From IMG/VR virus record IMGVR_UViG_3300027980_000083, positions 1 through 30,572 of that record: 30,572 nt of DNA. One strand, given 5' to 3'. The notes under the pieces are model-generated. The model saw only the letters and a program-made list of their open reading frames with translations. It did no database searches and was not told the DNA's origin. The translations under genes were made by a program, and so were the position numbers. This stretch comes from a virus. Within the stretch, counting starts at the first letter, position 1; every line of letters begins with the position of its first letter. Of the stretch, positions 1-30,572 are shown one piece after another.

Positions 1-36
1 ATGAACGCTGTACTGGCTATGGCGGGGAAGGGATGA
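1..36 (+). CDS. Possible 3' end of a truncated upstream gene
   Basis: This frame is open from the first base and stops at 34-36. The stop overlaps the ATG of the next plus-strand gene (ATGA at 33-36), as coupled phage genes usually do. Only 11 codons are present and the first happens to be ATG, so it could be the tail of a longer gene cut by the window edge or mean nothing. No function can be given. Confidence 0.3.
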   Translation: MNAVLAMAGKG

Positions 37-251
37 AAGACCTTATACCCCTCACCATCGGCGCAATACTCGGAGGAACGGTAAGCCTGTTCGCGCAAAG
101 CTATGTTGACCCCTTCAACGTCACCGATGCGAAAGAGTGTGCAAAGAAGGCGTTTGGAGCAGGGCCATTATCAGATCACGAGAGTCTTCTGCTTGAACCT
201 GGATATATCGAAACCTACCGATTCTGTCTCAAGATAGATAAGGTGGACTAG
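33..251 (+). CDS. Small single-pass membrane or exported protein
   Basis: A 72-aa protein with a hydrophobic N-terminus (about residues 4-23, Ile/Leu/Gly/Ala/Val-rich) after a single Lys, followed by a polar tail with two Cys (in the ECAKK and RFCLK motifs). The ATG follows a purine-rich GGGGAAGGG, a plausible ribosome binding site. It is the only convincing plus-strand gene and runs head-on into the minus-strand tail genes; the stop codons of both share the tetranucleotide CTAG (248-251). The frame is also open upstream to base 3, so a longer protein starting outside the window is possible. I do not recognise the family. A transmembrane or signal-anchor role is inferred only from hydrophobicity. 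Confidence 0.6.
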   Translation: MKDLIPLTIGAILGGTVSLFAQSYVDPFNVTDAKECAKKAFGAGPLSDHESLLLEPGYIETYRFCLKIDKVD

Positions 252-1018
252 CGTGGACTCGGAAGATAATAGCCATAGCCCAAACGTCCTGATTCAATAC
301 CTGAGATGAAGTCTTGAAAAGCCCTAGCTGCGGCATCCTGTCCTTCCTGATTCCAGTGAAGACCATCGTGACTGTAGTTAGGGCCACCATCTGTCCCATC
401 ACTCAGGAACTCAATATTAGTGGGTCTGCCTAGCGTAAACCGCATATCCATAGCAAAGCATCGTTCTGCCTCTGCATTGGCACTAATCCAATCAACCCAC
501 CCCAACCAGATAGCCCGTATATTGCCCGTAGTCCAAGAATCAAAGTAAGCACCAAAGCCACAACAGAACGAGTAGATTAATTGAGTATTGCCCGCTTCAC
601 ACTGGTCACGGAAGGCTCTGAATGCAGCAATCATGTTATCCAAGTTCTCTTGAACCGTACCTGGCTGCTGACCCCAATATAAGGCATCTCCAGCCCACAA
701 CTCAGTCAACACATACTTCGCCGTAGGGTTTCCACTGAGAAGCCCTGAGAGGCTTGCAGTGGCAGTATCAAACCTCTGGCCTCCAACAGCATCATATGCA
801 ATTACCCGACCACCTAGCATCTGGTGGAATGGGGTAGGTGCATAGTTTGTGCTACCGTTTGAATCAGTAGGTGAGACTGCAATGATGTTATCAATCACCC
901 TCGGTTGTGGTTTCCCATCAGCATTCACTGTAGAAGGAGTTGTATTCTCTACACCTCCTTTGCTAAAGGAAGTGTAGGGGCTTGTCTGACTGTGGGAAGA
1001 ATACGGTCTCGAAGGCAT
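248..1018 (-). CDS. Tail appendage protein with SGNH/GDSL-type hydrolase domain
   Basis: A 256-aa protein. Residues 1-39 repeat the N-terminus of the gene upstream (24 of 39 positions identical, no gaps), so this segment is probably a shared virion anchor. The rest resembles an SGNH hydrolase: a weak block I around SPTDSNGS (about 50), a block III-like LWAGDALYWG (about 108-117) and a clear block V, DGLHWNQEG, near residue 222, which supplies the catalytic Asp/His pair in this family. Such domains on phage tails de-O-acetylate surface polysaccharide during adsorption; that role here is inference. The canonical GDS of block I is altered, so activity is uncertain. The ATG overlaps the upstream stop (TAATG) with no strong Shine-Dalgarno, suggesting translational coupling. 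It is the last gene of the late minus-strand unit. Confidence 0.72.
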   Translation of the reverse strand: MPSRPYSSHSQTSPYTSFSKGGVENTTPSTVNADGKPQPRVIDNIIAVSPTDSNGSTNYAPTPFHQMLGGRVIAYDAVGGQRFDTATASLSGLLSGNPTAKYVLTELWAGDALYWGQQPGTVQENLDNMIAAFRAFRDQCEAGNTQLIYSFCCGFGAYFDSWTTGNIRAIWLGWVDWISANAEAERCFAMDMRFTLGRPTNIEFLSDGTDGGPNYSHDGLHWNQEGQDAAARAFQDFISGIESGRLGYGYYLPSPR

Positions 1019-1899
1019 TAGCTTGTCTGACTCAAATCTATCATCAACTGATTAACGGATGTGGTAAATCCATCCAAATCCAAGCCAGCAGTGCCAGCAA
1101 AATAGAAGCCTACGCTCATCGTGCCTACCGTAGCAGACGGAGAGCCAGCATTAAGAGAGTTAATGTGCATGGTGCGAGTGGGGTTATCCGGTTGAATCGC
1201 TGTATTAGCCACAACATCCGTACCGTTACCACTTCTTAAAGTGACATTGCTTGCATCAGCTTCAACTGAAAGGAGTGTGCCGGTCAATTCAGCAAGGGAT
1301 ACATTAGGATACTGTGCATTAGCAAAACTGTTGTAGCCCGAAACACCGTTGTTATCTGCCTCACTGAAAGCAATCAAGCAAAGTCCAGAGTTCTGATCCG
1401 ATGCATTCACACCCAAAGCATAGTTCACACCAGAACCATTAACGAAAGATTCAAGATAGATGCCGAACTTAGGTTCACGGCCCGTAGCAGAAACCGCAGC
1501 AAGGGAGATGCCCGAATCAATGTAGTTGGTAGGTGTAAGACGATAACCTTCCTGGTTAGTGTATGTACCCCCATTATTAACCGGAGTGATTGAACCTTTA
1601 AGGTCAGTCAGTGCGCTATCAGAGTTAGTACGGGGAATGACTACGTTAAAGACATTCGCCCAACGTCCCGCCCGACTCTCATTAAACACCCAATCGTAAA
1701 TGGTCTGAGATAGATAGGCTGAAGGATTTGTGAGCTTAGCAACTGCAGTCTCTGCATCAGCAATAGCCTGTTCATCTGCTACAGGATGTGGACTACCGTC
1801 AGCATTAGTCGTTGCCGGTGTGGTCTGTCGATTTGAACCAGCACTAAACGCAGTGTAAGGCGTAGTCTGGTCAAATGAAGAATAAGGTGGATAAGGCAT
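1018..1899 (-). CDS. Tail appendage protein with shared anchor and LamG-like C-terminus
   Basis: A 293-aa protein. Residues 1-39 (PYSS..QT.PYT.FS, then TTP.T.NADG.P.P) are the same module that opens the next gene. About 50-90 contains an Ala/Glu-rich stretch. The remainder is beta-rich, Gly/Asn/Ser/Thr-rich, and reads like a concanavalin/LamG-type sandwich ending in a TMSVGFYFAG...DGF..SVNQL pattern seen in phage tail proteins. It probably binds a host glycan or acts as a structural spike; no catalytic motif is visible. The start is strongly supported by AGGAGG five bases before the ATG. It lies directly after the T7-type fibre gene (9-bp gap) and its stop overlaps the start of the SGNH protein. 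The LamG call is by pattern only. Confidence 0.7.
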   Translation of the reverse strand: MPYPPYSSFDQTTPYTAFSAGSNRQTTPATTNADGSPHPVADEQAIADAETAVAKLTNPSAYLSQTIYDWVFNESRAGRWANVFNVVIPRTNSDSALTDLKGSITPVNNGGTYTNQEGYRLTPTNYIDSGISLAAVSATGREPKFGIYLESFVNGSGVNYALGVNASDQNSGLCLIAFSEADNNGVSGYNSFANAQYPNVSLAELTGTLLSVEADASNVTLRSGNGTDVVANTAIQPDNPTRTMHINSLNAGSPSATVGTMSVGFYFAGTAGLDLDGFTTSVNQLMIDLSQTS

Positions 1900-1908
1900 G
1901 ATGACCTC

Positions 1909-3009
1909 CTAGTTAATTGCCGTAACCGTCATGGTTAATCGACTATTTGAAGCTGAAGTGGAAGTGGGCTTGTTGTTAAAATGAACCGATAACTTTTCAG
2001 TATTACTCATAACCAACGTGGCACTCGCAGGTAATGAACTATTCACCGTTATGGCAAAACGCTTGTTCTGATCCTCAGAGTTATAGGACTGAGTACCCGT
2101 ACCGTTCAAGCTAAAGCCAGTAGTAGAAGCACCGTTATCGCCAATCATGTTCAGACAGATAGTGACCATCACCTTCTGGTTGGCCTCAAAGATAAACCCG
2201 TCATTCGCATTATTCGTAATCGAACCCAAGCCCGATACCGTATTAACGTGTTCCGTAGTCACATGAATGAAATACTCATTCACACTAGGGCGGGCTAAGC
2301 CACCACCCATAAAGGATTCAACAGTAGGCTTAATGACTGTCGCATCTTGATACGCATTCTGCGTACCATTCCAGTACACAATCTTATTCAGACCACGAGC
2401 CGCATTATTCCAATCAGTTAAGTCACCCGTAGTCGTCGTGTTGGTTGCTCCAGGTGCAATACCCGCAAGTTTGGTCTTCTCAGGATCAGTGTAGAAAATC
2501 CGTCCAGCAGTCTCAGTAATCTGGTCTGCGTTATAGTCACCGTTAGCTGGGAAGACATCACCAGTACGGTTATTCCATGATGTAACGAACCCCTCACCCG
2601 CTATAGGGATGAAACCACCAATACGGGCATTCTGCTCCTGATCCCGCATTACCGTCCAATCTAGCGCATTCTCATGGGTCTGAGCAGGGAATGCACCAAA
2701 GTCCTGATAGTCCGTAGTCTGCTCAGCAGGAGTCTGACGGTAGATAATGATGGTCGATTGATTCGGAGGAACGCGACCCGCGACAAAGGACAGCGTACCC
2801 CCGTTAGGGAATTGAATCGCATCGTTTGGATTGCCACCCGCTAAGGTGTAATCGGTGTTCTCAACCAATACTACAGGGTCTTGTCCCTCAACCTGATAAG
2901 AGACTATAAGCCATGTATTCCTATCGGTACGGAATGACCACGGATAGGGAGTTAAGGTAGTCCCATCAGAGACATAAGTCTGATACGGATTCTGTATAGC
3001 AACTGTCAT
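1909..3009 (-). CDS. Tail fibre protein with T7 gp17-like N-terminal domain
   Basis: A 366-aa protein. The first ~125 residues match the T7 tail-fibre N-terminal domain that attaches the fibre to the tail: repeated beta strands with DYTL, a central proline-rich FVAGRVPPNQSTIIIYRQTP stretch, and the closing E.ALDWTVMRDQEQNARI segment. The middle (about 150-215) holds a SWNNRTGDVFPANGDY motif typical of phage fibre connectors. The C-terminal ~150 residues are Ser/Thr/Asn-rich beta structure with no recognisable enzymatic motif and probably form the receptor-binding part. At 366 aa it is shorter than T7 gp17 (553 aa), so distal recognition may be shared with the two downstream appendage proteins. 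Start: AAAGGTGA precedes the ATG at good spacing. Fairly sure of the N-terminal domain; the C-terminal role is inferred. Confidence 0.88.
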   Translation of the reverse strand: MTVAIQNPYQTYVSDGTTLTPYPWSFRTDRNTWLIVSYQVEGQDPVVLVENTDYTLAGGNPNDAIQFPNGGTLSFVAGRVPPNQSTIIIYRQTPAEQTTDYQDFGAFPAQTHENALDWTVMRDQEQNARIGGFIPIAGEGFVTSWNNRTGDVFPANGDYNADQITETAGRIFYTDPEKTKLAGIAPGATNTTTTGDLTDWNNAARGLNKIVYWNGTQNAYQDATVIKPTVESFMGGGLARPSVNEYFIHVTTEHVNTVSGLGSITNNANDGFIFEANQKVMVTICLNMIGDNGASTTGFSLNGTGTQSYNSEDQNKRFAITVNSSLPASATLVMSNTEKLSVHFNNKPTSTSASNSRLTMTVTAIN

Positions 3010-3055
3010 AGATTCACCTTTCGATGCCCTCCACGACCCCTATATTCTAGCATAG

Positions 3056-5938
3056 TCATTGAGGGTTATTCCTAAATTCAATCACCGGAGCAGGGAGCGG
3101 TTTGGGTAATTTCTGACCGGAACGAGCCGCATCCATAGCCAGCTTGTCCAATTCATTTCTGTACTTCTTGAGGAACTTAGCCTTAGCCACAGTCAGCCCC
3201 TCTCTCACAGCATCATTCAACAAATCACCCTGAGTTACCGCAGTCTGCAAACCAGCCTGATAAGTGGCTACAGAATTACGGGACGGGTCAGGTGGCCCAA
3301 AAGGAAGTCTCTGGAAACTATCTTTAGCGATATAGGCATTTACCATCTTCAGACGTTCCCGACCAACCAACTGATGAAATTCCCGCTTAGCCTCTGGACT
3401 GATATTCTTCAGCTTAACCGTCATACCGTTGTGCCTGATCTCGTCCGGCGCACGTTTCATCGGAACAAAGTTATCAACCATTGCTGTGGTTGCTTCCATC
3501 AGATTTCCCGTAGCTGTATAGAACGGACTGAATACCTCTGGGCCATAGAACGCATCATTACCCCAATAGTCCACAGCTAACGGCACATCACGATTCCAGA
3601 AGTCAGGCATATTCAACAAAGCCTGTGCTTGAACACCATCCCAGAATCCACCTACGTCTGTGTCATATCGGGCAACAGCACCATACCGACTAACATCTTC
3701 AGCCTTGCGGAAGGTACGACCCAAAGCAGAAGCTGGCTGGAAGGATGCAGCAAATCGCTGAGATGCCCTCCATGCAGCAGAACCGTCCTTACCAACAGTC
3801 TCAAAACTGTCCACCAAGTCAGACATACCCAACATGAAAGGCTTATCTTTCAACTGAGCAGCAAAGGCATACGCAGCAGCAGCAAATATCTGATCCCGCT
3901 CCTCCTGAGTGTCAGCCATATCAATCCACTCTTTGTAAGTGGCGACTGTGGCAAACATGGTAGATACAGGTTCAAGACCCTGATAACTCTGATACTCACC
4001 CGTAACAAGATTTTTAACTGAATACGGTTGCCATCCCTGTTGTCTGAGAGTATTCCGTAAATCGGTGTTACCAGGCCCACCCCCTGTAATAATGCCTTCC
4101 TCATACAGATGTGAAGCCCAAAGCATCAACGATGAACCTACAACAATACGAGCCTTAGCCATATCAGCCCTAGCACCACCAGCAGCCAAATCATCCCTCA
4201 CTGATTTGAGCAAAGGAGCGGCAGGAGTTCTCTCAATAGCTGATACAGAGATATTCGCTATGGTGTTATAGAAGGGGATAATCAGTTTGCCTACTGGCCC
4301 AGATGCTTCCCTTGCCTTACCAAAATATCTCAGCACATCACTCTTAATCTCATTGGTGAACGTCTGAACCTCTGCAAAGTCTGAAGCACCTTTGAACAAA
4401 TCGTAAAAGATACGCTCCTCTGCTCTCATCTTGGCTAGTGCTTGAATATCTAGCTCATCACCCTCCAAACCTTCTGAACGCAACTTCTGAAGTATGTTCT
4501 CCACGTTAGGCTTAGACATGAACTCGTGAACACGCTTAGCTAGTGCATCACCCTTCAACCCTTCACTGAGAGCCTGACGGGTAGCGAGTGCTTCAAACTC
4601 CATACGGAATGCCATAGCTTTGAAGAACTCATCTTCAGCAAGCAATGCGCGACCTGGAACAGAGTTAATAGCACCTAACCAATCGAATGCCATACCAAAA
4701 GGATTGTCCTCATTAAACCCTAATGCCTTAGAACTAATCGGATTCTCATACTCTTGGAGTTTCCTTGCACCAAACGCAGACTTGTCCGTTACCAGTGTCT
4801 TAGCACCCATACGGAATCCATCAATAAAGGAGTTAGGCAATGCGGTTAGTTGAGCCAGAGCCTCTTGCGGAAAGACCTCACCAGACCCCCTAATGTTCAT
4901 ATTGATTACAGGGATGGTCGCATCAGGAAGTCTCTTGGTTGTCTGAGAAATAACGCCACCAACGAATCTCTCAGGCACAGAGAGAGCCGCCATCAAGCTA
5001 TTACCCGTAATGTTCTTGATGTGAGTGGACGGGCCAAAGAGCAAACCCATCAGACGAATAGCAATAATCGCATTCGCCCAATTCATCAAGCCCACCTTAT
5101 CCACCATCTTCGCAGCATCAGCAGCATTCTCAGCAGAACCAACAGCCTTAGCCTTAGCCAAGATAGCGTGACGACCACCACCCGCATCAACCATACTTCT
5201 CAATGATTCATCGTTAAGCGGTTGAGCGTTGATCTTGTGAGCAGCCAATGCACGAGCAGTATCCCGCGAGTTACCCTGTAGACCGCTCTGCAAAGCGATA
5301 TGAAGGTTCAAAGAACGCTGGTACTCAACCAATTCAGTATCCGGCACTTCGCCCTTAGCAGCACGTTCAGTAATGGTTGCGCCCCATTCTTGAAGTCGCT
5401 CAGCAGAAGTGATAACAATCTGACGGGCTTTTGTGACTTGCTCATCATTGAGAATATCACCCGTCTTACGGGTCAGGAGTTTCTTGATAGTCTCCTGTTC
5501 GTCAATCTTCTCAGCACCCTCTAATGTTTCATCAAAAGACTTAGGACGATAAGCAGCATTCTCCGTATGGTCAGAGACAAACTCCATCAGCTTCAATACT
5601 TCATCCGGCGAATCGAGATTGTCGGTGTTGATTCCGTGATCTGTCGGGCCACGACCTGGAGTTAAGGTATCAGCCTCTCTCGCAGCTTCACCCACAGAGA
5701 AAGGCACAAAGTCCTCTGAAGGAGTCTCCATGCCTCGTGTAGCCAAGTCCTCTGTAGGAGAGACACCAATCTTCTCAACAATCTTTTCCTTCAGACCAAC
5801 TTGCGGAGTGCCTTCTGGAGATTGCTTACCAATCTCAATCTGTAGGGATTCTTCTCCGGTTTCGGGATTAACAACCTTTCCCTCGCCTTCGGGAATCTCC
5901 TTACCTTTAATCTTTGGAATCTTCGGGATTCTGGCCAT
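3056..5938 (-). CDS. Large internal virion / polyvalent protein
   Basis: A 960-aa protein with a Lys/Pro/Glu-rich N-terminus, an acidic disordered region to about 100, and mostly helical sequence beyond. About 285-330 carries a hydrophobic IIAIRLMGLLFGPSTH patch followed by KNITGN and SLMAAL, a signature I associate with the large polyvalent proteins (LPD-type domains) of phages, which are packed in the head and ejected with the DNA. Hydrophobic helices near 595-625 and 665-690 could help form a channel across the envelope, as T7 gp15/gp16 do. I see no lytic transglycosylase motif. Its ATG overlaps the stop of the upstream gene, and a short untranslated stretch (3010-3055) separates it from the fibre gene. 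Ejection-protein status rests on size and position. Confidence 0.72.
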   Translation of the reverse strand: MARIPKIPKIKGKEIPEGEGKVVNPETGEESLQIEIGKQSPEGTPQVGLKEKIVEKIGVSPTEDLATRGMETPSEDFVPFSVGEAAREADTLTPGRGPTDHGINTDNLDSPDEVLKLMEFVSDHTENAAYRPKSFDETLEGAEKIDEQETIKKLLTRKTGDILNDEQVTKARQIVITSAERLQEWGATITERAAKGEVPDTELVEYQRSLNLHIALQSGLQGNSRDTARALAAHKINAQPLNDESLRSMVDAGGGRHAILAKAKAVGSAENAADAAKMVDKVGLMNWANAIIAIRLMGLLFGPSTHIKNITGNSLMAALSVPERFVGGVISQTTKRLPDATIPVINMNIRGSGEVFPQEALAQLTALPNSFIDGFRMGAKTLVTDKSAFGARKLQEYENPISSKALGFNEDNPFGMAFDWLGAINSVPGRALLAEDEFFKAMAFRMEFEALATRQALSEGLKGDALAKRVHEFMSKPNVENILQKLRSEGLEGDELDIQALAKMRAEERIFYDLFKGASDFAEVQTFTNEIKSDVLRYFGKAREASGPVGKLIIPFYNTIANISVSAIERTPAAPLLKSVRDDLAAGGARADMAKARIVVGSSLMLWASHLYEEGIITGGGPGNTDLRNTLRQQGWQPYSVKNLVTGEYQSYQGLEPVSTMFATVATYKEWIDMADTQEERDQIFAAAAYAFAAQLKDKPFMLGMSDLVDSFETVGKDGSAAWRASQRFAASFQPASALGRTFRKAEDVSRYGAVARYDTDVGGFWDGVQAQALLNMPDFWNRDVPLAVDYWGNDAFYGPEVFSPFYTATGNLMEATTAMVDNFVPMKRAPDEIRHNGMTVKLKNISPEAKREFHQLVGRERLKMVNAYIAKDSFQRLPFGPPDPSRNSVATYQAGLQTAVTQGDLLNDAVREGLTVAKAKFLKKYRNELDKLAMDAARSGQKLPKPLPAPVIEFRNNPQ

Positions 5939-8900
5939 TATGAACCCTCCGGTGCTTTGATGAACTTACCTGATTTATCATGCCACCTACCATACTCATC
6001 CTGATAGCGTCCTTCTTTGTCTGCTTCATACAAACCTTTGGCAATAACTGAACCAACAAGTGTTGAATACATCAGATTGGTGTAGTTCTTGAGCTTATCA
6101 AAGCGGTCTGTTTTATCTTTATAGGTTTCAACCTTAATCCCGTTTCTCTCTAAAGTTTTTATCGTATGTTCAGAGGCATCCTCAGGAACTAGAGCCAAGT
6201 TAAACTCATCTAGCTCAACAACACGATTTGGCTTGCCTTCAAAATAATCTGTAGCACCATTAGCTAATTCATCAAAGAAGTCATTAATTTCTCTAATCAA
6301 CTCGTCTGGAACATATTCATAATAATCTTCAAATCTAGACTCACCAGCAGCAATTTCAGCCATTCTATTTTGATCCATAGAACTCTGAGAAAAAGGATTA
6401 GAATCTTTATACCGCGAGTATTGACCTAACTCATGTGATAGGTCAGAGAACTTCTGATTCATAGCGTCCTTGTATGCTTGAACATCATCAGATGATTTTA
6501 TCTTTCCTCTTGCATCCTTTATCTCTTTTAAGGTTCTAAATTGAGGAGCGAGATGTGCGCGTAATGCACCAGCACCATAAACATTAGCACCACCATCCGC
6601 GCCTCTTATCTCCTTCCTCATTAGTTTCAAAGAGTTATCTAGGCTTGCATCAACCCATCTTTTCCTCCCAGATGGGGTAAATCCAGCAAACAACTTTTCA
6701 TGGTAATTCATTCCAACTTGGCCCTCTACACCTTTTCGCCATTGTCGGAATTCATCAACATAATCATTAGCTTTGTTCTTAACAGCTTCTTTCCATTCAG
6801 CAGCACTATCAAACTTTGCAGGGTCAGGCATTTCGCCTTTATCCCACAAGAATCTTGCCTTACCTGTTGCGCCTCTCAAAGCCTCATCAAGCCCCATATC
6901 GTCTAAATCAAGATAACCAAAGTCAGGATAACCCTGACCTCTTGAATCTCTTATATGTTCACCGCCATAAGGTTCAAGCAAATAGTCCTCCAATTTTGAT
7001 TTGGCTGTTCTAGTGTAGAACTTCTCCGCTCTTGGTTCTCTAGGTGTATAAGCATCAGCAGAGTAAACAGGATTAGATTTTTTAGTGGGCTTAACCATCC
7101 TCTCATCTGTAAACAATGAAATCTCGCCAAACCCTTCTAGCGGATTGTCTGCCTTAACTACTGCTATTGAAGGCATAGGTGCGCCACCACGCTTATCCAT
7201 GTAGGCTAAGTTTTCCTCAGTAAGATTATGCTGAGTGATTAGTTCATCATCCAATCCCTTAGCACCACCACTAGCATCATCCCCATGCATCTCATCCATA
7301 GGTCTAGCATCGTCTAAGAACTGCTGTCTTTCAGCACCCTCTATAACCTCACCATTCCTAGATTTGATAGTTACCAAGTCCTCATCAAATACAACAATGT
7401 TTCTCGTGCCTTCACCAGCAGAGCGAGAGTTACCGTCAAAGTAGCGAATGCCCGGTATGCCTAGTTCGTTGAGTTTTGCGGAGGCAAGTTCTTGGGCGCG
7501 GTTGCTGTAAATACTCCCGCCATTCGTGCCGCCCTCCATGTTTACCAATCGGGTATACAGGAATCGTCCAGTGTCTCTCTCCAGATCAAGCGGGGTTCTG
7601 AGATAGTCATCAAATCCCTCGGACTCTCGAATGTACTCTAACGCCTCATTCTTCGTTATCGGTTCATAACCCTCTATCTTAGCCGCCTCGTCAGTCCAAA
7701 CCCCATTGGGGTCATTTTTCTGCAATATCCCTATCAGTTCTTCGCGTGACATTGACTCATAATCAACACCCCCCATCATGTTTATTTCTTCTGCAACCAG
7801 CCGCACACTCTCAGGCTGCTCACTCAAAGGAGCATCCCAATCAAGCATCTTGGCTATGGCTTCGTCAGGGATGTCTACTTCGTAGATGTGTCCTGAATCA
7901 AGGGCTATAGCTTTATACTCACCCCCAATATCCGCTATTGCTGAACCGTCACGGAATCTATAAACGTCAGCAGGTTGACCGTCTACATCCACACCCTTGA
8001 TATAATCATCCGCACCAAAGTTACGTCTAACTAAATTATCAGCAGCTATTTCATCGGCAGCATCTTCAAACCCAACATCTTCAGGCTCTATACCTATGCG
8101 CTTAAGGTCATCGCTGCCTAGATACTTCTGATTGCCAAACGCGCCCACTACTCGCGACGCTGTTGACTCGGTGTGGGCTGGCCTTAATGCTCTAACGCCT
8201 TCTATTGCTGAATCTTGGTCAAGGTCAGAAAGCCTCTCTCTGTAACCTCCTGCAATCCCCTTATTCTCAGCAAAATACAGCCCATGCCCATACGCTTGCG
8301 CACCCTCACCCGTGCCAATCTTGTCTATACGAAACCGACCCATAGGACGCTGCTCAATCACCTTGCCAACGGTAGGTGGCTGGTCTGACTGAACCCACTT
8401 TCTAGAACCGTCAGGCATCTCTACCAACCATTCAGCAGAAAATCTGTGTGGTGATCCGTGATAAGCAGCAGCACCCCTCTGTCTACCCATCTTCCCTAAA
8501 GGTTGTGGAGCAGGGGCTTCATTCGCCATATCCTTCATCTTACGGGCAAAGCGTAAAATACCAGCAGCACCCATAATCAATCCGTCAAATGTCAGACCGA
8601 TAACAGAACCCTCACCCGCAGCATAAAGCCTACGCTCCATGCGGCTCTGAAAGTCAGAATCCTCCATGTCGTATTCAACGTAGTTGAAGATGTCCTGGCG
8701 CATGGCATCCAATTCTTCATCCGTCATCTGACTGATAATCGGCAATGCTTCCCGCAGATTTACACCAACAGTCTCCTGAGTCCATTCATTCAATGATTCG
8801 GCATTCTTCAAGACGGATTCAGTAATAAATTCTTCCTCTGGATTGAAAGCAGATGCATCACCTACAGCACCAGCAACCGCCTTACTCTCGACACCTAACG

Positions 8901-9561
8901 CCTTTAGCAATTTACCAGCAGGGCCAGCAGCACCAAGGAATTGAGCGATAGGTTGAGCGATAGCACCACCCGCACCCTCTGGGTCAGGCATATGCTGACT
9001 CACAGGATTCTGGTACTTCTCCCAATCACTAGACGGATAATCACCATACTTTCTTGAAAAGCCAGACCGTTCCGGCAATTCCTCTAATGTAGGGCGAACT
9101 TGAGCCACATCAAGAATGGTATTAGCAAGACCTTCAAGACCCTTTGTTGCACCCTTAGCCACACCCTTAGCAACATCACCTGCAATCCATGCAGCCTCAC
9201 CCACAGCACCCATTTCCTCCTGTTTCTCAGGTGGAATCACATAGTCATAAAGACTTGCTCCCTTATTACCTTCGGTCTTACCAACAACCTGTTCATCTGC
9301 TTCTCGACCACCAATGTTTACGACAAGAGAACGCTCACCCGTCTGGGGATCAACAACGTAATTAGATGGACGGTCATACGGTTGTGTGGGGAATTTGTCA
9401 GGAACATACTGATTAATGCCCCTCGTATAACCTTCATACTTGGCACGTTCTTTAGGCGACAATGTTTCTGCCTGTTCGGGAGAAATCTCCTTGTAGACCT
9501 TTCTCTCAGAACCACCGTTACGAATGGACTCAAACCACTGTTCGTCAGTCATCTCATTCAT
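5938..9561 (-). CDS. Giant polyvalent virion protein with ADP-ribosyltransferase (ART-PolyVal) domain
   Basis: About 1,207 aa. An internal ADP-ribosyltransferase of the polyvalent type is readable: a YHGSPHRF start motif near residue 367, then IGTGEGAQAYGHGLYFAEN near 415-433 (NAD-binding core), HIYEVDIPDEA near 560, and a closing GIPGIRYFDG...GTRNIVVFDEDL segment near 700-730. This order is characteristic of ARTs found in large phage polyvalent proteins thought to be injected with the genome. The segments before and after are helical and unassigned; Gly/Ala-rich hydrophobic runs occur near 125-150 and 195-235. The start at 9561 is preferred over an ATG at 9576 because AAGGTG lies at good spacing before it and gives a short ATGAATGA overlap with the upstream stop. 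Targets of the ART are unknown. Confidence 0.8.
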   Translation of the reverse strand: MNEMTDEQWFESIRNGGSERKVYKEISPEQAETLSPKERAKYEGYTRGINQYVPDKFPTQPYDRPSNYVVDPQTGERSLVVNIGGREADEQVVGKTEGNKGASLYDYVIPPEKQEEMGAVGEAAWIAGDVAKGVAKGATKGLEGLANTILDVAQVRPTLEELPERSGFSRKYGDYPSSDWEKYQNPVSQHMPDPEGAGGAIAQPIAQFLGAAGPAGKLLKALGVESKAVAGAVGDASAFNPEEEFITESVLKNAESLNEWTQETVGVNLREALPIISQMTDEELDAMRQDIFNYVEYDMEDSDFQSRMERRLYAAGEGSVIGLTFDGLIMGAAGILRFARKMKDMANEAPAPQPLGKMGRQRGAAAYHGSPHRFSAEWLVEMPDGSRKWVQSDQPPTVGKVIEQRPMGRFRIDKIGTGEGAQAYGHGLYFAENKGIAGGYRERLSDLDQDSAIEGVRALRPAHTESTASRVVGAFGNQKYLGSDDLKRIGIEPEDVGFEDAADEIAADNLVRRNFGADDYIKGVDVDGQPADVYRFRDGSAIADIGGEYKAIALDSGHIYEVDIPDEAIAKMLDWDAPLSEQPESVRLVAEEINMMGGVDYESMSREELIGILQKNDPNGVWTDEAAKIEGYEPITKNEALEYIRESEGFDDYLRTPLDLERDTGRFLYTRLVNMEGGTNGGSIYSNRAQELASAKLNELGIPGIRYFDGNSRSAGEGTRNIVVFDEDLVTIKSRNGEVIEGAERQQFLDDARPMDEMHGDDASGGAKGLDDELITQHNLTEENLAYMDKRGGAPMPSIAVVKADNPLEGFGEISLFTDERMVKPTKKSNPVYSADAYTPREPRAEKFYTRTAKSKLEDYLLEPYGGEHIRDSRGQGYPDFGYLDLDDMGLDEALRGATGKARFLWDKGEMPDPAKFDSAAEWKEAVKNKANDYVDEFRQWRKGVEGQVGMNYHEKLFAGFTPSGRKRWVDASLDNSLKLMRKEIRGADGGANVYGAGALRAHLAPQFRTLKEIKDARGKIKSSDDVQAYKDAMNQKFSDLSHELGQYSRYKDSNPFSQSSMDQNRMAEIAAGESRFEDYYEYVPDELIREINDFFDELANGATDYFEGKPNRVVELDEFNLALVPEDASEHTIKTLERNGIKVETYKDKTDRFDKLKNYTNLMYSTLVGSVIAKGLYEADKEGRYQDEYGRWHDKSGKFIKAPEGS

Positions 9562-11125
9562 TAACGTCACCTTCATCGGTAGGCACTAAAAGCCCGTTCC
9601 TTTTACGGAACTCATTGAGATTCTTTTTCAAGTCCACAACTTCTTGAGGAGTCATTCTGTCCATTGTGTTATCCAAGTTCTGCTGCATAAGAGCCGCAGC
9701 ATCAGAAGGTTCAAGTCCTTGCGTCCCTGTAGCAATCTTCGATAAAGAAAGATTCAATGCCGCATCACCGGAGATAGAGCCTGCCTTAACTGCCTTCACC
9801 TGTTTTTTCCAACCATCTATTTTTTCATCGCGGAACTTGCGGAAGTCAAAGCCAAGAGGGTCATTAAATTTGTTATCGGTAAACTGATTCACAATATCTT
9901 GTGCAATCTGCCTAAGAACCGCATTCTTCTCGTTCTCAAAGAATGAAGCAATGTCATCAATAGGCGTACCCGTAAGCTGAAAAAGAACAGAACGCACAAT
10001 TTCCTTCTCAGTAGGATTGAACAGAAGTTCTTTGTAGTTCTTGGCAATGTTCCCGTATTCTTTCTGAAATGTGTCTTTTGAAATAAGACCATTACGAGCC
10101 AAGTTAATCAGGTCAGTACGGGCTTTCGGTAAACTGATAGTGCCATCCGCAACACCAAACAGCAGGGTATTAACCTGTGCTAACCCCTCATCCGTATCAG
10201 ACAAACTCGCACCCGTAGCGGTTCTCAATGCCTTCATGTTAGTGACAGCATCTTCATCTGTGATATTCGGATCATTCGCAATGCGATCTGGACTCCACTC
10301 ATTCGGATTAGTCCAGATGTCCCTCACAACAGCATCAGACCGTTCCTGTGACTGTTTCTCATCCCATGCATCCCTGTCATTGCGATAGGACGCAATAGCC
10401 CCAGAGATAGCAGTACGCTCATCATGGTCTAAACGGCCATCTGTCCTCGCCTTCTCCTCACGAGCAACCAATTCCTCATCAGTCATATTTGCCAGATTCA
10501 AAGTGTATTCATCAGTAATGCGACCCAATCGAACCTCTGCACGTTCCTTAGCTACCTCATCATCAGTCAGAATCCCTGCCTCAATGCCTAATGTGGTGGA
10601 CTCATCCAGCTTAATCCATTTCTCTGGGCCACCAGTGCGCTTGATTAAATCCCTTGTCTCAGCATGATCCAAACTCATGCGGTTAATCTGAGTCTTTATC
10701 TGTATCTGTTTAGCCTTAACAGAACCCAATCCCACCATGCTTGAAATGCTGGTGTTAAGACCTTCTCTCAAAGCCTTATCAGGGATATTCGGCAAATCAC
10801 CTCTAAGACCACCCTCACCCTCTGCACCATCTACAAGTGCAGTCCATTCCTCCTGCATAACCTCTTCAGTAGGTTTGCCATCAATGCTAGGCAATTCCCA
10901 ACGTGGGTCAGCCAAGAAATTGTTAATCTTGTAGTTGACCTCCGCTTCTTGTTTCTTAGCGCGTACCTTCGCCTCTTGCTGACGGATGTAGTCAAAGGTA
11001 TTTAACGCAGCATTCGTAATAACCCTGCCCTTCTCCATTGAGGCAAGTTTAGGTGCAGCCGCAAGCTGCGGGCTTACAGTCTCACGCTTTCTTGGTGTGG
11101 CAAATTGAATCTTGATGTTAGCCAT
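9554..11125 (-). CDS. Hypothetical internal virion protein
   Basis: A 523-aa, charged, largely helical protein with long stretches likely to form coiled coil (about 60-90 and 190-260, rich in Glu/Lys/Arg/Ala/Asp). The N-terminus (ANIKIQFATPRKRETVSPQ) is basic and probably extended. No enzymatic motif is visible. It sits between the gp14-like core protein and the ART-bearing giant protein, exactly where podoviruses encode ejected core proteins, so a structural or ejection role is likely but inferred from position. The ATG lies one base past the preceding TGA, and GGGGCTGA acts as a close ribosome binding site. Its stop overlaps the start of the giant downstream gene, indicating coupled translation. 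I do not recognise the family. Confidence 0.65.
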   Translation of the reverse strand: MANIKIQFATPRKRETVSPQLAAAPKLASMEKGRVITNAALNTFDYIRQQEAKVRAKKQEAEVNYKINNFLADPRWELPSIDGKPTEEVMQEEWTALVDGAEGEGGLRGDLPNIPDKALREGLNTSISSMVGLGSVKAKQIQIKTQINRMSLDHAETRDLIKRTGGPEKWIKLDESTTLGIEAGILTDDEVAKERAEVRLGRITDEYTLNLANMTDEELVAREEKARTDGRLDHDERTAISGAIASYRNDRDAWDEKQSQERSDAVVRDIWTNPNEWSPDRIANDPNITDEDAVTNMKALRTATGASLSDTDEGLAQVNTLLFGVADGTISLPKARTDLINLARNGLISKDTFQKEYGNIAKNYKELLFNPTEKEIVRSVLFQLTGTPIDDIASFFENEKNAVLRQIAQDIVNQFTDNKFNDPLGFDFRKFRDEKIDGWKKQVKAVKAGSISGDAALNLSLSKIATGTQGLEPSDAAALMQQNLDNTMDRMTPQEVVDLKKNLNEFRKRNGLLVPTDEGDVNE

Positions 11126-11126
11126 T

Positions 11127-11552
11127 TCAGCCCCAGGTGTTGTATGCCGTGTTAATCGAACTCTGTAGACCAGTGGTTAATGCACCAACCTGCTTCGCTC
11201 TAATGCTTGAAGTAGTAGACCTCTGATTTGCAGCAATCACTTCAGCACCCGCCTTAACCTTCTCTTCGGTGTAATATCTTTCTAAATCGAACTCGTAAGC
11301 CTGTTTCGCCATAACCTCTAATGGAGAACCTTCCATCTTCACACCGGATGCAGCGTACTCACCCTCAGTCTGACCCATCCACGCCCTCTGTTCTTCGGAA
11401 ATCCGGCGAATCTCCTCATCACCTTCAAGACGGTTAATCTTCTGCTGTTTATCTCCAGCGGCTCTCGCATCGTCTTTAGCCTGTTCCCCAGAATAAATCT
11501 GATAGCCCGTACCTACTGCGGCTATACCTATGGCTGCTACTGCAAATGGCAT
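11127..11552 (-). CDS. gp14-like internal core / ejection protein
   Basis: A 141-aa protein with a short hydrophobic Ala/Gly/Ile N-terminus (about residues 2-18, PFAVAAIGIAAVGTGYQ) followed by an extended helical, Glu/Gln/Lys-rich body (30-75) and an Ala-rich C-terminus. This is the usual look of small podovirus core proteins (T7 gp14-type), which carry one membrane-active N-terminal helix and are released into the host envelope at infection. The middle motif with YAASGVKMEGSPLEVM also occurs in my recollection of such proteins. GGAG eight bases before the ATG supports the start. The gene overlaps the end of the hydroxylase gene by 16 bp. Family assignment is by pattern and position, with moderate certainty. 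Confidence 0.65.
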   Translation of the reverse strand: MPFAVAAIGIAAVGTGYQIYSGEQAKDDARAAGDKQQKINRLEGDEEIRRISEEQRAWMGQTEGEYAASGVKMEGSPLEVMAKQAYEFDLERYYTEEKVKAGAEVIAANQRSTTSSIRAKQVGALTTGLQSSINTAYNTWG

Positions 11553-12079
11553 GATTCTTTCTCCACACAGACAATCATAGCTATACGCTCATCGTCTGAA
11601 TCGTTCTCAACCCAATGAGGAATGGAGTTATCAAACTCATACACCTCACCCTCTTCCGGTTCAATCACACCATCCTCAAAGCAAAACTTCGCTCCCTTAC
11701 CATTCTTCACCGGAACGTAAAACTTTCTGTGATTATCCGAATGCCAAGACTTATCTACATGGGGCTTAATCTGTCCACCCTTCGGCAACTTGGTTACTAA
11801 AATTCCACCCAAATCACCCCCAGTAATCCGGTGCAAATTCATAATCACGTTAATCGTGCAAGGTAATGTCCAAGCCAACGGATACCACTCACACTCAATC
11901 GGGCCATCCTTGTGAACTTCCTCAACCGGACAATATCTCAACCACAAATCCGTACTCTCCTCATGGGGAGAACCATCAAACGTGCGTAATGGAATCTCGC
12001 CAAAGCGGTCAGCAATGGATTCCATCTCTGCCTTCATAGCAGAAACGTCAATCTCACAGACTTTCTGGAAACTGGACAC
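11537..12079 (-). CDS. Aspartyl/asparaginyl beta-hydroxylase-like 2OG-Fe(II) dioxygenase
   Basis: A 180-aa protein. It has the iron-binding HxD at H107/D109 (in QIKPHVDKSW) and the distal His at H155 (in YEFDNSIPHWVEN), followed by R165 (in DDERIAMIV), positioned to bind 2-oxoglutarate. The block from about 100 to 172 follows the aspartyl/asparaginyl beta-hydroxylase family closely, including the G-E-x-Y-x-F-D-N run before the distal His. Expected chemistry is Fe(II)- and 2OG-dependent hydroxylation of Asp/Asn side chains; the substrate here is unknown. GTG start with AAGGAG ten bases upstream. It overlaps the sulfotransferase gene by 26 bp and the core protein gene by 16 bp, so it is translated within the virion operon. 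It is not a virion component in known podoviruses and looks like acquired cargo. Confidence 0.88.
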   Translation of the reverse strand: MSSFQKVCEIDVSAMKAEMESIADRFGEIPLRTFDGSPHEESTDLWLRYCPVEEVHKDGPIECEWYPLAWTLPCTINVIMNLHRITGGDLGGILVTKLPKGGQIKPHVDKSWHSDNHRKFYVPVKNGKGAKFCFEDGVIEPEEGEVYEFDNSIPHWVENDSDDERIAMIVCVEKESCHLQ

Positions 12080-12572
12080 TCGCCATAAACTCCTTCATAG
12101 CAACCCCGTCATAAATGAACGGGTCATTCACCTGGACGTTCATGTTCTTCAACATATTCGCCCTATCCATATCACAGGGAGTCCCTGTCAGATATTCCCA
12201 GATCACCCCCAAATGCTCATCAATGTCATCAAAGTGAATCCGTAAGCCCTTCACCGAATCAAGTCGTTCCTTCAACTGGTACAGATATTCGGACATATCA
12301 ATACCAAACACCTCAATCCCATACTCAATAGACCGCTCCACATCACGCTCAATTATCAGCTTTGGGGCATGGGGAAAGTACGCCTCCAAATCAACCAGCA
12401 TGGTCGCTGTAGACGCATCTCCTGAACCTCTGACCTTCTCAACATACTCGTACTCAGTCAGACAGCCATCCAAAGCCTCGTGATGACAGAAGAACCCGTC
12501 ATAGGTTAAGAAGTTCGCAAGCCAAGCTGTACGACTCCTCGGAAGACCTAAAATGAAAAACTCCTTAGTCAT
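12054..12572 (-). CDS. PAPS-dependent sulfotransferase-like protein
   Basis: A 172-aa protein from the preferred start at 12572 (ATGACTAA overlap with the gp12-like stop; GGTGG just upstream). Residues 5-20 (FFILGLPRSRTAWLAN) form the 5'-phosphosulfate loop of P-loop sulfotransferases, and LIIERDVERSIEYGI (72-86) carries the Arg/Ser pair expected for 3'-phosphate binding of PAPS. Family members usually have 200-300 aa, so this is a compact version. The expected reaction is transfer of sulfate to a hydroxyl of a glycan, lipid or protein Tyr; the acceptor cannot be told from sequence. Sandwiched between the tail tube gene and the hydroxylase gene, with overlaps on both sides. The upstream 21-codon extension of the frame lies inside the tail gene and is probably not translated. 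Confidence 0.82.
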   Translation of the reverse strand: MTKEFFILGLPRSRTAWLANFLTYDGFFCHHEALDGCLTEYEYVEKVRGSGDASTATMLVDLEAYFPHAPKLIIERDVERSIEYGIEVFGIDMSEYLYQLKERLDSVKGLRIHFDDIDEHLGVIWEYLTGTPCDMDRANMLKNMNVQVNDPFIYDGVAMKEFMASVQFPESL

Positions 12573-14946
12573 TGCCCACCGTAATTTGACCGTAAACGCC
12601 CAATACCTCAGTAGGTACGGGCTTGTCCTGTTCAATCGTTAAACTCGCTGTATTGGAATGCCCCAACGTATTTGCTTGGAACTCCCCAGACTTCGGCTCT
12701 GTAATCATGCTCATCAAGTCAACAGAACCCCGTCCTACAACCCTGTCACCATTCAATAAAGGTGCATGGGAATTATACAACCTCAACCACACTTCAACCC
12801 ATCTCTTAGATGTAATCGAACCATACCCATCACCTACCAACTCATTGGTCACAAACCTCGCCATGTAAGGTAAGCCAACCCAATACTCAGCCAATTGCTC
12901 ATCAACAATGATTCGACCCGTATCTACAACATACTCCTTCTGCACGAATCCAAATCCACTCGGTTGCCCCGCCTTCTTACCCAACACCGTAACCGTCTTG
13001 CCTTCAAGATGTGCAAGCCCTGAGATTGTCGTTGTATTCGGGTCAGAATCATCATCCGTTGTACCCGTAATTGATCCGTCAAGATTCCACCTATCCACAC
13101 CTGGACTCGGCATAGACTCAATCATCAATTTACTCGTACTCGGTGATGAAGGGTCTGGCCTGTCAATAAGTACCGTTAATTCATCCTCACTGGTATCTTC
13201 ATTGAATGTCGGAACAATGTCCTTCACAACCCCATCAATCGGACACTGAAACCACGCAATAGTCTCTGTCTCCATCTGATAGGTCACGCCGACCAAAGTC
13301 CCGTCATCCATCACCATGTAAACGATAGTCTCCGGTACATACACCAGAGCCAAACGCTTAATGCCTCTTTTGGCTAAATGCTCACTAGCCCAAGTAATAT
13401 CCTGTGATACAAACGAACCCGTATCAAAGTTCCTCTGCGCCCGTCTTAACTTGCGACCACCCTGCTCAATGTATAAGACTTCCTGACCCAACATAATGGG
13501 GTCAGCCTTCTTACTCTTACGAGCAGTCTGACGGGCCGCATTAACCTTAGCAGGGGCAATAAAGCGACCACCCGCATTAATCACCCAATCGCCAGCACTC
13601 GTGCCAATCAGAAGTCCTCTGTTCGATTCCAGCCAGCGAATACGGGAACTCTGACGGGTATCCAAATCAAACGAATAACCCTCATTGTCATCAAAGCCCA
13701 GAATGAAATAATCGTAACGATTAAGCCGTGAACCCCAAACAGTAGCAGCAGCAGCGCGAGAACCACCCACAACCAACCTCTGCTGATAGAAGGTAGCCAC
13801 TGAAGGAAAACCCCTATCCCAAGGGGAATACTCGGAATCCAACACCCAAGCTACAGACGCTTGCCATGCCTCGTAATACGGTTCTGAACCAGATTGAGTC
13901 CAATACAACTGCCAATTCGCTCCAACACCAGGTTCAGTGTTCGCTGTAGCTTTGTGAGATTGAATACAGGTGTACCAACTACCACCATTGGTTACGACAA
14001 AAGGATAAGACCATGCAGGTTCACCCCTGCCCTGCCCTTGTGTAATAACGGTTTCAGTAATGTCAGTACCCGCAGCAGCAGTATTCACTACGTCAAATGT
14101 GACAATCACAGAAGCGGCCTCATCAGCCATAGTCACCCGCCATACCAAGCCTCCCTGACTCTGAACAGATACATCACCGTCCTTAATAAATTGTGAATCT
14201 TGAATGGCATCACGGATGATAGACTCCATGCCCGTTGCATCATTCAGATAACGGTACTGCTTAACCTCGTAAATCTTGGAAGTCTCACCGTCCGTACCCA
14301 CAACCTCCGTTTCACCCCCCGTATCTACAGAAAGCAATACCTTGTTCTTCACGTTCTCCACAGATACAGAGAACAAATCACCCGTAGCCCAAGTGCCTGT
14401 AAACGACACATCAAACACAGATGACACAGTATTGGGACTATTCGCATCGTTAAAGTCACGCTCAGGCACTAGATTCTGAGGAACGGGGGATACCGATACG
14501 TTATTGATCGAGTTAATCACAAAGATGTACGGAGGATAATCAGGATGCACCATAGAAAAACGGTCATCCCTCTGAGTCAGGTTCACATCCTTCAACTCAT
14601 CCGACAGATACGGCACAACCAACTCCAGCGTACCACCCCCCTGCGCCTGTAACAGATTGCCCTTCTGCCAGAAACGAACATACCCCGCTCCAAGCTCAAC
14701 AATCACATCCGAATCATCACCCCCCAGATTGATGTCAAACAAGCGTGTATTCGCATCTGACGGGGTTTTGGGATCACCCACATACTTAGTACCCGCTCGC
14801 ATAGAAATCGAACCCTGAGAACGTGGGACAAAGTTAGAGCATTCACGACCACCAAACTGGAATCCCTCCATATCGGTGCGTCCATATACACGAGGAGACA
14901 ACTCACCCCCGTTCAATGCATGAATTGTGTACCGTCTTTTAGCCAA
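12565..14946 (-). CDS. Tail tubular protein B-like (T7 gp12-like) tail protein
   Basis: A 793-aa protein. The N-terminus (HALNGGELSPRVYGR, then GGRECSNFVPRSQGSISMRAG) and the SVATFYQQRLVVGGS...VWGSRLNRYDYF block near 380-420 are signatures of the large tail proteins of BPP-1-like and other podoviruses, which form the nozzle below the gp11 ring. About 318-350 contains WYTCIQSHKA...EPGVGANWQLYW, resembling a type 5/12 carbohydrate-binding insertion. The start is TTG, chosen because it gives the family-typical beginning and lies about five bases after AGG; the next in-frame ATG would remove the conserved N-terminus. Its start overlaps the stop of the upstream structural gene by 8 bp. High confidence in family. 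Confidence 0.88.
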   Translation of the reverse strand: MAKRRYTIHALNGGELSPRVYGRTDMEGFQFGGRECSNFVPRSQGSISMRAGTKYVGDPKTPSDANTRLFDINLGGDDSDVIVELGAGYVRFWQKGNLLQAQGGGTLELVVPYLSDELKDVNLTQRDDRFSMVHPDYPPYIFVINSINNVSVSPVPQNLVPERDFNDANSPNTVSSVFDVSFTGTWATGDLFSVSVENVKNKVLLSVDTGGETEVVGTDGETSKIYEVKQYRYLNDATGMESIIRDAIQDSQFIKDGDVSVQSQGGLVWRVTMADEAASVIVTFDVVNTAAAGTDITETVITQGQGRGEPAWSYPFVVTNGGSWYTCIQSHKATANTEPGVGANWQLYWTQSGSEPYYEAWQASVAWVLDSEYSPWDRGFPSVATFYQQRLVVGGSRAAAATVWGSRLNRYDYFILGFDDNEGYSFDLDTRQSSRIRWLESNRGLLIGTSAGDWVINAGGRFIAPAKVNAARQTARKSKKADPIMLGQEVLYIEQGGRKLRRAQRNFDTGSFVSQDITWASEHLAKRGIKRLALVYVPETIVYMVMDDGTLVGVTYQMETETIAWFQCPIDGVVKDIVPTFNEDTSEDELTVLIDRPDPSSPSTSKLMIESMPSPGVDRWNLDGSITGTTDDDSDPNTTTISGLAHLEGKTVTVLGKKAGQPSGFGFVQKEYVVDTGRIIVDEQLAEYWVGLPYMARFVTNELVGDGYGSITSKRWVEVWLRLYNSHAPLLNGDRVVGRGSVDLMSMITEPKSGEFQANTLGHSNTASLTIEQDKPVPTEVLGVYGQITVGND

Positions 14947-15460
14947 TGCGACCTACCCAAAACTGTCCACCAAGAACCTCAAACGTCCTGGCAGAATTAT
15001 CCGAATCCATAAACAAACTGACAGAAGCAGGATCAGTGAATATGCCAACAGCAGCTATAGTCCCAATACCACCGGAAGGTGGCTCTTCCTTAGCTAACAC
15101 CTTAGTTTCTGAACCTGTATCAATCGTCAACTCAAATAAACGATTCTCAGTCAACTCAACAACCAAGCAAACGCCTATCAGATAAGTACCTGTCTCCAAT
15201 ACCCCTATATTCCCTAAGCCAGCATTAGGGACAACATTTGCAGTAGAAGGTATCTCTGAAGGCCAATTAATAATCTTAGACCCGTCAGCAATCAGAACCC
15301 CTGAAGGTGCTGTAAATCGCAAACCACCGTAATCAGGCTGGAGATATTGAAAGTGCGGATCAGGGTCAGTCTCGTGAATGAATAAAGACTTCTGAACAAT
15401 GCCCCACTCCCTCTGAGTCAAACTCCGAATGAATGAGCGTAAGTCTGTCCAGGTAGCCAT
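14939..15460 (-). CDS. Hypothetical structural protein between gp11 and gp12 homologues
   Basis: A 173-aa protein. It begins with a helix (DLRSFIRSLTQREWGIVQKSLF) and continues as Gly/Thr/Val-rich beta structure through a GTYLIGVCLVVELTENRLFELTI core to a C-terminal FEVLGGQFWVGRIG. The beta pattern resembles the jelly-roll (C1q/TNF-like) proteins found as phage tail or neck decorations, but I see no diagnostic motif, so this is a guess. It lies between two tail genes, with a TAATG overlap at its start and an 8-bp overlap with the gp12-like gene at its end. A virion role is likely from context. Confidence 0.6.
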   Translation of the reverse strand: MATWTDLRSFIRSLTQREWGIVQKSLFIHETDPDPHFQYLQPDYGGLRFTAPSGVLIADGSKIINWPSEIPSTANVVPNAGLGNIGVLETGTYLIGVCLVVELTENRLFELTIDTGSETKVLAKEEPPSGGIGTIAAVGIFTDPASVSLFMDSDNSARTFEVLGGQFWVGRIG

Positions 15461-16092
15461 TACCAGCCCACTCTGTGACCAGCCACCCTTGTACCCGTAA
15501 GACGATTGTCCGTCTGGAATCTGTCGTGAGTACCCTCTTTAGCATCCGTGTTCTGAGCTACGTTATACGCCTCCTGATACTTCAACTCGCAAAACTGTCG
15601 AGTCTCAGCACTTCTTGAAAACGCATTACACAGTGAAGCTGCCAGATGCCATGATAAGGCTTCGGTCGCATCAATCGACCACTGACCCAAGTCTACATCT
15701 TTCGTATAGCGAATCAGAGCAGGATTGATGTTGCAGGAGACATAGATGCCATTCACCTCATAGCGGTCTACGTTCCTCAAACCAGTGTCATAAACAGTCG
15801 TTACAGTCGCATCACGAGATGGATGCTTTACAGCCTGTACCAAAACGCAATCATTCGGCACTTGGTAGGTGTAATCAAAAGAAGGATTCTTGTCACAGTT
15901 ATCACACTCAACAGCCAACTCAACCCAACGGGTAGCAAAGTTCCAATTGGCCCTGCGAAGAATGTATTGCTTGGAAGTGACAAGTTCTAAACGTGCAAGA
16001 CGCGCACGTTCATTGGAATCTGATAGGGAAGTAAGAAGAGCCTCACCGATACGTCCTAAAGCCCGATTGACTATTTCAATCTCAGTGGTCAT
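15460..16092 (-). CDS. Tail tubular protein A-like (T7 gp11-like) head-tail adaptor
   Basis: A 210-aa protein. The opening EIVNRALGRIGEALLTSLSD, the R...W.FAT pattern around 45-52, the YQVPNDCVLVQAV strand near 98 and the late EALSWHLAASLCNAFS...KYQEAYNVA helices near 145-185 fit the gp11/gatekeeper family that forms the dodecameric ring under the portal. Length is close to T7 gp11 (196 aa). Four Cys between 60 and 175 are unusual but not informative. Start supported by AAGGAG eight bases before the ATG. It is separated from the capsid gene by a 71-bp gap with two hairpins and couples directly (TAATG) to the next structural gene. Confident from motif order and synteny. Confidence 0.85.
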   Translation of the reverse strand: MTTEIEIVNRALGRIGEALLTSLSDSNERARLARLELVTSKQYILRRANWNFATRWVELAVECDNCDKNPSFDYTYQVPNDCVLVQAVKHPSRDATVTTVYDTGLRNVDRYEVNGIYVSCNINPALIRYTKDVDLGQWSIDATEALSWHLAASLCNAFSRSAETRQFCELKYQEAYNVAQNTDAKEGTHDRFQTDNRLTGTRVAGHRVGW

Positions 16093-16114
16093 TCCTAACT
16101 CCTTTTAAGGTTCA

Positions 16115-16160
16115 CCCCCCTTACGGGGGGATTCCCTGTAGTGACATCGTGGAGTGTCAC
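16115..16160 (-). other. Two hairpins between capsid and gp11-like genes
   Basis: Bases 16115-16130 form a perfect C6/G6 stem with a 4-base loop. Bases 16141-16160 form a GTGACA/TGTCAC stem with an 8-base loop. Neither is followed by a T-run in the minus direction, so they are not classic terminators. A role in protecting the 3' end of capsid mRNA or in attenuating downstream transcription is plausible because capsid protein is needed in large excess, but this is inference. Confidence 0.45.
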
Positions 16161-16163
16161 AAA

Positions 16164-17048
16164 TTATGTAGCGGCGCGGTCAATAAGAACGACACCTTCA
16201 TCTTCAATACGAGCTACACCAAAGGTAGTTTCGCAGTAGATGCGGTTAGAGAACTTCTTGCTCGCGTCAGGGCCAACTCGTGTGAACTTATCATCCGAAA
16301 TGGCAAGACCCATTGAGCTATCAACCCAACACATCGTACCCTGACCCGTTACATTGTCTGCACTCGCACCAGGTACAAGTTCAGTACGAATGAAGTCAAA
16401 GCCAAGATAGGTGTTCAACTCACCATTAACCAGAGCCTTAACTACGTTGTAGTCAATTGAAGTTACTTCGGTGATCTTCAGCAAGTCTTCAAGAGCCTTT
16501 GCTGATACAGCGCAGTACCGATTACCCATAATCTCGGCAGCATCAAGTTTACGCTTAGCACCCCGTAGGTCATCCAGAGTCAGCGCACCAGTACCGTCAC
16601 CAATCTTCTGACCAGCAACAAACGGAGCAGCAGCACCTACGCCACCACCAGTACCAGTGCCTACAGTAGTCTTGGAATCCGATACCATCGCATCAAAGAT
16701 TTCCTCATCCAACTTACGACCATAAGCATACGCAGCAGTCTTCATGTAGTTAGAATCAGGATCAATCAGAATACGAGCAAGGTCAGCATTATCGACCAAC
16801 TCACCCCATTCCCAAGTGGAAACAGTACAGTTGCGGCGAGAACTTGCTACGTTGTTAATTGGCGTATCAGCGTGACGACCGGAGTATGCAGTCATATCCG
16901 ATGCAGCCATACGCTCGAATGAGTAAATCTGGCCTTTGCCAGTGCGGTTACGAACAGCAGAACGTGCGCGGGATACTTCCTGCTGACCTAAGTGATGTAC
17001 ACGGTTTTCAAAACTTTGAACCCATGCTTCATTAATTGATGTGGACAT
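16164..17048 (-). CDS. Major capsid protein (BPP-1-like)
   Basis: A 294-aa protein. The N-terminal helix with VQSFENRVHHLGQQEVSRARSAVRNR, the ISFERM-like YSFERMAASDM stretch, ADLARILIDPDSNYMKTAAYAYGRKLDEEIFDAM near 88-122 (the spine-helix signature of this capsid group) and the C-terminal CETTFGVARIEDEGVVLIDR match BPP-1-type HK97-fold capsid proteins. Length is in the usual range (about 290-350 aa). AGGAGACAGAAA directly before the ATG is a strong ribosome binding site. It is not overlapped with the upstream HNH gene; instead a 153-bp leader with a candidate promoter precedes it, consistent with independent high expression. The gene order scaffold-capsid is interrupted by small extra genes here. 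Confidence 0.88.
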   Translation of the reverse strand: MSTSINEAWVQSFENRVHHLGQQEVSRARSAVRNRTGKGQIYSFERMAASDMTAYSGRHADTPINNVASSRRNCTVSTWEWGELVDNADLARILIDPDSNYMKTAAYAYGRKLDEEIFDAMVSDSKTTVGTGTGGGVGAAAPFVAGQKIGDGTGALTLDDLRGAKRKLDAAEIMGNRYCAVSAKALEDLLKITEVTSIDYNVVKALVNGELNTYLGFDFIRTELVPGASADNVTGQGTMCWVDSSMGLAISDDKFTRVGPDASKKFSNRIYCETTFGVARIEDEGVVLIDRAAT

Positions 17049-17193
17049 TTTCTGTCTCCTAAAAAAAGAACGATAAAAAGGTTTATTCGTCTTAGCTTCG
17101 GGAGTCTTACGAGCCTTAGCTTTAACGCAGTTTTATCGGCTTTCTTCAGAAGCGAGCCTAGAAGGGGCTACGTCCAAAAGGAGCGATACGCTT

Positions 17194-17222
17194 AGTATAT
17201 GTCAGGTTTCTTTACACCACAA
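17194..17222 (-). promoter_or_regulatory. Candidate promoter for the capsid gene
   Basis: Read on the minus strand, TTGTGG (17217-17222) and TATACT (17194-17199) are spaced by exactly 17 bases, a reasonable sigma-70 pair with a good -10 and a weak -35. Transcription would start at about 17187, leaving a leader of about 140 bases that includes an AGCGATACGCT palindrome (17182-17192) and ends at the capsid ribosome binding site. The terminator upstream at 17769-17800 makes a capsid-specific promoter sensible. The assignment is by eye. Confidence 0.3.
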
Positions 17223-17591
17223 GTCCTTAATCATCCTCGGATTCAGCTTCAGCATCCTTGCCAAAGTCTCTGCATCCATCTTGCCCTTCATCTCCATCAC
17301 CACCTTCCGTTTCTCGTCACCCAATCGGTTATTGGTTGGTGGTGGCTTTACAGGGTTTCGTCTACGTTTGGGGTAATACCATTCCAGGTTATCTACCGCA
17401 CAATTCAAAGGATTCTGATCCAGATGCTTGGAATGCCCCGTACTCGGCATATCGTGATGTTCTAACACCACATCAGCCAATAGGCGGCTCTTGCCCTCTA
17501 TGTCTATCCACAGCTTCCCTCTGAATGGATAGGGCCAGATACGCTCACCATTTAGGTGGACGATACCTTGTGGGGATACGTCTAGACCCAT
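17202..17591 (-). CDS. HNH homing-type endonuclease with C-terminal HTH
   Basis: A 129-aa protein. HLDQNPLNCAVDNLEWYYPK (56-75) is the core of HNH_3-type homing nucleases (normally H-x-D-x-N-x-x-N-N...NLEW). The C-terminal GDEKRKVVMEMKGKMDAETLARMLKLNPRMIKD region reads as a helix-turn-helix that would set DNA specificity. The upstream half of the fold is less typical (SRLLADVVLEHHDMP where VHRLVA-type is usual), so catalytic competence is uncertain. The gene splits the scaffold and capsid genes, a favourite landing site for free-standing homing nucleases. TAATG overlap with the 54-aa gene upstream indicates coupled translation. Confidence 0.72.
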   Translation of the reverse strand: MGLDVSPQGIVHLNGERIWPYPFRGKLWIDIEGKSRLLADVVLEHHDMPSTGHSKHLDQNPLNCAVDNLEWYYPKRRRNPVKPPPTNNRLGDEKRKVVMEMKGKMDAETLARMLKLNPRMIKDLWCKET

Positions 17592-17755
17592 TAGGTTGAT
17601 TCAGTGTTGTCCACAACCAGCCTCAGTTTAGGTGAACTCTGTATTTTATCAGTATTCGTGGACAGTCTTTCAAGATTCGCTTTGTACGTTTCAATAAACG
17701 CCTCATCCAGAGTTTCACCCTTCAATTCTTCAAATATACCCTTAATCCTTTTCAT
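17591..17755 (-). CDS. Small protein of unknown function upstream of the HNH gene
   Basis: A 54-aa ORF starting MKRIKGIFEELKGETLDEAF and ending VVDNTEST, charged and probably helical in the first 35 residues. GGAG sits seven bases before the ATG at 17755; a second ATG immediately upstream (17758) is possible but closer to the ribosome binding site. Its stop overlaps the HNH start as TAATG. It lies immediately after the terminator T-run, so its transcription depends on read-through or on a promoter I cannot see. No family recognised; the tight coupling and good ribosome binding site argue that it is real. Confidence 0.6.
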   Translation of the reverse strand: MKRIKGIFEELKGETLDEAFIETYKANLERLSTNTDKIQSSPKLRLVVDNTEST

Positions 17756-17768
17756 CATTTAACTCCAT

Positions 17769-17800
17769 AAAAAAAGCCCCAAAGCCAGAGACTAAGGGGC
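17769..17800 (-). terminator. Rho-independent terminator after the scaffold region
   Basis: On the minus strand a GCCCC...GGGGC stem (17796-17800 with 17776-17780) encloses a 15-base loop that can pair a little further, and it is followed directly by seven T residues (17769-17775). This is a textbook intrinsic terminator. It ends transcription coming from packaging, portal and scaffold genes, before the small gene, HNH gene and capsid gene. Confidence 0.75.
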
Positions 17801-17823
17801 AAAGGTATCACAACCAAGGATAG

Positions 17824-18024
17824 TTAAAATCGCAGACCTGCGGAAAGTGTCCACGAGTCGGGGTAATCATCCAATGAATCTAAGGTGTCCACTTCGGAGA
17901 TATGGTATTGAGCGCGAGCGTACAGGGAACGCTTAGCCCACTCCACCCCTAAACCGTATTATACACCGTCATCACGACCACTGAAACACACCGAATACAA
18001 CTCATAGTCGTAAACGATCTTCAT
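17824..18024 (-). pseudogene. Outer-membrane beta-barrel C-terminal fragment with in-frame stop
   Basis: The ATG at 18024 follows GGGGGA and starts 8 bases after the scaffold stop. The frame runs 21 codons, meets a TAA at 17959-17961, and continues open for 44 codons to a second TAA at 17824-17826. The part after the first stop has the alternating pattern of barrel strands (YGLGVEWAKRSLYARAQYH) and ends in WTLSAGLRF, with a terminal aromatic residue as in the beta-signal recognised by the BAM complex. It looks like the last three or so strands of a small host outer-membrane protein captured by the phage. The internal stop makes it a probable pseudogene, though stop read-through or an assembly error cannot be excluded. 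It has no recognisable signal peptide. Confidence 0.6.
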
Positions 18025-18032
18025 AAATCCCC

Positions 18033-18896
18033 CTACGGATTGATAGCCGCTAAAATCTCGTCTTTACTCATCTGAAGGATGGACGGGTCATTTTGAGTCT
18101 TAGCAGCCCACTTGCGCCACAACTCAAAATGCTGATTCGCCATCTTCGCCTTCTCAGGATCACCCTCAGTAAGCTGATACATCTTCTTATCAAGAATCTG
18201 CATCTCAATTTCCAAATCCTCCGCAGACTCACTCGGAAGACTCGGCGCATCACTCACAACTGTACCGTCTTCACCAATATTTGCACCCGTCTGACTCAAC
18301 ATCTCTACGAACCTCTCGTTACTCTCCACCGGAACTACACTACCGTCAGCCATTGTCAGACCAACGATGTTACCCAAATACTCTGAACCCTTGTTGGCAT
18401 TCGCCATAATCTTAGCATAATCAGCACCAAACCTCTCTTTCAAAGCCTCAGCAGCCTGAGTCGCTGATTCATTCATGTTGGCCCAATTAGACTCAAATGC
18501 ATCCTTACGGGCTTTCAGAATCTTCTCAGCAGTACGCTTGCCAACACCCTGACCATGCAATGCCTTACGCTCAGCTTCAATCTGCTGATCCAGAAAAGCC
18601 TTACGCGCATCATCTTCAGCAAAGGATTCAAACTCATAACCATCAGGGGAATCCGGTGCTTTGTCTACAGCACTCTCATCACCTTTAGGCACAAAACCCA
18701 TATCCCGAATCTTGCTCTCAAATGCCTGACGCTTATCCTCTGGCGCATCATCACCTGGAGGAATAATAGCCTTAGATAGCTGACTGCGGCTCTCCACAAC
18801 ACGATTTAGCGCATGTTCCAATGACGGACTCTGCTTCAAAGTCTCATTGGCTTTCAACTCGTCTGATAGCTCCAGACCTTCTAACCAATCACTCAC
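18033..18896 (-). CDS. Capsid scaffolding protein
   Basis: A 287-aa acidic, highly helical protein with Ala/Glu/Lys/Asp-rich composition and few aromatics, as expected for a scaffold that is removed before DNA packaging. The segment 85-165 (ESFAEDDARKAFLDQQIEAERKAL and onward) looks coiled-coil. The C-terminal ~50 residues (QHFELWRKWAAKTQNDPS...) are amphipathic and may contact the capsid protein. The start is placed at the GTG at 18896, because AAGGAG lies seven bases upstream and the 18-base initiation region is almost identical to that of the next gene upstream; the ATG at 18920 lacks a ribosome binding site. It lies between portal-linked small genes and the capsid region, the standard scaffold position. 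Confidence 0.75.
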   Translation of the reverse strand: MSDWLEGLELSDELKANETLKQSPSLEHALNRVVESRSQLSKAIIPPGDDAPEDKRQAFESKIRDMGFVPKGDESAVDKAPDSPDGYEFESFAEDDARKAFLDQQIEAERKALHGQGVGKRTAEKILKARKDAFESNWANMNESATQAAEALKERFGADYAKIMANANKGSEYLGNIVGLTMADGSVVPVESNERFVEMLSQTGANIGEDGTVVSDAPSLPSESAEDLEIEMQILDKKMYQLTEGDPEKAKMANQHFELWRKWAAKTQNDPSILQMSKDEILAAINP

Positions 18897-18907
18897 GATG
18901 CCACTCC

Positions 18908-19105
18908 TTAATAATTCCATTTCTTAATAGGGTCTGACAAAAGTTCTTTTTCATTCACATAAACAGGTCGACTACTCATCATCATCATCTCAATCTGCCG
19001 GATGACAGTGTTTCTTATGTCATCTGGCATATCCTTGCCATTTTCCATTAGTAACTTACATAGAGTCACAATATTCTGCTGTGTTGTTTTGTCCAACTTT
19101 TCCAC
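18908..19105 (-). CDS. Small hypothetical protein between portal and scaffold
   Basis: A 65-aa protein, mainly helical, with a Met-run (IEMMMMSSRP) in the centre and a charged C-terminus. GTG start with AAGGAG seven bases before it, in an 18-base initiation block nearly identical to that of the scaffold gene. I do not recognise the family. Position in the head-assembly unit suggests an assembly or regulatory role but nothing in the sequence proves it. Confidence 0.55.
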   Translation of the reverse strand: MEKLDKTTQQNIVTLCKLLMENGKDMPDDIRNTVIRQIEMMMMSSRPVYVNEKELLSDPIKKWNY

Positions 19106-19109
19106 GATG

Positions 19110-19337
19110 CTACTCCTTAATCAATGTCCTACGTTCAATCTCTTGCTTTACGTCTACATAGCGTGACCACAGTTCATAATCCCTGCTACGTCTACCTTCT
19201 TCAAAAATCATGGTTTCATGTGAAACGTCACCCTTCGGCTTGACGGGCTTTCTCATTGCTCCACGTTCAACCTCCTGCCTAAAGTGTGTATTGACCTCCA
19301 TGAAGTCATACAACTCATAGTCTGCCTTATTGGGCAT
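19110..19337 (-). CDS. Small hypothetical protein after the portal gene
   Basis: A 75-aa charged protein beginning MPNKADYELYDFMEV and containing basic KPVKPKGD and EEGRRSRDYELWSRY segments. The ATG at 19337 has AAGGAG at five bases, better than a GTG two codons earlier. It overlaps the 3' end of the portal gene by 11 bp. No family recognised. Small genes at this point in related podoviruses are common and mostly uncharacterised. Confidence 0.55.
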   Translation of the reverse strand: MPNKADYELYDFMEVNTHFRQEVERGAMRKPVKPKGDVSHETMIFEEGRRSRDYELWSRYVDVKQEIERRTLIKE

Positions 19338-21045
19338 TCGCACTCCTTATGTCTGCAACAGTCTGCTTAGCCGCATCCTCACCCGCTCCAGCACCTACAT
19401 TCTTCACAATGTTACTCGCTTGCTCTGCCCGACCCATTGCTGTGGCCTGTGCAGCGGCATCCGCTTGTGCCTGACGCTTAGCCTCAACAGCGTCTTTCGG
19501 ATGAATCATTGAAGCAGGGATGTTCTGACGGTCTTCCAACTCCTTCACAAAACCCTCAGTATTCACCCAATCCCAACCTTCCCACTGTGAAGGGTCTTGT
19601 GGACTCATAGCCATTGCCGCTCCCTGCATACGACCAAAGAAGGCATCCATAGACTCCAATCCTGCTGTAGCCTGACTGATAGCCAACGGACTCACATAGC
19701 GAATGTCCAACTCAACTTCCATCTCAACCAGTTCCTCTGGGAACTCAGGAAGTCGGTCATTACGCCACATGATCGAAAATACCCGCTTAACCAGCCAATC
19801 TAAGAACTCAGAGCGCAGTCTAGCCGTACCCTGCCCCAATAGACGAGAAGCACGTTCCATACGCTTAGCAATCTCATACGCAGTCTTCTGACCGCTATCA
19901 CCCAATGGCTCGCGGATGATGTCCACATACATGGTTTCACGGATAGAGGCTTTCAATTCATCCGATTTTACCATCGTCAACCGGAAGTCAGTTCCGTTAA
20001 TCATAGGCTGCAAGTCGTTAATATCCTCCATCTCAGTCAACTTACCTGCTGCAATGTTCATATCACCAAGAATGTTGTTGCGGGTAGTCTTCATAGGAGG
20101 GTCAATCGTCTTCTCCCATGCATTCATCTCAAGACGCTTAGCCTCATTCAACGTCTTAATGTCAGGCATTGCCTTCTGTCCAGGTCCGTAACCTCTAAAG
20201 GTACTATCGGTATTCCTACCCCATCTCACCACAGTTCTCGGAGGCTCGTAGTAACCGGACTCCTTCAACGTCCCTGTACCACCAGAATTACTCATGGTGT
20301 AGTTAATCCACATCGAACCCCAAGGGAGTTTGTCAGCAGGTACATCCTCGTAACCAAAGGCTTTCTCATCAATATCGCCCTTGTCTCTGGGCCATACGAT
20401 GTGAATAACGCGATACTTCTGTGTGGGATTGTCAGCATCCTCTAACGGAATCGCTGACTTATTCGCTTTGGGATCGTGTGCAAACTTCTGCTGTATCTGT
20501 TTCGCAGTCATATCAAAGCCGCGAATCGTCATATCTACATCAGTGTTCTCGTTCTCTAAGGCTGATAGCTCCCTCAGATGAATGGTCTTGAAGGCTAGAC
20601 CGTCATATTCCCCGTACTTCTTCTTCTCTAGGCACTGCATAGAACCCGTACCGAAAGCAGGATAATCCTTATAGAACTCCTGCACTTCAGCCAAGAAATT
20701 GGATTCATGGATTTCTGTGTGCATTAGGCGGGTAGACTCTTGAAGCCACTTCTTACCCGCATTGCTATTACTGGCATCCTTGCTCTTAAACCGTAGAGCA
20801 AACCAATCCATCCCACTGGGAGTCACTACAGAGCCTAGATAGTTGGACAGGTCATCCAGTGATGTCATCCCTATGGAATCAAACAGATACTGGGTCTTCT
20901 GCTCACCCTCTGCCTTCTCACCTACAAAGCCCGACCTCTCAGGACACATATAGCGGGCAATGTCCTCATCCTTGTTGTCCCAGTTACTCTGCCCTGCATC
21001 CAGCAGCTTGTAATAGGAAACTGCAATATCGTGATCCATCTTCAT
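19327..21045 (-). CDS. Portal (head-tail connector) protein
   Basis: A 572-aa protein. The N-terminal Y.LLDAG..NWDN.WEDIARYM.P-like segment, the FDSIGMTSLDDLSNYLGSVVTPSGMDWF block (about 50-78), FYKDYPAFGTGSM near 128, and the central RNTDSTFRGYGPGQKAMPDIKTLNEAKRLEMNAWE region (about 275-310) match the T7/BPP-1-type head-tail connector family that forms the dodecameric portal. The C-terminal Ala/Gln-rich tail is usual. AGGGG six bases before the ATG supports the start. It follows the large terminase gene with a 2-bp gap, the standard packaging-head order. High confidence. Confidence 0.92.
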   Translation of the reverse strand: MKMDHDIAVSYYKLLDAGQSNWDNKDEDIARYMCPERSGFVGEKAEGEQKTQYLFDSIGMTSLDDLSNYLGSVVTPSGMDWFALRFKSKDASNSNAGKKWLQESTRLMHTEIHESNFLAEVQEFYKDYPAFGTGSMQCLEKKKYGEYDGLAFKTIHLRELSALENENTDVDMTIRGFDMTAKQIQQKFAHDPKANKSAIPLEDADNPTQKYRVIHIVWPRDKGDIDEKAFGYEDVPADKLPWGSMWINYTMSNSGGTGTLKESGYYEPPRTVVRWGRNTDSTFRGYGPGQKAMPDIKTLNEAKRLEMNAWEKTIDPPMKTTRNNILGDMNIAAGKLTEMEDINDLQPMINGTDFRLTMVKSDELKASIRETMYVDIIREPLGDSGQKTAYEIAKRMERASRLLGQGTARLRSEFLDWLVKRVFSIMWRNDRLPEFPEELVEMEVELDIRYVSPLAISQATAGLESMDAFFGRMQGAAMAMSPQDPSQWEGWDWVNTEGFVKELEDRQNIPASMIHPKDAVEAKRQAQADAAAQATAMGRAEQASNIVKNVGAGAGEDAAKQTVADIRSANAQ

Positions 21046-21047
21046 AG

Positions 21048-22544
21048 CTAACCCCTAAGAGTACCCACAACCTTTACTGGTCTGTGATTGTCATTAATCG
21101 GTACTCCACGGTGAGCCACCATCTGTGAGGCCATACGCACTGCATCCATCACATCGTCACGTTCCTTCACGATTTTACCATCCTTTCGGTGATAACTCCT
21201 AAATTCGTCAAAAAACTCGACACAAGTCGAAAAGACCTTAAACCTTCCCGTTGTCATCCGGTCGTACACTGCTTGGATGCCTGGTTCTACCAGAATGTTT
21301 CTCGGTGGCTTCTTGGTCTTATCGGGATTCGGTACGGGGTTTGTGAAGTCTATCGTCCTCGTTATCCCCGCATCTCTATACAAATCCCTAAGCGATAAAC
21401 CCGTTCCCTTGTCCTGATCGAAATCGTGCGGTGTGACTAATGGTGAATGCCGCCACTTGGAATTGGCTGCTATAGCATGAATGCCAATGGGATTAACGTC
21501 CTGACCGTGTTCGGTCTGTAGGTTTCTCAGGTTCTTCCGATAGGTGTTGGTGATGTAGATGATGTCATTCTCAGGGTCATATGCAGCCCAAGCTATAGCT
21601 GTGGGATGGTCTGAGCCAAAGTCGATAGCCCGCAACACCTTGCACCAATGCGGTATCTGAATAGGGTCAATCTTGATTCTGTCCTCACTTATGGGATACA
21701 CCAAGCCACCCGCAAAGTACGGCACACCCAACCTACGCATATCATGTTCATGGGGAGGAATATCAGCCAGAATATCCTTCTGCATCTCCGGTGTGAGATG
21801 GGGTGCTTGATCCCAAGACACAGGGCCAATCAACTCCTGTGAAGGCTTTTTGTCCTTCATAAAGCTGATAATGATCTGAGTCTCACCCAATTCCGGTGTG
21901 AGTGTGAACTTACGTTTACCACCCTTGCCCTTACAGCCATTGATGGTACGCACTGCCATCTGACCCAAAAGCATATCTGGAGGCTGCTCATCACCCCGAA
22001 TCTTATCCACAACTGAACCAGCTACAGGCAATGACTCCTTACCCGTTGATAGCTGTGTATAGCTGAATAGCCTACAGGTGGAGAACCCACCCTTCTTGTG
22101 CTTTACCCTAACCTCTGTAGCGAGTCCTGATACCGTTCTGGAGCGTGTGAAGTCCTCTATCTCATCAGGATGCACCCAACCACCTTGAAACACACCATCA
22201 GGGCTTAACTCACCAAATAACTGCTTCTGGAGTACGTCTTTAAGCTGTTCTGAGGATACACCGAATAGCCATAGGGTTATGGGATGCTCGTATTTGAACC
22301 CTTCCCAATCTTCGGGATAGTCTCCCGTTAGGTCTAGCGCGTCTTCATACGCTGCACATTGAGACTTACCAACCTGGTTGCCAGCGAGTAGGAGTGTTGA
22401 GCTATGAGCTAGAGAACTACGGAAGTAGGCTTTCTGCCAATCGTACCAATCCCACGGATACTCCCTCTTACGCATTCTCTGGTGGTCTTTGTATTCCTCT
22501 AGCAGAGTATCAATGCGTTGTAGTGTCTGATCGTCCAGAGTCAT
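21048..22544 (-). CDS. terL: Terminase large subunit
   Basis: A 498-aa protein. Walker A is LLLAGNQVGKSQCAA near residue 52-66, preceded by the family-typical YDWQKAYFRSS. The C-terminal nuclease starts at VLRAIDFGSDHPTAIAWAAYD (about 285-305), with the RNase H-like Asp, and continues to the DVMDAVRMASQM acidic motif near 465, supplying metal-binding Asp residues. It packages DNA by ATP-driven translocation through the portal and cuts concatemers. Overlap of 35 bp with the small subunit gene. The assigned ATG has only a weak ribosome binding site, so translation is probably coupled; a later ATG (residue 24) would remove the conserved N-terminal helix. Confidence 0.93.
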   Translation of the reverse strand: MTLDDQTLQRIDTLLEEYKDHQRMRKREYPWDWYDWQKAYFRSSLAHSSTLLLAGNQVGKSQCAAYEDALDLTGDYPEDWEGFKYEHPITLWLFGVSSEQLKDVLQKQLFGELSPDGVFQGGWVHPDEIEDFTRSRTVSGLATEVRVKHKKGGFSTCRLFSYTQLSTGKESLPVAGSVVDKIRGDEQPPDMLLGQMAVRTINGCKGKGGKRKFTLTPELGETQIIISFMKDKKPSQELIGPVSWDQAPHLTPEMQKDILADIPPHEHDMRRLGVPYFAGGLVYPISEDRIKIDPIQIPHWCKVLRAIDFGSDHPTAIAWAAYDPENDIIYITNTYRKNLRNLQTEHGQDVNPIGIHAIAANSKWRHSPLVTPHDFDQDKGTGLSLRDLYRDAGITRTIDFTNPVPNPDKTKKPPRNILVEPGIQAVYDRMTTGRFKVFSTCVEFFDEFRSYHRKDGKIVKERDDVMDAVRMASQMVAHRGVPINDNHRPVKVVGTLRG

Positions 22545-22854
22545 CCCGTTTAATAACTGAGGCCAGTTCTGCTATGTCCTTCTCAATCTCTTCCCTTGAG
22601 CGGATATGCCTGTGTTCAGCTTTTACCTCTACCTCTCTGGGAGCGAGTCTTGCATAGAACTTATAGAACTCTGTCTGATTCTCTTTAGCCCAATCAGCCA
22701 TTGCTGCTGTGCCACCTAGCCTTGTAAATACGCAGAGAATGTTCTCTTTGACGTTAGCAGTGACCTTGTTCTTAGTCCCTTTTACGCGCCCTTTTCCGGC
22801 ATTACCCGTATTCTTCCCTTCTTTGCGCTCGGATGTTTTTGATTTCTGAGGCAT
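22510..22854 (-). CDS. terS: Terminase small subunit-like protein
   Basis: A 114-aa protein with a basic disordered N-terminus (Lys/Arg/Gly-rich through GKGRVKGTKNKVTANVKE, residues 20-38) and a helical core with FTRLGG..AMADWAKENQTEFYKFYARL (43-70), a pattern typical of small terminase subunits in BPP-1-like phages. It recognises the packaging site on phage DNA and hands it to the large subunit. GGAGG six bases before the ATG is the strongest ribosome binding site in this area. It begins 14 bases after the upstream Tat-signal mini-gene and overlaps the large-subunit gene. Confident from context. Confidence 0.82.
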   Translation of the reverse strand: MPQKSKTSERKEGKNTGNAGKGRVKGTKNKVTANVKENILCVFTRLGGTAAMADWAKENQTEFYKFYARLAPREVEVKAEHRHIRSREEIEKDIAELASVIKRDDSGRSDTTTH

Positions 22855-22868
22855 TTCAGACCTCCGTT

Positions 22869-22988
22869 TTATGCACCTGATTGAGTGTATATGCGCATAA
22901 TATCACGGTCGAACACTCTATCCCATGCCTTTCCCATTCTTGCTGCTACTGCGATAAGTCCTGATTTTAGGAAGTTACGTCTGTTCAT
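22869..22988 (-). CDS. Mini-protein with consensus twin-arginine (Tat) signal motif
   Basis: A 39-aa ORF beginning MNRRNFLKSGLIAVAARMG. R-R-N-F-L-K is a perfect match to the Tat consensus (R-R-x-F-L-K), followed by a short hydrophobic run (residues 9-16). The remaining ~23 residues contain a DRVFDRDIMRIY segment and no obvious export cargo. It may be a Tat signal remnant, a membrane-associated micro-protein, or a degraded copy of the 107-aa gene nearby. GGGG at eight bases and a closer AGGA precede the ATG. It overlaps the 56-aa ORF upstream by 14 bp and ends just before the small terminase gene. Confidence 0.5.
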   Translation of the reverse strand: MNRRNFLKSGLIAVAARMGKAWDRVFDRDIMRIYTQSGA

Positions 22989-23145
22989 TCCTCACACCCC
23001 ACTTAATCTTATCGAAATTGTCCTTGTAGGCTTCAGCATCGTCACCCTTACGTCTACCACTACCCTTACCGTTATCTGCTCTGAGATACTTAGTTTTAGG
23101 CTTGTGACGGTCTACCGATGCCATCTCTGACTTCTGGCCCTTCAT
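22975..23145 (-). CDS. Small basic protein (KGQKS family of this locus)
   Basis: A 56-aa ORF, strongly basic and Lys/Arg/Asp-rich, starting MKGQKSEMASVDRHKPKTK and ending KWGVRNEQT, probably disordered. Its ATG overlaps the TGA of the 107-aa gene (ATGA), and its end overlaps the next Tat mini-gene. The first 17 bases of its coding region recur 339 bp upstream in front of the other Tat gene. No known family; it is accepted because the overlaps fit the coupled gene pattern around it. Confidence 0.5.
   Translation of the reverse strand: MKGQKSEMASVDRHKPKTKYLRADNGKGSGRRKGDDAEAYKDNFDKIKWGVRNEQT
23126..23142. repeat. 17-bp direct repeat, copy B
   Basis: The minus-strand sequence AAGGGCCAGAAGTCAGA occurs here and again at 23465-23481. 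Copy B encodes KGQKSE at the start of the 56-aa gene; similarity extends a few bases further with a 2-base indel. The repeat marks what looks like a local duplication of a gene pair. Confidence 0.85.
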
Positions 23146-23465
23146 AGCTTAATGCCTATCTTTCTGGCAGCACTGTTAGCCCTTTTATTCCAATCCTCCC
23201 ATGAAGAATCACCATCTTCTATCAGTTCACAATACTCATAGACATTGTTTGAGCCTTCTCTGGACATAGTTCTGTTTCGTAGATAACAAAGTCTATCTAC
23301 TCTAAACTCTTGGGTATCAATAATATCAATGCCGTTCTGCTTCCAAGTGAATGACTGTGATGCTGTCTCCCCACTAACGAAAGGTTCATCAGGCATAGCA
23401 ATAGCAGGACTTGCAGCTAATACTGCTGCTCCTGCCAAGAGTTTATTAAAATCCCGTCTATTCAT
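23142..23465 (-). CDS. Small Tat-exported periplasmic protein
   Basis: A 107-aa protein with a complete Tat signal peptide: N-R-R-D-F-N-K (2-8), a hydrophobic Ala/Leu/Val stretch (9-19) and an A-I-A cleavage site at 21-23. The predicted mature part is 84 aa, acidic, with two Cys (60 and 79) that could form a disulfide, and a W/D-rich SSWEDWNKRANSAA segment near 88-100. Tat export would place a folded protein in the periplasm of the infected cell. The family and function are unknown. Candidates are a lysis modulator, a superinfection factor, or host-derived cargo. Its start overlaps the stop of a 9-codon ORF (GATGAATAG), with no strong ribosome binding site, so translation is likely coupled. 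Tat substrates are rare in phages. Confidence 0.72.
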   Translation of the reverse strand: MNRRDFNKLLAGAAVLAASPAIAMPDEPFVSGETASQSFTWKQNGIDIIDTQEFRVDRLCYLRNRTMSREGSNNVYEYCELIEDGDSSWEDWNKRANSAARKIGIKL

Positions 23466-23487
23466 CTGACTTCTGGCCCTTAGACAT
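23458..23487 (-). pseudogene. Nine-codon remnant of the KGQKS gene
   Basis: The ORF M-S-K-G-Q-K-S-D-E-stop overlaps the end of the 72-aa membrane protein gene and the start of the Tat gene. It matches the first codons of the 56-aa gene at 22975-23145 at both DNA and protein level. It is either the truncated copy left by duplication, or a leader that now only serves to couple translation. Confidence 0.45.
23465..23481. repeat. 17-bp direct repeat, copy A
   Basis: Identical to 23126-23142. Here it lies between the 72-aa membrane protein gene and the Tat-signal gene and encodes KGQKS within the 9-codon remnant. Confidence 0.85.
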
Positions 23488-23698
23488 TATCGCCCTCATC
23501 CCTCGCCAACCACGGCATCCGATCTATGAATAAATGCGGTTTGGTCATCACAAACCAATAGATTCTCAGGCAATTAAAGATATTGCTATCGTCTATTCCT
23601 GGTTGCTTCAGCATTCGCCACCACAGCACGACCGTCAGAATCCCTACAACTGTAAAGAATCCCGACAGTATCCCAATTAGGTAGCTCAGAATTTGCAC
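23480..23698 (-). CDS. Small membrane protein
   Basis: A 72-aa protein with one long hydrophobic segment (about residues 4-29, ending VVLWWRML) and a polar C-terminal half with a few aromatics. It probably sits in the inner membrane with the C-terminus in the cytoplasm by the positive-inside rule (WWRMLK). It overlaps the preceding membrane protein gene by 13 bp. It belongs to the run of small membrane proteins following the holin, so a lysis-related or superinfection role is possible. No family recognised. Confidence 0.55.
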   Translation of the reverse strand: MQILSYLIGILSGFFTVVGILTVVLWWRMLKQPGIDDSNIFNCLRIYWFVMTKPHLFIDRMPWLARDEGDNV

Positions 23699-23889
23699 GG
23701 TTTATCCGCTTTGGCTGCACCATTCCCAAACTCGATGTAAGTCTCACCATCAATGCAATGCTCTACAGGCATTGAGGCTATTGAGTTAATGGCAATAATC
23801 GCTGTGTTTACAGCAATGATGGTCAGCAGGACAAGTATCACAATATCCCATGCGTTTGTCTTGATGTACTGTCTAACTACGTCCTTCAT
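23686..23889 (-). CDS. Small membrane protein with C-terminal Cys pair
   Basis: A 67-aa protein from the ATG at 23889, preceded by GGGGGAG; an upstream start 7 codons earlier has no ribosome binding site. A hydrophobic helix (about residues 12-37, IVILVLLTIIAVNTAIIAI) is followed by EHCIDGETYIEFGNGAAKADKPCKF. This tail with a CIDG motif and a late Cys is a common feature of small phage proteins of unknown function. Probably a bitopic inner-membrane protein with the C-terminal part in the periplasm. Overlaps the next gene by 13 bp. Confidence 0.58.
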   Translation of the reverse strand: MKDVVRQYIKTNAWDIVILVLLTIIAVNTAIIAINSIASMPVEHCIDGETYIEFGNGAAKADKPCKF

Positions 23890-23936
23890 AGCTCCCCCTA
23901 TGGGTTTCACCTAGCTCGGTGTACGCCTGTTCAGCG

Positions 23937-24254
23937 TCACTCATCGTCTTTATTGACTTTCTTCTTGCCAGGTTTCTTCTTCACAATGAAGTCACCATCG
24001 TTAATATCCACAATCACAGGTGAGCGATTCTGCACATAAAATTGATTGTCATCGTAAACCTTCCCGTCTGGCAGGAATACGCCTTGCTGAATCATATTCT
24101 CGCTCAATTCCACAGATGCAATAGGTGCTGATACCGTCACTCTTGAAACGCCTGTGTTTAAGCGGTTTTGGTTGCGTGATGTAGGTTTTAGCGAACCATC
24201 CACAATGTCGCAATGCACCTTCCCAAAGAAATTCTGTTCACCCTCAAATCTCAT
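23937..24254 (-). CDS. Hypothetical protein following the holin gene
   Basis: A 105-aa protein with beta-rich middle (SRVTVSAPIASVELSENM, FLPDGKVY) and a very basic C-terminus (KKKPGKKKVNKDDE). The ATG overlaps the holin stop (ATGA). No family recognised. Reading resembles a small soluble protein, not a membrane one. Coupled to the lysis genes by position only. Confidence 0.5.
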   Translation of the reverse strand: MRFEGEQNFFGKVHCDIVDGSLKPTSRNQNRLNTGVSRVTVSAPIASVELSENMIQQGVFLPDGKVYDDNQFYVQNRSPVIVDINDGDFIVKKKPGKKKVNKDDE

Positions 24255-24547
24255 TTCGACCTTCCATTTAACTTACCTAAACCAAAAACGGCTGAAACTA
24301 TGCCAGCCACCATCGCTACATACCATTCCGGCATCTTGTCAATGTTCTCTACCCAAGCATTGGCCCGCTCTGGACTGAACCACATCACAACTAAGGGAGA
24401 GAAGAAGATCACTACGATGAATTCATCCGTCCAAGACCGCTCCATATTGGCTATACGGGCTTGAATAGCCTCCTGTGTAGCCTTACCCCTCTGACCGAAT
24501 AAACCAATCACCTGAGCCGCTAAGCCGATAGCACCTTGAACAATCAT
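24251..24547 (-). CDS. Holin (three-TM, gene-transfer-agent holin-like)
   Basis: A 98-aa protein. NMERSWTDEFIVVIFFSPLVVMWFSP (34-59) and MPEWYVAMVAGIVSAVFGLG (72-91) match the pattern of the 3-TM holin family first seen in gene transfer agents: a weak N-terminal hydrophobic segment, W-T-D-E-x-x-x-x before the second segment, and P-E-W-Y before the third. It would pore the inner membrane to trigger lysis. ATGA overlaps on both sides couple it to the 32-aa membrane peptide upstream and the 105-aa protein downstream. Good confidence. Confidence 0.8.
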   Translation of the reverse strand: MIVQGAIGLAAQVIGLFGQRGKATQEAIQARIANMERSWTDEFIVVIFFSPLVVMWFSPERANAWVENIDKMPEWYVAMVAGIVSAVFGLGKLNGRSK

Positions 24548-24642
24548 GCGAACATCACCACCAACTCAATGTACAGATGGCTCACCAAATACAGCATGGT
24601 ACACAGCGATACCAACACCGTTCCCCGTTGTCTCCAGTTCAT
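24544..24642 (-). CDS. 32-aa membrane peptide upstream of the holin
   Basis: A short ORF encoding MNWRQRGTVLVSLCTMLYLV and 12 more residues: basic start followed by a hydrophobic helix covering most of the peptide. It begins 5 bases after the spanin-like stop and its TGA overlaps the holin ATG (ATGA). A weak GAAG precedes the ATG. It may be a holin regulator, an antiholin-like peptide or a coupling ORF. The tail of a longer open frame (to 25089) covers it, but the upstream part of that frame overlaps the spanin-like gene and is not convincing. Confidence 0.45.
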   Translation of the reverse strand: MNWRQRGTVLVSLCTMLYLVSHLYIELVVMFA

Positions 24643-24647
24643 CTGCT

Positions 24648-25097
24648 TCAAAATCCCGACTCCAAATCTAACCGATGCGATTGATTTCTGTAATCCTGCC
24701 TTAATTTTAGCACAGAAATATCGGACTCTAGCCGCGACTCCAACTGGTCTATCATACCCTCGTTCCTCTCTTTCTGATTGAGTTTGTTGGAGATAATAAC
24801 TTTCATAAAAGTCGGACTTTCCTTGTTCTCCTCCAACCGCAATTCTCGCAGTAAACTCAACACCTCCAAATCGGAATCCAAAACTTTGATATTCGTCCGG
24901 TGTACTTCTTGCGTCATGCGGGAATCCAATGACAACACCTCTACTTGGAGATGATTCAACTCCTCCTGTGTGTCCCGCATCATCCTCAGACGGTTCTTGT
25001 CCTGTACGTTTTGAAGAAGCGCCAGAAGCAAAATAATCGCTGTAGTCAGCGGTCGCTCCTTTAAGTCCGTCAGAACCGCGAATACCCATTTATCCAC
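24648..25097 (-). CDS. Coiled-coil membrane protein, candidate inner-membrane spanin
   Basis: A 149-aa protein with an N-terminal transmembrane segment (about residues 17-31, LTTAIILLLALLQNV) and a long Glu/Leu/Arg/Gln-rich coiled coil over residues 33-140. This N-in anchor plus periplasmic coiled coil is the architecture of Rz-type inner spanins, which bridge to an outer-membrane lipoprotein at the last step of lysis. No partner lipobox gene (Rz1-like) is visible in any overlapping frame. GTG start directly behind the TGA of the DUF5675 gene, with a poor ribosome binding site, so probably coupled. The spanin call is structural inference. Confidence 0.6.
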   Translation of the reverse strand: MDKWVFAVLTDLKERPLTTAIILLLALLQNVQDKNRLRMMRDTQEELNHLQVEVLSLDSRMTQEVHRTNIKVLDSDLEVLSLLRELRLEENKESPTFMKVIISNKLNQKERNEGMIDQLESRLESDISVLKLRQDYRNQSHRLDLESGF

Positions 25098-25098
25098 A

Positions 25099-25563
25099 TC
25101 AGTCTTTGGCTCTTACACTACGAATAGTCAGTGTGTGACTGTCATCCATAGGTAATAGCTCGTGAAACCTCGTCATAGCTGTCTTGCTGCTAGTTACCAT
25201 TGGATTACCCGCATCATCTACGGTCTTACCCAATCCCAATGCAACACACCCCACGACATCTTTGGCCCAGTTGCCACTATGAATAAGACAAGCATAGCGT
25301 CCAGATAGGTTAGGACGGTCATCCTCATCAAACCATACATTCAATTCCTCGCTCACCATACAGTACACAGTGTCACCATTAGTCCGTTCAAACGGCTCTA
25401 ATCGGTAGTCTCCATCAGGAATACAGGATTCAAAAGGCTTGCCACCTGGAGCAGAGTGCTTGATCCACGGTTTCTCAATGGTATGGAACTCAGTATCCCC
25501 AACAATCAAAGCACCTAGAGTCTCTGTGTTGGTGTAGCAGTATCGGACAAGTGTGATATTCAT
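25099..25563 (-). CDS. DUF5675 family protein, probable lysis or cell-wall protein
   Basis: A 154-aa protein. The motif order TLGALIVGDTEFHTIEKPW (14-32), SCIPDGDYRLEPF (45-57), CLIHSGNWAKDVVGCVALG (about 92-110) and SSKTAMTRFHELL (124-136) is that of DUF5675. The His, Gly-Cys and Ser positions (IHSGN, GCV, SS) resemble L,D-transpeptidase-like folds. In many phages this gene lies next to holins in place of a recognisable endolysin, as here, which suggests a peptidoglycan-active role; not proven. ATGA overlap with the preceding 131-aa gene. No other endolysin is visible in the window. Confidence 0.78.
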   Translation of the reverse strand: MNITLVRYCYTNTETLGALIVGDTEFHTIEKPWIKHSAPGGKPFESCIPDGDYRLEPFERTNGDTVYCMVSEELNVWFDEDDRPNLSGRYACLIHSGNWAKDVVGCVALGLGKTVDDAGNPMVTSSKTAMTRFHELLPMDDSHTLTIRSVRAKD

Positions 25564-25955
25564 CTGGGCAAGCTCACTCCAGCGTCCTCACAAGCCTGTT
25601 CTAGCGTCATGGATAAGTATTTGTGGTCGTGACCAAACTCCTTACGATGCATACCGTACCATTCAGACAGTCTCAGGGTGTCCGTGCTATCAGCCTTGTC
25701 CTTGCACTCCCTGCGCTTGTAGTAAGTTATTTGTTTCAGCACCTCAATCTTGTACATCTCATCCACCTTGTTAATGGATGGAGCATACTCTTCTTCAAAA
25801 AAACTCTTTGTCCAATGCTTAGACGCTATCGTCCATTGATCGGGCCAGAACGGGGATATGGTGGTCATGGATACAACGACAGCAGCGACCGCACCCAAGA
25901 AATAGGATACGGTCTTGGCAACTTTACGGATTATGATAGAACCGTCATCAGACAT
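25560..25955 (-). CDS. Membrane-anchored hypothetical protein of the lysis region
   Basis: A 131-aa protein with one transmembrane helix (about residues 15-34, TVSYFLGAVAAVVVSMTTIS) and a charged C-terminal domain with three Cys (residues 101-102 region, and EQACEDAG near the end). It could be a second coiled-coil or lysis accessory; I do not recognise it. The ATG lacks a ribosome binding site and lies inside the 31-aa membrane ORF upstream, so translation is likely coupled. Ends in ATGA overlap with the DUF5675 gene. Confidence 0.55.
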   Translation of the reverse strand: MSDDGSIIIRKVAKTVSYFLGAVAAVVVSMTTISPFWPDQWTIASKHWTKSFFEEEYAPSINKVDEMYKIEVLKQITYYKRRECKDKADSTDTLRLSEWYGMHRKEFGHDHKYLSMTLEQACEDAGVSLPR

Positions 25956-26026
25956 AACAGCACAGCTACAGCTATAGCGTATCCCCCAAAGGCTATTAGA
26001 ACCAGTTTAGTGGTCGTGGTTCGCAT
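25931..26026 (-). CDS. 31-aa membrane peptide at the head of the lysis genes
   Basis: The ORF encodes MRTTTTKLVLIAFGGYAIAV plus 11 hydrophobic residues: a Thr/Lys-rich start and a single membrane helix. It overlaps the start of the 131-aa gene by 25 bases, which explains how that gene could be translated without its own ribosome binding site. No strong ribosome binding site of its own is seen, so the call is tentative. Confidence 0.38.
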   Translation of the reverse strand: MRTTTTKLVLIAFGGYAIAVAVLLCLMTVLS

Positions 26027-26056
26027 TCAACCATTGTACCACATTGCGGCATATAC

Positions 26057-26497
26057 CTAATCTGTAAAATCTTCCGACACTTCCCAATCCTCCAATTTAA
26101 TAATCCCGCGATGACCGCAATTTCTAAGGTCTTCAATCCGCTTCAACTCATTCCGGTAGTGCTTGGCTATCTGCTTCTCTACCGTCTTGGGTATCTTCTT
26201 CACCGTATTAGCCTTACGCTTCAACGCCCAATATCTGTCCTCGCCTAATACATCTTGGGCCAGTGCAGCGTGTTCTAAAGTGTTTCTACCCATCTTCTCG
26301 TGACAGCTACGGCACAAACAAATCGCGTTATCTACAGTGAACCTGGTTCTCCTGTTTGCCCTGCTGATTATGTGGGAGCAATCCATCATTGCCGGATTGT
26401 GCTTACCGTATGAATGGCATACCTGACACTCCCAATCGAATGACTCTCTGACTGCTTTGGAGAAGGCTATATCTGCTGTGGTGCGTTTAATTCCCAC
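26057..26497 (-). CDS. HNH endonuclease family protein
   Basis: A 146-aa protein from the GTG at 26497, which overlaps the upstream stop (TAGTG) and follows GGGGG by nine bases; the frame opens 14 codons earlier without a good ribosome binding site. C-Q-V-C (about 23-26) and C-R-S-C (about 61-64) form a zinc-binding pair around an HNH core: H in DCSHIISRANR, N in TVDNAICLC, H in SCHEKM. This type occurs in phage recombination/replication regions and is distantly reminiscent of NinG/Rap. It probably cuts branched or nicked DNA during replication or packaging, but the exact substrate is inferred. The C-terminal half is basic and helical. Confidence 0.75.
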   Translation of the reverse strand: MGIKRTTADIAFSKAVRESFDWECQVCHSYGKHNPAMMDCSHIISRANRRTRFTVDNAICLCRSCHEKMGRNTLEHAALAQDVLGEDRYWALKRKANTVKKIPKTVEKQIAKHYRNELKRIEDLRNCGHRGIIKLEDWEVSEDFTD

Positions 26498-26823
26498 TAT
26501 AAATGCCCCCTGTTCCCTCTGGCATTCAATGAGCGCCACACTTCTGTCCAGATTTCAGCTGCCTTCATCTTTGTTTGAATAGTCGCAAAGTCTGTAACAG
26601 CATCAGCATGGTCTTTCACCGCATTGATATAATCCTCATGCGCTTCAGCCCAACTCTCTTTGTACGATACTGAACCGTCTGGGGCTTCTAAGATTAGCTG
26701 TGCGCGTACAATCTTCCTCTCGTGATCCGTTGCAGCCACCCTCCCTTTCAGCATCCCGTATTCGTCAGCCTTGTCCCTCAATTGGTGAATGGCTTTCTCG
26801 CACATCTGGTCTGTTATGAACAT
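26497..26823 (-). CDS. Hypothetical helical protein
   Basis: A 108-aa protein, almost entirely helical with an AEAHEDYINAVKDHADAV segment and many Glu/Ala/Lys residues. The start at ATG 26823 has GAGGG at seven bases; a GTG two codons earlier is too close to it. It overlaps the winged-helix-like gene and is coupled to the HNH gene by TAGTG. Similar small proteins are found in the middle regions of phages; function unknown. Confidence 0.55.
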   Translation of the reverse strand: MFITDQMCEKAIHQLRDKADEYGMLKGRVAATDHERKIVRAQLILEAPDGSVSYKESWAEAHEDYINAVKDHADAVTDFATIQTKMKAAEIWTEVWRSLNARGNRGHL

Positions 26824-27128
26824 ACCCACACCCTCGCTTTATGACCCGTTTCCTCGCACTTCCTCTCGCCCACACTGCGGATAAGATTCTGTCCAGCAGC
26901 ATCATAGAGCCGCTTCTGATAGGTAGTGACCTTGTGAAACGATATGCCCTGATTTATTAACAATTGACAGATTTCTCCTACCGTCTTCCTAGGATTATAT
27001 TTAACAAATTGAACGATATAACCCATATCAGCACCCCTCTTGCCCTTGTTTGTACGTTCTGCGGCAATCTGTGAAGTCTGAGGGTCATTTCTACGGGCTA
27101 TTGGTGTGAAGTTAATTTCCTGCTGCAT
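26814..27128 (-). CDS. Winged-helix-like small DNA-binding protein
   Basis: A 104-aa protein. RRNDPQTSQIAAERTNKGKR (12-31) and the following KTVGEICQLLINQGISFHKVTTYQKRLYDAAGQNLI read as a helix-turn-helix or winged-helix domain with a beta wing ending in KARVWVC. This arrangement, with an (R/D)-DP-x-TS-x-IAA start, is familiar in small phage regulators or nucleic-acid-binding proteins. GGAG seven bases before the ATG supports the start. The ATG lies inside the 3' end of the methyltransferase gene (17-bp overlap), so both are translated together. Confidence 0.6.
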   Translation of the reverse strand: MQQEINFTPIARRNDPQTSQIAAERTNKGKRGADMGYIVQFVKYNPRKTVGEICQLLINQGISFHKVTTYQKRLYDAAGQNLIRSVGERKCEETGHKARVWVCS

Positions 27129-27981
27129 TGTCCATCTCCATTATTGCCCGACCAATTATTTCCGGTATCTGTGGGACTACTGCATTCCCTAGTGCTTTCA
27201 GCCGATGTCTGTCCAGTTTTCTGGAAACCCCATCATTGCCTCCACAAATAATGGGTTCAGTTTCCCTGACACGTTGCTCACAGATTGACCCAGTGAAACC
27301 TGCTTCCCAATCCGAATGCGCCTCTGCACCGATTGATTGCTCAGATTGCCCCTGTCCCTGTTGTCGGATGCTTGAGGAGTAGGCAGCATCCTCATTGTGT
27401 CCAACAGATTGAGGCTGTGACTCGTTTTCCCGTCCTTTGACTTCCTGCGCCCCGTTTCCGTTAGCTCCGCGTCTGGATGCGCTGTTTCCTGCGTTGTCGG
27501 AGTGGGCAATAATCCAGACCCTGTCTCTGCGATGGACGGCATTGACGGCACAAGCCGGAATAACAAACGCTTCTGAGGTGTAGCCAAGTCCTTCCAAGTC
27601 AGATAACACTTGGTCGAGTCCCAGAGTGATATGCCCAGCAACATTCTCGAAAAGGCAGAAGTCGGGATGAATTTCTGATATAAGTCGAGCAACCTCCGGC
27701 CAGAGATGGCGGTCATCGTTCTCGCCTCCTCGCTTCCCGGCGCTACTGAATGGTTGGCATGGGTATCCCCCGCAAATAAGGTCAACTGAGATTCCGTCTG
27801 CTTTAAGTCGTTCACCTGTTAACTCCCTCACATCTTCGTAGCACGGCACATCAGGCCAATGCTTTGCCAATACCTTTCGGGGAAATTCCTCAATCTCGCA
27901 GAAAGCAACGGTTTCAAATCCGGCGCGTTCAAGCCCCAAACTGAAGCCACCTATTCCAGAAAACAAATCTAGAACCTTCAT
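27112..27981 (-). CDS. C5-cytosine DNA methyltransferase (Dcm-type)
   Basis: A 289-aa protein. Motif I DLFSGIGGF (5-13, SAM binding), motif IV GGYPCQPFS with the catalytic Cys of PCQ at 74-76, motif VI ENV (112-114), motif VIII HRRDRVWII (150-158) and motif X ALGNAVVPQI (263-272) are all present in order, so catalysis looks intact. The part between VIII and X (about 160-260), where the target-recognition domain normally lies, is instead a low-complexity Gly/Ser/Gln/Glu/Asn-rich stretch. The same DNA encodes a second protein in another frame (27198-27815). The protein likely protects phage DNA from host restriction. The ATG at 27981 has AGGTGG at five bases and overlaps the upstream stop (ATGA). 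Confidence 0.92.
   Translation of the reverse strand: MKVLDLFSGIGGFSLGLERAGFETVAFCEIEEFPRKVLAKHWPDVPCYEDVRELTGERLKADGISVDLICGGYPCQPFSSAGKRGGENDDRHLWPEVARLISEIHPDFCLFENVAGHITLGLDQVLSDLEGLGYTSEAFVIPACAVNAVHRRDRVWIIAHSDNAGNSASRRGANGNGAQEVKGRENESQPQSVGHNEDAAYSSSIRQQGQGQSEQSIGAEAHSDWEAGFTGSICEQRVRETEPIICGGNDGVSRKLDRHRLKALGNAVVPQIPEIIGRAIMEMDNAAGN
27198..27815 (-). CDS. Nested gene inside the methyltransferase gene, MGFP-GWT-type methyltransferase-associated protein
   Basis: A 205-aa ORF on the same strand as, but in a different frame from, the methyltransferase, entirely inside it (covering its residues from about 56 to 261). The GTG start has GAGGGAG seven bases upstream, its own ribosome binding site. 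The protein has the features of a recurring phage family, as I recall it: an STK.YLTWKDLATPQKRLLFRLVPS segment (about 65-90), repeated LLPTPT and MLPTPQASDNRD motifs, and a C-terminal LNPLFVEAMMGFPENWTDIG signature (normally LNP.WVEWLMG.P.GWT). Such proteins are typically annotated as methyltransferase-associated. Role unknown; it might provide the missing target-recognition function in trans. Because conserved motifs occur in both frames, this is probably genuine dual coding. Confidence 0.72.
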   Translation of the reverse strand: MNDLKQTESQLTLFAGDTHANHSVAPGSEEARTMTAISGRRLLDLYQKFIPTSAFSRMLLGISLWDSTKCYLTWKDLATPQKRLLFRLVPSMPSIAETGSGLLPTPTTQETAHPDAELTETGRRKSKDGKTSHSLNLLDTMRMLPTPQASDNRDRGNLSNQSVQRRIRIGKQVSLGQSVSNVSGKLNPLFVEAMMGFPENWTDIG

Positions 27982-28172
27982 GCGTACCACCTGGTTCTGT
28001 ATTTGATTATATCCCTTGCCGTGCTTTCCCCGCAGTCAAAATGCTTTGCGAGTTTTGCATACGACCATCCTTTTTCCTCTCGCATTTCCCTCATCACCCT
28101 TACATCCTCATCACTCAGCTTAGCCTTTTGGTGGGCCTCACCTACCCTGTGGCCTGTGTGGTTACGCCTCAC
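27978..28172 (-). CDS. Small HTH DNA-binding protein
   Basis: A 64-aa protein from GTG 28172, which is preceded by GGGAGG at six bases. Residues 18-64 (KLSDEDVRVMREMREEKGW through SYAKLAKHFDCGESTARDII) form a resolvase-like helix-turn-helix, as in many phage HNH-associated or regulatory mini-proteins. The N-terminal RRNHTGHRVGEAHQKAK resembles the linker in proteins fused to HNH nucleases, so it may be a remnant of such a gene. The frame extends upstream to 28325 but that part is a shadow of the zinc-finger gene. Ends in ATGA overlap with the methyltransferase gene. Confidence 0.6.
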   Translation of the reverse strand: MRRNHTGHRVGEAHQKAKLSDEDVRVMREMREEKGWSYAKLAKHFDCGESTARDIIKYRTRWYA

Positions 28173-28350
28173 GATACGCCTCCCATCGTTGCTGAACTTC
28201 TTGTGCTTTCTCAGGATCAGAAACGTATGGTGGTCTTCTGTAACCCTTTGGAAGTATGCCCTGCCATTCGGTACAGGTTTTGCAAAGGTAGTCTGACAGG
28301 TGGTTGGGCTTGAAGTGTCCACCACAGCATCCGCATAGTGGAAGACTCAT
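28162..28350 (-). CDS. Zinc-finger mini-protein
   Basis: A 62-aa protein with C-G-C-C-G (6-10) and C-K-T-C (23-26), a four-Cys zinc ribbon, followed by a helical Glu/Gln-rich tail (PEKAQEVQQRWEAYREA). The ATG overlaps the helicase-loader-like stop and the end overlaps the HTH gene by 11 bases. Small zinc-ribbon proteins of this kind are frequent in phage replication regions; function unknown. The frame overlapped by another ORF here was judged secondary because it lacks any such motif. Confidence 0.6.
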   Translation of the reverse strand: MSLPLCGCCGGHFKPNHLSDYLCKTCTEWQGILPKGYRRPPYVSDPEKAQEVQQRWEAYREA

Positions 28351-28817
28351 GCTTCAATCCTCTTAGGTTCAAATCCAAGACTTAGTGCTTCCCTACGTTC
28401 TTCGGAACTTGCAGAGTCGTAGGCTTCTTTGAATCGCTTTTCCACCCACTGCAATTGGGCATAGGGACAATGGGAGATGGTTGTCCAGCCTCCTATAGCT
28501 GACACGGCTCTGTCTGTTTTCGCATCCAGCTTTGGACGTTCACCCGTTCCCTTCTCTGCAAAGGCAATTAAACTGGCCCACACACTTCCGGCATTCTGGC
28601 TGTCTGTGCCTTCAATCAGTTCAATCAGGTCAGCAGGTTTGGGAAAGAACTTACCCCTTTGGATGTGTTGAACAATGGCTTTTGAAAAAGCCTCTTCGGT
28701 GTACTTGTTCAAAACCTCCCAATAACCTTTCACTGTGATGTGTGGTAGTTCTTTATCGGGATAATAAATAGCCCAAGTGCTTGCCATTGTTTCAGCGAAT
28801 TTTGCTTTATTTTCCAT
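28347..28817 (-). CDS. Replicative helicase loader-like protein (lambda P / G39P type)
   Basis: A 156-aa protein. GYWEVLNKYTEEAFSKAIVQHIQRGKFFPKPADLIELIEG (31-70) fits phage helicase loaders, with a helical YW..L...t.e....Ai..h......FFPkpadl pattern shared by G39P-type and lambda P-like proteins. The C-terminal half (about 100-156) is helical and charged. It would deliver the host DnaB helicase to the phage origin. AGGA lies eight bases before the ATG. It follows the DnaT-like gene with an 11-bp overlap, the same order as lambda O-P. Assignment by pattern and synteny. Confidence 0.65.
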   Translation of the reverse strand: MENKAKFAETMASTWAIYYPDKELPHITVKGYWEVLNKYTEEAFSKAIVQHIQRGKFFPKPADLIELIEGTDSQNAGSVWASLIAFAEKGTGERPKLDAKTDRAVSAIGGWTTISHCPYAQLQWVEKRFKEAYDSASSEERREALSLGFEPKRIEA

Positions 28818-29121
28818 TAACGAAATCCTGTAAATTGTCTATCGTTTTTCGCATTCCATCAGTCATGTTCACTACGTTTGTTCCTGAAAAAGACAATCGT
28901 CTAACCTGATTTAATCTGACTCCTGGTGCTGATCCGTTGTCGGTTCTTCGCATCCAGTTTCGCCATGTTGCTTCCCAATCTTTTTTCTTCTTTCCGTTTG
29001 AAAGCCAATGGTCGCAAAACTCTTCATGGTAATAATCAATATCGAGTGTTGGCACTTTGCTTGCAGCCCACTCTCTCATTTTCTGATTAATCTCAAATCC
29101 GTCTGGTAGTTGATTGCTCAT
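28807..29121 (-). CDS. DnaT-domain replication protein
   Basis: A 104-aa protein. DYYHEEFCDHWLSNGKKKKDWEATWRNWMRR (29-59) is the DnaT DNA-binding domain pattern (F..YW.s.g..K.DW..TWrnW.r). This domain usually forms the C-terminus of larger phage initiators, but here almost nothing precedes it (28 residues), so the protein is short. It probably binds single-stranded DNA near the origin and works with the loader encoded next. AAGGA precedes the ATG at seven bases. The remaining C-terminal tail is unassigned. Confidence 0.72.
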   Translation of the reverse strand: MSNQLPDGFEINQKMREWAASKVPTLDIDYYHEEFCDHWLSNGKKKKDWEATWRNWMRRTDNGSAPGVRLNQVRRLSFSGTNVVNMTDGMRKTIDNLQDFVNGK

Positions 29122-29234
29122 TTCTTAATCCTTTTGGTGTCTTCACGTTTTTCGTTTAGCAGGTTTGTGGATTGCCATATCCATTTCCTTCAGACAAAGA
29201 GAAACACAGTCGGGTCATTAGACTGAGTGACCAC

Positions 29235-29453
29235 CTAGTGTCGTTTAGCACCGATCTTGCTATCCATCGCGTCTAGGCAACGCTTTTGGGGGATGTGTAG
29301 AGTCTCTGGCTCTGTCTCGCTTTCTCGCGCCCCGTCCCCGACTGGCTCTTTTAGGAGGGCCTCGCACCTTCTGGAAAAGGTTGACAGCGGCATGATGAGA
29401 TAGGAAAATTCACTCATTCGGGCAGCCGTCAAACTGTAACCCGATACGCCCAT
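29235..29453 (-). CDS. Small hypothetical protein at the head of the replication genes
   Basis: A 72-aa protein with a helical N-terminus (MGVSGYSLTAARMSEFSYLI) and an acidic Glu/Pro-rich middle. A short purine-rich AAAGG lies close to the ATG. A candidate promoter (29479-29507) ends about 20 bases upstream, so this would be the first gene of its transcript. It might be a regulator comparable in place to CII, but I see no clear HTH. Between it and the DnaT-like gene lies a 113-bp stretch with only very short ORFs. Confidence 0.45.
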   Translation of the reverse strand: MGVSGYSLTAARMSEFSYLIMPLSTFSRRCEALLKEPVGDGARESETEPETLHIPQKRCLDAMDSKIGAKRH

Positions 29454-29478
29454 TACCTTTCTGGTGTGGGCGTTTCTT

Positions 29479-29507
29479 TTTATACCCTATGTAAAATTGC
29501 TCTGCAA
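29479..29507 (-). promoter_or_regulatory. Candidate sigma-70 promoter for the replication genes
   Basis: On the minus strand TTGCAG (29502-29507) and TATAAA (29479-29484) are spaced by exactly 17 bases. The -10 is good and the -35 is weak. It would fire toward the 72-aa gene, the DnaT-like gene and the helicase-loader-like gene. A palindrome lies just upstream (29523-29537), at a position that suits an activator. Confidence 0.4.
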
Positions 29508-29522
29508 CATTGAAGTCAGCTT

Positions 29523-29537
29523 TAAGGTTAAACCTTA
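29523..29537. promoter_or_regulatory. 15-bp palindrome, possible operator
   Basis: TAAGGTT-A-AACCTTA is a perfect inverted repeat with a one-base centre. It is centred about 58 bases upstream of the predicted transcription start and overlaps the last codons of the 145-aa gene. Half-sites of seven bases suit a small dimeric HTH regulator such as the one encoded at 30220-30402. Only one copy was seen nearby. Confidence 0.35.
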
Positions 29538-29965
29538 TAGTTACCTCCAGACTTCACTTCGGTCAACTGAGAACAGACTGATTCCTTGTGAGCCTTGTCT
29601 AGTTCCTTTGAGAGCCAGCTTGCTTCCTTCCTTGTCAGGATCAATTGACGAGGCTCTGTGCTTTTCTTGTAACTCACCGTGATTAAACCTGTGTCCTTAA
29701 CCTGGACTTTCAGAAGTTCCTCACCAAAGTCTTTCAGTACGCTCATTCTTCCCTCTCCTTTAAGAATTGATTGCCTTTCTTTGTAATCACTTTCGCTTGA
29801 AACCCCTGCTTTTTCAAGACTCTCAGCCTCACCGACTAGGTGTGGAGAGGAAGGGATAGACTGGGAAGAGCTAGGCAAGGAAGGGCTAGGCAAAGATGAG
29901 GAAGGAAATGACTTCTCTACTTGCTCCTCTCCAGTAACAAGTAAAACCTCATACTTCTCACTCAT
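29528..29965 (-). CDS. Hypothetical protein with Ser/Pro-rich repeat region
   Basis: A 145-aa protein with three parts: a short N-terminus, a Ser/Pro low-complexity segment (about 19-42, units like SLPSP, SLPSS) encoded by tandem 15-bp repeats, and a C-terminal part from about 74 (SVLKDFGEELLKVQVKDTGL...) that looks like a folded alpha/beta domain. An ATG at residue 74 has GGAG and GAGGG upstream, so a shorter second product may be made. Start overlaps the end of the 61-aa gene (ATGA). Function unknown; the region before the replication genes is often the place of an origin or regulator. Confidence 0.5.
   Translation of the reverse strand: MSEKYEVLLVTGEEQVEKSFPSSSLPSPSLPSSSQSIPSSPHLVGEAESLEKAGVSSESDYKERQSILKGEGRMSVLKDFGEELLKVQVKDTGLITVSYKKSTEPRQLILTRKEASWLSKELDKAHKESVCSQLTEVKSGGNYKV
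29849..29893. repeat. Three tandem 15-bp repeats (iteron-like)
   Basis: GGAAGGGATAGACTG, GGAAGAGCTAGGCAA and GGAAGGGCTAGGCAA follow each other with exact 15-base periodicity; the last two differ at one position. A fourth partial GGAAGG lies just beyond at 29900-29905. They encode the Ser/Pro repeats of the 145-aa protein. In lambda the replication origin is a set of iterons inside the coding region of the initiator gene, so an origin role is possible; simple coding-repeat expansion is the alternative. Confidence 0.6.
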
Positions 29966-30147
29966 TCCCTTCCCTCCAATCTGGCAATCTTTTCATTCAG
30001 CAGTTTAATCAGACCATCTTTGATTTCAGCACCTTCACGCATCAGGCTAATCAAATGACCTTGCTTTTCGATGTGTGATAAAAGCCTTTCGTTCTGCTCT
30101 TTCAGCCTGTTCACATCATCGTGTTTGTTCATCTGTGTTGCATCCAT
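29962..30147 (-). CDS. Small coiled-coil protein
   Basis: A 61-aa protein that is nearly all coiled coil (residues 12-60, heptads with Leu/Ile such as NRLKEQNERLLSHIEKQGHLI). AAGGAG seven bases before the ATG is a strong ribosome binding site. It lies right after the terminator of the regulator gene, so it may need its own promoter, anti-termination or read-through. Its end overlaps the next gene by 4 bp. Function unknown. Confidence 0.55.
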   Translation of the reverse strand: MDATQMNKHDDVNRLKEQNERLLSHIEKQGHLISLMREGAEIKDGLIKLLNEKIARLEGRE

Positions 30148-30197
30148 GTATAATCTCCTTGTCCCGCCCCTCCCACACCATCCTTTCCTGGCGGGAT

Positions 30198-30217
30198 AAA
30201 GCCCCTTCGGGGGCTTT
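30198..30217 (-). terminator. Intrinsic terminator after the Cro-like gene
   Basis: AAAGCCCC (30198-30205) and GGGGCTTT (30210-30217) pair around a TTCG loop. On the minus strand the stem lies 2 bases past the regulator stop and ends in TTT; on the plus strand it is followed by further T residues, so it may work in both directions. A second inverted repeat (TCCCGCC/GGCGGGA, 30164-30195) lies next to it. Confidence 0.7.
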
Positions 30218-30219
30218 TT

Positions 30220-30402
30220 CTATGCGTATAAATCGGGCCTTAAATCTCTCTTAGCTATGCGGGTAATCCGCGCCACTTGAATAACTCTCTCTGCTGGCAC
30301 TTGCTTGTTAAGCATCTGATTAACAGCGGAGGGTGTTACTCCCATTCTTCTTGCGAGTTCTGCCTGACTGTACTTCTCGCACCATTTCTTCAATTTCTTC
30401 AT
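30220..30402 (-). CDS. YdaS/Cro-type HTH transcriptional regulator
   Basis: A 60-aa protein. SQAELARRMGVTPSAVNQML (12-31) is a clear Cro/CI-type helix-turn-helix, and the ending KRDLRPDLYA matches the R-x-x-LRPD-x-(Y/W) close of the YdaS family of Cro-like repressors. It probably represses a divergent early or lysogenic promoter and controls the start of the early genes. AAGGA six bases before the ATG supports the start. It is followed by a terminator, and its coding region overlaps an incomplete ORF from the window edge. A CI partner would be expected outside the window. Confidence 0.82.
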   Translation of the reverse strand: MKKLKKWCEKYSQAELARRMGVTPSAVNQMLNKQVPAERVIQVARITRIAKRDLRPDLYA

Positions 30403-30571
30403 GCCGTTCCTTTAAGCAAAACTCCTGTAATTCGGGTACGAAAAACCGCATCCGATCCTCGTACTTATCGTATCTGTCTTTCCAGTTACGCTTGTCTTTC
30501 TTTGTTGCCTTCAGTACACCATCAACACAAGTACACTCAGGACAGTTTCCTCTACTAAATCCTTTCGGGCA
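30320..30571 (-). CDS. Partial ORF entering from the right edge
   Basis: The frame is open from the window edge and stops at 30320-30322 (84 codons), overlapping the Cro-like gene by 83 bp. It includes a Cys-rich GNCPECTCVDG segment and a charged helical stretch (KKDKRNWKDRYDKYEDRMRF), which look like real protein. The last ~27 codons lie in the Cro-like coding sequence, so the end may be a shadow, or the two genes truly overlap. Without the upstream sequence the identity cannot be settled. Confidence 0.35.
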   Translation of the reverse strand, partial: CPKGFSRGNCPECTCVDGVLKATKKDKRNWKDRYDKYEDRMRFFVPELQEFCLKERHEEIEEMVREVQSGRTRKKNGSNTLRC

Positions 30572-30572
30572 T

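Follow-up and report, generated by a model that had tools for sequence, protein, structure and literature searches.

Sulfotransferase-like and 2OG-Fe(II) hydroxylase genes in a recurring, swappable slot beside the ejection-protein genes of podoviruses

The window, the whole stretch of DNA analysed here, spans the 30,572 bases of an IMG/VR virus record, and its minus strand carries a late operon. Two small genes of this operon, both on the minus strand, encode a sulfotransferase-superfamily P-loop protein (SULF; 12054-12572, 172 aa, ATG at 12572, stop at 12054) with an LPRSRTAW loop and His31-Glu32, and a PF05118 2OG-Fe(II) hydroxylase (HYD; 11537-12079, 180 aa, GTG start at 12079, stop at 11537) with the triad H107/D109/H155 and R165. 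Upstream of them, on the same strand, are the genes for gp11-like tail tubular protein A (15460-16092; phrog_394, E 1e-36) and gp12-like tail tubular protein B (12565-14946; phrog_376 tail protein, E 3e-117). Downstream, again on the minus strand, the gp14-like first ejection (internal virion) protein (11127-11552) starts with MPF and has a weak match to phrog_418 (E 2e-4). It is followed by a 523-aa protein in the gp15 position (9554-11125), a probable second ejection protein by its position and without a family match, by a large protein of 1212 aa assigned to gp16 by position (5938-9576; phrog_22978, E 4e-23, and phrog_873, E 1e-6), and by an internal virion protein-like product of 960 aa (3056-5938; phrog_6651, E 7e-30), both on the minus strand. 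The SULF and HYD reading frames were found where the earlier note had placed them, between the gp12-like and gp14-like genes, with overlaps of 8 bp (gp12-like/SULF), 26 bp (SULF/HYD), and 16 bp (HYD/gp14-like). The pair was also present on a second contig, which is 99-100% identical to the window and not independent of it. Direct DNA relatives of the window were not found among cultured phages, and the search of IMG/VR for relatives of its tail gene returned the near-identical contig only. The arrangement is not a chance one, since each gene has homologues at this very position on dozens of unrelated contigs. Elsewhere in the window, close to the tail-fibre-like gene, positions 248-1018 encode a protein resembling SGNH/GDSL hydrolases (PF13472, E 5e-5, below the cut-off), which may deacetylate host surface sugars.

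HYD scored 35.9 bits against PF05118, above the curated cut-off of 22.6, and the same family was matched by 60/60 HYD relatives. The iron-binding HxD...H residues (H107, D109, and H155) and the 2OG-binding arginine (R165) were invariant in all 60 aligned sequences, and N151 and N159 were likewise without variation. The likeness to human AspH (Asp_Arg_Hydrox, PF05118) consists of the family match above the cut-off and the HxD...H and Arg residues; in contrast to AspH, the phage HYD is a single 180-aa domain. The best solved relative was 5apa (E 5e-5), and free-proline hydroxylases as well as AspH were among the PDB matches. PF05118 also takes in LpxO-like lipid hydroxylases. A membrane segment is absent from both HYD and SULF. 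The family phrog_274, named 'DNA endonuclease V', also matches the window HYD (11537-12079, E 5e-7), and this family label looks wrong.

Against PF13469 (Sulfotransfer_3), SULF scored 14.1 bits, below the curated cut-off of 27, and it matched phrog_10855 with an E value of 4e-14. Among 62 SULF relatives, 20 matched PF13469 at E values of up to 0.1 (best 1e-7), and one, L074, scored 27.6 bits against the cut-off of 27. A search of the PDB with the SULF profile gave no significant match. In the family alignment of 62 rows, the LPRS-x-T-x-W loop and His31 were invariant (62/62), and the adjacent Glu32 was kept in 55/62; His31, placed after the first helix, is the presumed catalytic base. The 5'-phosphosulfate loop, P-[KR]-S-G-[TS], reads PRSRT in SULF, with P, R, S, and T in 62/62 sequences and Gly replaced by Arg in 61/62. 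For the 3'-phosphate pair R76...S84, the window SULF has R76 and Tyr84, so the canonical Ser is missing; both canonical residues occurred in only 21/62 sequences. SULF shares with the Sulfotransfer_3 (PF13469) enzymes the P-R-S-x-T loop, the His-Glu after the first helix, and a C-terminal LHxxxxDI region, whereas it differs from them in the Arg for the loop Gly, the absent 3'-phosphate Ser, and the score below the family cut-off. With the P-loop and His kept, the 3'-phosphate site incomplete, and Arg standing for Gly, SULF is classed here, by its sequence, as a sulfotransferase-superfamily P-loop protein with an uncertain donor. The key residues of both proteins had been described as intact; this held for HYD (triad and Arg) and for the P-loop and His-Glu of SULF, but not for the PAPS 3'-phosphate site, half of which is missing. 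In the non-structural region of Nipunavirus records (e.g., L003:7995-8528), a distant relative of SULF was observed whose loop reads PRSGT; it lies beside a zinc-finger gene and is annotated as a nucleotide triphosphate hydrolase.

The HYD and SULF profile searches yielded 80 loci each, and position was used in neither search. For the slot counts, relatives were removed at 90% identity, other fetched loci were added, and only loci with enough DNA were considered; the next gene was called 'ejection type' if a home-made profile matched it or if its product began with MP[WFI] and it lay at the right distance. A gene of this type was located directly after the slot in 74/79 HYD, 44/61 SULF, 58/60 cupin, and 8/9 GNAT non-redundant loci, and the slot gene and the ejection gene usually overlapped by about 10-15 bp. 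By the strict criterion, 17/61 SULF loci fell outside the slot, among them the Nipunavirus ones beside the zinc-finger gene. The downstream proteins matched phrog_598 ('DNA ejection', the P22 gp7 family) in 34/63 cases, and others matched further ejection or internal-virion families. In some genomes, the genes upstream of the slot were of P22-type gp4/gp10 (Hc3, phrog_578), at times with an additional collar/fibre gene; in others, including the window, they were T7-type tail genes. Between the tail genes and the slot, variable genes were found (collar, 92-aa, and 111-aa proteins), and the ejection gene was constant. When 84,980 genomes of bacteria and archaea were scanned, 22 HYD loci were detected with the same arrangement, in apparent prophages of Variovorax, Paraburkholderia, Cupriavidus, Lysobacter, Acidomonas, and others. 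The slot pattern is common to T7-like and P22-like architectures and to the prophages of isolates.

Random positions in related phages, which the earlier note had considered as an outcome against its proposal, were not observed; the position is well conserved and goes with the ejection-protein gene for HYD, SULF, and the cupins. HYD was also checked for the variable placement of a free-position auxiliary metabolic gene, and it did not vary in this way, being fixed in the 74/79 loci given above. The conserved position favours a putative role in the particle over cargo inserted at random positions. In many P22-like contigs, a conserved beta-rich protein of 110-112 aa (MTVTVKVLVPAK...) was observed just upstream of the slot (L226:2188-2526, L239:7947-8285, and L081:4267-4599). 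Two contigs carried two copies of one locus about 33 kb apart (L010/L011 in IMGVR_UViG_3300026519_000012 and L022/L029 in IMGVR_UViG_3300027734_000108), which suggests assembled concatemers or double genomes.

The partners of the slot genes were found to change. Among 89 non-redundant HYD loci, HYD was accompanied by SULF in 31 (one of them with a putative glycosyltransferase in addition), by a cupin in 39, and by a GNAT in 9, and it was alone in 10, some of these at contig ends. Thus, HYD occurred without SULF in 58/89 loci, and SULF without HYD in 38/69 non-redundant SULF loci, including cases with SULF alone in the slot. The proposal that the two genes form a coupled pair was not borne out in its obligate sense: most relatives of each lack the other, and HYD is as often found with a cupin. 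Carriers include the cultured Pseudomonas phage PfAn1, with HYD and a GNAT, and Variovorax prophages with HYD and a cupin. A strictly sequential chemistry, in which SULF would sulfate a hydroxyl made by HYD, is made less likely by the many loci that have only one of the two genes. SULF and cupin occurred together in 0/89 HYD loci, against 13.6 expected (not corrected for kinship). On the HYD tree, a quick one with not all forks well supported, the partner switches at least 8 times; for example, the cupin locus L008 falls inside a 99%-supported group with the SULF loci L069 and L132. A second survey was anchored on the tail gene Hc3 alone, and not on the enzymes, and covered 63 slots. Of these, 34 had a cupin, 4 a GNAT, and 1 HYD with a GNAT (together 39/63); the other 24 included at least 6 GNATs recognized by eye, 5 helical proteins without assignment, and about a dozen seemingly empty slots. 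In some P22-like slots, apparently all-helical proteins of about 150 aa without a Pfam match were observed (L181:9655-10101 and L206:9748-10272, with copies in L211, L216, and L222). At L057:4097-4867, and also in L048, L058, and L153, HYD is separated from the ejection gene by a gene whose 256-aa product appeared glycosyltransferase-like by eye and had no significant Pfam or PHROGs match; by this visual assignment, a slot of the L057 type would hold SULF, HYD, and a glycosyltransferase.

The cupin proteins of phrog_12032/24280 (Thalassomonas BA3, Shewanella X14, and Vibrio VPMS1) occupy the same slot as SULF and HYD, directly before the DNA-ejection gene, and differ from them in having a cupin fold, whose metal ligands are mostly lost when HYD is absent. 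All four ligands were intact in 50/50 cupins with HYD versus 4/38 without it. This split is suggestive only, because a single change on the cupin tree suffices to explain it; as independent evidence of coupling to HYD, the retention of the metal site counts as about one event. The slot cupins L022:5536-5931, L165:5917-6468, L170:5896-6390, and their relatives have been named 'short tail fiber protein' or 'tail fiber adhesin' (phrog_12032, phrog_24280). Because these cupins directly precede DNA-ejection genes and no support for a fibre role, or for the 'short tail fiber' annotation, was found, the naming is probably mistaken. A longer slot cupin of about 290 aa (L168:5890-6765, L172, L176, L183, and L217) is extended at its C-terminus by about 150 aa, which match a SET domain very weakly (E 0.015).

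The slot itself is occupied in well-studied phages. T7 gene 13 (PF11090, phrog_308) lies between gp12 and gp14 and shares with SULF and HYD the slot, late expression, a small size (about 140 aa), and the contact with the first ejection gene, but it has no sequence relation to them. P22 gene 14 (DUF2824, PF11039), between gene 26 and gene 7, likewise stands before an ejection gene and belongs to a family different from those of SULF and HYD. Homology of SULF and HYD to PF11090 or PF11039, sought with Pfam profiles, gave no match. T7 gp13 is named 'probable scaffold protein' in Pfam and internal virion protein in PHROGs, P22 gp14 is assigned to head morphogenesis, and the slot cupin of Shewanella X14 is annotated as a structural gene. 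A GNAT next to ejection genes has been compared to T7 gp13 (PMC6775973). The view of T7 gp13 as a GNAT is taken from that paper and not from the present comparison: hhalign of T7 gp13 and P22 gp14 against the slot GNATs, with shallow alignments, was not significant. One of the Hc3-survey slot proteins taken for GNATs by eye, L188, matched DUF2824 (the P22 gp14 family) above the cut-off, and over the same residues it also matched a GNAT model.

The closest cultured relatives of the window by the tail gene have a GNAT in the same slot. It is annotated as such in the pelagiphages HTVC204P and Skadi-6 and in Vibrio phage 1.182.O, the slot protein of Yersinia phage YeP6 is a GNAT (PF00583, E 2e-10), and the slot of Baldr is seemingly empty. 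HTVC204P, Skadi-6, 1.182.O, and YeP6 have a related tail gene and the gene order of the window around the slot, but one GNAT where the window has SULF and HYD. The simplest account of this evolutionary route would be that SULF and HYD displaced such a GNAT. The proposed modification module, which had been presented as new, is new in its occupants and not in its place, the slot being known from T7 gene 13, P22 gene 14, and the GNAT compared to gp13; hydroxylase, sulfotransferase, and cupin occupants were not found described as a slot in the open-licence papers searched.

We give an even chance to the reading that SULF and HYD took the place of a gp13-type morphogenesis protein and function during assembly, with the ejection proteins as their most likely targets and with a putative activity and substrate. 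Under this reading, SULF and HYD would now fill a conserved morphogenesis slot immediately before the gene of the first ejection protein, having replaced in the window lineage the GNAT of the nearest cultured relatives. They would be made late, in putative translational coupling to gp12 upstream and gp14 downstream, and would act in the cytoplasm during head assembly, before or during the loading of the ejection proteins. HYD would hydroxylate an ejection protein, most likely the gp14-like one, on one of its side chains; SULF would bind a nucleotide donor and transfer a group to, or prepare, the same set of proteins, so that these load or insert correctly. Catalysis by the two proteins is presumed from the invariant HYD site and the SULF loop, and we infer that modification, not chaperoning, is what matters. 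Of the late action on virion proteins suggested earlier, the link to the virion stands by the conserved position, and tail and ejection proteins as substrates are told apart solely by the ejection gene being the constant neighbour. A tail fibre as the common substrate is weakened because the collar/fibre gene is missing next to many slots.

Several findings count against this reading: SULF and cupin replace each other despite their unrelated chemistry, most SULF proteins are short of part of the PAPS site, 17/61 SULF loci fall outside the slot, and the comparison of T7 gp13 with the slot GNATs was not significant. Because of the interchange of SULF and cupin, and because most cupins that occur without HYD no longer have an intact set of metal ligands, a non-catalytic assembly role for the slot is possible. 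The main rival, to which we assign a smaller though appreciable probability, is that the slot proteins are assembly chaperones, i.e., enzyme folds reused to bind and deliver ejection proteins, with catalysis secondary or lost. Several unrelated folds in one slot, the metal ligands lost by cupins without HYD, the largely lost PAPS 3'-phosphate site of SULF, and the scaffold and head morphogenesis names of T7 gp13 and P22 gp14 are consistent with it. However, the HYD triad and 2OG arginine kept in 60/60 sequences and the SULF P-loop and His kept in 62/62 are unexpected for a plain chaperone, and the HYD-linked cupins retain all four metal ligands (50/50).

It is rather unlikely that the genes encode auxiliary or host-surface enzymes, with HYD acting on lipid A, a siderophore, or another small molecule and SULF sulfating a surface glycan, for rival exclusion or release. 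In phages, sulfotransferases and 2OG oxygenases usually appear in lists of auxiliary genes whose role is unclear (PMC10580990), which agrees with this explanation, as do the free-proline hydroxylases found besides AspH among the PDB matches of HYD; nevertheless, the place beside the ejection gene is fixed in unrelated phages, neither protein has a membrane segment, and T7 gene 13 and P22 gene 14 occupy the same slot. An insertion site in the late operon that is merely tolerant, collecting unrelated cargo kept since it is harmless, would explain the non-homologous occupants and the slots that are empty or hold uncharacterised helical proteins, but it is very improbable given that phages with little sequence in common repeatedly carry members of the same four or five families, that SULF and cupin exclude each other, and that the P22 and T7 occupants are listed as morphogenesis genes. 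Least probable of all, and hardly to be expected, is that SULF and HYD are themselves packaged and ejected to act on a host target in the new cell, although the internal virion label of T7 gp13 in PHROGs and the structural annotation of the Shewanella X14 cupin speak for it.

An observation made on one phage is extended here to a swappable slot that recurs beside ejection genes. Extending the reading of SULF and HYD as modifying enzymes to the whole slot, we tentatively suggest, as a possibility still short of probable, that podoviruses modify their ejection proteins before packaging and swap the enzyme in the slot (acetyltransferase, hydroxylase, sulfotransferase-like protein, metal cupin, or perhaps glycosyltransferase); in the phage studied here, an injected channel protein would be hydroxylated and would receive a sulfo or similar group. 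Gene 13 of T7 and gene 14 of P22, the occupants of this slot, adjoin the DNA-injection genes and are still without a clear function. Well-preserved modifying enzymes in the same slot elsewhere point to a testable one, the chemical finishing of ejection proteins. If this is true, a set of genes that currently carry tail-fibre or auxiliary-metabolic annotations would get new labels.

Follow-up and report, generated by a model that had tools for sequence, protein, structure and literature searches.

A probable two-subunit phage C5-cytosine methyltransferase with its modular target-recognition chain encoded in an overlapping frame

Lee, Kam & Shaw reportedly described in 1995 that the gene for the large chain of the methyltransferase M.EcoHK31I also encodes the small chain, nested within it in another reading frame. 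In Bacillus phage C5-cytosine methyltransferases, the target-recognizing domains are about 40 aa each and can be swapped. The enzymes of this kind from SPR, phi3T, rho11 and H2 are described as single chains with sequential target-recognizing domains (PMC8936443). Two enzymes distributed over two polypeptides are treated in the account of a review (PMC3404938). There M.AquI (CYCGRG) is a split C5 methyltransferase, its two chains divided in the variable region, and M.EcoHK31I (YGGCCR) carries motifs I–VIII and X on its large chain and motif IX on its small one, the review assigning its predicted target-recognition domain (TRD) to the large chain.

Here we describe a comparable locus in a viral window, an IMG/VR phage contig of which the whole stretch of 30,572 nucleotides was analysed. 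Two overlapping open reading frames, alpha and beta, very probably encode a single phage C5-cytosine DNA methyltransferase in two subunits, beta supplying modular target recognition; this reading is drawn from sequence comparisons. The initial annotation had proposed two real proteins in two frames of this DNA, which is borne out by the ORFs themselves, by the matches of alpha to PF00145 and of beta to PHROG 1008, and by a codon-shuffle test.

Alpha (27112–27990, minus strand, with a likely ATG start at 27981) is identified as the catalytic C5-cytosine methyltransferase subunit by PF00145, AlphaFold2 (AF2) and Foldseek. On the same strand, motif I lies at about 27946–27969, the catalytic PCQ of motif IV at 27745–27771, the ENV of motif VI at 27640–27648 and motif VIII at 27514–27531, and the alpha frame is resumed downstream of beta's motif IX by motif X (GNAVVPQ; 27169–27189). 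These are the five motifs previously read in the methyltransferase frame. Alpha has what is expected of a C5 methyltransferase in its AdoMet-binding motif I, PCQ motif IV, ENV motif VI and motifs VIII and X, and the invariant residues are present (alignments A2 and A4), but it does not carry a TRD and motif IX on the same chain. PF00145 matches residues 4–176 only (E = 1e-42), and motif IX is absent from the alpha frame between VIII and X, a stretch under relaxed selection that the model leaves unfolded. The AF2 model has a core with pLDDT >90, leaves residues 173–257 unstructured (<50) and is without a small domain. Foldseek aligns alpha with M.HhaI and M.HaeIII across the catalytic half, about 168 of 327 residues. 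The neighbourhood holds a gene for a NinG/HNH-type nuclease and genes of the replication type; a promoter and terminator scan gave no signal above chance.

Beta (27198–27815, minus strand) is a nested frame of 205 codons in the +1 frame of alpha, supported as a subunit by its full-length PHROG 1008 match (E = 3.5e-31), the shuffle test and nesting in relatives. As noted initially, it begins with GTG and has its own ribosome-binding site, GAGGGAG (27823–27829, minus), seven bases upstream; the start is fixed by an in-frame TAA two codons before the GTG (27819–27821, minus). GGGAGG stands at the equivalent place in the P. larvae phage loci L082 and L083. The N-domain of beta (residues 1–102, including SLWDSTKCYLTWKDLATPQKRLLFRLVPS; 27510–27815, minus) overlaps alpha motifs IV–VIII and is conserved in alignment A1. 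Sequence and profile searches of Pfam, NCBIfam and the PDB gave no match to beta, and no signal came from aligning lone beta to ordinary C5 enzymes with hhalign. AF2 of beta alone reached a pLDDT of 51, a poor prediction that would be compatible with a partner-dependent subunit and proves nothing.

For the shuffle control, synonymous codons were permuted within alpha, keeping its protein and codon usage (n = 2000). Shuffled alphas had a mean of 5.8 stops in the beta frame, which stayed open in 1 of 2000. Beta scored 401 against its closest relative, compared with 92±24 for shuffles (maximum 166), and 382 against a second relative, compared with 72. In the window, 12 stops interrupt the third frame, which is open in 0 of 80 loci.

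The +1 overlap makes alpha position 3 beta position 2, and alpha position 1 beta position 3. Substitutions were counted by alpha codon position (1/2/3) in 18 disjoint pairs of loci, selection being measured on the window's relatives, of which the best other alpha is about 57% identical to that of the window. Where alpha alone is encoded, the counts were 20/11/79 upstream and 20/3/67 downstream of beta; they were 79/24/141 across the beta N-domain and 336/140/130 across the repeated LPTP units, or cassettes, that follow it. Within the cassettes alpha first-position changes exceeded third-position changes in 18 of 18 pairs (p = 8e-6), whereas the flanks showed the opposite trend, 13 to 1. Compared with the flanks, the N-domain is shifted as double constraint would predict (Fisher p = 0.0015), with alpha third positions slower there than in the flanks. 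In close pairs the cassette region is 95% identical read as beta and 83% identical read as alpha. From these position-specific substitutions we conclude that both frames code, beta being the conserved frame in alpha's low-complexity stretch. The codon-position check proposed with the initial annotation hence finds both frames selected, with the cassettes beta-biased in every pair; the accompanying view that the methyltransferase frame is low in complexity there and lacks its own TRD is upheld by the end of the PF00145 match at residue 176 and by cassette selection lying in the beta frame.

The C-terminal end of beta carries a motif IX, KLNPLFVEAMMGFPENWT (27210–27263, minus), recognized by M.HhaI register, chimeric tails and natural fusions. 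In a collinear chimera composed of alpha through motif VIII, the beta cassettes through motif IX and then alpha motif X, KLNPLFVEAMMGFPENWT aligns with M.HhaI KLHPRECARVMGYPDSY, and motif X keeps its register. From the GFP of beta to alpha motif X there are 21.7 codons in 71 of 77 loci, and 20 in an ordinary enzyme (L180). Tails joining beta IX to alpha X score 7.5 bits above shuffled tails and 6.1 above alpha-frame tails (73 of 75 loci, which are not independent of one another). When PF00145 was run against alpha/beta chimeras, the window match extended to the end with its score barely changed, and relatives' scores were lower.

The strongest evidence for the proposed identity of beta comes from natural single-chain and split enzymes. 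ShiLan gp70, prophiT49-1 gp22 and VRedHorse gp68, all of Mycobacterium phages, contain motifs I–VIII, LPTP repeats, IX and X in one frame, the last two as MMGWPAGWVT (MQGWP in prophiT49-1) followed by GNGVVP. PHROG 1008 matches residues 196–388 of ShiLan gp70 (E = 2e-61), and a profile of nested betas finds the single-chain mycobacteriophage enzymes at 1e-10 to 1e-15; over all single-chain and split proteins its matches range from 1e-10 to 1e-34, compared with 0.8 for the best shuffle. In Streptomyces phage Euratis (gp34) and Arthrobacter phages ArV1 and Orcanus, alpha ends after motif VIII, and cassettes, IX and X follow in the +1 frame. In sequence terms, beta makes up the remainder of the enzyme, comprising the variable region and motif IX and lying collinearly between alpha motifs VIII and X. 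The initial annotation had suggested that one frame gave up its TRD to let the other be coded there; the collinear position points rather to the block of TRD and motif IX having itself ended up in the second frame. The initial annotation's naming of the nested product as an MGFP-GWT protein is refined accordingly, the product not being unrelated to the methyltransferase; its suggestion that the product supplies DNA recognition is probably right, given the motif IX register, the natural single-chain enzymes and the reuse of cassettes described below.

Two details of these phages are recorded separately. The Euratis, Orcanus and ArV1 loci (L210, L212 and L214) represent an M.AquI-like split, IX and X both being in the +1 frame. 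ShiLan gp70 and VRedHorse gp68 each contain an unannotated +1 ORF (L211:2585–3043 and L215:2004–2372) with the beta N-domain and one or two LPTP units, as if this domain worked in trans in the single-chain mycobacteriophage methylases.

The window beta has two cassettes, LPTPTTQETAHPDAELTETGRRKSKDGKTSHSLNLLDTMRM (27387–27509, minus) and LPTPQASDNRDRGNLSNQSVQRRIRIGKQVSLGQSV (27279–27386, minus), both of which recur elsewhere. Cassette 1 is found again at 63–78% identity in L006 (as the second unit), L051 (third), L168 (first), L031 and others; cassette 2 is found at 71–89% in L111, L143 and L158 (fourth of four), in proteins with N-domains that are unlike or partly alike. Among 160 betas, 17, 61, 72, 9 and 1 have one, two, three, four and five LPTP units, respectively, with a median unit length of 38 aa. 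Between proteins with N-domains less than 50% alike, 407 unit pairs match at 60% or more, and the position in the order differs in 236 of them. Units that are 70–85% alike as beta average 77% identity in the beta frame versus 43% in the alpha frame. Beta is, by these measures, built of tandem interchangeable modules of about 40 aa, and the LPTP cassettes probably behave as exchangeable target-recognition modules, each presumably with its DNA target.

A search with beta alone returned 80 viral loci, among them L001, 100% identical to the window, and three phage records (L082–L084) were added. At all of them alpha surrounds beta, always in +1 and with both frames open; contigs L056 and L062 start within the overlap. 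An alpha search gave another 80 loci, 80 of 80 with beta, loci fetched by either search being enriched for relatives. Homologues with a broken second frame, the finding that the initial annotation had named as telling against it, did not appear; every related locus is open. Selecting loci in Bacillota genomes by PF00145 yielded 23 of the ordinary type without beta and 2 alpha/beta pairs.

A less biased sample was drawn from viral contigs by motif IV DNA pattern, using the first 120 stretches listed per pattern. Among the matches listed for the GGFPCQ type, the 100 complete C5 ORFs comprise 86 with beta in +1, one that is single-chain and 13 with none; all 12 of these 13 beta-less ORFs that were listed have their own in-frame motif IX. 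The GGPPCQ type, again among the matches listed, is without beta in 103 of 108 cases and has it in +1 in 5. Alpha/beta also occurs in bacterial genomes, in plasmids and in phages of Paenibacillus, Lacticaseibacillus and Bacteroides hosts. The initial annotation had suggested that the arrangement may be widespread but hidden. It is widespread in phages and often half-annotated, as in E. coli genomes with a relative, where alpha alone is annotated at the locus; hidden is too strong, both frames being annotated in 31 of 60 phage records listed (P. larvae phages; counted by eye), so the beta gene is not unknown to annotators.

Variants were seen among these loci. Viral contig L142 has two alpha/beta pairs in tandem. 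At L035:2814–3920 alpha is longer by about 110 codons in the stretch from the end of beta to motif X, and no beta lies over them. Another subtype of beta, having the N-domain '..SWRTSQ.CL...FSETWPRSGMMRNGTAY..', often accompanies alphas having GGFPCQDIS as motif IV (L113, L118, L123, L129, L131, L140 and similar loci).

Other explanations of the second frame can be set against these data. Long chance ORFs do occur opposite or beside genes, and beta might be an accidental by-product of alpha codon usage, but the shuffle control, the conserved nesting and the position-specific substitution pattern refute this, leaving it a negligible probability. Phage methylases do offer a precedent for an ORF out of frame, the HNH 'ShiLan domain' of mycobacteriophage methylases (PMC11855218), a mobile homing element. 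That beta is such an element is just as improbable, however: Pfam and PHROG searches found no homing-endonuclease or HNH family match in it, its distribution is not patchy but takes in every close relative, and it spans conserved alpha motifs.

Explanations in which beta is genuine but does another job or is made in another way deserve somewhat more weight. Beta might be a separate accessory protein, such as a regulator, an inhibitor or an anti-restriction factor, that merely shares the methyltransferase's DNA. Lone beta does lack a detectable fold match, and its N-domain, which has no known relative, keeps a +1 ORF of its own even where the enzyme is single-chain. We nevertheless judge this unlikely: natural single-chain enzymes carry the modules and motif IX in one unbroken stretch with the catalytic domain and motif X, alpha is without motif IX and a small domain, and ordinary C5 enzymes having their own motif IX are beta-less. 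Still less likely, and indeed very improbable, is a programmed +1 frameshift between motif VIII and the cassettes that would make an alpha–beta fusion without using beta's own start. The invariably +1 register would fit such an event, as would the single-chain and split versions, which show that the block can occupy either frame; against it stand beta's own start, with its good ribosome-binding site and in-frame upstream stop, and the N-domain, which is superfluous in a fusion yet conserved and selected. Frameshifting may still act as an additional route.

We accordingly prefer the two-subunit enzyme, which might operate as follows. Alpha would bind AdoMet and contribute the catalytic PCQ cysteine (motifs I–VIII and X), and beta, translated from the same message by internal initiation at its own start, would provide the small domain with the variable (target-recognition) region and motif IX. 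The two would assemble into an active methyltransferase with its specificity in beta, the variable region of which would be a row of ~38-aa swappable cassettes (two in the window), each probably a recognition module. If a cassette is such a module, then swapping cassettes should change or add recognition sequences, as we propose. Since no restriction gene was recognized near alpha/beta in the phage contig, the enzyme would most likely be used to methylate the phage's own DNA and so evade host restriction enzymes. We lean towards a broader reading in which phages widely use an overlapping-frame C5 methyltransferase made of a catalytic chain and a cassette array, the cassettes recombining freely between phages because the alpha frame there would be a tolerant, disordered spacer, with the shuffling of specificity hidden by annotation.

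On this reading, a great number of 'DNA cytosine methyltransferases' of phages and prophages may be annotated as one protein while the specificity chain lies in the other frame. LPTP cassettes would be a natural parts list tying short protein modules to DNA targets and, if this is true, a recognition code could be read from cassette–methylome pairs. The locus is, moreover, a clear case of nested same-strand genes, each frame selected in a different stretch, which is useful for overlap-aware gene finders and models of overlap.

Elsewhere in the window, a further pair of same-strand ORFs overlaps in different frames (24544–25089 and 24648–25097; 181 and 149 aa); neither has a Pfam match, and the pair adjoins a DUF5675 protein and a probable holin and is possibly spanin-like. 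An aspartyl/asparaginyl beta-hydroxylase-like protein (11537–12079; PF05118, E = 8.5e-9) lies amid structural genes, and beside it a 193-aa ORF with FILGLPRSRTAWLANFL (12054–12635) looks sulfotransferase-like by eye and falls in no Pfam family.

A two-polypeptide layout is already known. New here are the array of modules, the selection for beta in the stretch where alpha had been predicted to hold a TRD, and how common the arrangement is. The literature searched gave no description of a row of exchangeable modules in an overlapping frame, nor of its prevalence, and a search of plasmids and E. coli genomes for M.EcoHK31I-like pairs found only distant prophage-type pairs. Compared by description, the window pair matches M.EcoHK31I in layout, with motifs I–VIII and X on the large chain, IX on the small chain and, as reportedly in M.EcoHK31I, the small frame nested within the large one. 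M.EcoHK31I differs in being part of a restriction-modification system and in having its TRD predicted in the large chain, whereas the variable region of the window family is selected in the small-chain frame and is multi-cassette; by analogy, the review's placement would run contrary to a TRD in beta. M.AquI likewise splits one enzyme over two chains in the variable region, but has IX and X both on the small chain, as in Euratis and ArV1 and unlike the window. ShiLan gp70, prophiT49-1 gp22 and VRedHorse gp68 share the catalytic domain type, LPTP cassettes, IX and X, yet use a single frame, only the beta N-domain being left in +1. The multispecific Bacillus phage enzymes are also phage-borne, and their sequential target-recognizing domains, as described, resemble the beta cassettes in arrangement; they differ in placing everything on one chain in one frame.
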